From Dysgonamonadaceae bacterium (GTDB lineage Bacteria; Bacteroidota; Bacteroidia; Bacteroidales; Azobacteroidaceae), in the NCBI GenBank assembly GCA_031289145.1, contig JAITQA010000047.1, positions 1-64,000 on the forward strand: DNA of 64,000 bases, written 5' to 3'. The translations under genes were made by a program, and so were the position numbers. Below the pieces are notes generated by a model. It saw nothing but the letters and a program-made list of their open reading frames with translations, searched no databases and had not been told where the DNA came from. Positions 1 to 64,000 of the stretch are shown here, piece after piece (position 1 is the first letter of the stretch; each line of letters begins with the position of its first letter).

Positions 1-1043
1 AATTACAATGCATTTATATTGCATTTACTCTGCATGGTAATTACATGATAATTGCATTGTCTCAAAAAACAGTACATACGGAAAAACCGGATATCCCTGT
101 ACTTCCCCGAATGCTTACGTTGAACTCAGGTGAAGTTACCAACAAAGGGATTGAAACTTCTATCCGATTGAACCCCGTCAAAACGAAAGAATGGAAAGTC
201 AGCATCGGCGCGAACTATACGCACAACGAAAACCTGCTGAAAGATTTACTCGTTGACCGAATTGGCGTAAATGGCAGTAGCGTCGTTTTCGCTCAGGTAG
301 GTCAGCCTGTCAATATCATTGCGGTGCCTGACTATGCCCGGGTACCTGAATTTGCCGATGAAGCGCAAACAATCCGCAATCCGGAGAATCTGATTGGCAA
401 GGTGATTGTCGATAAAAACACCGGTTATCCTTCCCGCGCCGTCGAAGCGTCCATTATTGGGAATACGATTCCGAAACACCGTGTGGGCGTGGATTTCAGC
501 GTAAAATACAAAGACTTCACCCTGAACAACGTGTTTGAATACCGCGGCGGATATTACTATGCTTCCATCAGTTTGGGTTCTAACCTGGATTTTACCGGAG
601 CGTCCGCCCGTTCGGCTTACTACAATCGCGAACGATTTGTTTTTCCTAACTCGGTTATCAATACCGGAACGGTTGCTAATCCCAAATATGAGGAAAATAC
701 AAACGTAACTATCTCAGACGGAGGTACGGGTTTTTGGACTAACTCGACCTATAACCGTGGAACTTATAGCAATTATGTTTATTCGGGCGATTATTGGAAA
801 TGGAGAGAATTGTCGCTTTCGTATGATGTTCCGGCTTCTTTCCTCAAGAAAACTACCAGCTCTACGATTCAGGCTGCGAGGATCAGCGTGCAGGGACGAA
901 ACTTGCTTCTCCTTACGCCAAAAAGCAATGAATATACCGACCCCGATTACAGCGCGAACGATAACAATGCTATCGGAGTTTCTACGCTCACTTCTTCACC
1001 GCCTACCCGGTATTTTGGCGGAAGTATCTCTTTTACATTCTAA
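1..1043 (+). CDS. SusC/RagA-family TonB-linked outer membrane protein, C-terminal part (5' end outside window)
   Basis: LNSGEVTNKGIETSIRLNP motif, beta-barrel C-terminus ending GGSISFTF, directly followed by a SusD-like gene; frame stays open to the window edge. Confidence 0.85.
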   Translation, partial: LQCIYIAFTLHGNYMIIALSQKTVHTEKPDIPVLPRMLTLNSGEVTNKGIETSIRLNPVKTKEWKVSIGANYTHNENLLKDLLVDRIGVNGSSVVFAQVGQPVNIIAVPDYARVPEFADEAQTIRNPENLIGKVIVDKNTGYPSRAVEASIIGNTIPKHRVGVDFSVKYKDFTLNNVFEYRGGYYYASISLGSNLDFTGASARSAYYNRERFVFPNSVINTGTVANPKYEENTNVTISDGGTGFWTNSTYNRGTYSNYVYSGDYWKWRELSLSYDVPASFLKKTTSSTIQAARISVQGRNLLLLTPKSNEYTDPDYSANDNNAIGVSTLTSSPPTRYFGGSISFTF

Positions 1044-1060
1044 GGTACAAATCAATATAA

Positions 1061-2662
1061 ATGAATATGAATATGAAAAAGTATTATAAAATAAAATTAT
1101 TTACAGTCTTAATTTTTGCAGGTCTGTTGAGCGCTTGTGATTTGGATATCAATGAGAACCCTAATAGCGCAACTTCTTCAGTCATTACGCCTGATTTGAC
1201 TTTTCCGGCAGTGGTTGCTTCCACGGTCTATAATCAGATTTATTACGGATACGCGGCGTCCGCTTATTTTGCCGGTTTTCAGGTGCCGGGCAGCGGTGTT
1301 TCCGGTTACGGAGATCAATACACATACAACTACACTTCGAGTTCTGTTACAGGAGCTTGGACGTATATCTTCGAAGGTCTCAGAGATTATAACACCATCA
1401 TCAAAAAAGCAGAGGAGGATACTAAATATGCACTCTTCGGGGGTATTTCGCATATCTTGAAAGCATATAGCTATCAATTGCTGGTCGATGCTTATGGCGA
1501 TGTGCCTTATTCCGAAGCATTGCTTGGCACTGATAATTACACGCCCAAATACGACAAAGATTCGGATGTCTATCAGTCTTTGGTTGCCGAATTGGATCAG
1601 GCGATCACAATTATTAAAACCAATCAAGACAAAGTGGGCGACGGCGTCCTTGCTTTAACCGGCGTAAACGATCCTGTTTTTGCCGGAAGCCTAAGCAAAT
1701 GGATTCAGTTTGCAAATAATATTAAACTCCGTTTATTAGTCCGGGCGCAAGGTTCGAACATCGATTCTTTCGTTCAGGATGCTTTTTCCAAATTTTCGGC
1801 GGAAGGATTTCTGAAAGAAGATGTTTTTGTCGATCCGGGTTATAATGCAAATTCCCAGCAGAATCCCTATTGGACGCTTTATCACAGCAGTGTAGCTGGT
1901 GTGGCGCCTCAGAGTGCCCAATATTTTATACCGTCGAAATACGTATTCTCGTTCTACAACGGAGCAAAATTAACCGACAATTTCCGCGGAGCTTTGGTCT
2001 ATAAAGGATTTCCAAATACGCCAAGCGGGCGGTTAGCCGACGAAACCAATAATCCTGCTTCTACGCGTGCTATATGGTTTATCGGTACCGGAACCGGAAC
2101 TGCTTCTTCCGATGCAAAAGGAATTTTGAAAAGCCGTTCGGCGCCTGCGCCTTTGTTTTTCGCTGCCAACATTTATTTTCTGCTTGCCGAAGCTGCATTG
2201 ACAGGTCATGCGCTCGATGGTGATGTGAAGACTAATTTTGAGAAAGGTATCACCGCTTCTTTTGCTTTCCTCGCCTTGAGCGGAACCTCTACCACACTGT
2301 CCAATGTTAGCGCCGATGTGCAGACTTACCTGAACGATAATGCAGGCAATTACCTTGTCAATATTGATTTGGCCGATTCGAACGAGAAGAAGTTAGAAGC
2401 TATTATCACCCAAAAATATATAGCGCTGAATATCCTCGATTCCAATGAGGCATGGAATGAATTCAAAAGAACGGCTTACCCAAAAATCAGCAGCGGCACA
2501 GACCCTATTTATACTTTTGTGTCCATTGATTCGCAATCCACTCACGCAGACGGGCTTCCGGTAAGGCTGGTTTATCCGCAATCGGAATATAACCTGAACG
2601 GAGATAATGTGCCCAAAATTACGAATGCTTATTCAAATCCGATATTCTGGGACAAAGATTAA
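1061..2662 (+). CDS. SusD/RagB-family starch-binding-like lipoprotein
   Basis: Signal peptide with lipobox (GLLSAC), SusD-like composition; start may be the third Met at 1073. Confidence 0.9.
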   Translation: MNMNMKKYYKIKLFTVLIFAGLLSACDLDINENPNSATSSVITPDLTFPAVVASTVYNQIYYGYAASAYFAGFQVPGSGVSGYGDQYTYNYTSSSVTGAWTYIFEGLRDYNTIIKKAEEDTKYALFGGISHILKAYSYQLLVDAYGDVPYSEALLGTDNYTPKYDKDSDVYQSLVAELDQAITIIKTNQDKVGDGVLALTGVNDPVFAGSLSKWIQFANNIKLRLLVRAQGSNIDSFVQDAFSKFSAEGFLKEDVFVDPGYNANSQQNPYWTLYHSSVAGVAPQSAQYFIPSKYVFSFYNGAKLTDNFRGALVYKGFPNTPSGRLADETNNPASTRAIWFIGTGTGTASSDAKGILKSRSAPAPLFFAANIYFLLAEAALTGHALDGDVKTNFEKGITASFAFLALSGTSTTLSNVSADVQTYLNDNAGNYLVNIDLADSNEKKLEAIITQKYIALNILDSNEAWNEFKRTAYPKISSGTDPIYTFVSIDSQSTHADGLPVRLVYPQSEYNLNGDNVPKITNAYSNPIFWDKD

Positions 2663-2689
2663 TTTATAAATTTTTAATTAGACAAAAAA

Positions 2690-3532
2690 ATGAAAAATAT
2701 TCAATATTATTTATTTGCGATTTTGGTAATAAGTTTTACCTCTTGTTTGAATGGAGACCCTGTATTTGAAGACGGGGGTTCTGCCGGAATTGTCGAATTA
2801 GACCTTGCCGCAAGAACTACCTCAACTGCTTATGCAGTCAGAACCAATGTGATCGAAGTGGAAGATGCCGTCGAATTGCCGGTCATTGTAAACTATACCG
2901 GCGTAAACGGCGCTCCCCAAGATGTACAAGTTACCCTGTCAATCGACGATGCAATTATTTCTACTTACGGAGGAGGACTCACGGTTTTACCCGCAGCTTA
3001 CTACGAACTTCCGGCTTCCAATGTTGTAACGATTCCGAAAGGGCAGAAAAAAGCCACTTATACCATTAAGTTGAAACCCAAGCTTTTTGACCTTACCAAG
3101 TCTTATGCGTTGGGCGTAAAGATTGTCGGCGCTACCGCAGGTACGGTTAGCGGAAACTATTCCGCAGGCGTATATTCCATTCCGGTAAAAAGTCCGTGGG
3201 AAGGAAGCTACAACGTACATTATAAATGGTATGCCGGTGGCGGTTACGGTACCACAGACGAAGAATACGACGAAACAGGAATTACGCTCACTACTGCCGG
3301 TCCGGGCGTGGTCGAAGCAAGATACGTTGGCGTTTGGTTCAGCGGATGGACACGCTATACGTTCTATCCCAATAATACGATTGGGGTTGCGGCTTATAGC
3401 GGTTCTACCCTCGCTACCACGGTGATCGAAAGTTCGGCAGATCCCGATAACCTGACTTTCAAGGTTAAATGGAGCTTCCCTGCTTCCAATGGTTATGTAT
3501 TGGAAGAAACTTATGTGAAAACAGGCGATTGA
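2690..3532 (+). CDS. DUF1735-type (BT_3987-like) surface lipoprotein
   Basis: Lipobox SFTSC; YELPASNVVTIPKGQKKATYTIKL pattern typical of DUF1735; follows SusD. Confidence 0.75.
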   Translation: MKNIQYYLFAILVISFTSCLNGDPVFEDGGSAGIVELDLAARTTSTAYAVRTNVIEVEDAVELPVIVNYTGVNGAPQDVQVTLSIDDAIISTYGGGLTVLPAAYYELPASNVVTIPKGQKKATYTIKLKPKLFDLTKSYALGVKIVGATAGTVSGNYSAGVYSIPVKSPWEGSYNVHYKWYAGGGYGTTDEEYDETGITLTTAGPGVVEARYVGVWFSGWTRYTFYPNNTIGVAAYSGSTLATTVIESSADPDNLTFKVKWSFPASNGYVLEETYVKTGD

Positions 3533-3561
3533 CCCTGTGATTTAAATTAAACGCTAATGAA

Positions 3562-3597
3562 GAAGAGGCTGTTCTCCAAAAATAGAACAGCCTCTTC
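3562..3597. terminator. Strong hairpin, likely bidirectional terminator
   Basis: gaagaggctgttct / agaacagcctcttc 14-bp perfect inverted repeat with 8-nt loop after the DUF1735 stop. Confidence 0.7.
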
Positions 3598-3612
3598 CTT
3601 GAAGGATATTGA

Positions 3613-4314
3613 TTCTTTTGGAATATTCAAAATAAATGGGACTGGACGCAGCAAAATCCGGTTATCCGGTTGGATTTCAGCGGACTTGCGTACAGTAATA
3701 GTGATGAACTGATTGTATCGTTGACTGAGTTTATGGACGGAGCAGCCGGAAAACACAACTTGTCATTAAGCAAGACCGCTTTGCCTGATAAATTCGGCGA
3801 ATTGATAGAAAAACTGCATCAATCCACAGGACAGCAGGTAGTTGTTTTGGTTGACGAATACGACAAACCCATCACTGACCATTTGTCGAATCCGGAGACA
3901 ATGAAAGCGAATCAAAAAATCCTCCACGATTTCTACCAGGTGCTGAAAGCAGCCGACGAACATATCCGTTTCGTGTTCATGACCGGCGTGTCCAAATTTT
4001 CCGGGCTTTCGATCTTTTCGGCTTTGAATAGCCTGAATGATATCACATTAAATTATAAATATGCTTCAATATGCGGTTATACGCAAGAAGAATTAGAGCG
4101 CAACTTTACGGAATATTTAGATGATGTTGCCCAATACCTTTCCATGAACAAAGAAGAGTTGCTGAATGAAATTCGCATCAGACACAATGGCTATTCGTGG
4201 GACGGAAGAAGTGGGGAACTAAAAATTAATAAGGTGAGCGTTTTAGAAAAAGAAATTTTATTCCTTTGTTTTTTCATGTTGTGTCGAATACGCAAATCAA
4301 ACATCGTTGGGTAA
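3613..4314 (+). pseudogene. Fragment of AAA-ATPase-like / PD-(D/E)XK nuclease family protein (AAA-ATPase_like, DUF1703 type)
   Basis: WDWTQQNPVIRLDFSG...VVLVDEYDKPI...FVFMTGVSKFSGLSIFSALNSLNDIT...IRHNGYSWDGRS; N-terminal P-loop part and C-terminal nuclease part missing; coding extends upstream of the called start without an ATG. Confidence 0.75.
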
Positions 4315-4402
4315 TAAATATTTAGTTGCCCCGATGGTGACGCTGGAAAACAAACGGATGGTGAAACTCCCACAAGGAAAATGGAAAGACGACCAAAAAT
4401 AT
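4271..4402 (+). pseudogene. Remnant of the C-terminal region of a GH31-like glycosidase
   Basis: Frame reads VEYANQTSLGNKYLVAPMVTLENKRMVKLPQGKWKDD, resembling the GH31 segment GDKYLVAPV...R.VYLP.GKW; no start codon, fused in frame to the next ORF. Confidence 0.6.
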
Positions 4403-4471
4403 CATATTCTTCTACATATTTTCCAATTTTTTTATATCTTTGCATGGTTTAATACAAAAAAGACATTATTT

Positions 4472-6538
4472 ATGAGGACTATATTTTGGGGAATTTTTGC
4501 GTTGCTGTGTATTAATCTGTCTGCTAATGAGCTTGATACTTTAAAAACTAATCCGGTACTGTTAGACGAAGTAGTTATCCGGTCATTCAAATACGACGCC
4601 GGTATTCGCACACTTCCGGTATCGGTCTCTGTTATCGACCGGCTTACAATCGAAAATCAACATATCACGGGCGTAAAAGACATCGGTATTTTCGTTCCCA
4701 ACCTGTTCATGCCTGACTATGGCTCTAAACTGACGTCGCCGGTTTATATCCGGGGAATCGGCTCCAAAATCAATGCACCGTCCGTCGGTTTATATGTCGA
4801 TGGTATTCCGTATTTCGAAAAATCCGCTTTCGACTTCGACCTGAACGAGATAGATTATATAGAAGTGCTCAGAGGGCCGCAAGGAACCTTATTCGGCCGC
4901 AATACCATGGGAGGAGTTATCAATATCTACACCAAATCACCCTTAGTTTACCGGGAAACTTTACTTTCCGCTTCTCTCGGAAATTATGCAAACAGAAATG
5001 CTACCTTTGCGCATTATGGTAAAATTAACGCCGCTTCCGGTTACGCCGTCGCGGGTAATTACAACCATTCGGGGGGCTATTTTACAAATCGCTACTCCGG
5101 GAAAAAATCCGATGAATCCGACTCCGGCAGCGGGCGGGTACGCTTGGACTGGCGCCTGAAAGACAACCTTATCCTGAAACTAATGAGTACACTGGATTAC
5201 TCAGACCAGGGCGGTTATCCGTATGCCCTCGTCGACCCTGTCACCAAACAAACGGGAGATGTCAATTACGACGATTTCAGTTCCTATAAACGTACGATTT
5301 CTTCCACCGGAGCCACATTGACTTATCTGACCAATCATTTTAGCCTGAACAGCCAGACGGCGTTTCAATATCTTTCCGATGAACAGGGAATAGACCAGGA
5401 TTTTTCAGCGTCCTCCGTCTATTTCGCCATCCAGAATCAAACGCAATCGACTGTTTCACAGGAAATAAATATAAAATCAGCTGGTAATGGCAGGTATAAA
5501 TGGCTGTTCGGAACATTCGCTTTCCATCAAGCCATTGACAATGAAGTTATTCTGAATTATAAAACGCAGAATTATTCAACACAGAAACTATATGATATCC
5601 CTACTTCCGGTATCTCTTTTTATCATCAGTCGACACTGAATGACTTGTTTACGGAGCGACTCTCTCTTTTGTTGGGAATAAGATATGATTACGAAAAATC
5701 TGCCAATGATTATCTGGCTTATAAGAATACGGCAACGCAGCACGATCAGACGGATGCGTTTTTCAGCAAACTGAAATTCGGCCAGTTAACGCCAAAAATA
5801 GCTTTGCAGTATACATTTCCGGACTTGCACACACTGTATGCTTCCGCCTCCAAAGGGTATAAGACCGGCGGATTCAATTCCTCTTTTGAACAGGATGAAG
5901 ACCGCTCATTCGACCCGGAATACAGTTGGAACTACGAAGTTGGCGCCAAACTGCAATTCCTCGAAAACCGGCTGAGAGCCGAAATCTGTCTGTTCTATAT
6001 CGACTGGAAAAACCAGCAAATCTATCAACCGCTTCCCAGCGGAAGAGGACAAATGCTGAAGAATGCAGGACGTTCGGAAAGCAAAGGCGCTGAAGTCAGC
6101 CTGCAAGCCACTGTTTTCGACGGTTTTACACTGTTTTCCAATTGGGGGTATACACGTGCGGTATTCATAGAACACAAAAACGATACGCTTGATTACTCCG
6201 GTAAACACCTGCCGTTGGTACCTTCCCATACATTTGTAGCCGGAAGCGATTATCAAATCCCGTTAACCGGAAAGACCATCGACCGCTTGTCGGTAAATCT
6301 CAATTATACCGGCGCCGGGCGCCTCTACTGGAACGAAGACAATGCCGTTTCTCAGGACTATTACGGACAATTGAACGGAAAAGTCTCCCTCACAAAAGGA
6401 ATCGCTACACTTTCGGTCTGGGCGAGAAACCTGACCGATACAAATTTTACCACCTATTATTTTAAAACAGGCGGTAAAGAATATGCGCAAAAAGGGAAAC
6501 CTTTTACTATCGGAGCAAGTATTAGTATCTGTTTATAA
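4472..6538 (+). CDS. TonB-dependent outer membrane receptor
   Basis: Plug motif ([38 protein letters not shown]), long barrel. ORF track start 4307 is too early; [18 protein letters not shown] signal starts at 4472; TATCTTTG promoter at ~4436. Confidence 0.9.
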
Positions 6539-6561
6539 ATGAGCTGATAAATACAAAATTT

Positions 6562-7437
6562 GTGCGGATAATTGAAATAGACCAAAGTTCCGGCTTCTGT
6601 TTTGGCGTAGTAAATGCCATAACGCATGCTGAAAAAGAATTGGCAACCGGAGAAGAACTCTACTGTTTGGGTGATATTGTTCATAACAGTCAGGAAGTGG
6701 CTCGTTTGCAAAAAAAAGGCCTGCACACAATCAGTCATGCGCAATTAAATGGCATGCATCATAAAAAAGTGTTGCTGCGTGCGCATGGAGAACCGCCGTC
6801 CACTTATGAAATGGCTGCTGAAAACGATATCCGCATCATTGACGCGACTTGCCCTGTTGTGTTGCAATTGCAAAAGAAGATATTGAAATATTTCAAAAAT
6901 ACGGAAGAAGATACTGCACAAATTGTAATTTTTGGAAAGCTCGGCCATGCCGAAGTCAATGGTTTGGTTGGACAAACCGGTGGTAAAGCGCTTGTAATTG
7001 AGAAAAAATCCGATTTGGTATCCTTGGATTTCAACAAAGATATTTATTTATTTTCCCAGACTACCATGTCGGTCGATGATTTCAGTGCGATAGTAGAAGA
7101 AATTCAGCGCAGGATAAATCCGGAAGTCAGGTTCGAATATTTTGATACGATATGCCGGCAAGTAGCCAATCGAATTCCAAATATCCGAGAATTTGCCTCC
7201 CGCCACGACCTGATCCTTTTTGTGGCCGGAGAAAAAAGTTCTAATGGCAAAGTTCTGTTCGGAGAATGTAAAAAAGCCAACCCCAATGCTCGCCTTATTT
7301 CAGGTCCCGACGACATAGATACCTGCTGGCTGGAAAATGTAGCATCCGTCGGAATCTGCGGAGCCACTTCCACCCCCAAATGGTTGATGGAAGAGGTTGC
7401 AAAAATCATAGCCGAATTTGGGGAAACACTTAGATAA
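6562..7437 (+). CDS. ispH: 4-hydroxy-3-methylbut-2-enyl diphosphate reductase (GTG start)
   Basis: [50 protein letters not shown]. Confidence 0.95.
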
Positions 7438-8182
7438 TTTCAATCTCTGTTTTCTTGATCCATCCGACATTACCATCAGCCGTTTCAATCTTGCTCCATT
7501 CGCCTAAACTGCTTTCAACTTGCACCTTAGTACCTTCATGCAGAATAAATAAGTCCGTACCGCTATTATCCGGCGAATTTTTTATAGTGGTGGTCTGGAC
7601 ATAAATAATTGCCGTATTTCGTTGTGTCAATTTCTTCTTTTGGCTGTATGCAAAAACATTTCCGACAATGACAAATACCAATAAGCAGATACCGGCATAG
7701 AATCCCAGTTTTTTAATTCCGATTCTACGAGAAAAGAAAAAGAGAAATAAGCCCGCAATCATCAAAATGAACGAAACAATACTGAAATAACTCCAATCGT
7801 CCGTACTCATCAGGTTCATCAAGTTCTGAAACCATTCCGTGAGGAAAAATTCTCCTACCGGTTCTATTTTATCAACGGTTTTCAAGCGTGCTATCTCCAA
7901 ATTAAAACGAATATCCCGATCGGCGGGATTAAGTAAATGCGCACGTTCGTAATTCAGGATACTTGGGCCGATTTTATTTAGTTTATAGTAACAGTTACCG
8001 ATATTATAATAGACGGCGGCAGAAACGCCTTTGTCTTTCAAGGCTTGCTCGTACAACTGAAGCGCACCTGAAAAATCGTTTTTACCGTACGCTTCATTTG
8101 CTTGTTGCAAAATATCCTGTGCCGAAAGGGTAATCGTTGTGAACAGAACCGTTATCAAAATGAAAAACTGTTTCATAATCAT
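7430..8182 (-). CDS. batE: BatE-like TPR + SH3-type domain protein
   Basis: Signal peptide, TPR motif [26 protein letters not shown] helices, SH3-like C-terminus; last gene of bat operon. Confidence 0.85.
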
Positions 8183-8190
8183 TTTCCTCC

Positions 8191-10026
8191 TTATTTTTTA
8201 ATTGTACTTTCCATTTTATCAATCGCCTGAACAGTAGAATTATATAATTCATCCATTGTTCCATTTCCCTGAGCAGGTGCAAACCGTGCAAATTCCGCCG
8301 TATCAAGAATATTCCTGAAATCACTGATCAGCGTCTCTTCGGCGCCGTAGCGGGTCAGGTCATCTTCTACATTGTCTTTGGTCAGCGCCGAAACGGGAAT
8401 GTTCAGTTTATCGCTCAGATAGCCCCAAACCGCCTTCAGTATTTCATCGTAGAAAGCCTCTTTTTTATTTTCCCGCAGATATTTGGCAGCTGTTTTTAAG
8501 CGTTTGGCTGCTACTTTATTCGCTTTTTTCGTTCTGACTAACGCAATATTAGCATTTTCGGCTGCTTGTTTACGGTAAACAATAAACAAAATGATAAACA
8601 CCAGCGCCGGGATAATATAAAACAGTGCGTAATTGAATGTTCCATAGAAGAAAGTTCCTTTATGAAAATGGTAATTTTCCGTTTGGATATAACGAATATC
8701 TTTTCCTAAGAAACGCACGTCCTGTTTATTACCGGAATTGATAATCGGCGCTGCGCCGCCGCTCCCTGCTTCACCTTGCGTTACATGAAGCGTATATTCG
8801 TCGGTTCTTAAAGTTTTATATGTCCCTGTTTTCAAGTCGAAGAAAGAAAACTCGGTCGGAGGGATGGTAAAATCGCCCGCATACCGGGGAATTGCATTGT
8901 ATTCAATCGTTTTAGTTCCGCTAACGCCTGAAGCGCTAACTTTAGGTGTTGTATTCACAACCGGGTCAAATACATCAAAATCATTCGGGAATAGGATTTC
9001 AGGGTTTTTGACCAATTTGATATTCCCGTTTCCGGAAATAGTCACTTTGACGGTAAGCGCGTCATTCGACTTTAAATTGCTTGTACTAATGGAAGAAGTC
9101 ATCTTATAATCCCCTACAGCGCCGGTAAACGAGGCCGGTTTGCCGGGAGGAAGCGGTTTTACATCAATTGTGGAAGGCGAAGAAGTCAAGGTCTTTTTGA
9201 CATTCGTATAAGTATCAAACATGTCAAAAATACTTCTCACCCTTTGTTGGGAACGCACCTGTATAATTGCCTCAAATTTCCCGGCGCCAATAGGAATTTT
9301 TCCGGAATGTTGCGGATACAAAATAGTTTGTTTCAAAACCAATGTCTGGTAATTGCGTCCGTTGTAACTTTCCAAACTCAATTGTGCATTTTTAGGCAGT
9401 TCTATTTCTTGGGAAATAAAACCTTCAAACTCAGGAAATTTTGCGCTTTCAAAATTAGCAATATTCACCAAGGTAAAAAGTTTGAAAGTGACTAAGAAGC
9501 CTTCATTTTCATAAACAGAATTTTTGGATATTTGCATTCTTACAAAAATTTCTTCATTTCCCACAGCAGCAGAACCGGAGGGATTGGCCGTTTGGCCGGA
9601 ATTTCCTTGATTAGAGGAGGCCGGAGGCGTCTGATCCGCAGGCAATACTTTGATTGTCAAGGATTCCGATTTATATTCGCTATTGCCCACTTTTATCGTT
9701 GCCGGTGGAATCGTAAAGGTGCCTTCATTTTTTGCCAATAATACAAAAATGTGTGATTCCGAATATTGAGATGATGCCACGCCATTGTCAAAGACAGCGG
9801 AAGTACCTTGTTGAAGGGTATTAAATAAAACTTCAAAATCCTTTGTATCGGGGAATTTAAATTCTTTACCCATTTCTCCTTCGGTATTCAGGGTGTAAGT
9901 CAAGCGAAATTGTTGGTTGACAGCCACTACTTTTTCCGAACTTGCCTTGAAAGTGATATTCTTCTGAGACCAAACCTGTATACTTCCCAGAAAGAGTACT
10001 GTACATAAGAATATGAACTTTCTCAT
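8191..10026 (-). CDS. batD: BatD-like oxygen-tolerance protein
   Basis: Signal peptide, large periplasmic region, C-terminal TM; position in bat operon. Confidence 0.9.
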   Translation of the reverse strand: MRKFIFLCTVLFLGSIQVWSQKNITFKASSEKVVAVNQQFRLTYTLNTEGEMGKEFKFPDTKDFEVLFNTLQQGTSAVFDNGVASSQYSESHIFVLLAKNEGTFTIPPATIKVGNSEYKSESLTIKVLPADQTPPASSNQGNSGQTANPSGSAAVGNEEIFVRMQISKNSVYENEGFLVTFKLFTLVNIANFESAKFPEFEGFISQEIELPKNAQLSLESYNGRNYQTLVLKQTILYPQHSGKIPIGAGKFEAIIQVRSQQRVRSIFDMFDTYTNVKKTLTSSPSTIDVKPLPPGKPASFTGAVGDYKMTSSISTSNLKSNDALTVKVTISGNGNIKLVKNPEILFPNDFDVFDPVVNTTPKVSASGVSGTKTIEYNAIPRYAGDFTIPPTEFSFFDLKTGTYKTLRTDEYTLHVTQGEAGSGGAAPIINSGNKQDVRFLGKDIRYIQTENYHFHKGTFFYGTFNYALFYIIPALVFIILFIVYRKQAAENANIALVRTKKANKVAAKRLKTAAKYLRENKKEAFYDEILKAVWGYLSDKLNIPVSALTKDNVEDDLTRYGAEETLISDFRNILDTAEFARFAPAQGNGTMDELYNSTVQAIDKMESTIKK

Positions 10027-10044
10027 CTTATTTTATTATTATTG

Positions 10045-10740
10045 TTACCAATTTTTTCCTGATTTTTGTTGTCGTACCTGCTTCTTTTGTTGCTCTTTGA
10101 CTTTTTCCTGCGTTTCGCGTTCGTTTTGCATCATAGCGTCTAATATTTGTTCGGCGTTCTGTTGCTGCATCCGGTCAGGATTTTGCTGTTGCTGCTGATC
10201 TTGCTGTTGATCCTGTTGCTGTTGCTGCTGATCTTGCTGTTGCTGGTCCTGATTTTTTTGATCCTGCTTATTCTGGTCTTGCTGTTGTTGTTGATTTTCC
10301 AGCAATTTCTGCGCCAGCGCCAGGTTATAACGTGTTTCGTCGTCATGCGGATTCTTTCGGAGCGATTGTTTGTAAGCTTCTATGCTTTTGGCATAATCCT
10401 CATTTTGCATAAAAACATTACCGGCATTATGCCATGTTTTTGCCAATTTCTCTTTGTCGGGTTCATTGGCGGAAGCAGCCTCATACTGCGCCAAAGCTTC
10501 AGGCAACTTGCTTTGTTTGTATAATGAATTGCCTAAATTATAAGCGGCGTCTGCTGATCGGGCATTGGCTTCCAAGGCTTTCCGATAATCAATTTCCGCT
10601 TCTGAATATTTTTCCTGTTTATAATTTTTATTTCCTTTTCGCAATTCGGTTCTTACTTCCTTTTGAGAGAAAATAATTGTTGAAAAAGCAAAAAGAAAAG
10701 TCAACGTTAAAAAGCAATATCTTCCCATTGTATATATCAT
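10045..10740 (-). CDS. batC: BatC-like TPR protein with Gln/Asp-rich tract
   Basis: TPR repeats (AAYNLGNSLYKQSKLPEALAQYEAA), QQQQQDQ tract, operon position. Confidence 0.88.
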   Translation of the reverse strand: MIYTMGRYCFLTLTFLFAFSTIIFSQKEVRTELRKGNKNYKQEKYSEAEIDYRKALEANARSADAAYNLGNSLYKQSKLPEALAQYEAASANEPDKEKLAKTWHNAGNVFMQNEDYAKSIEAYKQSLRKNPHDDETRYNLALAQKLLENQQQQQDQNKQDQKNQDQQQQDQQQQQQDQQQDQQQQQNPDRMQQQNAEQILDAMMQNERETQEKVKEQQKKQVRQQKSGKNW

Positions 10741-10742
10741 TA

Positions 10743-11768
10743 TTAATTTACAAATAATTTAATTTTACTCAAGACCCGGTTTCTCCTGTCCAAGATAAAA
10801 AATTCCACAACCAAAAGGAACAACAATATCCATGCCGGAATCCGGTATTTCTCGTCATAAGCGGAATATATGCTACTTTCCACTTCTGATTTACTGAGTT
10901 TGTCCAACTCTTTTTGCAGCGCTTTCAAGGCATTATTGGTATTATCGGTTCTCGCGTACATCCCGTTTCCGGCTGCCGCAATATCCTGACACATTTGTTC
11001 ATTCAACTTGGTGATAATCATATTACCCTCGTTATCTCGCTGAAAATCGTTACTGCTTCCGGAAAGCGGAATCGGGCCTCCCGGTTCGGAACCGACTCCC
11101 AGCACATGCACCGTAATTTTCTTGTCTGTAGCCGCTTTTGCCGCTCCTAAAGCATCGTCTTCATGATTTTCGCCGTCGGTTATCAGGATAATTGTTTTTT
11201 CCGTTTGTTCGTTGGGCGTAAAAGAGCGAATGGCTAAGTTGATAGCCGCTCCGATAGCCGTTCCTTGTGTCGGCACCATTGCCGGATTGATAGACGACAA
11301 AAACATTTTTGCCGAAACATAATCCGAAGTAATCGGTAATTGTATAAAGGCGTCTCCTGCAAAGACAATCAGCCCAACTTTATCATTGTCTAAATTGTCG
11401 ATAAGTTTGGATAAAATTTGCTTGGATTTATCCAGACGGTTAGGAGAAATATCCGTTGAAAGCATAGAGTTGGAAACGTCTAAACAAACCATCACTTCAA
11501 TGCCTTGTTTTTTAACGGTTTCTAACTTTGCACCAAACTGAGGGCCTGCTATAACCAGCACAAATAAAGCTGTACAAACGAATAATAGCCAAAACTTCAG
11601 GTACTGTTTTTTTAGCGCCACATCGGGCATCAGTCCCCGAATGATTGCCATATCGCCCAATCGCTTCAGGTTCCTTTTTTTTACATACATGGAATACAGA
11701 AAAAGCAGGAGCAAAGCCGGTAATATTAACAGCAGATACAAATAATCCGGATGTTCAAATCTAAACAT
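10743..11768 (-). CDS. batB: BatB-like VWA domain protein
   Basis: MIDAS-like DVSNSMLSTDISPNRLDKSK; N- and C-terminal TMs. Confidence 0.9.
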   Translation of the reverse strand: MFRFEHPDYLYLLLILPALLLLFLYSMYVKKRNLKRLGDMAIIRGLMPDVALKKQYLKFWLLFVCTALFVLVIAGPQFGAKLETVKKQGIEVMVCLDVSNSMLSTDISPNRLDKSKQILSKLIDNLDNDKVGLIVFAGDAFIQLPITSDYVSAKMFLSSINPAMVPTQGTAIGAAINLAIRSFTPNEQTEKTIILITDGENHEDDALGAAKAATDKKITVHVLGVGSEPGGPIPLSGSSNDFQRDNEGNMIITKLNEQMCQDIAAAGNGMYARTDNTNNALKALQKELDKLSKSEVESSIYSAYDEKYRIPAWILLFLLVVEFFILDRRNRVLSKIKLFVN

Positions 11769-11774
11769 AATAAT

Positions 11775-12758
11775 TTATGGTATATTTTTTACGATTGTAT
11801 ATCTTAATAAAAGTTCCAGCAGGAAGCAAAACAGGCCTATCATGGCGAAAAAAACATATTTTTCCTGTTTTTTGCTGTATTCCTGTATGCTCATTTTTGT
11901 TTTTTCCATCTGGTCGATTTCCTGATAGATTTCTTTCAGCGCCTTGGTATTGGTAGCCCTGAAATATAAGCCGCCGGTGATTTGTGCAATTTGCGTCAAT
12001 GTTTTTTCATCAATTTCGACTTTCATCATCTGGGTTTGCACGCCGAAAGCTGTTTGCATGGGATACGGCGCTTCACCCATAGTACCTACGGCTATTGTGT
12101 ATACCCTTATGCCAAATGTTTTGGCAATTTCAGCAGCTGTCACCGGCGCAATTTCTCCACGGTTGTTGGAACCATCCGTCAACAGGATAATTACTTTTGA
12201 TTTGGCTTTACTGTCTTTCAGTCGACTGACGGCAGTTGCCAAACCGTGTCCAATGGCCGTTCCGTCTTCAATCATGCCACAATGCACATCTTTCATAAGA
12301 TTCAGCAAAACCGTATGGTCGGTAGTCAGCGGACATTGGGTAAAACTTTCGCCGGCAAAGACGACCAAGCCGATATTGTCGTAGGGCCTGCCGTTGATAA
12401 AGGAAGCCGCCACATCTTTGGCCGCTTCAATCCGGTTGGGATTTAAATCCATGGCCAACATCGAAGTCGAAATATCCAGACTCATCATGATGTCTATACC
12501 CTCTGTGGTAGAAGTACTGATGCTATTTGTCATCTGTGGACGAGCCAAGGCTGCTACCAAAAACGAAAAAGCCACAATTCTCAAAACAAACGGGAAATGC
12601 CGTAAATAAACTTTATAGGTATTAGGCGCTTTTTTAAATCCTTCGGAGGATGACAAACGAATACTGGCTTGCGATTTACGCAATTTCCAAATATACCATC
12701 CTATCATCGGGACAAGTAAAAGCAACAATAAAAAATAAATCGGATCTGCAAAAACCAT
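11775..12758 (-). CDS. batA: BatA-like VWA domain protein
   Basis: MIDAS-like SLDISTSMLAMDLNPNRIEAAKDVAASFI; operon position. Confidence 0.9.
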   Translation of the reverse strand: MVFADPIYFLLLLLLVPMIGWYIWKLRKSQASIRLSSSEGFKKAPNTYKVYLRHFPFVLRIVAFSFLVAALARPQMTNSISTSTTEGIDIMMSLDISTSMLAMDLNPNRIEAAKDVAASFINGRPYDNIGLVVFAGESFTQCPLTTDHTVLLNLMKDVHCGMIEDGTAIGHGLATAVSRLKDSKAKSKVIILLTDGSNNRGEIAPVTAAEIAKTFGIRVYTIAVGTMGEAPYPMQTAFGVQTQMMKVEIDEKTLTQIAQITGGLYFRATNTKALKEIYQEIDQMEKTKMSIQEYSKKQEKYVFFAMIGLFCFLLELLLRYTIVKNIP

Positions 12759-12768
12759 TTTTTATAAA

Positions 12769-13743
12769 TTATGAATTATTCTTTATTTTCTCCGTCTCTT
12801 TCAACTCAACCGAAACTTCTTCCTGTTTGGTCATATTGACAAAGAGATAAGCATTCATTAAACTCAATTCATTTTCATCCGGCAAGGGATTATATTTGGC
12901 GAATTTGACAAAATCGGCCAAAATAAGTATTTGCTTCAGGTTATCGTAAGAATTATCCACATCGCTGTATCCCCTGATTTTACCCAAAATTTCACCGGAA
13001 GTCATTTCCATCGCCCCTATTTCGAAACGTTCTTCAATGTATCTGCGCAAAGTATCTGTTATATCGGAATGGTATTCCTTAATTTTCCCCTGTTGCCATA
13101 GTTTTTGCGCTTTGATGGCGTCTAATACTTGAATAGCCCGTATGTGAGGCGGCAAGGGTTCTTCCTTTTTGAAAGGCAATAAGGATTTTTTATAATATAC
13201 CCGATAAACAATGTAAGCAATCGCTGCAATCAGCAAAATACCGAATAAAATGTACAGTATCGGGAGCGCCGACAGCAGAAAATCCAGCCACACAAACTTC
13301 GGTTTGTTGACTTCTTTGATATCATAAAACTGTTTGGATTCGGTATCTACCGGAAGCGTAGATACTTTCAGCGCAAGTTCATCTGAATAAGCCGTATCGG
13401 TATTCAACACCACTTGAAAAGGAGGTAATAAATACACGGCGGAATCAAAAGAAGTTACCAAATAATCATAGTTTAACCGGATTCTATCGTTACCGATATC
13501 GGTAGTATCCATCTTCGATATTTCCAATATTTCTATGCCGGTTATCAGTGTGTCGGAAAACACAGGCAATTGGAGCGGCTGATCCTTGGCAGCTGCGATT
13601 TCCAAGTGAATCTTAGTCTGTTCCCCAATCAGAATATGGGTTGAATCTATGCTTGCCTTTACGGAAATCTGTTGGGCGTAAACACTACAAACGCTTATTC
13701 CCCAAAAAACGATGCTATTGAAAATGTATCTGCTTTTTTTCAT
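12769..13743 (-). CDS. Bat-operon-associated membrane protein of unknown function
   Basis: Signal peptide, single central TM (FLLSALPILYILFGILLIAAIAYIVYRVYY), conserved position between DUF58 and batA. Confidence 0.75.
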   Translation of the reverse strand: MKKSRYIFNSIVFWGISVCSVYAQQISVKASIDSTHILIGEQTKIHLEIAAAKDQPLQLPVFSDTLITGIEILEISKMDTTDIGNDRIRLNYDYLVTSFDSAVYLLPPFQVVLNTDTAYSDELALKVSTLPVDTESKQFYDIKEVNKPKFVWLDFLLSALPILYILFGILLIAAIAYIVYRVYYKKSLLPFKKEEPLPPHIRAIQVLDAIKAQKLWQQGKIKEYHSDITDTLRRYIEERFEIGAMEMTSGEILGKIRGYSDVDNSYDNLKQILILADFVKFAKYNPLPDENELSLMNAYLFVNMTKQEEVSVELKETEKIKNNS

Positions 13744-13750
13744 TTTTCGA

Positions 13751-14620
13751 TCAACTGCGTTTATTAAACAATCCCATCAAGGCCTTTACATAATCGTCTT
13801 CCGTACGAATGGAGATGGCGTCTACCCTACTTTTTTTGAAAGCATTGTTCATATCCGTCTGGCGTTTCTCCCACCAATGCTTGTAAGATAATCGCACTTT
13901 TGAGGAAGAAGTGTCAATGTATTTTTCCTGTCCGCTTTCGGCGTCTTTTATTTTCACCAAACCGATTTTCGGTATTTCTGTTTCCCGTCCGTCATAGACC
14001 TGAATCGCGACCACATCATGTTTTCTATTCGCAATAGTCAGCGCATCCTGATAGTCGTCCTTGTTGATATAGTCGGAAAAAAGAAATGCAGTACAACGTT
14101 TTTTTATGGCATTTGTCAGGTATTTCAGTACTTGCGCAATATCGGTATTCGTATGTTGCGGCTCAAAGTTAATCAATTCCCGAATAATATACAAGATGTG
14201 TTTTCTTCCTTTTTGCGGTGGAATAAATTTTTCAATCCGGTCTGAGAAAAAAACAACGCCGATTTTATCGTTATTTTGAATAGCTGAAAAAGCAAGCGTG
14301 GCGGCAATCTCCGTTATCATATCTTTTTTCAACATACTCTTGGTGCCGAAATCTCTACTCCCGGAAACGTCAATCAAAAGCATCACCGTCAATTCACGTT
14401 CTTCTTCAAAAATCTTGATATATGGTTTTGAATATCTTGCCGTTACATTCCAATCAATATCCCGAATGTCGTCGCCGAATTCATATTCCCTTACTTCCGA
14501 AAAAGCCATACCTCGCCCTTTGAAAGCCGAATGGTATTGTCCGGCAAAAATATTGCTCGACAATCCCCTGGTCTTAATCTCAATTTGCCGTACCTTTTTT
14601 AATAATTCGTTTGTCTCCAT
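13751..14620 (-). CDS. DUF58 domain protein
   Basis: GRGMAFSEVREYEFGDDIRDIDWNVTARYSKPYIK is the DUF58 signature. Confidence 0.92.
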   Translation of the reverse strand: METNELLKKVRQIEIKTRGLSSNIFAGQYHSAFKGRGMAFSEVREYEFGDDIRDIDWNVTARYSKPYIKIFEEERELTVMLLIDVSGSRDFGTKSMLKKDMITEIAATLAFSAIQNNDKIGVVFFSDRIEKFIPPQKGRKHILYIIRELINFEPQHTNTDIAQVLKYLTNAIKKRCTAFLFSDYINKDDYQDALTIANRKHDVVAIQVYDGRETEIPKIGLVKIKDAESGQEKYIDTSSSKVRLSYKHWWEKRQTDMNNAFKKSRVDAISIRTEDDYVKALMGLFNKRS

Positions 14621-14625
14621 AATAA

Positions 14626-14681
14626 GAACTAAGAAGTAAAAACTAAGAACTAAAAACTAAAAATTAAAAACTAAGCGTTAA
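14626..14681. repeat. Degenerate heptamer repeat (g/a)aactaa, ~8 units
   Basis: gaactaa-gaagtaa-aaactaa-gaactaa-aaactaa-aaattaa-aaactaa-gcgttaa in the moxR-DUF58 intergenic. Confidence 0.7.
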
Positions 14682-14717
14682 GAAATTTCTAATTTTTAAT
14701 TCCTAATTCTTAATTAC

Positions 14718-15713
14718 TTAGGGTACTTCAACTTTATTCAATATCTCACTGATAATCTCCTCTGATGTAAGATTACGGGCTTCCGCTTCATAAGTCAATC
14801 CGATACGGTGACGGAGGACGTCGAAACAAACGGCACGTATATCTTCGGGAATTACATATCCTCTCCTTTTGATAAAGGCGTAAGCCCTTGCCGCCAATGC
14901 CAGATTGATAGATGCACGAGGCGAAGCGCCAAAAGAAATCATCCCTTTTAAATCAGGAAGACCATGTTCATGCGGAAACCGTGTAGCAAAAACAATGTCT
15001 ACGATGTATCTTTCGATTTTTTCGTCTAAGTAAACCTCGTTTACAATTTTGCGAGCCTCCATTATTTCTTGTTTTTTCAGAATCGGTTTGATTTCGATTT
15101 TTGTCCCGCTGATATTTTGACGGATAATCAGTTTTTCTTCTTCTTTTTTCGGATAATTGATTACCACTTTCAGCATAAACCGGTCTACCTGAGCTTCCGG
15201 AAGCGGATAGGTACCTTCCTGCTCAATAGGATTCTGAGTTGCCATTACCAAAAAAGGCTCCGGTAATTTGTACGTTTTTTCACCAATGGTAACCTGACGT
15301 TCTTGCATCGCTTCCAATAAGGCGCTTTGTACCTTGGCTGGAGCACGGTTGATTTCATCCGCCAAAACAAAATTGGCAAAAACAGGACCATGTTTCACCA
15401 AAAATTCTTCATTCTTCTGACTGTAAATCATTGTGCCTACAACATCGGCCGGCAGTAAGTCCGGCGTAAATTGAATACGACTGTATTTAGCTTCGATTAA
15501 TGAAGCCAATGTTTTAATAGCTAATGTCTTTGCCAATCCCGGAACGCCTTCCAGCAATATATGGCCATCCGACAAAAGACCTATCAACAAAGACTCAAGC
15601 AAATGTTTCTGCCCTACGATTACTTGGTCCATCCCCTTGAAAATCATATTGACGAAACCGCTTTTACTTTCAATTCTTTCGTTTAACTCACGAATATCAA
15701 CTGTTTGACTCAT
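14718..15713 (-). CDS. MoxR-family AAA+ ATPase
   Basis: Walker A-like LLEGVPGLAKT, LADEINRAPAKVQSALLEAMQE, ATQNPIEQEGTYPLPEAQVDRF. Confidence 0.95.
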   Translation of the reverse strand: MSQTVDIRELNERIESKSGFVNMIFKGMDQVIVGQKHLLESLLIGLLSDGHILLEGVPGLAKTLAIKTLASLIEAKYSRIQFTPDLLPADVVGTMIYSQKNEEFLVKHGPVFANFVLADEINRAPAKVQSALLEAMQERQVTIGEKTYKLPEPFLVMATQNPIEQEGTYPLPEAQVDRFMLKVVINYPKKEEEKLIIRQNISGTKIEIKPILKKQEIMEARKIVNEVYLDEKIERYIVDIVFATRFPHEHGLPDLKGMISFGASPRASINLALAARAYAFIKRRGYVIPEDIRAVCFDVLRHRIGLTYEAEARNLTSEEIISEILNKVEVP

Positions 15714-15760
15714 AAAAAATATTTATTATTATTTCTAAAATCATTTCAAAATAAACTCTG

Positions 15761-15768
15761 CAAAAGTA
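15761..15768 (-). promoter_or_regulatory. -7 element TACTTTTG upstream of moxR-bat operon
   Basis: Plus strand caaaagta; matches Bacteroidota TAnnTTTG consensus. Confidence 0.5.
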
Positions 15769-15838
15769 TAAATGTTAAATTGTGATTGAAATAGTTTTCC
15801 AGTTAAAAATGATTAATTATATCTATAAGTTCTCAAAT

Positions 15839-16768
15839 TTAGTGTTTATTATAACTAATCGCCAGATTTTTAGCTTTTCCAACCGATTCCTCACTCGCTG
15901 CATCAATGCCGTATTTTTGAGCGGGAGGAATGATTATCTCCAATCCTTCCGGTAGTATGTCCGGATTTTTGATGTGATTTTTGTTTTCCTCGTAAATATA
16001 CACCCAAAAAGCTCTGTTGCCATATTTTTTTAATGCAATCGAAGCCAAGCGGTCGCCACGTGTAATTGTTCTTTTTTCGCCTGCGTCCGGTAAAATAGTT
16101 GCGATCGTATCTTGCGGTAGCGGTTCCTGTTCCGGCAATACCTGCTCCGGCGCTTGCAAAACATATTCTTGTTTACTGCCTTTTTGTACAGGCTCTCCAA
16201 ACGGATTCATATTGATAACAAACTCTATACCTGTCACAACGACAATCACAAAGACCGCTATCAACCAAAATGGAAAATGTTTTTCTTCTTTAAATTTCGC
16301 AGATTCAGGCAAAACCGTCACCGATTGCTTTTCTTCAATTTCTTCAATCTTTTCAACTGTTTCTATTTCTTCAGCCTTTTCAATTTCTTCAACTGATTCA
16401 ATTTCTTCCGTGGTTTCTATTTCTTCAAGCGTTTCAATATTTATATTTTCTTCTATTTCAATTGGTTCAAATAAAGAAAAAGGCTCATTAATCGCTTGTG
16501 CCAGCTGTTTCTCAGGAGAAAAGGCCACCTTGTAATGTGCCGGAATCAAAACCCTTTTGCCGGTGACGACGTCCACACTTTCGCGATTTTCTACAGACGA
16601 CAACTTGAATGTTCCTAAATCTTTTATTTTCAATAATTTATCAGAAAGGATAGCATCACTTGCCACTTCGAAAAATTCTCGAAGGAAAGATTCTGCTTCT
16701 TTTTTGGAAATTGCTTCTTTTTCAGCCAGCCGCGTAGCCAAATCCTGTATGTTGATTTTCTCATTCAT
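15839..16768 (-). CDS. HU/IHF-like DNA-binding domain + Glu-rich linker + TM helix + LysM domain protein
   Basis: N-terminal HU-like domain (KIKDLGTFKLSSVENRESVDVVTGKRVLIPAHYKVAFSP), EIE repeat linker, TM FPFWLIAVFVIVVVTGIEFVI, LysM (RTITRGDRLASIALKKYGNRAFWVYIYEENKNHIKNPDILPEGLEIIIP). Confidence 0.85.
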   Translation of the reverse strand: MNEKINIQDLATRLAEKEAISKKEAESFLREFFEVASDAILSDKLLKIKDLGTFKLSSVENRESVDVVTGKRVLIPAHYKVAFSPEKQLAQAINEPFSLFEPIEIEENINIETLEEIETTEEIESVEEIEKAEEIETVEKIEEIEEKQSVTVLPESAKFKEEKHFPFWLIAVFVIVVVTGIEFVINMNPFGEPVQKGSKQEYVLQAPEQVLPEQEPLPQDTIATILPDAGEKRTITRGDRLASIALKKYGNRAFWVYIYEENKNHIKNPDILPEGLEIIIPPAQKYGIDAASEESVGKAKNLAISYNKH

Positions 16769-17048
16769 GGTTTAGTTCCTTAATTTTTTTATTGAACGAG
16801 GGGGAGGCTTTAAATTTGACAACTAATTTGGGTGGAATGAGCATTCTTTTCCCGGTTTCCGGATGCACATTTATCCTTTCATCTCGCTTTTTTACTTCAA
16901 AATTTCCGAAGTTGGTAATCGAAATTATATTGCTTTCGATTAATTCAGCGGTAAGCGAGGCAACCATATTATCCAATCTCTTTCCGGCTTCCGGTTTGGA
17001 TAATTTCAGTTTTTGAGCCAATACGGCGACTAATTCGGTAGCGTTCAT
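16761..17048 (-). CDS. HU family DNA-binding protein
   Basis: GKRLDNMVASLTAELIESNIISITNFGNFEVKKRDERINVHPETGKRMLIPPKLVVKFKAS; overlaps next gene by 8 bp. Confidence 0.92.
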   Translation of the reverse strand: MNATELVAVLAQKLKLSKPEAGKRLDNMVASLTAELIESNIISITNFGNFEVKKRDERINVHPETGKRMLIPPKLVVKFKASPSFNKKIKELNHE

Positions 17049-17067
17049 GTGTTATTATTTCCGTTCA

Positions 17068-18369
17068 TTATTCAATCATTCCGAATAAATCAAAAGATTG
17101 TGTTCCTGTAATTTTAACGGGATAAAATGTTCCGGGAACCAATTTTTTGTTTTTGCCAATCAAGATTTCCGTATCGACTTCCGGAGAATCGTATTCGGTT
17201 CGTCCGATATAAAAATCGGATTCTTCACGGTCAATGATGGCCTTGAGTGTCTGCCCGACTTTATTTTCACTGATTTCGGCAGCAATTTGCTCCTGAACAG
17301 ACATCAGTTCCTCCATCCGTCGGTTTTTGATTTCCGGTTCGATATTGTCTTTGTAATGCCGACCGGAATACGTCCCTTCTTCTTCCGAGTAAGGGAAAGC
17401 GCCCAACCGTTCAAAACGCATTTCCCGGACAAACGCCAGTAAGTCGGCAAAATCCGCTTCGGTTTCACCGGGATGTCCTACCATCATGGTGGTACGAAGA
17501 TGAATACCCGGCACTTCCTGCCGAATTTTCTGAAGCAATGCCACGGTTTCCGCTTTTGAAATATTCCGTCGCATAATTTTTAACATAGCGTCGCTGCTGT
17601 GCTGAAGTGCAATATCCAAATATTTGCAAATATTTTCCCTTTCACGCATTAACGGCAGTATAGCTAATGGAAATTGAGCCGGATAAGTATAATGAAGACG
17701 CATCCATTCCACACCGGGAATGTCGGATAGGCGTTTGAGCAGTTCCGCCAGACAGAATTGTTTATACAAGTCTTTCCCATAATAACTTAAGTCTTGCGCA
17801 ATCAGTTGAAACTCTTTGACTCCCTGCCCTGCCAACAAACGGACTTCCTGTTCGATTGCTTCCATGCTTCTCGACTGGTATTTCCCTGTGATAATGGGAA
17901 TAGAACAGTAGGCGCATGTACGATTGCAACCCTCTGCAATTTTCAAATAAGTGTAATGAGAGGGCGTGGTCAGTGACCTTTCGGAAGACAGTTCCGGCAA
18001 ATAAGATTTTCCCAGGTCGGACAACAATTCTTTCCAATTGAATTTGCCATAGAATTTATCGACAGCAGGGATGAGTTTTTCCAAATCTTTCCGGTATCTT
18101 TCCGAAAGACATCCCATCACAAAGAGTTTTTTGATTTGTTTGTTTTTTTTTGCTTCTCCGAATGCAAGAATCATATCAATAGATTCCTGTTTTGCACTTT
18201 CAATAAATCCGCAGGTATTGATTACCACAATATCGCCACTTGTTTTTTCCGGGTCGTGGGATACCAAATAGCCGTTAGCGGTAAACTGGCGCATCAGTAA
18301 TTCCGAATCAACCAAATTTTTGGAACAACCCAATGTAATGATATCGACCTTATTTTTTTTCATTGCCAA
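17068..18369 (-). CDS. rimO: Ribosomal protein S12 methylthiotransferase RimO
   Basis: ITLGCSKNLVDSE, radical SAM CNRTCAYCSIP, TRAM-like C-terminus. Confidence 0.95.
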   Translation of the reverse strand: MAMKKNKVDIITLGCSKNLVDSELLMRQFTANGYLVSHDPEKTSGDIVVINTCGFIESAKQESIDMILAFGEAKKNKQIKKLFVMGCLSERYRKDLEKLIPAVDKFYGKFNWKELLSDLGKSYLPELSSERSLTTPSHYTYLKIAEGCNRTCAYCSIPIITGKYQSRSMEAIEQEVRLLAGQGVKEFQLIAQDLSYYGKDLYKQFCLAELLKRLSDIPGVEWMRLHYTYPAQFPLAILPLMRERENICKYLDIALQHSSDAMLKIMRRNISKAETVALLQKIRQEVPGIHLRTTMMVGHPGETEADFADLLAFVREMRFERLGAFPYSEEEGTYSGRHYKDNIEPEIKNRRMEELMSVQEQIAAEISENKVGQTLKAIIDREESDFYIGRTEYDSPEVDTEILIGKNKKLVPGTFYPVKITGTQSFDLFGMIE

Positions 18370-19312
18370 ACAAGGAATCTACAAATTCCTTTTTTCTGAA
18401 TACCTGTAAGTCTTCCAAACCTTCGCCCAAACCAATATATTTCACCGGAATCCGGAACTGGTCGGAGATTCCGATAACCACGCCGCCTTTGGCTGTACCG
18501 TCCAATTTGGTGACGGCCAAAGCGCTTACATCAGTTGCTGCGGTAAACTGTTTGGCTTGTTCAAAGGCGTTCTGACCGGTAGAACCATCCAAAATCAGCA
18601 AGACTTCGTGAGGCGCATCCGGAACGACTTTTTTCATCACATTTTTTATCTTGGTCAGTTCATTCATCAGGTTGATTTTGTTATGAAGTCGGCCGGCCGT
18701 ATCAATAATTACCACATCTGCCTGGTTGACGACAGCCGAATGTAGGGTATCATAAGCGACGGACGCCGGGTCGGAACCCATTTTTTGTTTGACAATAGGT
18801 ACACCCACACGTTCGCTCCAGATGGTCAATTGTTCCACGGCAGCAGCGCGGAAAGTATCGGCAGCGCCTAAGTATACTTTTTTACCGGCTTTTTTGAAAT
18901 GATAAGCCAATTTGCCGATGGTAGTGGTTTTACCCACGCCGTTTACGCCGACAACCATGATTATATACGGTTTTTTGTCGGTCGGCAAATCAAAATCTTC
19001 CGGATTGTCCGTATCGCTACCCATCAGCATAGACGCAATCTCGTCACGGAGGATATGAGTAAGTTCTTGTGAATCAATGTATTTCTCCCGAGCAATCCGG
19101 GATTCAATCCGACCGATGATTTTCAGGGTTGTTTCCACACCCACATCCGAAGTAATCAGGACTTCTTCCAAATCGTCCAAAATATCTTCGTCAACTTTCG
19201 ATTTTCCGGCAATAATGCGGGTCAATTTCGAAAATACGTTTTCTTTGGTTTTGGACAATCCCTTATCCAAAGTTTCTTTGTTGTCTTTTGAGAAAAAATT
19301 AAACAGGCTCAT
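18350..19312 (-). CDS. ftsY: Signal recognition particle receptor FtsY
   Basis: GVNGVGKTTTIGKLA, DTFRAAAVEQL, DTAGRLHNKINLMNEL, TKLDGTAKGG; start trimmed to MSLFNFFSK. Confidence 0.95.
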   Translation of the reverse strand: MSLFNFFSKDNKETLDKGLSKTKENVFSKLTRIIAGKSKVDEDILDDLEEVLITSDVGVETTLKIIGRIESRIAREKYIDSQELTHILRDEIASMLMGSDTDNPEDFDLPTDKKPYIIMVVGVNGVGKTTTIGKLAYHFKKAGKKVYLGAADTFRAAAVEQLTIWSERVGVPIVKQKMGSDPASVAYDTLHSAVVNQADVVIIDTAGRLHNKINLMNELTKIKNVMKKVVPDAPHEVLLILDGSTGQNAFEQAKQFTAATDVSALAVTKLDGTAKGGVVIGISDQFRIPVKYIGLGEGLEDLQVFRKKEFVDSLFGNEKK

Positions 19313-19349
19313 TCCGCAGTATAAATTAATATGACATGTAAGATTGATG

Positions 19350-19357
19350 CAAAGGTA
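19350..19357 (-). promoter_or_regulatory. -7 element TACCTTTG upstream of ftsY operon
   Basis: Plus strand caaaggta, ~38 nt upstream of ftsY ATG. Confidence 0.5.
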
Positions 19358-19486
19358 CATAAAATTTTTCTAAAAACGAGGTGAGTAATGCACTTTATTT
19401 CGGTCTTTTTCTGTAGCTGAAGAAAATAATTTATTTTTTATGCCATTCAACCATTTTATTCTGAATAAATGGCAAGGATGTTTTTC

Positions 19487-19516
19487 TTGAGAATTCAAAT
19501 ATAATTATTACCTTTG
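19487..19516 (+). promoter_or_regulatory. TTG-N19-TACCTTTG promoter adjacent to a small ORF
   Basis: ttg at 19487-19489, taccttTg at 19509-19516. Confidence 0.5.
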
Positions 19517-19521
19517 TATAC

Positions 19522-19692
19522 ATGAACGCTTTCTTAAAAAACTGTGGAATTTTTGTGTTGATTATTGGGGAATTGTTCCTCATTTTCCCCTTTTTCACAC
19601 AGAAGCAGACCAACGGGACTTTGCTATCCGGGTGGATTCTGATTATTATCGGCTTTATTTTGTATATCCTTATCAATAAAAAAAGCCGCTAA
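19522..19692 (+). CDS. Small membrane protein, 56 aa (absent from supplied ORF track)
   Basis: MNAFLKNCGIFVLIIGELFLIFPFFTQKQTNGTLLSGWILIIIGFILYILINKKSR; two predicted TMs, promoter upstream, terminator hairpin at the stop. Confidence 0.7.
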   Translation: MNAFLKNCGIFVLIIGELFLIFPFFTQKQTNGTLLSGWILIIIGFILYILINKKSR

Positions 19693-19704
19693 AAAACGGC
19701 TTTT
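19681..19704 (+). terminator. Hairpin terminator overlapping the stop of the small ORF
   Basis: aaaagccg-ctaaaaaa-cggctttt. Confidence 0.65.
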
Positions 19705-19915
19705 CTATAAGACAAAACTTACCTTCTCGTAATAAATCATTGACTAAGTTCATTCACACACTCTGTAACTAATAATGAATATTTTGAAATGGCTTTCACA
19801 AGCAACGGCAAAAAGAGATAATTTTTAATTTAACCACCTCAATAACTACTACAAAGAGGAGGATATTTCTTGTCTCTTTCATAAATGTACAAAAACTGTG
19901 CCAAATCTGAGTTTT

Positions 19916-20443
19916 TTAAATATTAAATTCAAATATTTGTCCGTACTCAACGGGAAATTCAAAAGTTTTGTCAATGGAAAATATTTTTAAATAGCTATGT
20001 ATTAGTCTAATAACACCTGCATGAGTAAATAAACACGCTGATTTTAAATTGAATGATTTTAATTCATCCATAAAAGAATTTACTCTTTTTTGCATCATAG
20101 CGTAAGATTCTCCATTTTTTGCCGGATAATTCAACCAATCGTTCAACCAATCTTTGGCTGCCGGATTATCAATTTCCATCCATGATTTCATTTCCCAATC
20201 ACCGAAATTCAATTCCCTGATTCTGGTCTCCAAAATGGGGAATTCGAATCCACAATATTTTGCCAATAATGTACATCTTGATAGTGGACTTGAAAATACT
20301 TTATCAAATGTTTTTCCTGCCAGGTTTTCTTTCACGGTTGCAGCCTCAGCACAAAATGAAGCCTTCAAAGGCACATCCGAAAATCCGTAGCATACTCCTT
20401 GGGGAACATCAACCGAGGTATGTCTGACCATTATTAGTTTCAT
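19916..20443 (-). CDS. Histidine phosphatase family protein (CobC/phosphoglycerate mutase-like)
   Basis: MVRHTSVD, FSSPLSRC, RIRELNFGDWE, FTHAGVIR. Confidence 0.85.
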   Translation of the reverse strand: MKLIMVRHTSVDVPQGVCYGFSDVPLKASFCAEAATVKENLAGKTFDKVFSSPLSRCTLLAKYCGFEFPILETRIRELNFGDWEMKSWMEIDNPAAKDWLNDWLNYPAKNGESYAMMQKRVNSFMDELKSFNLKSACLFTHAGVIRLIHSYLKIFSIDKTFEFPVEYGQIFEFNI

Positions 20444-20446
20444 AAC

Positions 20447-23425
20447 TTATTTTTTTATTGCTTCGTAAATAACATCCTGAATCCGGGTGCGGATATTCAA
20501 TTCCATTAAATTTTTATGCGTCCGAGACGGATAAACCCGATTGGATAAAAATATATAAATCAGTCCATTATCCGGGTCTACCCAAAAGCAGGTGCCGGTA
20601 TAGCCTGTATGTCCGTAAGTCGAGGCTGGCGCCGAAGCGCTTGTCGGACTTGAAGCGGGTCGTACCGTGTCCGGTTTATCGAATCCTAATCCACGCCTGC
20701 TTATCGTACTTTTGGTTTCCGTAAAAGTTTTAACAGTTGCTTTACTCAAGTACCGTTCACCTCCGTATTCGCCTGAATACAGCAGCATTTGTACTATTTT
20801 TGCCATATCGTTGGCATTGGAAAACAAACCGGCATTTCCCGAAACCCCGCCCATTACAGCTGCCGCTTCATCATGCGGATAGCCGATAAGAATTTGGGTT
20901 CTCCAAAATTCATCATTTTCAGTCGGAGCGATATTTAACTTGTTTATTTTTTTCAATGGAAGGAAACCGATATAATTAGCGCCTAATCCGGCAAAAAAAT
21001 GTTGCGCTAAATAGTTGTCAAATTTCTGCCCTGAAACGTGCTCGGTTACTTCTTTCAACAACATAAAATTTAAATCACTGTACAAATAAGCCTTCTTTTT
21101 GCTTAGCTTAGCATCGGCTATCTCTTTCAAAACATCTTTATGGAAATTATCGCTGATATAAAAACTATCTGCAACTTGCTTCCTTATACCGGGTTTGGAC
21201 GTTTGAGAAACTTTATCGGAATAAAAATCAAAATCGGTGCGCATATATACATCCGTATCATATTGTATGCGAAAAGTAAAATCCCGGTGGGACGAAAAAA
21301 GTTTTCCCGTATAACTGTTCGTATCTATCAACAGTTGGTAGAACGGAATAAAAGCAGGTAATCCGGATTCATGAAACAAGGCATTCTGAATCGTGATATG
21401 ACTTTTATCCGTGCCTTTTAACTCGGGAACAAACAGGCTTATCGGATTGGATAATGAGATTTTCTTTGTATCGTATAATTTCATAATGGCCGGAACTGTA
21501 GCAATGGCTTTGGTAACAGAGGCCAAATCGTAAACATCGGTATTTCGAACGGCATGTGTGCCGGCATAATCAAAATGTCCGAACGATTTGTGGTAAACCA
21601 CTATGCCGTCTTTGGCGACCAAGACTTGGCATCCGGGGAAAGCTTTATTTTTAATTCCTTCATATACAATAGGCTCTATTTTCTTTAATACCTCCGAAGA
21701 CATCTTTGCTTCCAAAGGTTCCTGATAAGATAATCTGACTTTTTCGGTTGCCAATCCATCGCCGTATTGAAACAAATCCGAAATCGTGACCGGTAATTTT
21801 CCCTTTGCCGGTACGCCTCCCATAAGTACTTCCGCAGTTGCTTTTTGTGCATAATCCGTATTTTCGTATGCCAAAACCACTGATTGGGATGAAGCAATAC
21901 TGCGTGTATATTTTCCAATACGGTATGGCGAAGTGAAAAAACAAAGATGCACTTCTTTTTCTTTTGTTAATGTCTGAAGCGCTTCGAAATCATCGATTTT
22001 TTCGGAATGAATACCACAGATAATCCTGTTGTAATTGCGTAATTGAGCGGGCAAAACGATGGGATTATTCTTGCAATCAGCCTCAGATAAAGTGAAAACA
22101 GCGAAATCTCCATACAGGGCCATTCGTTTTTGAAATTCCAATCCGGTATCCGCCCCAATTGACAGGATAGCTATTCTATTTTTATTCAGTTGTTTAATTG
22201 GAATTACCTTTTCTTTGTTTTTGAGTAAAGTGATGGCTTCATCGTTCAATTTCCGAACCAGCCATGCTGCATAATCCGAATTGATTTTGCGAGAGAGGTT
22301 TTTGGTTTCGACCGGTTTATAATTGTTCAGTCCGACAATATATTTATACTGAAGTACTTTTAAACATTTTTCTTCAATAAGGGATAGCGGCAAAAGGCCT
22401 GACTCTATTGCTTTTTTTACAGAGAGAAACTCATCTGCCAATTTGTTGGGATTCAATAGAATGTCATTACCGGCCAATAATGCTTGTACACAAATTGTAT
22501 TTTTTCCGCTCGTAGCGCCTTTCATAGCCAGGGCATCGGTAAATGCCAGGCCGTCGAATCCTAAATCGTTTTTTAACAGATTATTGACAATACTCGGAGA
22601 CAAAGAAGAGGCTAATCCGGAAGTCTTGTCTAAAGCAGGGATAGATAAATGAGCGGTCATTATACCGGCAAAACCTTCTCGGATAAATTGAATAAAAGGA
22701 TAGAGTTCGATTTTATTCAACCGGGTTTTGGAATGGTTGATTTTTGGTAACGTTTTGTGAGAATCTTCGGAAGTGTCGCCATGACCCGGAAAATGTTTTG
22801 CGACGGCAATAATTTTTTTGCTTTCCAAGCCTTTCGCGTAAGCCACTCCTTTTTCGGCAACCGATTGTTGTATTTCTCCGAAAGCACGTGTCCCGATAAC
22901 CGGATTATTGGGATTTATATTAACATCAATTACAGGTGCAAAATTAATATGGACGCCCAATTCCAGCAGTTCACGGCCCACTTCTTCTCCATAGAGACGG
23001 ATAAGTTCATTGTTGGAAACAGCGCCTAACATCATATTTTTCGGGAAACGGGGTGTATCCTCCAAGCGCATGGATAAGCCCCACTCTCCGTCGAATGAAA
23101 TCAACAACGGTATCCGGCTGGTATTTTGGTACAGGTTAATACTTTCGGCTTGGTCTTGTAGCGTTCCTTTGGAAAAAAGAATGCCTCCGATTTTTAGTTC
23201 CCGGATATTTTTTAAAACGGCAGGTCGCGCCGAGGCTTCAGGCGCAGCAGTTAGCATAAACAATTGACCGATTCTTTCGTCTAAGCTCATCGAATCGAAG
23301 ATAGAATCAGCCCACTGTTTCATTTTCAGTTGGTCGACTTGCCGGTACAGGTTTGGTTTATTCTGAGCCGGTACAAAGGAGTAAACAAGCAACAACAATC
23401 CCAATACCAGTAACCAAATTTTCAT
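20447..23425 (-). CDS. Bifunctional GH3 beta-N-acetylglucosaminidase (NagZ-like) fused to class C beta-lactamase/serine hydrolase domain
   Basis: GH3 motif AKHFPGHGDTSEDSHKTLPKI; SxxK in DLASVTKAIAT, YSDLN, YGHTGYTGT. Confidence 0.9.
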   Translation of the reverse strand: MKIWLLVLGLLLLVYSFVPAQNKPNLYRQVDQLKMKQWADSIFDSMSLDERIGQLFMLTAAPEASARPAVLKNIRELKIGGILFSKGTLQDQAESINLYQNTSRIPLLISFDGEWGLSMRLEDTPRFPKNMMLGAVSNNELIRLYGEEVGRELLELGVHINFAPVIDVNINPNNPVIGTRAFGEIQQSVAEKGVAYAKGLESKKIIAVAKHFPGHGDTSEDSHKTLPKINHSKTRLNKIELYPFIQFIREGFAGIMTAHLSIPALDKTSGLASSLSPSIVNNLLKNDLGFDGLAFTDALAMKGATSGKNTICVQALLAGNDILLNPNKLADEFLSVKKAIESGLLPLSLIEEKCLKVLQYKYIVGLNNYKPVETKNLSRKINSDYAAWLVRKLNDEAITLLKNKEKVIPIKQLNKNRIAILSIGADTGLEFQKRMALYGDFAVFTLSEADCKNNPIVLPAQLRNYNRIICGIHSEKIDDFEALQTLTKEKEVHLCFFTSPYRIGKYTRSIASSQSVVLAYENTDYAQKATAEVLMGGVPAKGKLPVTISDLFQYGDGLATEKVRLSYQEPLEAKMSSEVLKKIEPIVYEGIKNKAFPGCQVLVAKDGIVVYHKSFGHFDYAGTHAVRNTDVYDLASVTKAIATVPAIMKLYDTKKISLSNPISLFVPELKGTDKSHITIQNALFHESGLPAFIPFYQLLIDTNSYTGKLFSSHRDFTFRIQYDTDVYMRTDFDFYSDKVSQTSKPGIRKQVADSFYISDNFHKDVLKEIADAKLSKKKAYLYSDLNFMLLKEVTEHVSGQKFDNYLAQHFFAGLGANYIGFLPLKKINKLNIAPTENDEFWRTQILIGYPHDEAAAVMGGVSGNAGLFSNANDMAKIVQMLLYSGEYGGERYLSKATVKTFTETKSTISRRGLGFDKPDTVRPASSPTSASAPASTYGHTGYTGTCFWVDPDNGLIYIFLSNRVYPSRTHKNLMELNIRTRIQDVIYEAIKK

Positions 23426-24291
23426 TTTACTTCCTCCATGACAATATCCAAACGCCCGGTATAAATCCCGTATGCTCCGGTTTGATTAATAACAACTTCT
23501 TTGCCGTCAAGATTTAAACGCCGGTCGGGTTGCTGAAGGAATGTATGTGAATGTCCGCCGAGAATTATATCAATATTGCGGCTTTGTTTGGCCAAAGTGA
23601 TGTCACCAATCTGGTCTTCCGAAGGGAAATAACCCAAATGTGACAAGCAAATAATCAAATCACATCCTTTTTTCTCTTTCAGAAAGGAGGCTACTCTGTT
23701 TGCCGCTTCAACCGGATCGGAATATTTCACTCCGGCATAATTCTGCTTTGCTACCAAGCCGTCCGGATCCACCGTGAGGCCAATAAGTCCGATAGTTATC
23801 CCATCCTGTTCCAAGATTACATATTCTTTTGTCAAACCTTCTACAGGAGTACCTGAAAAGTCTAAATTTGTACTGATAAAAGGAAACTTCGTCATCCGGA
23901 GCATATCGGACAGAAAAGTCAATCCATTGTCAAATTCATGATTGCCCAGACAAGCGGCGTCTATTTTCATATAATTAGCCACAGCCATTTCCACTTCGCC
24001 TTTGAACATATTGAAATAGGGCGTTCCTTGTACAAAATCACCGCTATGAAACAACAACACATTTTCAGATTCTGCACGAACCTGTTCTATATAAGCATTC
24101 TGACGGACTACACCCCCTTTGTCGGGATTCCGTGAATCGTTGCCGGGAAACGGCTCAATCCGACTATGGGTATCGTTCAGATGCAGTATCACAAGCGATT
24201 TATGCTGCGCTGCAAGTAAAAGAGGAAATGCGAGTAATAGTACTATTAATTTATTCCTCAATCTTAATTCTATTATCTGTTTTAGCATCAA
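23422..24291 (-). CDS. 5'-nucleotidase/2',3'-cyclic phosphodiesterase-type metallophosphatase
   Basis: LHLNDTHSRIEPF, LLFHSGDFVQGTPYFN, LGNHEFDNG, GGHSHTF. Confidence 0.9.
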   Translation of the reverse strand: MMLKQIIELRLRNKLIVLLLAFPLLLAAQHKSLVILHLNDTHSRIEPFPGNDSRNPDKGGVVRQNAYIEQVRAESENVLLFHSGDFVQGTPYFNMFKGEVEMAVANYMKIDAACLGNHEFDNGLTFLSDMLRMTKFPFISTNLDFSGTPVEGLTKEYVILEQDGITIGLIGLTVDPDGLVAKQNYAGVKYSDPVEAANRVASFLKEKKGCDLIICLSHLGYFPSEDQIGDITLAKQSRNIDIILGGHSHTFLQQPDRRLNLDGKEVVINQTGAYGIYTGRLDIVMEEVK

Positions 24292-25012
24292 TTCGTTTAT
24301 TTTCAGTTGTTAATTTCTTTACAAATTCTATCATCGCATCGCGAAGCGTTATATTCAAATCGGTATATTCTACGGCTTGGGTAAGCGCTTCCATCCCACT
24401 GTTTCCTTCCGCCAGAAAATCAATTGTGACTATCCGGTAAATTTTGTTTTCATCCAAAGTTTGTCCACTTATTTTCAGTGATTTAATCTTTCTTTTTTGG
24501 ATGACCAATTCTATCCCTTTCGATAATCCTTCTCCGCCATGAAAAGCGATAAAATCGAAAAATGCTTTTACTGCTTTTCCTTGCAGTTCAAGCAAAACGA
24601 GCCGATTTTCAAAAGGATAGACCTCATACAGATTCCCGACAGTGACGGGTCCTTCATTGAGCGTAGCCCGCAGGCCTCCGTTATTTACTACGGCAAAATC
24701 AATATGCCCCCACGAACCGGATGCATAATCCTGCATCGCATCGGTGGTGAAATTTGTCAGCAAACTTTGCGGAAATCCTTTTGTCAAAGTTTTGTCGGCA
24801 AATCCGATTTCCTGATTCATTTCTACATTTAATTTTGTTTTGTAGGCATCCACTAAAGCAACAATTCCGGGGTCGGCCTTGTTATCCCAATCGCTATTCA
24901 TTTCTATCCGGGCGCCTTCAATACTTTTTACTGCATACTGTTTTTTACTACATGCAGTAAAGAAAGTCGCCAAGACAAAAAGTAGCGGTACAAATAATTT
25001 AACTTTCATCAT
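24251..25012 (-). CDS. Lipoprotein with 5'-nucleotidase C-terminal domain
   Basis: Lipobox FFTAC; NFTTDAMQDYASGSWGHIDFAVVNNGGLRATLNEGPVTVGNLYEVYPFENRLVLLELQG; overlaps the phosphatase gene by 41 bp. Confidence 0.85.
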   Translation of the reverse strand: MMKVKLFVPLLFVLATFFTACSKKQYAVKSIEGARIEMNSDWDNKADPGIVALVDAYKTKLNVEMNQEIGFADKTLTKGFPQSLLTNFTTDAMQDYASGSWGHIDFAVVNNGGLRATLNEGPVTVGNLYEVYPFENRLVLLELQGKAVKAFFDFIAFHGGEGLSKGIELVIQKRKIKSLKISGQTLDENKIYRIVTIDFLAEGNSGMEALTQAVEYTDLNITLRDAMIEFVKKLTTENKRIDAKTDNRIKIEE

Positions 25013-25772
25013 TCATCCAATTTTCTGCTTTTCTTACTTTTTTAAATAAATCGGAAGCAAATACAAAATCATTCAATTTTTTGTTTGTTGATGTCATGAT
25101 TTCGTCTTTGGTTCCCTCCCATGCTTTTTCTCCTTCGTAGATAAACATGATTTTTTCTCCGATATTCATTACGGAGTTCATATCATGCGTATTTATCACG
25201 GTTGTCATATTGTATTCTTTTGTGATACTGTGTATCAAATCATCTATCAGCAAGGCTGTTTTGGGGTCTAAGCCCGAATTTGGCTCATCGCAAAAAAGGT
25301 ACTGGGGATTGAGTGCGATGGCACGGGCGATAGCGACCCTTTTCATCATTCCTCCGCTGATTTCGCCCGGATATAAATGGTCGGCATCGGTCAGATTCAC
25401 ACGTTCTAAACAAAATTTAGCCCGTTTTTCGCGCACTTTCCAACTGTCGCGGGTAAACATGGTTAAAGGAAACATCACGTTTTCGAGGACTGTCATTGAA
25501 TCGAACAGCGCCGAACCTTGAAACAACATTCCCATCTCTCGGCGGAGATTTTTCAGTTCCGTCTTCTTCATGGCCGTCAGGTTCCGTTTGTCGTACAAAA
25601 TCTCACCTGAATTCGGTCTCAATAAGCCAATCAAGGTTTTTATCATGACTGTTTTTCCGGACCCGCTACGTCCGATAATCAGATTTGTTTTCCCTTTATC
25701 GAAAACCGTAGAGATATTTTTCAATACTTCTTTTTTGTCGAATGATTTATCTATATTTTTTACTTCTATCAT
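24999..25772 (-). CDS. MlaF-like ABC transporter ATP-binding protein
   Basis: Walker A GRSGSGKT, EISGGMMKRVAIARAIA, CDEPNSGLDPKTA. Confidence 0.9.
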   Translation of the reverse strand: MIEVKNIDKSFDKKEVLKNISTVFDKGKTNLIIGRSGSGKTVMIKTLIGLLRPNSGEILYDKRNLTAMKKTELKNLRREMGMLFQGSALFDSMTVLENVMFPLTMFTRDSWKVREKRAKFCLERVNLTDADHLYPGEISGGMMKRVAIARAIALNPQYLFCDEPNSGLDPKTALLIDDLIHSITKEYNMTTVINTHDMNSVMNIGEKIMFIYEGEKAWEGTKDEIMTSTNKKLNDFVFASDLFKKVRKAENWMNDES

Positions 25773-26518
25773 TTTGCGAGCATTAATTGGGTTATAACCA
25801 AGTCGAATGTCAAGATGAGTACGCTACTCATCACTACGGAATCCGTACTTGCTTTTCCAACCTCCAAAGCGCCTCCTTTTACATAATAGCCGAAAAAAGA
25901 GGCAATGGAAGAAATTATAAATGCAAAAACCATGGATTTTACAATGGAATAGCCGATATAAGATGATTCAAACCAATACCGAATGCCGTATTCATACTTT
26001 GTGACGGTTATCATATCCGTCGCAAATGCAATGAAATACCCACCCATGATTCCAAAAAACATACTGAATATAACCAGTACCGGGATGAAAGCCATAAAGG
26101 CTACTATTTTCGGGAAAATCAAATAATTAGCCGAGTTTACACCCATAATCTCCAGGGCGTCGATTTGCTCCGTTACCCGCATGGTTCCCAATTCGGAAGC
26201 AATATTTGAACCCACTTTCCCGGCCAGAATTAAACACATGATGGTTGAAGAAAATTCCAATAAAATTACTTCCCGTGTGATATATCCTACGGTGGAGTCC
26301 GGAATCAGAGGCGATTGGATATTTAATGCAACCTGAATGGTTAACACCGCACCGATAAAGGTGGAGATGAATATCACAATCCACAACGAATCTACCCCCA
26401 ATTTGTATGCTTCTTTCAGGGTTTGCCTGAAAAACACACTCCATCTTTCCGGGACAGTCAGTGTCCGGAGTATTAAAATCACATACCTTCCGAATTTTTC
26501 AAGCGCCTTTATTAACAT
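25769..26518 (-). CDS. MlaE family ABC transporter permease
   Basis: VGSNIASELGTMRVTEQIDALEIMGVNSANYLIFP is the MlaE signature. Confidence 0.92.
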   Translation of the reverse strand: MLIKALEKFGRYVILILRTLTVPERWSVFFRQTLKEAYKLGVDSLWIVIFISTFIGAVLTIQVALNIQSPLIPDSTVGYITREVILLEFSSTIMCLILAGKVGSNIASELGTMRVTEQIDALEIMGVNSANYLIFPKIVAFMAFIPVLVIFSMFFGIMGGYFIAFATDMITVTKYEYGIRYWFESSYIGYSIVKSMVFAFIISSIASFFGYYVKGGALEVGKASTDSVVMSSVLILTFDLVITQLMLAK

Positions 26519-26550
26519 ACAAAATCCTATTGATTTATATTTTTAATCTG

Positions 26551-26578
26551 CAAATGTAATGATTTTTTACTACTTTTG
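26551..26578. promoter_or_regulatory. Divergent promoter pair between mlaE and lptB
   Basis: Minus-strand TACATTTG (caaatgta 26551-26558) and plus-strand TACTTTTG (26571-26578). Confidence 0.45.
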
Positions 26579-26599
26579 CCACAAAATACAGTTAAGTCT

Positions 26600-27343
26600 A
26601 TGGAACAAATGATTCTTCGTACGGAAGATTTGGTAAAAAGATATAGAAACCGGACTGTGGTCAACCATGTTTCGATTAATGTAAAGCAAGGAGAAATTGT
26701 TGGTTTATTAGGTCCGAATGGCGCCGGAAAAACCACCACTTTCTATATGGCGGTAGGTTTGGTAACGCCGAACATGGGTAAAATTTTTCTGGGAGAGATG
26801 GATATTACTAAATTCCCGGTTTATAAACGCGCCCGAAACGGAATCGGCTATCTGGCGCAAGAAGCATCCGTTTTCCGTAAATTGTCGGTAGAAGATAATA
26901 TCAGAGCTGTCTTAGAAATGACAGACCAGCCTGTCAGCTATCAAAAAGAAAAATTAGAAAGCCTGATTGCCGAGTTCGGGCTGCATAAAGTTCGCAAAAA
27001 CTTAGGAGACCAACTGTCCGGAGGCGAACGCCGTCGAGTAGAGATAGCGCGATGCTTGGCTATCAACCCGAAATTTATCATGCTTGATGAACCTTTTGCC
27101 GGTATCGACCCGATTGCCGTGCAGGATATTCAACAGATTGTCGGGGAATTAAAACACAAAAACATCGGCATCCTGATTACCGACCACAATGTACACGAGA
27201 CCCTGAGTATTACCGACCGTGCTTACCTTTTATTCGAAGGGAAAGTATTGTTTCAGGGAGTTGCTGAAGAATTGGCCGAAAACCCGATTGTCCGGGAAAA
27301 ATATTTGGGATGGGATTTCGAACTGAGAAAGAAAGTTTTGTAG
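26600..27343 (+). CDS. lptB: LPS export ABC transporter ATP-binding protein
   Basis: [49 protein letters not shown]; start trimmed to [11 protein letters not shown]. Confidence 0.95.
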
Positions 27344-27497
27344 AGCAGGATAGTTACAATGTGGACGGTATTATGCGACTAAATAAATTTTGGAAGATGA
27401 AATTTCTTATTGATACAAAAGCTTCAGGAAACCCACACATAACACATTATGAACATTCCAATAGAAGAACAAAACAATCTAATGATTTATCAATCAA

Positions 27498-28166
27498 ATG
27501 AAAATAAAGAAAATACTTAAGATTTCACTTTTAGTGATTATACTTTTAGTGGTATTTCGTTTTATATATATCCTATTTTGCTTAACTAAAATTAATCTTT
27601 GGCAAAATAAAATCGGCGAAATCTTACCCGATACATTTAAGATTGAATTACCGGTGATAAGGAACCAAAGAAATTATTTTTGCATTAGATGCACTGTGAA
27701 TGACAAATATGAAGCAGATTTTATAATTGATACCAAAGCAAGCCCTCTGGCAAAAATGGAAACTGTTAATGATTTTAATGCGAATTATTTGGGTAATTTT
27801 CCTGTTTCAAGTTCAAACTTTTACGGTCAAAAAGAAAAATTACCTTTATATTTTTTTTATAGCTTTAGAATACAATCTCTTTCATTTAAAAAACCGTTGT
27901 TTAAAGGTATTTCAAAATCAAATGCAATGTATGATTTAATGGATAACGACGTCGTCGGAAAAGATATCATAGAACAATTATTTTGGAAATTTTCTTTAGA
28001 CAAAGGAAAAATTATGCTGTTTTCAAATAAAGACTCTTTGTTTCTTTGCAAAGAAACAGAAAATTATGTAAAAATCGAACGGGAAGAACAAATTATGAAT
28101 AGTAGAATCACAATAAATTGTTTGCCGGTTTTGCCTGAAAGGCAATATCTTCATAACCGCAGGTAA
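27498..28166 (+). CDS. Retropepsin-like protein with degenerate catalytic motif, C-terminus inside a repeat
   Basis: N-terminal TM; ADFIIDTKAS (cf. DTGAS) and DVVGKDIIEQLFWKFSLDKGKIMLFS; last codons read into the palindromic repeat. Confidence 0.5.
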   Translation: MKIKKILKISLLVIILLVVFRFIYILFCLTKINLWQNKIGEILPDTFKIELPVIRNQRNYFCIRCTVNDKYEADFIIDTKASPLAKMETVNDFNANYLGNFPVSSSNFYGQKEKLPLYFFYSFRIQSLSFKKPLFKGISKSNAMYDLMDNDVVGKDIIEQLFWKFSLDKGKIMLFSNKDSLFLCKETENYVKIEREEQIMNSRITINCLPVLPERQYLHNRR

Positions 28167-28336
28167 GGCGTTAGCCGCAACCTGCGGGAGTAAAGTAAAC
28201 GCCACACAACAACCACTGCCTGAAAGGCAGGACTTGTGCGAAAATTCCTGCCTTTCAGGCAGTGGGTTGTATTTTCACTTCTTCTGCAGGCTACGCTATC
28301 GCTTGCCTGCGGTTATGAAAATTTCGCCTTTCAGGC
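28133..28336. repeat. ~204-bp imperfect palindrome built from gcctgaaaggc / cataaccgcagg modules
   Basis: Outer arms gcctgaaaggc...ttcataaccgcagg / cctgcggttatgaa...gcctttcaggc; inner perfect 20-bp arms at 28213-28232 and 28246-28265. Confidence 0.85.
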
Positions 28337-28497
28337 GGATAGCACCTCAAAAAAAGTATTAGCCGTTGATTTAAGGGTTTGCAAATTACATAAAACCCGC
28401 ATGCAAAAGTTGCGTCAAAGAGGATGAAAAAGGCTTATTTTTGTTTCAAAGTGACGGTGTAAATATTTTTTCCTTGTTTTTCCGATATAAAACAACC

Positions 28498-31113
28498 TTA
28501 TTCAATTTTCCCAATAATCTCATTCAAAGCGATAGCCAAACCTTCCGTATCTTTGCCGCCTGCTGTAGCAAAATGAGCCTGTCCGCCGCCACCGCCTTTG
28601 ATGTGCTTGGCTGCCTCCCGGATAATTTGAGAAGCATCCAGTCCCGAATTTACCAAATCATCACTCAGCATCAGCGTCAACGAAGGTTTGCCATCCAACT
28701 CGGTGGCGCCTGCAAAAAAGAAATTTTCAGGAAATTCGCCCCTCAACTGAAACGCAATGTCTTTGACAAGTTCGGCAGGAAAAGGCCCTTTGATTACATA
28801 CAGATTGACGCCATTCACCAACTGCCGGTTGTCTATCATCTGCCTTTTCACTTGCTGTACCCTTTCTTTCATAAATTCTTCAACTTGTTTTTTCAAACCG
28901 GTATTTTCTTCGAAGAATTTTTTGATAGCCTGTTTCAGGTCGGGTGCATTACTGAAAAAACTGCGGACATCTTTGAGTAAATCCTGCTGTGCGTAGAAAT
29001 ATTTTTCGCAAGCTTCGGCGGAAATAGCTTCGATACGACGGATACCGGCAGCAATCGAACTTTCACCAATAATCCGAAAAGCGCCTATCATACCGGTAGA
29101 TGCAATATGTGTCCCTCCGCAAAGCTCAACCGAAGAACCGAATTTAACCACCCGCACATCGTCGCCATATTTTTCACCAAACAAAGCCATAGCGCCCATT
29201 TTTTTAGCCTCGGCAATCGGGAGATGACGCGCTTCGTCCAACGTAATATTTTCCCTGATTTTCGCGTTGACCCGCTTTTCCACTTCCCTGATTTCTTCAT
29301 CGGTCAGTTTCTGGAAATGAGAGAAGTCGAAACGCAGGATATCCGGCGAAACAAACGAACCTTTTTGTTCTACATGCTTGCCTAAGATTTCCCGTAATAC
29401 CTCGTGCAACAAGTGGGTTGCCGTATGGTTACATTCTGTCGCCCGTCTTTTTTCAATATTGACGTCGAGCAAAAATTCATCGTCCGGATTTTCCGGCAAA
29501 CGTTTACTCAAGTGTACAGCCAAATTATTTTCCCGCTTGGTATCAAATATTTCAAGCGTTTTCCCGTCCGAATCGGTCAAGCGGCCGCAATCGCCCACCT
29601 GGCCGCCCATTTCGGCATAGAAAGGCGTCTTGTCGAAAACAAGCTGGAAATATTCTGCATTCTTTTGTTTTACTTTTCGGTAACGAAGTATTTTTGCATG
29701 AACCGAAGTGTCGTCGTAACCGACAAATACCGATTCTCCTTCCCGCAAGGAAATCCAATCGCCCGTTTCAATAGCGGCCGCATTTCTGGCGCGTTCTTTC
29801 TGTTTTTGCATCTCCGTATCAAAGCCTTCCTTGTCGATATCCATTTCATGCTCCCGCAAAATCAGTTCGGTCAAGTCGAGCGGAAAACCATAAGTATCGT
29901 ATAAAACAAAGGCATCTACACCTTTGATACGGGTTTTATGACTTGCACGGGCGTCAAATATCATCTTATCAAGCAATTTGATGCCGTTTTCCAGTGTTCT
30001 CAGGAAAGATTCTTCTTCCTCCCTGACCACTTTTTCTATCAGGTTTTGTTGAGATGCCAATTCGGGGTAAGCATCTCCCATTGTCTCTACCAGCACCGGA
30101 ATCAGTTTGTACATGAATGCTTGCTTTTGTCCGAGGAACGTGTAGCCGTAACGGACAGCGCGACGCAGAATCCGTCGGATTACATAGCCTGCTTTGGCAT
30201 TGGAAGGCAATTGTCCGTCGGTAATTGAAAAGGCGATGGTACGGACATGGTCGGCCACCACACGCATGGCAATATCTTTCCCTTTGTCCGCTCCGTATAC
30301 GCAAGCGGAAATGCGGGCGATTCCCTTGATGACAGGCTGAAAAACATCTGTGTCATAGTTGGATATTTTCCCTTGAACGGCCATACACAAACGCTCAAAA
30401 CCCATACCGGTATCAATCACCTTGTTGGGCAAACCTTCCAGAGAACCATCTGCTTTGCGGTTGAACTGCATAAAAACCAAGTTCCAGATTTCGATGACCT
30501 GCGGATGGTCGTGATTCACCAAAAGCAGTCCATCGACTTTCGCTCTTTCTTCGTCCGGACGGATGTCGATGTGAATTTCCGAACAGGGGCCACAAGGACC
30601 TGTATCACCCATTTCCCAAAAATTATCTTTTTTGCTCCCATTCAGAATCTTGCCTTCAGGAAGATATTGCCCCCAATAAGAAGCAGCCTCATCGTCGCGC
30701 CCAAGATTTTCCGAAGGACTTCCTTCGAAAACGGTGACATACAGACGGTCTTTATCTAATTTCAACACGCCGGTCAGGTATTCCCAAGCATATTCTATGG
30801 CCTCTTTCTTGAAATAATCGCCGAAAGACCAGTTGCCCAGCATCTCGAACATGGTATGATGATACGTGTCGTGTCCCACCTCTTCCAAGTCATTGTGTTT
30901 GCCGCTCACCCGCAAACATTTTTGTGAATCGGCTACACGGGAATATTGAATGGGGACATTGCCCAATATGATGTCTTTAAACTGATTCATTCCCGCATTG
31001 GTAAACATCAAAGTCGGATCATCCTTGATAACCATTGGCGCTGAAAGAACAATTTTATGCTTTCTATTCTCAAAAAAATCTTTGAAAGATTGACGAATTT
31101 CTTTTGCTGTCAT
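28498..31113 (-). CDS. alaS: Alanyl-tRNA synthetase
   Basis: [28 protein letters not shown]...[43 protein letters not shown]. Confidence 0.97.
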
Positions 31114-31158
31114 GCGAACTAAAACTTTAATATAATCAAATTTAACTTAAACGATTTG

Positions 31159-31186
31159 CAAAAGTACAATAAATAAGTTATTTTTG
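31159..31186. promoter_or_regulatory. Divergent promoter elements between alaS and the M23 peptidase
   Basis: Minus-strand TACTTTTG (caaaagta 31159-31166) and plus-strand TATTTTTG (31179-31186). Confidence 0.45.
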
Positions 31187-31213
31187 TCCTGATTTTAATA
31201 ATTTTTATTTGAT

Positions 31214-32167
31214 ATGAGTAAAACATTTTTCCAATACAATCCGGAAACTTTGACTTACGAAAGAGTTTATCTTTCTGTAGCACAACGGATTTTGATTGTT
31301 TTCCGGCAACTCGTCATTGGAGCTGGAATCGGTGCTGTACTGTTTGGAATAGCTACTTATGCATTTGACTCGCCTCTCGAACAACAATTAAAAAAAGACA
31401 ATAAACTTTTGCTAAGCCAATACCAGGTTTTGTCCCGCAGAATAGCCGAAAACGAAAAAGTGCTGGAAGAACTGACGGAACGCGATAATAAATTGTACCG
31501 TACTATTTTTAATGCGGAACCCATTCCGGCAGCTATCCGGCGGCAAGGATTTGGAGGCACCAACCGGTATGAGTTTCTTCTGGATATACCCAATTCCGAT
31601 TTGGTGATTGCTACTACACAAAAATTGGACATGATGTCCAAAGAGTTGTATGTACAGTCTAATTCTTATGACGAATTGATTGATTTAATCAAAAATAAAG
31701 AAGAACGAATGAAAAGTATTCCGGCTATCCGCCCGCTTTCCAGTAGAGATTTCAAAGATGTATCTTCCGGTTTCGGGATGCGTGTACATCCGATTTGGGG
31801 AGATCTCCGTCCGCATACGGGAATTGATTTAACGGCCGAAGCAGGTAGCCCGATTTACGCAACCGGCAATGGGGTTGTTGTGTCTGCGCAATGGGAAGGT
31901 GGTTATGGATATTGTGTGGTTATCAATCACGGATTCGGCTATAAATCGCTTTATGGTCATTGTAAAGAGATGATAGTCAGACCGGGACAAAAAGTTGTAC
32001 GGGGACAGAAAATTGCTACCGTAGGTATGACCGGAGATGCAAGCGGCAACCACGTGCACTACGAAGTCAGGGTGAAAGATAAAATTGACAATCCGGCTAA
32101 GTATTTTTTCATGGACTTGACTCCGGAAGAATACGAAGAAATGCTGTTTGTCTCCGAAAACAGATAA
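31214..32167 (+). CDS. M23 family metallopeptidase
   Basis: GFGMRVHPIWGDLRPHTGIDLTAEAGSPIYATGNGVV...NHGFGYKSLYGHC...GNHVHYEVRV. Confidence 0.93.
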   Translation: MSKTFFQYNPETLTYERVYLSVAQRILIVFRQLVIGAGIGAVLFGIATYAFDSPLEQQLKKDNKLLLSQYQVLSRRIAENEKVLEELTERDNKLYRTIFNAEPIPAAIRRQGFGGTNRYEFLLDIPNSDLVIATTQKLDMMSKELYVQSNSYDELIDLIKNKEERMKSIPAIRPLSSRDFKDVSSGFGMRVHPIWGDLRPHTGIDLTAEAGSPIYATGNGVVVSAQWEGGYGYCVVINHGFGYKSLYGHCKEMIVRPGQKVVRGQKIATVGMTGDASGNHVHYEVRVKDKIDNPAKYFFMDLTPEEYEEMLFVSENR

Positions 32168-32181
32168 TCGCATTCCGGCAA

Positions 32182-32541
32182 ATGAAACCTTTTACCCAGA
32201 AAAAGATTCTTTATTCCATCAAAGAAGTTGCAGACGAATTTGGCGTTAAAACTTCTTTGCTAAGGTATTGGGAAAAAGAGTTCGATTTCATCCACCCTGT
32301 AAAATCGGCAAAAGGCACCCGTCAATACAGCGGAAAAGATATTGAGAATATTCGCCTTGTCTATCATTTAGTAAAAGAAAAAGGCTTGACTTTAACCGGC
32401 GCTAAACAAAGATTAAAAGACAACGGCGGACAATTAGCCAATAAAGAAAGTGTCATACTCCGCCTGCAAAATGTGCTTTCCGAATTGCAGGATTTGGAAG
32501 CGGCGTTCGGCGAAATTACGAAGCAACTTCCGCCTGCGTGA
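32182..32541 (+). CDS. MerR family transcriptional regulator
   Basis: YSIKEVADEFGVKTSLLRYWEKEFDFIHPVKSAKGTRQYSGKDIENIRLV. Confidence 0.9.
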   Translation: MKPFTQKKILYSIKEVADEFGVKTSLLRYWEKEFDFIHPVKSAKGTRQYSGKDIENIRLVYHLVKEKGLTLTGAKQRLKDNGGQLANKESVILRLQNVLSELQDLEAAFGEITKQLPPA

Positions 32542-32542
32542 A

Positions 32543-34837
32543 TCAGTCTATTTTCTTTACGCTTTTTACGCCTTTTATTTTCTGCAAACGGGATGATAAT
32601 TGATTGATATCATCCATATCGTGAATGAAAACATCGATGACGCTTTCAAATAAGCCATCAAGCGAATCAATGACCAATTTCCGCATATTAACGGATAATT
32701 CATTCGTAATTGCCTGTGTAATATCATTCAAAACGCCCATCCGGTCGATGCCTTTGACTTCTATTTTACAAGGGAAAGAAAATACTTTGTGTCCTGCCCA
32801 TTCGCACGAAATGATACGGTCGCCGAAACGGGTTTTTAGCGTAAGCGCCTGTGGGCAGGAACGCTTGTGCACTTCCAAATGCCCATCGTCCTGAATAAAA
32901 CCCAAGACTTCTTCACCCGGAATAGGATGGCAACAGGAAGAAGTTATATAATTTTTTTGAAAATCAGCTTCATCTAAGATATAGGTTTTCTTACGGTCAA
33001 TCTGTCTGGCATCCAACAGCGGCGTATCCACGGTTTTCGTTTCGTTACTGTCCTTCGTCCCCGCGCTAAATGTCTTTTTTACATATTTCATGAGAAAATT
33101 ATCCGTTTTCTCCTTGAGTATTTTTTGGGGATTCTCCGGTAATTCCAATTGTTTTTCGGCAAGTGCATAATAAAGGGCTTCCTTTTTAGGATAACCGTAG
33201 AAAGCGAGAAATTTATCTAAAATCTGAACAGAAAATTCTATCTCCGCTTTTTCTAAACAGGCAATCAACAGTTGTTCCCCTTCTTTTATTTTCTCCTTTT
33301 TTTGCTTTTTCAGGAAAGATTCTATTTTGGTTTTCGCTTTAGCCGTAGTAACAAAATTAAGCCACTCCGACTGGGGTTTTTGGGAACGGGAAGTCAATAT
33401 TTCAACCTGATCGCCGGAAGATAATTTATAACTTAACGGCGCCAAAGCATGATTCACTTTTGCTCCAATACATTTATCGCCCACATTGGTATGGATTTCA
33501 TAGGCAAAATCCAATGCGGTAGCTCCCTGAGGCAAAGTCTTGATTTCTCCTTTAGGCGTAAAAATAAATATCTCTGAAGCATACAGATTCAGTTTGATGG
33601 TATCCAAAAAATCCATGGCATTGGGACTTGGCGCTTCTAATACATCCTGAATCCTTTCCAACCAACGGTCCAATTCCGTTTGCTCTTCTATGGTATTCCG
33701 GCCGCCATACTCTTTGTATTTCCAATGGGCTGCCAATCCTTTTTCATCAATCTCGTCCATTTTGGCGCTCCTTATCTGTATTTCTACCCACTGTCCATCC
33801 GGACCCATCACCGTCAGATGGAGCGCTTGATAACCATTGGCTTTGGGATGACTCACCCAATCCCGAATCCGGTCGGGACGCAAGCTGTACAAGTTAGTAA
33901 TAGCCGAATAAATATCCCAACATTGCTTTTTTACATCCACATCGGGTTTCGGTTCAAAAACAATCCGTACCGCAAAAATATCGTAAATCTCATCAAAATT
34001 CACTTTTTTCGCTTGCATTTTGTTCCAAATCGAATAAATGGACTTTACCCGTTCCTGCATTTTATAGCGAATTTCCAGTTCGTCTAACTTTGGAGAAAGC
34101 GGCGTAGCAAAATTTTGGTAGATTTTCTCCCTGTTTGCAGCCGTAGCTTCCAATTTTTGGCTTATCTGCTTGTATTCTTCCGGGTGTTCATACTTAAAAC
34201 TCAAATCTTCCAATTCGGTTTTGATGGCAAACAGCCCCAACCGGTGTGCCATCGGCGCATACAAAAACATCGTTTCACCGGCTATTTTATATTGTTTTGC
34301 GGGAAGGAGCGACCCTAAAGTTCGCATATTGTGCAAACGGTCGGCAATTTTTATCAGAATAACCCGGATATCATCCGACATGGTAAGCAACAGCCGCCGC
34401 ATGTTTTCGGCTTGCGCAGATGCGGCTCCCGCGAATATCCCGCCTGATATTTTTGTTAATCCATTGACAATCTGAGCAATTTTATCTCCAAAAACGCTTC
34501 GGATATCTTCTACCGTATAATCGGTATCTTCTACTACATCGTGCAACAAAGCGGAACAAATTGAGGTGGAACCCAAACCCATTTCTTCGCTGACAATCTG
34601 AGCAACAGCTAAAGGATGCATGATATAAGGTTCTCCCGACTGCCTTTTCACCCCTTTGTGCGCGGAGTTGGCAAAAAGAAAAGCATTGTTTATAATTTCA
34701 AATTTTTGACGGTGATTCGATTGGGCATAACTTTTCTGTAGTCGCTCAAAAGCTTCCTGAATCATTTTATCATCTCCATTTGTTTTTGTATTTTTCGCTT
34801 TCCCCTCCATTTTACAATCCTCTTTTTTGTTTGTCAA
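32543..34837 (-). CDS. RelA/SpoT (p)ppGpp synthetase/hydrolase
   Basis: HD domain (ALLHDVVEDTDYTVEDI), synthetase (FAVRIVFEP, NGYQALHLTV), TGS and ACT domains. Confidence 0.95.
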   Translation of the reverse strand: MTNKKEDCKMEGKAKNTKTNGDDKMIQEAFERLQKSYAQSNHRQKFEIINNAFLFANSAHKGVKRQSGEPYIMHPLAVAQIVSEEMGLGSTSICSALLHDVVEDTDYTVEDIRSVFGDKIAQIVNGLTKISGGIFAGAASAQAENMRRLLLTMSDDIRVILIKIADRLHNMRTLGSLLPAKQYKIAGETMFLYAPMAHRLGLFAIKTELEDLSFKYEHPEEYKQISQKLEATAANREKIYQNFATPLSPKLDELEIRYKMQERVKSIYSIWNKMQAKKVNFDEIYDIFAVRIVFEPKPDVDVKKQCWDIYSAITNLYSLRPDRIRDWVSHPKANGYQALHLTVMGPDGQWVEIQIRSAKMDEIDEKGLAAHWKYKEYGGRNTIEEQTELDRWLERIQDVLEAPSPNAMDFLDTIKLNLYASEIFIFTPKGEIKTLPQGATALDFAYEIHTNVGDKCIGAKVNHALAPLSYKLSSGDQVEILTSRSQKPQSEWLNFVTTAKAKTKIESFLKKQKKEKIKEGEQLLIACLEKAEIEFSVQILDKFLAFYGYPKKEALYYALAEKQLELPENPQKILKEKTDNFLMKYVKKTFSAGTKDSNETKTVDTPLLDARQIDRKKTYILDEADFQKNYITSSCCHPIPGEEVLGFIQDDGHLEVHKRSCPQALTLKTRFGDRIISCEWAGHKVFSFPCKIEVKGIDRMGVLNDITQAITNELSVNMRKLVIDSLDGLFESVIDVFIHDMDDINQLSSRLQKIKGVKSVKKID

Positions 34838-36375
34838 ATAGTCGGCACTTTAATATATTGCCCTACTTTTAATGCCGGATTTTTCGTATTATTCAATTTC
34901 ATTAAATCTTCGTGCGTATATCCTCGGTATCTTTTGGCAATCGTATAATAGGAATCACCATCCCTTACTTTATAATTCGCCGTAGGTTGTTTTGAAGTGG
35001 GAGCAGCAGTCGACGAGGTCGTTGGGAAGGTTGTTTTTGCCGGTTTGGAAGCCTTTGCCACCTGACTGTTGTCAGATATTGAATACCCGCCGTTATTCAC
35101 ATATAGCGTCAAACTTTTACCAACAGCCACTTTTGAGGTTCTCAAGCCATTCCATTTGCGAATGGCGGAAACCGTCACGCCATACCTGTGTGCAATCGTA
35201 TTCAAACTTTCACCTTTAGCTACCCGGTGAATAATTTTTTCCTGGCTATTGGAAGACGATTTGTCGACATAAGCCCGATTGGTAAATAACTCATCCGCTT
35301 TATGGCTTGCAATCTCTTTTTCCAATTCTACAAAAGCATACGCCTTAACAGTCGGTAATTTCAAAGGCTGTGGGCGATAATTTCCGGGAATAACATCCCG
35401 CTTGTACTGAGGATTCAAAGCCTTGATTTCCTCTTTGTCCATCTGAAGAATAGCTGCAATTTGGTCAAAATGAATCAATTGCTCAACCATTACCGTATCC
35501 GTAGACGACGGCAGCGTCATCTCAACAGGATATATCTTGTGATAGGCATAATAATTCATGACGTAATTGGCGGCAATGAAAAAGGGAAGATAACTTCGAG
35601 TCTCTCGCGGAAGATAAGGATAAATAGCCCAATAATCCGTTTTACCTCCTGAGCGTTTTATGGCTTTATTTACATTTCCGCCCCCGCAATTGTAGGCGGC
35701 AATCGCAAGATTCCAATCTTTATAGGTATCATACAGGTCTTTCAGATAACGGCAGGCGGCATCAGTCGATTTTACCGGGTCGCGCCGTTCGTCAATCAAA
35801 CTGTTTATTTCCAATCCGTATGATTTTCCGGTCGGTAATATAAATTGCCATAGTCCGGATGCTCCGGCTCTGGAGAGGGCTGTCGGATTCAATGCCGATT
35901 CAACAATTGTCAGGTATTTTAATTCAAGGGGCAAGTCATATTTGTCCAAGGTTTCTTCTATCATCGGAAAATAAAAAGACTCTAAACCCAACATGTATTC
36001 AACCATACTTCGACGCCGGTCGACATAATAATCTATACATGTCCTAACGACACTATTATAAGGAAGTTCTATTATTTTAGGCAATCTTGACAGCCTTTCC
36101 ACATAAACCGAATCGCTTACAGAAACATTTTCATTATACGCTGCATTATTAATTTTTTTGGCATAATGCGTAACATACCACGAATTTATCAGTTTATCCC
36201 AATTGGTATCCCAAGCCTCAGGCGTATAAATATCCTGCCCGGCTACTGTTCGGGGATTTGAATCACCTTCGTTTTCTTGTGCGATTTTTTTTTCCAAATC
36301 CTGCCACATCGTGACTTGCGCCGAAGCACAAACACTGAATAAAGTCGCGATTACTGCTAAAATAAATGTTTTCAT
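34834..36375 (-). CDS. Membrane-bound lytic transglycosylase (MltD-like) with two LysM domains
   Basis: ESALNPTALSRAGASGLWQFILPTGKSYGL, YNCGGGNVNKAI; LysM repeats. Confidence 0.92.
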   Translation of the reverse strand: MKTFILAVIATLFSVCASAQVTMWQDLEKKIAQENEGDSNPRTVAGQDIYTPEAWDTNWDKLINSWYVTHYAKKINNAAYNENVSVSDSVYVERLSRLPKIIELPYNSVVRTCIDYYVDRRRSMVEYMLGLESFYFPMIEETLDKYDLPLELKYLTIVESALNPTALSRAGASGLWQFILPTGKSYGLEINSLIDERRDPVKSTDAACRYLKDLYDTYKDWNLAIAAYNCGGGNVNKAIKRSGGKTDYWAIYPYLPRETRSYLPFFIAANYVMNYYAYHKIYPVEMTLPSSTDTVMVEQLIHFDQIAAILQMDKEEIKALNPQYKRDVIPGNYRPQPLKLPTVKAYAFVELEKEIASHKADELFTNRAYVDKSSSNSQEKIIHRVAKGESLNTIAHRYGVTVSAIRKWNGLRTSKVAVGKSLTLYVNNGGYSISDNSQVAKASKPAKTTFPTTSSTAAPTSKQPTANYKVRDGDSYYTIAKRYRGYTHEDLMKLNNTKNPALKVGQYIKVPTI

Positions 36376-36404
36376 TCTGTTCTTAGATTCGTAAGCTCAA
36401 TTAA

Positions 36405-37109
36405 TTAAAAAGTTAAACTACATTGCAAGCCTATAGAGCGGGAGCTTACATTTGTCCGCTCATATATAACCGGATCAATCCGCATACCCAAATCCGGGCT
36501 GATATCGAAATCAAACAATTGTGCATCCACAAATGCGTCAATAATCCAAATAGCATACACACCCACACTGATAATATAACTCATGTCACGGTATCGGCGA
36601 TAGTAATCTTTTTTAGATTTCAAAGCGCTCGAAAACCAGTTTCTTTGTTCTTGCGACCAATCTACAAGGTTTTCCGGAAGCGTATAAGGTCGATAATCCG
36701 CCCATGAATTTGTCTCATCATTACTGTCATTAAAGTCTATATACGCCTTTTTATACCCGCTATATTGGGTTCCGTTCCAAGTAATTGCATACATACACCC
36801 TATAAAACTACCGTATACCAATGGCAATTTCCAATATTTCTGATTATAAATCTGCCCTAAACCGGGAAAAATGGCAGAATAAATAATCGCCCTGTTCGGA
36901 TTCCGTTTGGATACCGCTTCTTTCCGCGTCATCTCTACCGAATCTTTTTCACCCATCGCTTCAAAAGAATCGACAAACAACGAATCGGGGAAAACGGCAA
37001 AATCATCTGACACGAAAGTCGTATCTTTGTTAAAAGACACACGCTCCTGCGCCTTCAGGCAAGGCGCAAAAAAAAGCAACATTAATATAAACCCGGTATA
37101 TCGTTTCAA
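36405..37109 (-). CDS. DUF5683-type membrane protein
   Basis: AIIYSAIFPGLGQIYNQKYWKLPLVYGSFIG motif; between mltD-like gene and parB. Confidence 0.75.
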   Translation of the reverse strand: MKRYTGFILMLLFFAPCLKAQERVSFNKDTTFVSDDFAVFPDSLFVDSFEAMGEKDSVEMTRKEAVSKRNPNRAIIYSAIFPGLGQIYNQKYWKLPLVYGSFIGCMYAITWNGTQYSGYKKAYIDFNDSNDETNSWADYRPYTLPENLVDWSQEQRNWFSSALKSKKDYYRRYRDMSYIISVGVYAIWIIDAFVDAQLFDFDISPDLGMRIDPVIYERTNVSSRSIGLQCSLTF

Positions 37110-37123
37110 ATGATTCGACTAAG

Positions 37124-38020
37124 TTAGGAATTATTTTTTAAAGAATCAAAAAACTGAACAATTTTCTCCAATTCAGCCTCATTTGCAAAAGCAATGCTGA
37201 TTTTTCCGGCGCCTTTTTCGTTGCAGGAAAGCGATACTTTTACCCCCAGAAACGAGGCGAGGTGCTTTTTCAACAAATCATAATCGGCAGGCATTTTCTT
37301 TTTCTCCCTGGCAATAGCAACCGGCTTTTCTGCTATTGTTCCGCTTTCATTCAGTTCTCTCACAATTTCCTCGGTACGCCGGACAGAGAATCCGTATTCT
37401 AAAATCTGTTCGTAGACCATCAATTGCGTAGAGGGGTCTTCCAGGGAAAGTAGCGATTTGGCATGCCCCATATCTATTTTTTTATCCTTCAATCCTATCT
37501 GGATTTCGGCAGGCAACTTCAATATGCGCAGGAAATTGGCAATAGTCGCACGTTTTTTCCCGATACGTTCACTCAGTTTTTCCTGCGTCAGGCTATGTGT
37601 ATCAATGAGCGTCTGAAAAGCCAAAGCAATCTCGATAGCATTCAGGTCTTCCCGTTGAATATTTTCGATCAATGCCATTTCCATGATATTTTCATCGCTG
37701 GCTTTTCGTATATAAGCGGGAACAGATGTAAGATCGGCCAATTTCGACGCCCTGTATCTTCTTTCTCCGGAAATAATCTGATAACGCTCCGGCTCTATTT
37801 CTCGCAAGGTTATCGGCTGAACCAATCCCAAAGATTTGATGGATGCAGCTAATTCTTCCAAAGCTTCCTGATCAAAAACGGAACGAGGCTGATCGGGATT
37901 TGCTTCTATTTTAGATAATTCCACCTCATTGATTGACGATGACCCTCCCGTATTCAAGTCATCCATTGTTATCAAGGCTTCCAAGCCTCTTCCTAAAGCG
38001 GATTTTGTTTGTCTGGACAT
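37124..38020 (-). CDS. parB: Chromosome partitioning protein ParB
   Basis: LGRGLEALI, ISGERRYRAS, ALIENIQREDLNAIE, HTH. Confidence 0.95.
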   Translation of the reverse strand: MSRQTKSALGRGLEALITMDDLNTGGSSSINEVELSKIEANPDQPRSVFDQEALEELAASIKSLGLVQPITLREIEPERYQIISGERRYRASKLADLTSVPAYIRKASDENIMEMALIENIQREDLNAIEIALAFQTLIDTHSLTQEKLSERIGKKRATIANFLRILKLPAEIQIGLKDKKIDMGHAKSLLSLEDPSTQLMVYEQILEYGFSVRRTEEIVRELNESGTIAEKPVAIAREKKKMPADYDLLKKHLASFLGVKVSLSCNEKGAGKISIAFANEAELEKIVQFFDSLKNNS

Positions 38021-38023
38021 AAT

Positions 38024-38788
38024 TTATTTGTTTTTCTCTATCAATTCTTTCGCCAATTGCATGTGATTGTACGAACCTTTCGATTCGGGATCGTACAACA
38101 GTACCGGCTGACCGTAACTCGGCGCTTCACTTAACTTGATGTTACGCTGAATAACACTCGTGAAAACCAAGTCGCCGAAATGTTTTTTTACTTCCTCGTA
38201 AATCTGGTTTGCCAAACGCAAACGCGAATCGTACATAGTGAGCACGAATCCTTCTATTTCTAAAGTGGGATTGAGCTTCGACTTGATAATTTTAATCGTA
38301 TTCAACAGCTTGGATATTCCTTCCAAGGCAAAATATTCGCACTGTACGGGAATCATAACGGAGTCGGAAGCCGTTAACGAATTTACCGTTATCAAACCCA
38401 AAGAAGGAGAACAATCTATCAGTATGTAATCATAGTCATCTCTCAATTTCTCCAGAACAGTTTTCAAGACTTTTTCCCGGCTCTCAAAACTTAACATTTC
38501 AATTTCGGCCCCAACCAGATCAATATGGGAAGGCACAATATACAAACCCGGAACTTCTGTCGGAAGTACGGCGTTTTTCGGATCCACCTGGTTGATGATA
38601 CATTCATAGATCGAATTCTTCACCTCCCTGATGTTGATTCCCAAACCGGAAGAAGCATTTGCCTGGGGATCGGCATCAATCACCAACGTCTTCTTATCTA
38701 ATGCCGCCAAAGAGGCTGCTAAATTGATAGTAGTTGTGGTCTTCCCCACCCCTCCTTTTTGATTTGCTAAAGCGATAATTTTTCCCAT
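38024..38788 (-). CDS. parA: Chromosome partitioning ATPase ParA/Soj
   Basis: GKIIALANQKGGVGKTTTTINLA, DADPQANASSGLGI. Confidence 0.95.
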   Translation of the reverse strand: MGKIIALANQKGGVGKTTTTINLAASLAALDKKTLVIDADPQANASSGLGINIREVKNSIYECIINQVDPKNAVLPTEVPGLYIVPSHIDLVGAEIEMLSFESREKVLKTVLEKLRDDYDYILIDCSPSLGLITVNSLTASDSVMIPVQCEYFALEGISKLLNTIKIIKSKLNPTLEIEGFVLTMYDSRLRLANQIYEEVKKHFGDLVFTSVIQRNIKLSEAPSYGQPVLLYDPESKGSYNHMQLAKELIEKNK

Positions 38789-38986
38789 AAAAAATATATA
38801 TATAATTTGGAGCACAAAAGTACTATTTTTTATTGAAAGAAATGTGCTTGATTTCCAGAAAACAAACTTTTACTGTTGATAACTTCCTGTTTTGGTTAAC
38901 AACTTTCGTTGACAGCCCTACCTCAAAGAAAAAGACGCACGCCACCGGCACGCCTCAATCAACTAAAAATAACCACTATTAATCGA

Positions 38987-40141
38987 CTAAAAATCAGTAT
39001 CTTGCATCCGCTCGAAATACTTCGGTTGGTAGTCCGGTAACAATTCCGGATGGAAAATCCAAACCAAGTCTTTCAGCACATAGTCGGGATGGATGGGTAA
39101 TTCTTCGTAGTAAGTGACCTTCCCTGTGTTGCAGCTGAAGATATTGCGGTTTTTAAAAGCCTCAAAACAGTTATAATTCCGGTATTCCTGTTCCAGTTCG
39201 TCATAAGTCATGCGATGGGGGCTGTTGTATTTGAGAAGCCAGATACGGGCTTTTTCGGCTTTGAGGAGCACCGATTCGAACGAGAGGCTTAACGAACCGG
39301 TGTGATTGTCGTCTTCCCATAGATAATGGGCGCCGGCGTCGTGGTAGAGATGCGCCATATAGCTGTCTCCTCCGGGGAGATACCATACGCCGTTGTACAC
39401 TGTTTCGGCCAGCAGCGAAGGCCGGTCGCTGACATTTGTTGTGCGCGCTTTTAAGTTGTTATAGCGGTCAACGGTTTCGCGAAACAGAGAATCAGCCTGC
39501 ATTTGCTTGTCGAAGAACAATGCCAGAAAACGAATCCATTCGGCTCTGCCGAGCGGCGAGGCTTCCATATAATCGACACATTCGATGAGCGGGATATTCA
39601 ACCGGTCGATTTGTCCGTAACCCACTCCGTCTATGGGAGCGATGAAGATGGCATCGGGTCCGGCAAGCATGATTTTTTCGATGTCGGGATCGGCAGCGCG
39701 TCCCACATCGGCAATATTTCCTTTCCTGATGCCTTCCTGTATGGATGAAATCTGGATATACTGCGGCTCACATACCCCTACGAGGGTGGACAAGGCGTCA
39801 AATTCGGCGAAGAATCCGCATTGCACGGAACCCGAACTGATGGTTCGTTCGAGTGGTGTGCGTATCAGAACGCCTTCCGGAAGAGAATCGGGTAAGGCTG
39901 CATTTTTCGGAACGAGCACATAGCGTTGCAAAACAGACCGGATGTCCCATGGATTGCGAACAGTCAACAAGATATAAGCCGGATGGGTTTCGATTTGAAA
40001 ACCTTGGGCGTACACGATACTGTCGGATGGCCGTTCCGCAGAGACGCCCGATTGTGCGTCTCTGCGGTTAGGCGTCTCTGCAACACGATTTTGACAAGAA
40101 AACAAAACAAAACAAAAAATGATGCAAAAATAGGATTTCAT
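38987..40141 (-). CDS. ABC-type cobalamin/siderophore substrate-binding lipoprotein (BtuF-like)
   Basis: Lipobox LFSC; TroA/BtuF-like fold pattern (LAGPDAIFIAPID, VECVDYMEASPLGRAEWIRFLALFF); third gene behind the B12 riboswitch. Confidence 0.8.
   Translation of the reverse strand: MKSYFCIIFCFVLFSCQNRVAETPNRRDAQSGVSAERPSDSIVYAQGFQIETHPAYILLTVRNPWDIRSVLQRYVLVPKNAALPDSLPEGVLIRTPLERTISSGSVQCGFFAEFDALSTLVGVCEPQYIQISSIQEGIRKGNIADVGRAADPDIEKIMLAGPDAIFIAPIDGVGYGQIDRLNIPLIECVDYMEASPLGRAEWIRFLALFFDKQMQADSLFRETVDRYNNLKARTTNVSDRPSLLAETVYNGVWYLPGGDSYMAHLYHDAGAHYLWEDDNHTGSLSLSFESVLLKAEKARIWLLKYNSPHRMTYDELEQEYRNYNCFEAFKNRNIFSCNTGKVTYYEELPIHPDYVLKDLVWIFHPELLPDYQPKYFERMQDTDF
40036..40081. repeat. gcagagacgc repeat inside a lipoprotein CDS
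   Basis: ccgcagagacgc-N8-gcgtctctgcgg (12-bp perfect arms, 40036-40067) plus a third ggcgtctctgc at 40071-40081. Confidence 0.75.
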
Positions 40142-40145
40142 AAAT

Positions 40146-41216
40146 TTAATAAAACACAAATGTATTGGGATTAATGCCGGTACGAATGCTTTTTTTATTT
40201 TTCCCATCCTGTCCGAAAATGTAGATGGTTCCGGGGGTAGCGTAATCCGTGTCGGCAATATAAACGTCTTTTGTTTGCGGATTTACACCGATTCCGTAAG
40301 GAATGTCTATTTTGGTTCCATCCGAAATAATCGAATTGGCAGTCAGCGTTTCCGTTTTTACATCAAATACGCCGAAGCTGCCGTTTACGCTGTAATCGGC
40401 ATTATACGTAACCCCAAAGAAATAAAGCAAGTCATCGTCAATGACAAAATTCCGGTTAGCTGAAATAGCCAATTGGGTTACACTGCCTGTTTTCGTGTCG
40501 ATGCGCTGCATTCCACCCGTATCTTCACCGAAGTCGCCTTGATAAGTGAGGTATAAATCACCGTATTTGTCCGCACGGATAATATAAGGATTAATGCCCA
40601 CCGTGATGGTTCGTTCTTCCCGGAAACCGGCAATATCAACAACCGAAAGTGTATTTCCGGCGCCCTGACCGCCATTGGCTACATACAATTTCCCATTGAC
40701 GGCGACTATCCCCTCCGGATAAGATCCGACTTTGGTTACCGCTTCAACTTTCAGCGTAGCCGTATCAATCCGGACAACGCTTCCTACTTTAGCAGAGATG
40801 GTAGCATAAATTTTGCCTTCATAAGCAGCCAGATAACGCGGCTTGAGCGGTAAAGAACCATCTTTCAATGCAATCGAATCAACGGATGCACGGGCGTACA
40901 AATCAACCACCCGGATATAAGCCGATTCATTCACGGAAACATACAGTTTGCTGCCGTAGGCGAGCATGTCTTGTCCGGTATCACCCAACTTACCGGATAA
41001 GATGTCGGTTGTAGTGTTGCCGGTTTCGAAATTGAAATAGGAAAGTCCGGCATTGTTTTTTCCCATACTGCCTTCATTCAGGATAAATACACCGTGAGAA
41101 CCGGGAATGTAAGGCTCATTTTCGGGAATAGGGTCATCTTTTTCACAGGCTGTAAAAATCAACGCAAGGATGGCGAAAACGACAGGCCATTTCATCATGT
41201 AAAATAATTGTTTCAT
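40146..41216 (-). CDS. DUF5074/YncE-like beta-propeller surface lipoprotein, BtuG-like
   Basis: Lipobox IFTAC; repeated blades; lies between BtuB-like receptor and BtuF-like protein. Confidence 0.8.
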   Translation of the reverse strand: MKQLFYMMKWPVVFAILALIFTACEKDDPIPENEPYIPGSHGVFILNEGSMGKNNAGLSYFNFETGNTTTDILSGKLGDTGQDMLAYGSKLYVSVNESAYIRVVDLYARASVDSIALKDGSLPLKPRYLAAYEGKIYATISAKVGSVVRIDTATLKVEAVTKVGSYPEGIVAVNGKLYVANGGQGAGNTLSVVDIAGFREERTITVGINPYIIRADKYGDLYLTYQGDFGEDTGGMQRIDTKTGSVTQLAISANRNFVIDDDLLYFFGVTYNADYSVNGSFGVFDVKTETLTANSIISDGTKIDIPYGIGVNPQTKDVYIADTDYATPGTIYIFGQDGKNKKSIRTGINPNTFVFY

Positions 41217-41236
41217 AAAAATAAATATTAAATGTA

Positions 41237-43231
41237 TCAGTAATTAAATTTTATTCCGAAGCGGAAAGACCTGCCCGGCATCGGGTAGGAACGTACTACT
41301 TCGTATTGAACATCGAACAGGTTCAGACATTCGGCAGAGAGAGTGAACCGTTTCTGGTTCGAATTGAATGTTCGCACGAAAGAGATTCCCTGTTCAGTAA
41401 AAGGTTTCATTTGGGATTCCGGTATATTGATAGTCGAATCGTATCGTTTACCGCTGTATAATATAGTGTAATTAAATTCTATCCAGGGTGTTTGCAAGCC
41501 AATGTATCCGGATGCCGAATGGCGGGTGGCGTAAATCAGCCGTTTGTTGTAGGTCTCCTTTTGGGGGTCGGTTTTATCCAAAGCGTTCTGAAAGGTATAA
41601 ACGCCGTTAATCCGCCACAAGAATTGCGGACCGGTTTGGATATGCGCTGTTGCGTTCAGGTCAAGGCCTTTGATAAGCGCTTTGCCGTAATTTCTGACAG
41701 ACCAGAAAGCCATATTGGCTGTCGGAACGGCCACGATTTTGTTTTGCACCCGGTTGTGGTAGACATCACCCGATACGGAAAGATAGGGGAATATATCTCC
41801 GCAGGCTGTGGACAGGGTCAGGCCAAGATTGTATTGGCGAGCGTTTTCCGGCTTCAAGTTTACATTGGTCACCGGGGAATAATACATGTCGCCGAAAGTA
41901 GGCATGCGGAAAGTGTTTTTATAGAAAGCACGCAAGCGAACCGGAAAGGCATTGACCGGTTTTACCGAAAAACCGATATAGGGAGAAAGATGTTGGTAAT
42001 GCGCGGCGGTATTTCCCGTTTGGACATCATCATCGGCAATGACACTCAACAATTTAGCTGTTATATTGAAAACCGGGATTTCATATTTTCCCGATAAAGC
42101 GCTCAACCATGATTTTCGCGAAGGTGAGACATTATTTTTCTGATTACTGCTGAAATTTCCGTAATCTCCATCGTTTGCCCAGGAAAAAGACAATTGTTCG
42201 GAGAACTTATACAGAAAAGTTGCATTCAGGTAAAACCCTCTTTGGTAAAACAAACTTTTCAGGTTTTGTTCCGGATTTGTGTAATCAGTAAAGGCAAAAT
42301 CAAATTTGGCGTTGGTCTGGAAATCAATTTTTTTACCGGCCGCTTGTGTATAGTGGATTTGCGTAGAAAAATTCCGGTCGTTCAACCGTTCTCCTGCGGG
42401 CATATCCACATAGTAAAAAGCGGGGCCGGGGAGTCCGCGTTGGGCATCATAGTAAAGCGTTTTGAATAACAATTTACCTTCGTTTGCGAAATTTCCGGCG
42501 AGGTTCATTTCTACATTCCATTTATCCACATCCGAATTATTTCTTTTTTTATAATCAATCCCCCCGTCTGTATGTCCGATGGTTTGTTTAAAAGGATAAT
42601 CACCATCTGATTGTAGATAATCGGCAGATACATTGGCAGAAAAAGTCTTGTTAAGGACTTGTCCGTACCATACGGAAGGATTGATAAATCCGAACGAACC
42701 GGCTTTGAGCGAAGCTTTTAGTTTTTGTTTCTTTTCTCCCTCTGCAGGAACAGATTGGGTGATTATATTCAGGGCGCCTGCCAAAGACTGGACTTTGGCC
42801 GTTTGAAAAATTTGGTCGCTTTCTCCGATATGGAAAGCAAGCATTTCCACGTTCTCCAAGGCGAAACGTCCGAGGTCGGTTTGCCCTGTCTGATAGTCGG
42901 GGACGGGGATACCATCGTAAGCTATATTGGTGTATCCGGCGCCGAGACTGCGTATGGAAACCGTTTTCAGTCCACCTACGCCGCCATAATCTTTTACTTG
43001 CGCTCCGGCGAAAAACTTTACAGCGTCGGAAACCTGTAAGGCGTTGATTTTCGCTAAATCGTCGGCTTTCAGTACTTGAACGGGGGAACTGGCCTTGAAT
43101 GACGAGCCTTGAGCGCTCGCTTTCACTTCCACCTCATCCAAAGAGTGAATTTTTGTCGTATCCTGTTGCGCTGACAAGCAAGGAGCGACAAATGCCAAAC
43201 AAAAAAATAAAAATAGAATATGTTTCACCAT
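41237..43231 (-). CDS. btuB: TonB-dependent cobalamin receptor, BtuB-like
   Basis: TonB box and plug; immediately downstream of a cobalamin riboswitch. Confidence 0.88.
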   Translation of the reverse strand: MVKHILFLFFCLAFVAPCLSAQQDTTKIHSLDEVEVKASAQGSSFKASSPVQVLKADDLAKINALQVSDAVKFFAGAQVKDYGGVGGLKTVSIRSLGAGYTNIAYDGIPVPDYQTGQTDLGRFALENVEMLAFHIGESDQIFQTAKVQSLAGALNIITQSVPAEGEKKQKLKASLKAGSFGFINPSVWYGQVLNKTFSANVSADYLQSDGDYPFKQTIGHTDGGIDYKKRNNSDVDKWNVEMNLAGNFANEGKLLFKTLYYDAQRGLPGPAFYYVDMPAGERLNDRNFSTQIHYTQAAGKKIDFQTNAKFDFAFTDYTNPEQNLKSLFYQRGFYLNATFLYKFSEQLSFSWANDGDYGNFSSNQKNNVSPSRKSWLSALSGKYEIPVFNITAKLLSVIADDDVQTGNTAAHYQHLSPYIGFSVKPVNAFPVRLRAFYKNTFRMPTFGDMYYSPVTNVNLKPENARQYNLGLTLSTACGDIFPYLSVSGDVYHNRVQNKIVAVPTANMAFWSVRNYGKALIKGLDLNATAHIQTGPQFLWRINGVYTFQNALDKTDPQKETYNKRLIYATRHSASGYIGLQTPWIEFNYTILYSGKRYDSTINIPESQMKPFTEQGISFVRTFNSNQKRFTLSAECLNLFDVQYEVVRSYPMPGRSFRFGIKFNY

Positions 43232-43273
43232 GCAATTTCACCTTTTCCTCGAAGGTCATCTTTGTTAATAATA

Positions 43274-43475
43274 TGCACGGCAGGTCTTCTGACTTACTCC
43301 GGTTTTGTACGGCCTTCCCACCCTTAAATCCCCAAAAAGAGATTTCAAGCAGGGCAGTGGCTTGAGTTTTGTACAAAACCTCAAAAGAGCTTACAGCAGC
43401 GGGACTGTCCGGGATTTTCACCCGGTTCCCTTTTAATCTTTTCCCCGAATGAGGAAATTAAGAACCGTTGCAGGG
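43274..43475 (-). ncRNA. Cobalamin riboswitch
   Basis: Minus strand reads GGGAACCGGGTGAAAATCCCGGACAGTCCCGCTGCTGTAAGC and ends AAGTCAGAAGACCTGCCGTGC, the conserved B12 riboswitch core and 3' segment. Confidence 0.95.
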
Positions 43476-43476
43476 G

Positions 43477-43505
43477 CAAAGGTAGTAATTATTTTTAAAA
43501 ATCAA
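43477..43505 (-). promoter_or_regulatory. Promoter of the B12 operon (TTG-N18-TACCTTTG)
   Basis: caaaggta 43477-43484 and caa 43503-43505 on plus strand. Confidence 0.5.
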
Positions 43506-43659
43506 CCCTTTTCTTATCTCTTTTTCGAGTTTGTATCAGAAATAATTGTTTAAAAATACGGAATATAAAAAAAAACCTTAACTTTGGACGCCGTATAACG
43601 TAAGTGCGGATTTTATATAACTTAGTAACATATTGTCACATTAACACATTTATTTTCGC

Positions 43660-46590
43660 ATGAAAAAGTTAGTTTTATTTGCATTATTGCTGCTTGCCTT
43701 TTTTACCGGATGTAAAGAGAAGGCGTACGAGACCGTATCCAAAACAGACAGTAACGGATACAATTATGAAGAAGTGACGAACGACCCTTTCAAGGCGCGT
43801 ATCTACACCTTGAAGAACGGATTGAAAGTCTACTTGTCCCGGAATGCGGATGAACCGCGTATTCAAACTGTGATTGCCGTAAGAGCCGGCTCAAAAGACG
43901 AACCACGAGATAATACAGGCTTAGCCCATTATCTGGAACACATGATGTTCAAAGGTACGGACCATTTCGGCACATCCGATTGGGAAAAAGAAAAACCTTT
44001 GTTAGACAGTATTGTCGGCCTGTTCGAAACGTACAAGGCCACCCAAGCGCCTGAACTCAGAAAATCTATCTACCAACAGATTGACGCTGTTTCCCAGGAA
44101 GCTTCGAAATATGCAATATCCAACGAATACGACAAAATTATAGGCGCGTTGGGCGCGTCGGGTACAAACGCTTTTACAAGCAATGACCAGACTGCATACA
44201 TAAATGAAATTCCAGCCAATGAAATCGAAAAATTCATTAAATTGGAATACGACCGCTTTACCAATATGCAGTTGAGGCTTTTCCATACGGAATTGGAAAC
44301 CGTTTACGAAGAATTTAATATGTATCAAGACCAGGGTTCGTCCATGATGTGGACGAAAATTTTCGAAGGCTTGTTTGCGGAACATCCCTACAAAGTGGAT
44401 GTAATCGGACTGCCGGAACATTTGAAAAGCCCTTCCATGAACAGTGTAATGGCTTTTCAAAAATATTTCTATGTCCCAAACAACATGGCCATCCTGATGA
44501 ACGGAGACCTTGATTTTGAGAAAACCATCCAGATAGTAGATAAGTATTTCGGACAAATGCTGCCGAACGAAGAACTCAAACATGCAGAACCGGTAGTAGA
44601 GCAGCCCCTTACGGAAGCAAAAACATATACAGTCGCTACACCCGACCAGGAGCGGATTGCCGTAGCGTATCGTTTCGGCGGGGCGAAATCAAAAGATGCC
44701 TTGTATCTCGACCTGATCGGTTCGGTGCTCTATAACGGCAAAGCCGGCCTGATAGACTTAGACCTGCTACAGCAGCAAAAAGTATTGCAACTCGCTGCCG
44801 GTACGGAAAGCCTGAAGGACTATGGCGCTTTCGTTTTTATGGGCACTCCCCGGGACGGACAGACTTTGGAAGAATTAGGCGACTTGATTCAGGCGGAAAT
44901 CAAAAAACTGAAAGCGGGCGATTTTGATGAAGGCCTCTTAGAAGCCATCATTAATAACAAAAAATTGGATATTATTCAGATGACCGACGGACGTGATGCT
45001 GCATACGAATTTCTGGATGCTTTTATCAATGAAATCGACTGGAAAGACCATGTGGCCAGGATTGATGAATTGGCCAAGATTACCAAAGTGGAATTGGTCG
45101 CCTTTGCCAATGATTTTTTTGCGGACAACAATTATGTAACCGTCTATAAACACACCGGGGAAAACAAAGATAAAGTCACGGTGGACAAACCGCATATTAC
45201 CCCAATTACGATTAACAGGGAAGTTGAATCCGCTTTTGCTGCAGAATTGCAGACAATGGTCTCGGAGCCGATTGAACCTGTTTTTCTCGACTACGAAGCG
45301 TTAATTAAAAAGAATACATTGAAAGACGGTGTAGATTTTTATTATACGAAAAATGTCACCAACAAAATTTATTCATTAGACCAATTTGTGGAAATTGCCA
45401 ATATTACCGACAAAAAATTAGCTTTGGCTTTCCGTTATCTGCCGTATCTGGGTACTTCCAAATATACGCCGGAACAGTTGAAAATGGAAATGTACCGCTT
45501 GGCCATGAGTTTCGACACGTATTCATCTTCCGGCCGCAGTTACGTCAGCCTGTTCGGTTTGAACGAAACATTCGACCGTTCCCTGACCCTGATGCAGGAA
45601 ATGTTGAACGATGCGGTCGTTAACAAGGAAGCGTATGATAATCTGGTCAATGACATTCTGAAACAAAGAGCTAACGCCAAGTTGAATAAATCGGCCATTT
45701 TGAGTGGAGGGTTGCTTAATTACGCCAAATACGGACCTAAATCTGCGTATACGGATATTTTGTCCGAAGGAGAATTGAAAGCCATTGACCCGCAAGAGTT
45801 AATCGACATCATCAAGCAATTTGTCGCTTACAGGCACGGTTATTTTTATTACGGCCCTGATTCGGAGTCAAAAATTGCCGGAATTTTGAAAAATATCAAA
45901 ACGCCGGATGTATTGAACGATGTGCCTGCAAGGGTAGAATATCCCGAATTATCGATGGAGAAGCCGCTTGTGTATTTTGCAGATTATGACATGGTGCAAG
46001 CGGAAATCATACTGTTGGCCAAAGATGTGGTTTTTGATCCGTCCATCCTTCCGTATCAATCAATGTTTAATTCGTATTACGGCTCGGGGATGAATTCCAT
46101 TGTATTTCAGGAAATAAGAGAAGCGCGTGGTCTGGCTTATTCGGCTTACGCTTATGTTACGCAACCGGCAAGAGCCGGATTTTCCTGTTATGTACAGGCT
46201 TACGTCGGCACACAAGTTGATAAGATGACAACTGCCATCAATGCTTTCCGGGATATGCTGGGTAATATGGCCAAATCGGAAAAATCTTTTGCCTTGAGCA
46301 AGGAATATGTCTTGAACAATATGCGTTCGGAACGAATCACCAAATCGAATATATTCTGGAATTACATGTCGTTGAAAGACCGTGGAATCAATTATGATAT
46401 CCGAAAACCGGCTTTTGAAGCGATACAGACCATGACATTAGATGATATTCAGAAATATTTCGACGAACACATTAAGCCGGCCAAGTATTCCATACTTATT
46501 ATCGGCAAAAAAGACAAGGTTGATTTCAACTACCTGAAATCTTTTGCGGAAGTAAAGGAAATTCCGCTCGAAGAATTGTTCGGGTATTAA
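43660..46590 (+). CDS. M16 family zinc metallopeptidase (two-domain, lipoprotein)
   Basis: HYLEHMMFKGT (HxxEH), second peptidase domain, lipobox FFTGC. Confidence 0.93.
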   Translation: MKKLVLFALLLLAFFTGCKEKAYETVSKTDSNGYNYEEVTNDPFKARIYTLKNGLKVYLSRNADEPRIQTVIAVRAGSKDEPRDNTGLAHYLEHMMFKGTDHFGTSDWEKEKPLLDSIVGLFETYKATQAPELRKSIYQQIDAVSQEASKYAISNEYDKIIGALGASGTNAFTSNDQTAYINEIPANEIEKFIKLEYDRFTNMQLRLFHTELETVYEEFNMYQDQGSSMMWTKIFEGLFAEHPYKVDVIGLPEHLKSPSMNSVMAFQKYFYVPNNMAILMNGDLDFEKTIQIVDKYFGQMLPNEELKHAEPVVEQPLTEAKTYTVATPDQERIAVAYRFGGAKSKDALYLDLIGSVLYNGKAGLIDLDLLQQQKVLQLAAGTESLKDYGAFVFMGTPRDGQTLEELGDLIQAEIKKLKAGDFDEGLLEAIINNKKLDIIQMTDGRDAAYEFLDAFINEIDWKDHVARIDELAKITKVELVAFANDFFADNNYVTVYKHTGENKDKVTVDKPHITPITINREVESAFAAELQTMVSEPIEPVFLDYEALIKKNTLKDGVDFYYTKNVTNKIYSLDQFVEIANITDKKLALAFRYLPYLGTSKYTPEQLKMEMYRLAMSFDTYSSSGRSYVSLFGLNETFDRSLTLMQEMLNDAVVNKEAYDNLVNDILKQRANAKLNKSAILSGGLLNYAKYGPKSAYTDILSEGELKAIDPQELIDIIKQFVAYRHGYFYYGPDSESKIAGILKNIKTPDVLNDVPARVEYPELSMEKPLVYFADYDMVQAEIILLAKDVVFDPSILPYQSMFNSYYGSGMNSIVFQEIREARGLAYSAYAYVTQPARAGFSCYVQAYVGTQVDKMTTAINAFRDMLGNMAKSEKSFALSKEYVLNNMRSERITKSNIFWNYMSLKDRGINYDIRKPAFEAIQTMTLDDIQKYFDEHIKPAKYSILIIGKKDKVDFNYLKSFAEVKEIPLEELFGY

Positions 46591-46604
46591 CCGTTTATTA
46601 TCTA

Positions 46605-46668
46605 TAACCGCAAAGAAGCAAAGAGCGCAAAGAAATAAAACTTTGCGCTCTTTGCTTCTTTGCGGTTA
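46605..46668. repeat. Perfect 28-bp-arm hairpin of the aaccgcaaag family (likely bidirectional terminator)
   Basis: taaccgcaaagaagcaaagagcgcaaag - aaataaaa - ctttgcgctctttgcttctttgcggtta between convergent M16 and metK. Confidence 0.85.
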
Positions 46669-46681
46669 ATAATCCCCGGTT

Positions 46682-47956
46682 TTACCCTTTGCTATTCAGG
46701 ACTTCCTTTATTTTATCAACATAATCAAGTTTTTCCCAGGTAAACAGTTCTACTTCAATCCGTTTGTCGGGTTCTGCCTCATAACGGGAAGAAAACGTTT
46801 TTACCACGGTCTGCGGTTTGCGTCCCATGTGGCCGTATGCAGCTGTTTCCAAATAAATCGGCTGGCGAAGTTTCAGCCTTGTCTCAATGGCTTTTGGGCG
46901 CATATCAAAGATTTCGGCTACTTTTTCCGCAATCTGTCCGTCGCTCAGGCCTAATTTGCTTTTCCCGTAAGTATTGATGAAAATATTCATGGGTTCGGCC
47001 AGACCGATGGCATACGCCACCTGCACCAGAATTTCGTCCGATACACCGGCAGCAACCAAGTTTTTGGCGATATGACGGGCTGCGTAGGCTGCAGAGCGGT
47101 CAACTTTCGAAGGGTCTTTTCCCGAGAAAGCGCCACCGCCATGCGCTCCTTTTCCACCATAAGTATCTACAATGATTTTACGGCCGGTGAGGCCGGTATC
47201 ACCGTGCGGGCCGCCGATCACAAATTTGCCGGTCGGATTCACGTGATACTTGATGGCGTCGCCGAACAAGGCTTTGACGTGGGCGGGATATTGGGCTTTT
47301 ACGCGCGGAATCAGGATGTTTTTCACGTCTTCCGTGATTTTGTCCTGCATGGCTTGATCGTCACCCGGAATGAATTCATCATGTTGGGTAGAGATAACGA
47401 TGGTGTCGATGGCTTCCGGTACATCATTATCGTTGTAGCGGATGGTTACCTGCGATTTGGCATCCGGCCGCAGATAAGGCATCAACTGAATTTCGTTTTT
47501 CCGGATATTAGCCAGTTCAATCAGCAAGCTATGGGAAAGGTCCAATGCCAATGGCATATAATTTTCCGTCTCCTTTGTGGCATAACCAAACATCATACCT
47601 TGGTCGCCGGCGCCCTGATTAAGCGGGTCTTCCCGTTCCACTCCCCGGTTGATATCGCCGGATTGTTCGTGAATGGCGCTCAGAATACCGCAGGACTTGG
47701 CCTCAAACTGGTATTCGCTTTTGGTATAACCGATTTGTTCAATTACCCGACGGGCAATATCCGGTATATCCACATAGGCTTTTGATTTCACTTCGCCGGC
47801 TAAAACAACTTGACCGGTCGTAACTAAAGTTTCGCAGGCAACTTTTGAATTTGGATCGTAAGCCAGAAACTGATCCAACAAGGCGTCGGATATCTGATCG
47901 GCTATTTTATCGGGATGCCCCTCCGATACTGATTCTGAAGAAAATAAATAACTCAT
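46682..47956 (-). CDS. metK: S-adenosylmethionine synthetase
   Basis: [59 protein letters not shown]. Confidence 0.97.
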
Positions 47957-48102
47957 AATTATAATGTATTTAAAATAAAAAAATCCGATAATGTATTATC
48001 AGAACCATAGGAGAGATTTGCAAAACGAAACCATTGACCGGTTTTTAGCATTTTTTATTGTGGTTGCAAGCATACAAATCTATCCACGATTCTAAACCGT
48101 GA

Positions 48103-48110
48103 CAAAGGTA
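48103..48110 (-). promoter_or_regulatory. -7 element TACCTTTG upstream of metK
   Basis: caaaggta on plus strand. Confidence 0.4.
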
Positions 48111-48341
48111 CGAAAAAAATTTAAAACGGCAAACTTGTTTCGGACATTTTTTACAATTTGTAAGAAATGGACAGGCATTGCATTTGTTTAATCGCCCGCC
48201 CCGCTCGGCGCAGGCTCCGTTAAAAGCAAGTCTTCGACTTGCACACCAACCGATTACACATTCTTTTCTCATCGCAAACTTCTCATTAAATTAATCCGTT
48301 CTATGGCAACCAAAACTGAAAAAAATTTGTATCTTTGTGGT

Positions 48342-48464
48342 ATGAAATTCAGATTATTGATTGCCGCTATCGTCATTGCAACATTGGCTTCCTATTCAGC
48401 CAATGTGAAGTTCTACAGTGTCAACAATATGCATGGCATCTCTATGAATATAAATAATTTTTGA
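48342..48464 (+). CDS. Small peptide, 40 aa, signal-like N-terminus (absent from supplied ORF track)
   Basis: MKFRLLIAAIVIATLASYSANVKFYSVNNMHGISMNINNF; TATCTTTG at 48330-48337; stop 3 nt before the next ATG. Confidence 0.55.
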   Translation: MKFRLLIAAIVIATLASYSANVKFYSVNNMHGISMNINNF

Positions 48465-48467
48465 AAT

Positions 48468-49250
48468 ATGAAATCAATTTGTTGTATTGCTGTATTTTTG
48501 GCAAGTAGTTGTATCTTTTGTTATTCCCAAGCTGGAATAATTGCGCATCGTGGTTTTTGGAATAAATTCGGATCCGCCCAAAATTCGTTATCTTCTTTGG
48601 AAAACGCTATTAACCTGGGTGTTTATGGATCAGAACTGGACGCCTATATTACAAAAGACGGTGTTGTTGTCTTGAGTCACGATAATAAATACCAGGGAAT
48701 TGAGATTGAAACGGCAAATTACGCAGAATTATTGCCGCTCCGTTTGCCCAACGGCGAACCTATACCCACTTTGCAACAATACATAGACCGGGTTAAACAG
48801 CAGCAACAAACAAAATTGATCCTTGAAATAAAACCGCACACAACGGTTGAAAATGAAAACCGTGCTGTTACTGCGATTGTTCAATTAGTGAATGACGGCG
48901 GTATCACCGAATTAGTTGACTATATTTCGTTCAGTGAAAATATTTGCCGGGAACTGATAAAGTGCAATCCCAAGCACCGGGTAGCTTATCTTTCAGGAAA
49001 TAAATCGCCTGAAGAATTGAAAAAAGAAGGGTACTGGGGTCTTGATTATGCTATCAATGTTTTGAAGAAGCAACATCCGGAATGGATCAAAGAAGCGAAA
49101 AAGTTAGGACTTACGGTCAATGTCTGGACAGTCAATAGCCCGGAAGATATAAGCTATTTCATATCCCAAGAGGTCGATTACATCACCACAGATAATCCGC
49201 AGTTGTTGAAAGACGTATTAGAAAGCAAAGCAGGGGCTGCACAATTGTAA
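48468..49250 (+). CDS. Glycerophosphodiester phosphodiesterase family protein
   Basis: IIAHRGFWNK...ENAINLGVYGSELDAYITKDGVVVLSHD. Confidence 0.93.
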   Translation: MKSICCIAVFLASSCIFCYSQAGIIAHRGFWNKFGSAQNSLSSLENAINLGVYGSELDAYITKDGVVVLSHDNKYQGIEIETANYAELLPLRLPNGEPIPTLQQYIDRVKQQQQTKLILEIKPHTTVENENRAVTAIVQLVNDGGITELVDYISFSENICRELIKCNPKHRVAYLSGNKSPEELKKEGYWGLDYAINVLKKQHPEWIKEAKKLGLTVNVWTVNSPEDISYFISQEVDYITTDNPQLLKDVLESKAGAAQL

Positions 49251-49293
49251 CTTATGGTACCATTCTATGGTTGAGCCGGTAGAAGTTTAACTT

Positions 49294-49728
49294 TTAGTAA
49301 AGATTTTCATGTTCCAATCCGGCTTTTTCTATCAGAAACCGGAAAATATCGGCATAATGGCCTTCTTTGTCATATTTATGAAGATATTTTTCCGGAGAAA
49401 AATGAGGACTGGGAATCCTTTTTATCTGATAACCGGATTGAAAATGACCTTCAAGAAACCACATTGAACCATCTATTTGTTGGTAGTTTATGTATAATTC
49501 CGGTGGGGTCTTCCAAAATTTTGCAGAATCAATCATTATTTCCAATGAATCCCAGACAGAGAGACTGATGTCTTTCCGATTATCTAATGTTAAATAGTAA
49601 TTTGCATTGTTATATATTGCTTTTAGTGAATCATTTTCTTTTTGGGCTATTTTGTATTGTTCTTCAAATTCTTTTTTTGACGGGCGCTTTTTTTCCGGCG
49701 GATCAAATATAATAAAATCACCCAACAC
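49294..49728 (-). CDS. Hypothetical protein, probably 5'-truncated
   Basis: ORF with plausible composition; frame continues upstream as RPIAYPFFV before a stop with no ATG. Confidence 0.4.
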   Translation of the reverse strand: MLGDFIIFDPPEKKRPSKKEFEEQYKIAQKENDSLKAIYNNANYYLTLDNRKDISLSVWDSLEIMIDSAKFWKTPPELYINYQQIDGSMWFLEGHFQSGYQIKRIPSPHFSPEKYLHKYDKEGHYADIFRFLIEKAGLEHENLY

Positions 49729-49819
49729 AAAGAACGGATAAGCAATGGGTCTATTCTATTTCTTTAAGATTATAAAAATATTTTTAAATAAATACTCAAT
49801 GTTGTACCTAATCATGTAA

Positions 49820-49990
49820 AACCGCATCCCGTCAGGGATGCTTCGCTCGGTAGAAATTGTCATACACGCCCCTAACCCGGCATTCCGTAGGAATGCATCC
49901 TTGTCTTTCTTGGCGGCATACCTAACGGCATGCCAGGTAGGGACTGGCAATCTTTCTTCTACCGAGCGATACAGTCCTAACGGACTGTAA
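49820..49990. repeat. Composite multi-hairpin repeat element
   Basis: Outer IR cgctcggtagaa (49844-49855) / ttctaccgagcg (49957-49968) with nested gcatcccgtcagggatgc, gcattccgtaggaatgc and cagtcctaacggactg hairpins. Confidence 0.8.
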
Positions 49991-50030
49991 AGCCATGCGA
50001 TTATGAATTTTAGGTGCAACATTTTAAATA

Positions 50031-50468
50031 TTAGTGGCTCAACGCCACATTAACGGCGATGTGCGATTCATTTCCGGCGGCGTCCGTGCAGTAAACCATC
50101 AGGTGATAATCTCCCGGCGTTGCATTTTCCGGTATTGTAATCTCATGATGATAAATGTCCGCATTTTTCCCGGATATGCTCCAAGACTTCTCAAACTCAT
50201 AATCAACGCTTGCCCCGCTTGCACGCGCATGCGTATGCCCGTCAAAATTGGAATGAATATTGACTTTGTAAGAAGCCAGCATTTCATTGTCCGAAAATTC
50301 GACTTCAAAATGGACACCGTTCTCGCCGCCAATTTGCAAAGCATCTCCCTCGGCAGGCTCAATCAGGTTGATGACCGGTTTTGTTGTGTCGCTGTCTTCT
50401 TTGCAGCTGTTCAACACGATTGAAAAAATTGCCATCAGGCAGATAAAAAATACAATTTTTAATTTCAT
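50031..50468 (-). CDS. DUF4625-type lipoprotein with several His residues
   Basis: Lipobox VLNSC; KPVINLIEPAEGDALQIGGENGVHFEVEFSDNEMLASYKVNIHSNFDGHTHA...IYHHEITIPENATPGDYHLMVYCTDAAGNES. Confidence 0.8.
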   Translation of the reverse strand: MKLKIVFFICLMAIFSIVLNSCKEDSDTTKPVINLIEPAEGDALQIGGENGVHFEVEFSDNEMLASYKVNIHSNFDGHTHARASGASVDYEFEKSWSISGKNADIYHHEITIPENATPGDYHLMVYCTDAAGNESHIAVNVALSH

Positions 50469-52645
50469 TTTAACTTTAATTTAAATGGTAATTTTATTGA
50501 TAATTGGATATTTCGTCCAGGTTCGGGAATTTCTATTTTCCGGTAAAAACTCAAATGATTGTAATATGCCGTATTAAACAAGTTATGAACGGAAAGCGCA
50601 ATATCAGCTTTTGTCCCTGCCACGGGTAATTGCATCGTAGCGCTCAAATGAATAAGACTCACTCCGCGCGTCCTGTCTTCGTTTCTTGCTACGCGGTTTT
50701 GTGCGGCGATACTTTGCAGTTCCGCACGGAATTGAATGGTTTTCACATTCCATATCAAACCGTTGCGCATGGAAGCCGGTGGCGAAAAACTCATTGAGGT
50801 CTGTTCGTCCAAATTGTGCGTATAAACATATTCACCCGTTAGCCGGTAAGTCAGGTTACACAGAAAATCAATGTGCAATTCGACTTCCGTCCCGGCAAAT
50901 ATCGCTTCTGCGCCGGAATAGCGGTAAATTTGTCCGGCATGCGGCAATATCGACCATTCGCCGGTCGGTTTCAGATAAATATAATTATCGAACCAACTGA
51001 AAAAAGGACTTATAGACAATTTTATGCGCTCATGTTCGCAGGTATAGGAAGCGTCTAATTGCCAGCCCCGTTCGGAAGCAAGCGAAGCATCCCCCTGTTC
51101 GTGACGGAAAGCGCCATGGTGTACCCCGTTTGATGCCAATTCATTCGCGCCCGGCAATCGGAAACTCCGTCCGATATTGGCTTTTATCAGCTGAAATTCA
51201 TTGGGTTCCCAACTGATACCCAACGAACCGGAAATATCGCCGAAACGCCGGTTGACAGGATAAGTCCGCCATTTATACGCTTCAATAAACGCTTCCGCAT
51301 AAGCGCGTTCCCGAAGATAGGCTTCCAGATAACCATCCTGACTGGCTGATATATCTATCTTTCCATAATCCAAACGGATACCTCCGCTAATGGAAATGTT
51401 TTTGTTGGGATGAAAAACGCTTACCAGAAAGCCTCCGGTTGTCAGGCGCTTGTATTCGGGCAACAAAAAGGAATAACCTGCGATGCTGTTATGCTGATAT
51501 TGCACATCCCATCCGACCGTATGTTTCCACTGTTCCGCACCAAGCCAGTCCGCTTTCAAAGAAGAGCTGAACGTCGGGAGCGAAAATACAAGCTCCTTAT
51601 CCGGGTCTTTTTCAGGTACAGGCTGATTATTGTAATGCGTGTGGAAAAGGCTCCATTCTTCCCTGTGGTTGTATTGCACTCCGGCATCCCAGTACAGGCG
51701 GAAATTATCCTGTGTATATTGTTGTCGGGTGGTCATCTTCAGATGATTGACCGTACTGTACGGCAAATCAATATTCCGGCTGTCTCCATCATCCTGCAAG
51801 CGGGAAACAGCAGGGATGCCATGCGCACCTGGGAAAAAACCGACTTTCTGAAACGCATTGCTGACGGCATAATTGGCATAATAAGCTCCTTCTTTCCGAT
51901 ACTCGGCAAACAAGGCGGCATCCCGCTCAAACCCTGCCGTATTTTTTAATCGTCTGCCATAAATCGGCATACGTTGGGTGAGATACACGACAGTGTCCGC
52001 CGGTATCCGGTAATCGCCGAAATGTTGTTCGGAAAACCGCAACTTAATGTGCCATGCGTTTCGCTTTATTCCCAGCAGGACGGAAGCGCCAAGTGTCTCA
52101 TTAACCGATTTTCCCAACAAGGCGACTTCCCCGTAAATCTGATTTTCAGCCGGAGCCGGAAGCGGCGTTATTTCTATCACGCCACCCATTGCATCGCTGC
52201 CGTAGCGTAGCGATGCGGGTCCCTTGCAGATAAGCACACGCTCTACATTGAACGCATCTATTTCAAGTCCATGGTCGGATCCCCATTGCTGCCCTTCCTG
52301 CTTAATACCGTTTTCGGTAACCGCGATACGGTTGAATCCCATGCCCCGTATCATCGGTTTTGAAAAACCGGAACCGATATCCATCGAATGAATCCCCGGC
52401 ACAGATTCCAAAGTTTGCATTAGATTGCCCGTGAAATGTTCGTTCAGGAAATTTTTATCTGCCAGCTTAACCGTCAGTGCGGTATTCCGGTCTATGTTTT
52501 TTTGATAAGAACCGGCTACAACCACTTCATTCAACGATATCGTTCCAAGCGAATCCACTTCCTGTGCAGATAAAGGACCTATATACATACATATAAGAAT
52601 GGCCGAAATATAGCTGATACGCATACTATTTCGCAACTTTCTCAT
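50465..52645 (-). CDS. TonB-dependent receptor, ZnuD-like
   Basis: Plug IRGMGFNRIAVTENGIKQEGQQWGSDHGLEID; NGVHHGAFRHEQGD; downstream of a Fur-family regulator. Confidence 0.85.
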   Translation of the reverse strand: MRKLRNSMRISYISAILICMYIGPLSAQEVDSLGTISLNEVVVAGSYQKNIDRNTALTVKLADKNFLNEHFTGNLMQTLESVPGIHSMDIGSGFSKPMIRGMGFNRIAVTENGIKQEGQQWGSDHGLEIDAFNVERVLICKGPASLRYGSDAMGGVIEITPLPAPAENQIYGEVALLGKSVNETLGASVLLGIKRNAWHIKLRFSEQHFGDYRIPADTVVYLTQRMPIYGRRLKNTAGFERDAALFAEYRKEGAYYANYAVSNAFQKVGFFPGAHGIPAVSRLQDDGDSRNIDLPYSTVNHLKMTTRQQYTQDNFRLYWDAGVQYNHREEWSLFHTHYNNQPVPEKDPDKELVFSLPTFSSSLKADWLGAEQWKHTVGWDVQYQHNSIAGYSFLLPEYKRLTTGGFLVSVFHPNKNISISGGIRLDYGKIDISASQDGYLEAYLRERAYAEAFIEAYKWRTYPVNRRFGDISGSLGISWEPNEFQLIKANIGRSFRLPGANELASNGVHHGAFRHEQGDASLASERGWQLDASYTCEHERIKLSISPFFSWFDNYIYLKPTGEWSILPHAGQIYRYSGAEAIFAGTEVELHIDFLCNLTYRLTGEYVYTHNLDEQTSMSFSPPASMRNGLIWNVKTIQFRAELQSIAAQNRVARNEDRTRGVSLIHLSATMQLPVAGTKADIALSVHNLFNTAYYNHLSFYRKIEIPEPGRNIQLSIKLPFKLKLK

Positions 52646-53036
52646 TTTGTTCAGTTAAACAGTCCGGACAATATCCGGATACGATACAGGAAACCGCCAA
52701 CATTTTATATCCGGACGGAAGCGGCGAAATGGAAACAGGCTCATCTATACAAGAAATGGTTTCGCAACGGACGCAACGGAAATGCAAATGATTATCGTTA
52801 TGCTTTTCATTGGAGCAATGATGACACAAGGCGTAATAGGTCTTTCCATTTTCTCCCACAATTTTATGAATCATACCGTCATCACAAAATCCTTGCAGGA
52901 TGCGATAAATCGTTGCTTTATCCATCTTCTCCCGTAGTTTTTCTGCAAAATCATCATAACAAAGCGCTGATGAAGAATCAGATAATACACTCATTATCAT
53001 CTGTTTCGTTTTTGTGTTTCGTTTTTGCTTTTCCAT
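52626..53036 (-). CDS. Fur family transcriptional regulator (Fur or Zur)
   Basis: DKATIYRILQGFCDDGMIHKI winged helix, CXXC pairs (CVRC, CPDC); start trimmed to MEKQKRNTK. Confidence 0.85.
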   Translation of the reverse strand: MEKQKRNTKTKQMIMSVLSDSSSALCYDDFAEKLREKMDKATIYRILQGFCDDGMIHKIVGENGKTYYALCHHCSNEKHNDNHLHFRCVRCETISCIDEPVSISPLPSGYKMLAVSCIVSGYCPDCLTEQNEKVAK

Positions 53037-53083
53037 ATACCATAAATTATTAATGCGACAAAGGTACAATAATAATTTAATAT

Positions 53084-53098
53084 TGCAACAATGTCTCA
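53084..53098. promoter_or_regulatory. Candidate Fur/Zur operator
   Basis: tgcaaca-a-tgtctca (TGnnACA-N-TGTnnCA), between divergent fur-family gene and TonB receptor. Confidence 0.4.
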
Positions 53099-53270
53099 TT
53101 AATTTTAACTTTGAAAGTAGTTGTACCATCCGAAATTTTGAGCGTTTTCACCGAATCATACCTAAAATAACTGAATCACTTATAAAAATACCGACAAATC
53201 GGGATTGCCCGCTATTTCAAATACCCCGACCTTTGCAGTCACATTCTTAATAATAAAATTTCAATAAATC

Positions 53271-55436
53271 GTGAAATATTTATACATTTTCTTTTTTTGT
53301 TTGCTGAGTTCTGTGTCCATACAGTCTCAAAGCCTTTCCGGCAAAATCCCTTCGGCGGATAGCAGCGCCGTGAAATTGGACGAAATAGTTGTGGTAGGCA
53401 AATCCACTGTACGCAAGGTGAACGAGTCGGCGTACAATGTGGTGGCTATCGACGCCAAATCGCTTCACAACAAATCTTTAGACCTTGCACATGCGCTTGA
53501 CCGGATTTCGGGCATACGGGTCAGGGAATCGGGAGGCGTTGGCTCGGCTGCCGAGTTTTCGTTGAATGGATTCAGCGGTCGGCATATCAAGTTTTTTATG
53601 GATGGCGTTCCGATGGAAGGTTTCGGCTCGGCGTTCCAAATCAACAACATACCGATAAATCTGGCGGAACGGATTGAAGTATATAAAGGTGTCGTTCCCG
53701 TAGAATTTGGGGCGGATGCCTTGGGCGGCGCCATCAATATTGTCACCGACCAGAAACGCAGGAGGACATTCGTGGACGCTTCTTATTCGTATGACTCGTT
53801 CAATACCCACAAATCGTATATCAACGCGGGGCATACTGCGAGCAACGGGTTTACCGTGCAACTGAATGTTTTTCAGAACTATTCGGATAACAATTACTGG
53901 ATATATATTCCCGTGCTTGACCTGCAAACGGGGATTTACAGCGCTGATGAAAAGAAAGTTCGCGGTTTTCACGGCAATTATCATAACGAAACGCTGATTG
54001 CCAAGGTGGGCGTGGTCGGAAAAAAATACGCTGACAAACTGTTATTCGGCATCACTTTGGGGCAGGAAAAAGCGGATATTCAGAACTCAAATGTGATGAA
54101 GATTGTTTTCGGAGAAAAGTCCAGAGAAGGGACAACCGTCATGCCGACAGTGCAATATCAGAAGAAAAATCTTTTTACCGAAGGTCTTGACGTCAATCTG
54201 ACCGGAAATTACAACTTCGGCTATTCGCAGAACGTGGATACCGCATCGCGACAGTATAACTGGCACGGCGAATACATCGAAACATCGAAAAAAGGCGAAG
54301 GCAACTATTCTCTGGCAAAATTCCATAACCATAACGGCAGCGTGACGGCAAGCCTGAGATACAAATACAACCGTCACAGCATTTCGCTGAATAACGTATT
54401 GACTGCCTTCGACCGGAAAAGCGAAGACAGACTTGCCCTCGAAGAAACGGTTAATGCAACGGATACCTTTCCGAAGATAACTGCCAAAAACGTATCCGGA
54501 TTATCCTACAAGTTTGATTATAACAAACATTGGAACATTTCTCTGTTTGCAAAAAACTATATGCAATATACCAAAGGTCCCAGAAATGTTTCGACCACAA
54601 CGAACAGTTACAAATACGAATTGTTTTCGAATACGGTTTCGACCACGGGATATGGAGCGGCAACAACTTACCTGTTAAACGATTTGCAGTTTAAATTATC
54701 CTGCGAGAGAACTTACCGTTTGCCCACCGACAGAGAATTATTCGGCGACGAAGACCTCGAAAAGAGCAATACAGGGCTGAAACCCGAACACAGTAACAAT
54801 TACAATCTCAATGTCAGTTACGATAAAACGTTTAATAAAACCCATTCGCTGTTTGTCGATGCCTGTTTCATGTATCGCGACATCAGGGATTATATACGGC
54901 GGGTGGTGGAAAGCATGCACAGCACGGCATCGTTTGAAAATCACGGTCATGTAAGCAACATCGGTTACAACGGCGAAATACGTTATTCGTACCGGCGATG
55001 GCTCTCTATCGGTGGAAATTTCACTTATCAAAATCTTGTCAATCGGGAGAAATACAAGTCGGGCAGCGCTACAGTCGTTAGCACCAGTTACAAATCAAGA
55101 GTGCCCAACGTGCCTTATCTTTTCGGAAACGGCGATTGCAACGTGTTTCTTGCGCATGTTGGAGGAAAAGAAAATTCCCTGAATATCGGTTACAATATAT
55201 TGTATGTTAAAGAATTTCCGCTCCGATGGGGCACAAACGGACAATATGATTCGAAGGATTTGATACCCTCGCAACTCTCTCACGACGTCAATCTGACGTA
55301 TGCCATCAAAAACGGAAAATACAACGTTTCCGTAGAATGTCGCAATTTAACGGACGAAAGGATGTACGATAATTTCAGTTTGCAGAAACCCGGAAGAAGT
55401 TTCTCCGTTAAAGTCAGGTATTTTTTCAGCAAATAA
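53271..55436 (+). CDS. TonB-dependent receptor, XusA-like (GTG start)
   Basis: TonB box LDEIVVVGKS, plug; followed by DUF4374 lipoprotein and PepSY protein as in XusABC. Confidence 0.88.
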   Translation: MKYLYIFFFCLLSSVSIQSQSLSGKIPSADSSAVKLDEIVVVGKSTVRKVNESAYNVVAIDAKSLHNKSLDLAHALDRISGIRVRESGGVGSAAEFSLNGFSGRHIKFFMDGVPMEGFGSAFQINNIPINLAERIEVYKGVVPVEFGADALGGAINIVTDQKRRRTFVDASYSYDSFNTHKSYINAGHTASNGFTVQLNVFQNYSDNNYWIYIPVLDLQTGIYSADEKKVRGFHGNYHNETLIAKVGVVGKKYADKLLFGITLGQEKADIQNSNVMKIVFGEKSREGTTVMPTVQYQKKNLFTEGLDVNLTGNYNFGYSQNVDTASRQYNWHGEYIETSKKGEGNYSLAKFHNHNGSVTASLRYKYNRHSISLNNVLTAFDRKSEDRLALEETVNATDTFPKITAKNVSGLSYKFDYNKHWNISLFAKNYMQYTKGPRNVSTTTNSYKYELFSNTVSTTGYGAATTYLLNDLQFKLSCERTYRLPTDRELFGDEDLEKSNTGLKPEHSNNYNLNVSYDKTFNKTHSLFVDACFMYRDIRDYIRRVVESMHSTASFENHGHVSNIGYNGEIRYSYRRWLSIGGNFTYQNLVNREKYKSGSATVVSTSYKSRVPNVPYLFGNGDCNVFLAHVGGKENSLNIGYNILYVKEFPLRWGTNGQYDSKDLIPSQLSHDVNLTYAIKNGKYNVSVECRNLTDERMYDNFSLQKPGRSFSVKVRYFFSK

Positions 55437-55569
55437 TCTGAACTGTGATTTTAATATGATTGGTATGATTGATATGATTAAAGAAATCAATGCGCTCAAT
55501 AAAAGAATAAACAATAATGGGTTTTAGCCCAAATTAAAATTAATATATAAACATCTAAATTTTTCAAAA

Positions 55570-56790
55570 ATGAATAAAAAGATTATTTCAGGTTTTATTT
55601 TAGGATTAAGTATTCTTTGCGTATCATGCGACAAAGAAGAAGACAACGATGCGCCGGAACAACCAAAAGGCGCTTACATCATTTCAGCCACCAGCGAGGA
55701 TGGCTCGTATCTTCTGCAAGCCGAAGACATTTCGTCGGGGCAGGTTTCCATTGTCGGCAACGGATTGGAGACCGAATCCGGTACGGCATGGGTTTTCTAC
55801 AAGGACAAATATGCGTACCGTTTGTTTTACCGGCAAGGCGACCCCGCACAGGCAAGCGCGTATGAACTCGACACGGACGGCAAACTGAAAATAAGAACCA
55901 ATACGTTTCAGTTGCCTTCGCGATACACTACTTACGGCGTTTTTGACAAGTACATTGTTACCGCAGTTTCCGTAACGCAGACCGACGATACTCCGGGTCT
56001 CCAGTTTAACTTTTTGGATGTGACCGACCAAAGTCTTACGTCGAAAACGATTGCAGCAGGAAATTTTACCGGCAACGGCGAAACGGCAAATCTTTCGGGG
56101 ATTCTTGAAGTGGGAGATAAATTCTTTTCGGGCGTATGCACCACTCCAGCTGTAAATGCCGGAGGCACAGCCGGTACGACTACCGAATATCCCGACAGCG
56201 TGTGGGTGGCTATTTTCGACAGGGATTTGAATTGCGTTATCGCTCGCGACGGTCGTCTGAGCTATTCCACAGGGCGTTATCGTTCAGGCTATCACACGAA
56301 TCTGGCAAAAGACGACAACGACAACGTCTATGTTTTCTCCTCGGCATACGATAGCCGTACAACAAAACCGTCGGGCGCGCTCCGCATCAAAAAAGGCGAA
56401 ACACGCTTTGACCCTGATTATTTCTTCGATATACAAACCTTGGCAAATGGGCGTCACCTCTTCAAAGTGTGGCATATCACGGGCGATTACTTCCTCCTTC
56501 AGATGTACAACACGCCCAATCAGACGAGCGAAGCCGCATGGAGCGTTTTGGCAGTGGTGGACGTGGTGAAGAAAACATACAGGGAAGTTACAGGACTGCC
56601 TGCATTAGACAAGATAAGTAGCATCGGCTCTACTCCATACGCAGAAAACGGTAAAATTGCCATTCCCGTCGTGTCAACAGACGAATATCCGCATGTTTAT
56701 ATCATTGACGCGGCAACAGCCTCGGCTGTCAAAGGCTTGGAAATTGTTGCGGAAGGCGCCGGCGCTGTCGGAAAATTAATTGGAAATTAG
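55570..56790 (+). CDS. DUF4374 domain lipoprotein, XusB-like
   Basis: Lipobox ILCVSC; KGAYIISATSEDGSYLLQAEDISSGQVSIVGNG; gene order. Confidence 0.85.
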   Translation: MNKKIISGFILGLSILCVSCDKEEDNDAPEQPKGAYIISATSEDGSYLLQAEDISSGQVSIVGNGLETESGTAWVFYKDKYAYRLFYRQGDPAQASAYELDTDGKLKIRTNTFQLPSRYTTYGVFDKYIVTAVSVTQTDDTPGLQFNFLDVTDQSLTSKTIAAGNFTGNGETANLSGILEVGDKFFSGVCTTPAVNAGGTAGTTTEYPDSVWVAIFDRDLNCVIARDGRLSYSTGRYRSGYHTNLAKDDNDNVYVFSSAYDSRTTKPSGALRIKKGETRFDPDYFFDIQTLANGRHLFKVWHITGDYFLLQMYNTPNQTSEAAWSVLAVVDVVKKTYREVTGLPALDKISSIGSTPYAENGKIAIPVVSTDEYPHVYIIDAATASAVKGLEIVAEGAGAVGKLIGN

Positions 56791-56799
56791 GAATTTAAT

Positions 56800-56846
56800 T
56801 AACCGCAAAGAATAAGACTTTGCGCTCTTTGCGCTCTTTGCGGTTA
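56800..56846. repeat. aaccgcaaag-family hairpin, second copy
   Basis: taaccgcaaag (56800-56810) / ctttgcggtta (56836-56846) with repeated gcgctcttt inside. Confidence 0.7.
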
Positions 56847-56857
56847 AAAATATAACA

Positions 56858-58162
56858 ATGAAAAAAATAATTCGTAAATTACATCTCTGGCTATCCGTTC
56901 CGTTTGGATTAATCATAGCGATTATCTGTTTTTCAGGCGCGATGCTGGTGTTCGAAACCGAGATTCAGGAGTGGAGTTTCCCTGCCCGCTATTTTGTGGA
57001 AGAGGTGAAAGATGAGCCGATTTCTGTCGGACGACTGATGAGGTCGGTCAGCGCTCAATTGCCGGACACGCTATCAATATCCGGCGTTCAAATCCTCAAT
57101 AATCCGAAAAGAAATTACCGGATGAGCTTTACCGGTCAAAACCGGATGGCAGCCGTTTATGTTGACCCTTATACGGGAAATATACGCGATTTGCAGTTGG
57201 GGGCACAGCAGAATTTTTTCCTTACCATGCGGCAATTGCACCGTTGGTTATTGGATGATTTCAAGCGCGACGGCAGTTTTTCGTTAGGCAAAACCGTTGT
57301 AGGCGTCAGTACGTTATTGTTTATTTTCGTACTGATTTCCGGAATCATTATCTGGATACCGAAAACAAAAAAAGCCTTGCTTCTCCGTCTGAAAATCAAA
57401 ATAAAATACGGATGGCAACGGTTTTGGCACGATTTACATGTCGCCGGAGGTATTTATGCCGCCCTCCTGTTGCTGGCAATGTCATTGACCGGATTGACCT
57501 ATTCGTTCAGCTGGTATCGCAACGGATTTTACCGTGTTTTCGGAGCAGACATTCCGCAAATGGGACACGGAGGCGCACCTGTACCGCAAGCAATAGCTGA
57601 CAGTACGGCAATAGTCGACAGTATTACAATAGTCGACAGTACTGCAAACGTTGAAGGCAGAGGTGAATACCAACGCGAAGGCAGAGGTGGCAGAGGTGGC
57701 AGACCTGAAAACCGTGGCGGCAGAGGCGGTCGTCCCGAAAATGCCGGCGAAAACCGGCGAGGAGGCAGAGGCGGCGAGTCTCAGTCCGGCATGACCATCA
57801 ACTTTCGGCAATGGCAAACGGTCGTCAACCAACTGAAAACGCAATATCCCGATTGTAGAAGCATAACAATTCAGGACGGCAGAGCATCCGTATCCTTATC
57901 GGAATATGGCAACGGCAGGGCGTCGGACAGTCATGTCTTTGATGCGCAAACCGGCGACATCACCGAATCCACCTATTACAAAGACACCAATAAATCAGGC
58001 AAAATGCGCGGATGGATATACGCCGTCCACGTAGGCAGTTGGGGCGGCATAACTACCCGTATCCTTAGTTTTCTTGCTGCTTTGTTGGGTGCAGCCTTGC
58101 CTCTGACGGGATATTATTTATGGATAAGGCGACTGTGGCATCGAAAGAACAGTAACCGGTAA
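56858..58162 (+). CDS. PepSY-associated TM protein, XusC-like
   Basis: KKIIRKLHLWLSVPFGLIIAIICFSGAMLVFETEI, RQLHRWLLDDF, HDLHVAGGIYAALLLLAMSLTGL, C-terminal TM. Confidence 0.88.
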   Translation: MKKIIRKLHLWLSVPFGLIIAIICFSGAMLVFETEIQEWSFPARYFVEEVKDEPISVGRLMRSVSAQLPDTLSISGVQILNNPKRNYRMSFTGQNRMAAVYVDPYTGNIRDLQLGAQQNFFLTMRQLHRWLLDDFKRDGSFSLGKTVVGVSTLLFIFVLISGIIIWIPKTKKALLLRLKIKIKYGWQRFWHDLHVAGGIYAALLLLAMSLTGLTYSFSWYRNGFYRVFGADIPQMGHGGAPVPQAIADSTAIVDSITIVDSTANVEGRGEYQREGRGGRGGRPENRGGRGGRPENAGENRRGGRGGESQSGMTINFRQWQTVVNQLKTQYPDCRSITIQDGRASVSLSEYGNGRASDSHVFDAQTGDITESTYYKDTNKSGKMRGWIYAVHVGSWGGITTRILSFLAALLGAALPLTGYYLWIRRLWHRKNSNR

Positions 58163-58165
58163 CTG

Positions 58166-58999
58166 TTACCGTATAAAATTTGTAGCTGTTCTTTGCTCGT
58201 ATGTTGGCGGTTCAATGCCTGCTGCTTTTCCTGCGGCAATGCACTTTACTATCCATGCCATATTTTGTCCCAGGGCACGCATAGTTTGCATACCCTCCAA
58301 ATCGCGGCGCACTTCGTCGGGGGTGTTGCCATGCACCATATTCCAGTATTGCGACGACACCAAAGGCATATTACTGATGGTAATATATTTGTTGAGCTGT
58401 TCGAGCGCTGCGGTAGAGCCTGCTCTGCGACAACTTACTATGGCAGCGCCGGGTTTACCGGCAAAGCGACTGCCGCCGGCATAAAACAGCCTGTCTAAAA
58501 ACGGCGTGATAAAGCCCGATGCACCGGCATAATGCACCGGCGAACCGAAAACAAAGCCATCATAAGTGTTTACTTTCTCAAGCAGGACGTTTACATTATC
58601 TTCTATGATACACTTTCCTGTTGAACGACAAGAACCACAGCCTCGACAGCCTGATATGGATTCCATACCGAGCCATGACAGCTTTGATTCTATGCCGTTT
58701 TGTTCCAATGCAACGCCAACTTCAGAGAGGGCAGTGTAGGTGCAGCCCTTTTTGTGTGGACTGCCGTTGAGCAATAATACTTTCATATTTGTTTTGTTTT
58801 GATAAGTTATTAAATTAGCATCCGCTTCATTGGCCAAAGGCATTGTAGCGGTGCTATCGTTCTGTCCGGTATAATATTTCATGCCCAAGTAGGTAACTAA
58901 TGCTCCTCCTGCGGTAACTCCTGCATACTTTATAGCATTGCGGCGCGATATCTTGCGTCCGCTGGAGGTTTTATTGTCAAATTCTTTCTCCTTGCTCAT
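58166..58999 (-). CDS. Flavodoxin-fold NAD(P)H-dependent oxidoreductase with twin-arginine-like leader
   Basis: SRRNAIKYAGVTAGGALVTYLG leader; MKVLLLNGSPHKKGCTYTAL, SGCRGCGSCRSTGKCIIEDN, FGSPVHYAGASG. Confidence 0.85.
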   Translation of the reverse strand: MSKEKEFDNKTSSGRKISRRNAIKYAGVTAGGALVTYLGMKYYTGQNDSTATMPLANEADANLITYQNKTNMKVLLLNGSPHKKGCTYTALSEVGVALEQNGIESKLSWLGMESISGCRGCGSCRSTGKCIIEDNVNVLLEKVNTYDGFVFGSPVHYAGASGFITPFLDRLFYAGGSRFAGKPGAAIVSCRRAGSTAALEQLNKYITISNMPLVSSQYWNMVHGNTPDEVRRDLEGMQTMRALGQNMAWIVKCIAAGKAAGIEPPTYEQRTATNFIR

Positions 59000-59030
59000 T
59001 TTGTTTAACACAAACTTATTTATTAAGAAG

Positions 59031-59038
59031 CAAAGGTA
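59031..59038 (-). promoter_or_regulatory. -7 element TACCTTTG upstream of oxidoreductase
   Basis: caaaggta on plus strand 32 nt upstream of ATG. Confidence 0.45.
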
Positions 59039-59194
59039 GTCAAAATCTTGTAAAATATGACAAAAAAACAATAAAATTATAGCAAAACATCTTTCACAGC
59101 TTACATCTCCCAGCTAATCATGAATCATTGAATACAAAAGCATTACATGTGTGGTAATTTGGAATACACCTGAAACGAGAGTACCTCTTCTTAC

Positions 59195-59544
59195 TAAGAA
59201 GCGGTACTGAGGCGTTAACTATTTGTCTGCAAATATATAAAATATTTTCCATGTGGTAATTAAGAAACATATATATTTTTTATATCTTTTCACACAAGCG
59301 GATAAATATTGATATAATACACTGTTTATCAATTTGTTTACAAAATGTTCCAAAAATAAATAATACATCATTGATATACAAAAAAACATTTAAATATCTG
59401 ATTTATTGATAATTATGATTAATCGTTATTCTGGATTCATACTTTATGTTTATAAAAATGTTTATAAATTTGGATAAATGTAAAAATAATACTACTGTTA
59501 ATCAATGACTTATGATTAAATATACGCCTCAGTACCGCTTCTTA
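59195..59544. repeat. Inverted-repeat-flanked AT-rich segment
   Basis: taagaagcggtactgaggcgt (59195-59215) and its perfect 21-bp reverse complement (59524-59544), ~308 bp of AT-rich DNA between. Confidence 0.8.
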
Positions 59545-59629
59545 CTAAGAGGAGGAACTGAAATAAGATATCAGATGAATTAAATAAAGCAAAAAAAAAT
59601 TAATTCTACTATAATAAATATAAAGGTTT

Positions 59630-60250
59630 ATGAGATGTAAAAATTGTGGATGGGACAACCCATCCGAAAAGTTAAAATGCGAAAAATGTAACGCAACTCT
59701 AAGCAGATCAATAATCAACACGAATGATTTGCTTTCGGAAAAAGAATCCGGTACAGAATTTGACCCTAAAAAAACAGCGGTAGGGTGCCCGGAGTGTGGT
59801 TATCCTATCAGAATTTCAGACCAAAGATGTCCTAATTGCGACAATCCGCTCGCGCCGGATGAATTTAAACCTCCCCGTTTTGCAAGCGGCACAGTCATTC
59901 AGGGAGTAGGAAATCCTGAAAAACCGATAGACGGGAAAAAATTAGTGGGTTTTCTTGTCACTTATACTCAAACACCTTCGGGAGATTTTTTCCCTGTTTA
60001 TGAAGGAAGAAACTATATCGGTCGAGACAGTTCTACGAATATTTGCCTCCCAAAAGACGAGCAAATATCCGGCAAACATCTTTCTATTCTGTATCGTCCG
60101 ATTGACCGGAAATTCAAATTCAAAGACGAACAGTCGAGCAACGGTACTTTTGTCAATGAAAAATTGATTGATGAAGGCGAATTGAAAAATTTCGATACAA
60201 TCCGTATCGGCTCAACGAAATTGTTGTTTATTGAAATTCCTCAATTCTAA
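59630..60250 (+). CDS. Double zinc-ribbon + FHA domain protein
   Basis: CKNCGWDNPSEKLKCEKC, CPECGYPIRISDQRCPNC; FHA: YIGRDSSTNICLPKDEQISGKHLSILYR...DEQSSNGTFVNEKLI. Confidence 0.9.
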   Translation: MRCKNCGWDNPSEKLKCEKCNATLSRSIINTNDLLSEKESGTEFDPKKTAVGCPECGYPIRISDQRCPNCDNPLAPDEFKPPRFASGTVIQGVGNPEKPIDGKKLVGFLVTYTQTPSGDFFPVYEGRNYIGRDSSTNICLPKDEQISGKHLSILYRPIDRKFKFKDEQSSNGTFVNEKLIDEGELKNFDTIRIGSTKLLFIEIPQF

Positions 60251-60256
60251 TTCTAT

Positions 60257-61549
60257 ATGCCTTTAGCAGAACGATGCGATTTCAATCATGGAGATTCTAT
60301 TGAACATAAATATTACGTCGAAAAGCAACTTGGAGAAGGTTCTTTTGGTACGGTATTTAAGGTCAAAGATATTTCGGGACATACTTTTGCCTTGAAATTA
60401 TTAAAACTTTGGGAAGTACCGCCGGAAATCCGAGAAAAACTGACCGACCGTTTTGATATGGAATTTGAAACGGGACAAATCAAAAGCAATTATCTGGTTC
60501 AATCTGTTGCACACGGTTTTACAAAAGGGAATCCGTATATAGTGATGGAGTTTTGCCCCAAAGGCAATTTAAATCAGTTTGTGAAAACTAATTCTCAATC
60601 CGGTTTAGTGAAAATGACAAAGGAAGTTCTTTTCGGACTCCGGGATTTACATCGTTTCGGCAAAGTGCACCGCGACCTCAAACCCGAAAATGTTTTGATC
60701 AAAGAAAACGGAACCGCAGCCCTGACTGACTTTGGAATTTCAGGCGACCGGAATAAACGAATGACGGAACGAAGTTTTTTGGGCAATCCTACCCAAATAT
60801 TCGGTACTTACGCCTATATGCCGCCGGAGCAAATCAGACCGGACACGAAAGCTACGGTGCTCCCTACTACCGATATTTTTTCGTTTGGGGTAATGATGTA
60901 CCTCATAATTACAGGAAATTTACCTTTTGGAAACTTGAACGACGAGCGCGATTTGGTTAACTATATTAAAAACGGACGGGAAGGAAACTGGGACAAATCG
61001 ACATTAAATAGTAATTCCAAAGGAAAATTATTCTATCCGGTGATTTCAGGGTGTTTGGTTCCTCAATTCAAAAAACGCTTGCAATCGGTGGACGAAGTTT
61101 TATCGCTTATGCCTTCCGCCGGTAAAACGGATGTGTCTTATCAACCAACCGGAAATGAGGTATCCTTGAACGTCACTAACGGGATATTGTTGCGTATCAT
61201 GCAAGGAGAAGAGTATGGAAAGGTCTATAAATTAAACGATTTATTGCAGGGTAAAAGCCGGATTATTACCATAGGACGGCAAGACATATATGCAAATAAC
61301 ATGTTAGCTATCAGTGAAAATCAGAGCAGTTACATCTCGCGGAAACATTGCACGCTTGAATTGGATTATCTTACAGGCAATTGGTATGTCCGGGACGGTC
61401 AATGGGAGATAAATGCTACTGAAAAATGGAAAAGGTCTCTTAATGGTACATTCGTTAATTCTACCGAAGTTTCTAAAGATGGGATGCCGGTTGGTCCGGG
61501 TGATATTATTTCGATTGGTGATGTGAAGATTCGGGTGGAGGGGTGTTAG
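60257..61549 (+). CDS. Ser/Thr protein kinase with C-terminal FHA domain
   Basis: LGEGSFGTVFKV, FALKLL, VHRDLKPENVLI, LTDFGISGD, APE-like MPPEQIRP; FHA: TIGRQDIYANNMLAISENQSSYISRKHCTLELD...SLNGTFVNSTEV. Confidence 0.92.
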   Translation: MPLAERCDFNHGDSIEHKYYVEKQLGEGSFGTVFKVKDISGHTFALKLLKLWEVPPEIREKLTDRFDMEFETGQIKSNYLVQSVAHGFTKGNPYIVMEFCPKGNLNQFVKTNSQSGLVKMTKEVLFGLRDLHRFGKVHRDLKPENVLIKENGTAALTDFGISGDRNKRMTERSFLGNPTQIFGTYAYMPPEQIRPDTKATVLPTTDIFSFGVMMYLIITGNLPFGNLNDERDLVNYIKNGREGNWDKSTLNSNSKGKLFYPVISGCLVPQFKKRLQSVDEVLSLMPSAGKTDVSYQPTGNEVSLNVTNGILLRIMQGEEYGKVYKLNDLLQGKSRIITIGRQDIYANNMLAISENQSSYISRKHCTLELDYLTGNWYVRDGQWEINATEKWKRSLNGTFVNSTEVSKDGMPVGPGDIISIGDVKIRVEGC

Positions 61550-61550
61550 G

Positions 61551-61606
61551 GAACTAAGAACTAAGAACTAAGAACTAAGAACTAAAAACTAAGAACTAAA
61601 AACTAG
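61551..61606. repeat. Heptamer tandem repeat (g/a)aactaa, 8 units
   Basis: gaactaa x5, aaactaa, gaactaa, aaactag between two kinase genes. Confidence 0.85.
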
Positions 61607-61616
61607 GAATTGGGTT

Positions 61617-63095
61617 ATGCAGATAAAAGAAAATACGATATTCGATAGTCATTATAAGCTGGTTCGTTTGTTGGGGAGCGGCGGTTTTTCGGAGGTGTGG
61701 TTAGCTGAAGACATACGCATCGACTCGCTGAAAGTCGCCTTGAAAATATATGCGCCCGGCAGCGGCTTGGACGACCAAAGTGCGAAGTCGTTTAGAGATG
61801 AATATTCGTTGGTTTTCAATCTGGTTCATACCAACTTGTTATGTCCTGCTTCTTACGGCGTATTTAACGGGATGCCTTACTTGGTATTGCCGTTCTGCGA
61901 ACGGGGTTCGAGTTCTAAACTGACAGGTAATATTAGCGAAGAGGAAGCTTGGCAATTCTTGCACGATGTCGCAGCCGGTTTGGCTTATCTGCATAAACAA
62001 AATCCTCCGGTGATTCATCAGGATATTAAACCTGCCAATGTCTTGATTGCCAAAGACGGCGCTTATATGATTACCGATTTCGGCATCAGTACCGAAGCGC
62101 GTAATACCTTGCGCAAAAGCGTTAGTACGGTAAACAATTCGGGAGGTACGATCGCTTATATGGCTCCCGAACGATTCAGTAAAACCCCGGATTCTATCAA
62201 GGCAAGCGATATCTGGGCTTTGGGCGCTTCGCTGTTTGAATTGATAACCGGAAATATTCCTTTCGGAAATATGGGCGGCGTGATACAAAAAAGCGGCGCC
62301 GAAATACCTTATATAAAGAATAATATCTCAACCGATTTGAAAAATATCATTACGCTTTGCCTGCAAGAAGAAACTTGGAACAGACCGACTGCCGAAGAAA
62401 TATTGAAATGGACGGAACTGCATTTCAATAAGGAAAAAATCCGGTTCGGGAGAAAATATAAAAAAATAATCGCTCCAGGTAGACATAAAAAAACCGCTTG
62501 GGCGCTTGGTATTATAATAGCAGGAATTACTTTATCCGTTTTCTTTAATGGGATTCTCAATGATTTTCAAAAAAAACAGGAGAAAGAGGCACTGCAACGA
62601 ATAGAGGCGCAGCAAAGGATAGAAGAACAGCGCAAAGAAGCGGAACAACTGAAAGCGGATTTACGTAAAGCGGAACAGCGAAAACAAGAAGAACAGCAAC
62701 AAATAGCGGAACAACGCAGAGTGGAGGAACAGCGAAAAATAGCAGAACAACAACAGCAAGCGGAACAAGAAAAACAAAAAGAACAGCAACGAAAAATAGA
62801 AGAAAAAGCAAGAAAAGAACAAGAAGAACGGGGCAGAAAAGCGAAGGTGGGCAGTCTGTTAATCACTGCCAATGCCGCATTTGACAAGGCAAAATACGAA
62901 GAAGCTTTTAATCTATATCTACAAGTCAAGGGATTAGATAAGACAAATACGGAAGGCCATACCAAGTTTTTGAACAAAGCAAAAAGTCTCATAGAACTTG
63001 TGGGCTACGACAATAATGTGAAAGCATTGCTTCTCAAAGCTCAGAAACTAAATGATACTTCCGAAGTAAGGAAGTTAATAAATAATTGTGATTAA
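61617..63095 (+). CDS. Membrane Ser/Thr protein kinase with C-terminal Gln/Glu-rich coiled coil and TPR-like tail
   Basis: LGSGGFSEVWLAEDI, VALKIY, IHQDIKPANVLI, ITDFGIS, APERFSKTPDSIKASDIWALG; TM WALGIIIAGITLSVFFNGIL; EEQRKEAEQ... coil. Confidence 0.9.
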   Translation: MQIKENTIFDSHYKLVRLLGSGGFSEVWLAEDIRIDSLKVALKIYAPGSGLDDQSAKSFRDEYSLVFNLVHTNLLCPASYGVFNGMPYLVLPFCERGSSSKLTGNISEEEAWQFLHDVAAGLAYLHKQNPPVIHQDIKPANVLIAKDGAYMITDFGISTEARNTLRKSVSTVNNSGGTIAYMAPERFSKTPDSIKASDIWALGASLFELITGNIPFGNMGGVIQKSGAEIPYIKNNISTDLKNIITLCLQEETWNRPTAEEILKWTELHFNKEKIRFGRKYKKIIAPGRHKKTAWALGIIIAGITLSVFFNGILNDFQKKQEKEALQRIEAQQRIEEQRKEAEQLKADLRKAEQRKQEEQQQIAEQRRVEEQRKIAEQQQQAEQEKQKEQQRKIEEKARKEQEERGRKAKVGSLLITANAAFDKAKYEEAFNLYLQVKGLDKTNTEGHTKFLNKAKSLIELVGYDNNVKALLLKAQKLNDTSEVRKLINNCD

Positions 63096-63113
63096 AAAAT
63101 AAATAAGCAAGTT

Positions 63114-63827
63114 ATGAGAAAATATGTATGTATACTTCTACTGTTCGGTTCCGCAATAGCGGTTCATTGTCAGAATGCGGAAAAGTATCTGGTTGAACTA
63201 AGAGAATGTTTTAACAAAGGAAATTATGAGTGTGCTAAAACAAGATATGAGGCATGGGTAGTATTATCAGGGAAAACTGACGTCGATGAAATCAACAAGA
63301 TAAATAAGTGTTTAGAAATAAAAAGCACGGCAGATAAATATTACAAAAACAAAGCGTATGAAAAAGCCTGTATAGCATACAAAAATCTTTTGGAAATGAA
63401 TCCCAATGATAAGTATGCCGAACAACAAATAAAAAAATGTTGTGTAGTGCCAACAGATACTGTAAAGTCGCTACTTTCTATCGATCCGCTACAATCAGGC
63501 AGAGAATATTACCGGGAGAAAAACTACAGTGAAGCTAAAAGGTACTTCGAAAAAAGCGCCAAACAAGGAAACGCTATTGGACAAAACAATCTGGGATTGA
63601 TGTATGAAAATGGTTATGGTGTAATTAAAGATTACAATGAAGCAGTAAGATGGTATAGAGAAAGCGCTGAACAAGGATTTGCCATAGCGCAATATAATTT
63701 GGGGCTGATGTATGAATATGGCTATGGCGTGAAAAAAAATCAGGAAGAAGCGGTAAAATGGTTCAAAGAAAGCGCTAAACAAGGAAATCAGGAAGCAATA
63801 GCTATTTTAAAACAGATAAAATTATGA
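63114..63827 (+). CDS. Sel1-repeat protein with signal peptide
   Basis: Two Sel1 repeats: GQNNLGLMYENGYGVIKDYNEAVRWYRESAEQG and AQYNLGLMYEYGYGVKKNQEEAVKWFKESAKQG. Confidence 0.88.
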   Translation: MRKYVCILLLFGSAIAVHCQNAEKYLVELRECFNKGNYECAKTRYEAWVVLSGKTDVDEINKINKCLEIKSTADKYYKNKAYEKACIAYKNLLEMNPNDKYAEQQIKKCCVVPTDTVKSLLSIDPLQSGREYYREKNYSEAKRYFEKSAKQGNAIGQNNLGLMYENGYGVIKDYNEAVRWYRESAEQGFAIAQYNLGLMYEYGYGVKKNQEEAVKWFKESAKQGNQEAIAILKQIKL

Positions 63828-64000
63828 CACAGGTAACACAATCGTACAAACGTTCCTTATCCGGTTCGGTGGGCGCCGGATTGGGTTCTATTTTCAGAAG
63901 TTCAGGGAAACAATATTATATCCTTGAACACAAAATCAGCTCCAAATACCATAAAGCAGGGGAAACGCAGGAAATTATTGTCAACCAGATTGAAATCGGT
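63824..64000 (+). CDS. Start of a further gene, possibly FHA domain protein (truncated by window)
   Basis: ATGA overlap with the Sel1 gene; MTQVTQSYKRSLSGSVGAGLGSIFRSSGKQYYILEHKISSKYHKAGETQEIIVNQIEIG, open to the edge; tail resembles the first strand of an FHA domain. Confidence 0.55.
   Translation, partial: MTQVTQSYKRSLSGSVGAGLGSIFRSSGKQYYILEHKISSKYHKAGETQEIIVNQIEIG

Follow-up and report, generated by a model that had tools for sequence, protein, structure and literature searches.

A membrane-anchored HU protein with a LysM domain and its stand-alone HU partner in Bacteroidales: a candidate two-protein link between DNA and the cell envelope

Introduction

Could a bacterial protein hold the chromosome at one end and the cell wall at the other? 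The question is raised by an open reading frame at 15839-16768(-) in a 64,000-nucleotide stretch of DNA from a Dysgonamonadaceae bacterium (contig JAITQA010000047.1; hereafter the window). It starts with ATG and encodes 309 aa, in which an HU domain, an acidic linker, a single transmembrane (TM) helix, and a LysM domain follow one another. The attachment of bacterial chromosomes to the envelope is a long-standing question, and to our knowledge no direct nucleoid-to-peptidoglycan link has been established. In the openly accessible literature, no paper on an HU-TM-LysM protein was found.

Domain Anatomy of the Membrane HU Protein

Among 84,980 species genomes scanned, at least 547 confirmed relatives of the membrane HU protein were found, and the best 80 of them, which are Bacteroidales loci, were analysed; the features of the window are collected in table 1. 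The N-terminal domain scored 69.5 bits with PF00216, whose cut-off is 22.4 (E = 3e-19), and all 51 relatives tested also matched this model. In an AF2 model built with 51 aligned sequences, this domain had a pLDDT of about 95-97. Foldseek related it to HU and IHF chains (best match 5lvt, 1.3e-7), and IHF gave the best matches for the HU part when the family profile was compared with the PDB. The linker of the window protein (aa 101-166) consists of 38% D+E and 9% K+R and is encoded in a region with tandem repeats at the DNA level (16330-16438); in relatives, its length ranges from 37 to 335 aa and its mean D+E content is 28%. In the C-terminal tail, Y286 and A299 are invariant among 14 close relatives, and the whole tail is absent from Bacteroides/Prevotella-type members.

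Table 1. Positions of the HU pair, its domains, and the genes upstream in the window
Feature	Position	Strand	Basis
C-terminal KYGID tail and helix past LysM, aa 284-309	15842..15919	(-)	Conservation; AF2 helix 293-308
LysM domain of the Kbp-like long type (aa 231-283) with YGNRAFWVYIYEENK core	15920..16078	(-)	PRK11198, profile, AF2, Foldseek
Single TM helix, aa 165-187	16208..16276	(-)	Hydropathy; AF2 helix
Acidic EIE-type linker, aa 101-164	16277..16468	(-)	Composition; tandem repeats
HU/IHF-fold domain of the membrane subunit, aa 6-94	16487..16753	(-)	PF00216 3e-19; AF2; Foldseek
Beta-arm of the membrane HU, aa 60-77, Val67 at the intercalating-Pro site	16538..16591	(-)	V/I/L versus P counts
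Conserved basic patch K47-I48-K49 of the membrane HU	16622..16630	(-)	Conservation; alignment to IHF
Stand-alone HU, 95 aa, basic, intercalating Pro63	16761..17048	(-)	PF00216 1.6e-22
rimO, separated from the HU pair by 19 bp	17068..18369	(-)	Named from sequence and synteny
ftsY, first gene of the cluster, start probably about 19312	18350..19360	(-)	Locus conservation; -7 box upstream

The LysM assignment rests on profiles and predicted fold. The Pfam LysM model did not match the full window protein, and its C-terminal piece scored 14.0 bits against a cut-off of 20.9; among the relatives, 9 of 51 were matched at E<=0.01. The region matched PRK11198/Kbp at 3.2e-6, and the family profile found Kbp (1e-11), Ecp6 (6.5e-10), SafA (2.5e-3), and also LytN in the PDB. 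The AF2 model gave a beta-alpha-alpha-beta fold at aa 231-280 with a pLDDT of 96-98, which Foldseek superposed on Kbp (8zex) with an rmsd of 1.2 A over 53 columns. By these matches the C-terminal domain is a LysM domain, with putative binding of GlcNAc glycans or peptidoglycan. The anatomy proposed in an earlier note, which had been made from the letters of the window, was right, since the HU domain was found by PF00216, the folds by AF2 and Foldseek, the TM helix by hydropathy, and the LysM domain by the family profile together with the LysM sequences of Bacteroides relatives, which are plainer than that of the window protein.

An ordinary HU beside an unrelated LysM gene was rejected as a candidate, both domains lying in one open frame in the window and in most relatives. 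One membrane HU frame (L018/L136, contig C144 of G006) stops just past the TM helix at 207 aa and is possibly truncated; up to the end of the contig no LysM follows.

Membrane Topology

Hydropathy averaged over 19 residues gave a best value of 2.72, at aa 167, and no second TM segment in the protein. Among the best 80 of the relatives, the TM segment was above the hydropathy threshold in 79 and just under it in the remaining one, and neither a further hydrophobic segment nor an N-terminal signal was found in them. The residues flanking the helix carried on average 3.76 K+R on the inner (N-terminal) side versus 1.88 on the outer side, and the inner side had the excess in 64 of the best 80; in the window protein alone the bias was weak, 3 versus 2. 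Because of the single TM helix, the lack of any other hydrophobic segment, and the K/R excess on the N side, an N-in/C-out topology is supported, with a good signal across the family and a weak one for the window protein alone. This orientation, on which the earlier note had made its reading depend, is supported by the family more than by the protein that raised it.

Gene Neighbourhood and Distribution

A stand-alone (solo) HU gene lies directly upstream of the membrane HU gene at 79 of the best 80 loci, rimO is found at 75, ftsY at 73, and moxR, downstream, at 55, several of the missing neighbours being contig ends. In the window, the coordinates of the two genes, 15839-16768(-) and 16761-17048(-), give the 8-bp overlap that had been described before; it is the commonest spacing, occurring in 22 of 78 measured pairs, whose range is -11 to +56. 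Chance adjacency of the pair was rejected on this conserved neighbourhood, on the joint presence and absence of the two genes, and on natural fusions (below).

A Bacteroidetes -7 box, TACCTTTG, precedes ftsY at 19357-19350, a second box of this type precedes moxR at 15768-15761, and none was found within the 19 bp preceding the HU pair; these are pattern matches only, of a motif occurring at 0.7 per kb on this strand. Because boxes stand before ftsY and moxR and not before the HU pair, ftsY, rimO, the solo HU, and the HU-TM-LysM gene may form one transcript. The context of ftsY, rimO, and moxR is uninformative on a role in the chromosome, and no conserved nearby target gene was found at the loci. 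At 19312-19360, the first ATG of the ftsY frame overlaps the -7 box, and translation probably starts inside the frame, with MSLFNFFSK at about 19312.

Represented among the best 80 (of 547 or more relatives) are Parabacteroides, Bacteroides, Phocaeicola, Dysgonomonas, Prevotellaceae, Muribaculaceae, Paludibacteraceae, and termite-gut lineages. The full chain was found in none of about 190 genomes of other orders in the class. Within the order, 62 of 295 genomes matched at E<=1e-12, in many families and not in all. In the large Bacteroidales genus of genome G169, all 37 good-quality genomes matched one or both parts of the pair. Two congeners of the host genome, G003 and G023, which are reduced (1.0-1.2 Mb, 99% complete), have neither the membrane HU nor the solo partner. 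A Bacteroidales-type ftsY-rimO-HU-HU cluster also occurs in L154 (DBWZ01000033.1), named Pseudobutyrivibrio (Firmicutes); the N-terminus of its membrane HU is identical to that of L153, and L154 is probably a misbinned contig.

Division of Labour between the Two HU Domains

We found that the site of the intercalating proline at the arm tip is occupied by Val, Ile, or Leu in 79 of the best 80 membrane HU domains and by Pro in 78 of their 79 solo partners. The membrane HU domain carries a net charge of -1 in the window protein and of +0.5 on average among the best 80, versus a mean of +5.2 in the solo HUs. The arm-tip proline and basic face of a DNA-bending HU/IHF protein are therefore present in the solo partner and missing in the membrane HU. 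The membrane HU has a basic patch of its own, with K/R at aa 47 in 79 and at aa 49 in 78 of the best 80, which is without counterpart in the solo HUs; in a sequence alignment, K47 falls in the column of the DNA clamp Lys45 of IHF-alpha. R62 is nearly invariant in the main set, as K47 and K49 are. At aa 55 (16604-16606 in the window), Lys in 78 of the best 80 membrane HUs stands against Glu in 74 of the 79 solo HUs, a near-complete charge swap that may mark a subunit contact, possibly a salt bridge.

In the genus of G169, the normal arm sequence was missing from the membrane HU, being shortened or scrambled, at 23 of 29 readable loci, a sample biased by the arm-less query used to draw it; the solo partners there mostly retain their arm. 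The membrane subunit can thus do without its arm, which is often lost in this genus, and not without its HU body, which is kept. A normal DNA-bending homodimer of the membrane HU is disfavoured because of the absent proline, the neutral charge, and this arm loss, and the picture of the membrane HU as an ordinary DNA-bending HU is not supported. The earlier note had named a lack of DNA-binding arm residues as the result that would speak against its reading. Such a lack was found in part: the proline, the charge, and in places the arm itself have gone from the membrane subunit, and the partner keeps them.

Outside the genus of G169, where arm loss is common, the entire beta-arm is deleted in the membrane HU of L130 and L022; in L130, the solo partner is also without its proline.

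Evidence for a Heterodimer

In all 5 tested genomes with the HU-TM-LysM protein, an orthologue of the solo HU was found at 114-130 bits, and in all 15 tested genomes without that protein, which include four congeners, one of them 75% complete, only general HUs were found, at 68 bits or less. The distances of the solo and membrane HUs gave a partial rank correlation of 0.45 given RimO and FtsY (permutation p ~0.002), which a shared fold and composition may inflate; the corresponding values were 0.12 for the membrane HU with the LysM of the same chain and 0.08 for the solo HU with LysM. Moreover, in four genomes of one genus (L226, L228, L230, and L244), the solo HU, the membrane HU, the acidic linker, the TM helix, and the LysM domain are encoded in a single open reading frame. 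Because the junctions differ among the four, these natural fusions are not one assembly error; a gene tree of the fused and separate forms had too little support to count one fusion event or several. Given the split of arm features, the joint presence and absence, the co-divergence, and the four fusions, an asymmetric heterodimer is likely, and heterodimerisation of the solo and membrane HUs, raised as a possibility in the earlier note and favoured also by the conserved adjacency, is strongly supported as a prediction from sequence.

A Candidate Tether and Its Rivals

We regard it as an even call that the frame at 15839-16768(-) encodes the membrane subunit of an asymmetric two-protein HU heterodimer that ties DNA to the envelope. 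The solo HU would dimerise with the membrane HU domain beneath the inner membrane and insert its proline-tipped arm into DNA, and the membrane subunit would supply the HU body for dimerisation and the K47/K49 clamp patch. The acidic linker would act as a flexible, DNA-repelling spacer, the TM helix would span the inner membrane, and the periplasmic LysM domain would grip peptidoglycan. The outcome would be a diffuse, sequence-nonspecific nucleoid-to-wall tether, which could help chromosome positioning or segregation. Such a tether is the best explanation of the pair but is unproven. The near-neutral charge of the membrane HU (-1 in the window protein) counts against it, and in the genus with arm loss DNA binding could perhaps be dispensable.

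The same features feed the main rival, in which the membrane HU is a protein-protein module only. It would hold no DNA but draw the solo HU, or some other protein of HU type, to the envelope or sequester it there, and would thereby regulate the pool of free HU or the growth of the wall. In its favour are the lost proline and near-zero charge, the shortened or scrambled arm with a retained HU body in many members of one genus, and the missing arm in L130 and L022; HU domains recruited for protein contacts were reportedly proposed by Burroughs et al. in 2017 for CCDC81. It accounts poorly for the near invariance of the K47/K49 patch and R62 in the main set and for the full DNA-bending arm retained by the solo partner, and the hydrophobic Val or Ile at the arm tip may still wedge DNA, as does the Phe at the HU arm tip of phage TF1. 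We consider pure recruitment unlikely, yet a serious contender.

Improbable, in our view, is a membrane-bound regulator similar to a one-component transmembrane transcription regulator, whose LysM domain would sense the wall state or muropeptides and alter how the HU pair binds DNA at certain promoters. The layout is that of membrane transcription factors (cytoplasmic DNA-binding part, TM helix, periplasmic sensor), and the genes cluster with ftsY and rimO. However, the sequence specificity of HU/IHF domains is weak, the loci share no conserved target gene, and a linker that varies so widely in length is unlike a rigid signal relay. We give still less credence to a LysM domain that serves something other than the wall, as a potassium-binding type like Kbp/YgaU or in protein contacts, leaving a membrane-anchored HU with no wall link: Kbp is the best structural and sequence match and the Pfam score of the window protein is below threshold, but the family profile also matches the glycan-binding LysM domains of Ecp6, LytN, and SafA, the domain is predicted on the periplasmic side, and an HU-TM-SPOR protein of the same genome has a wall-binding domain at the same place. 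Very improbable, finally, is that both ends lie on one side of the membrane, for which the weak charge bias of the window protein could be cited, or that the two genes of the pair adjoin by chance with no joint function, given the family-wide charge bias, the conserved adjacency among the best 80 relatives, the joint loss, and the fusions.

Relation to Known Systems

The closest relative of the HU-TM-LysM system is this HU-TM-SPOR protein, encoded in the host genome at C38:11145-12146(-) (L174:3146-4147) and composed of HU-CCDC81_bac_1, HU-CCDC81_bac_2, a probable membrane segment, and SPOR. For Bacteroidetes proteins of this architecture (PF18174/PF18175/PF05036), a role in chromosome partition was reportedly predicted by Burroughs et al. 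in 2017. It shares with the HU pair the presence of two HUs, a membrane segment, and a domain at the C-terminus that binds peptidoglycan; unlike the pair, it has both HUs in one chain, HUs of other clades, SPOR in place of LysM, and no separate partner gene. The membrane HU scored 17-20 bits with PF18175 against a cut-off of 35, which leaves it outside HU-CCDC81_bac, and the own-genome search for SPOR gave no match on C11, the C-terminus of the membrane HU protein being LysM. Tentatively, and at somewhat less than even chances, we suggest for much of the Bacteroidales a two-component trans-envelope tether, in which a one-armed HU heterodimer links the bulk chromosome to peptidoglycan in parallel with HU-TM-SPOR in the same cells.

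IHF alpha/beta shares with the pair the HU fold, the use of two unlike subunits, and the Lys at the K45 column of IHF, where K47 lies; however, IHF is soluble, has Pro on both arms, and is usually encoded by genes that lie apart, whereas one subunit of the HU pair is membrane-bound and without Pro. The polar landmark HubP/FimV resembles the membrane HU protein in its periplasmic LysM, one TM helix, and long acidic region of variable length, and differs in its reversed domain order and its cytoplasmic TPR/FimV end; it has been studied in Gammaproteobacteria (PMC12918733). The LysM of FimV binds peptidoglycan and sacculi, and its cytoplasmic region is acidic (PMC12918733). No FimV/TPR domain was matched by Pfam in the window protein, which has HU at its N-terminus instead. 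RocS of Streptococcus pneumoniae links DNA to the membrane in a single chain and, unlike the HU pair, does so with a wHTH and an amphipathic helix, with no wall-binding domain and no partner subunit (PMC11500499). Parts comparable to those of the HU pair are thus known to function in FimV and RocS.

Because the host genome encodes both the HU-CCDC81-SPOR protein on C38 and a second HU-like/TM/LysM protein on C150, membrane HU proteins with wall-binding ends are a kind already known, if perhaps only from prediction. The novelty lies in the LysM branch, which comes with an obligate solo partner, and in the predicted split of arm and anchor over two subunits. If an HU dimer does divide into a DNA-wedging and a membrane subunit, a very common chromosome protein would here be put to a new use. 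The conserved pair, which occurs in gut bacteria amenable to genetics (Bacteroides, Phocaeicola, and Parabacteroides relatives), offers a concrete, testable tether candidate.

The protein on C150 (G000:C150:60586-61587(-), L002/L178) has 333 aa. Its N-terminus resembles two degenerate HU domains, with a weak Pfam match (7e-4) limited to the first of them, and outside the genus its matches are to the LysM part only.
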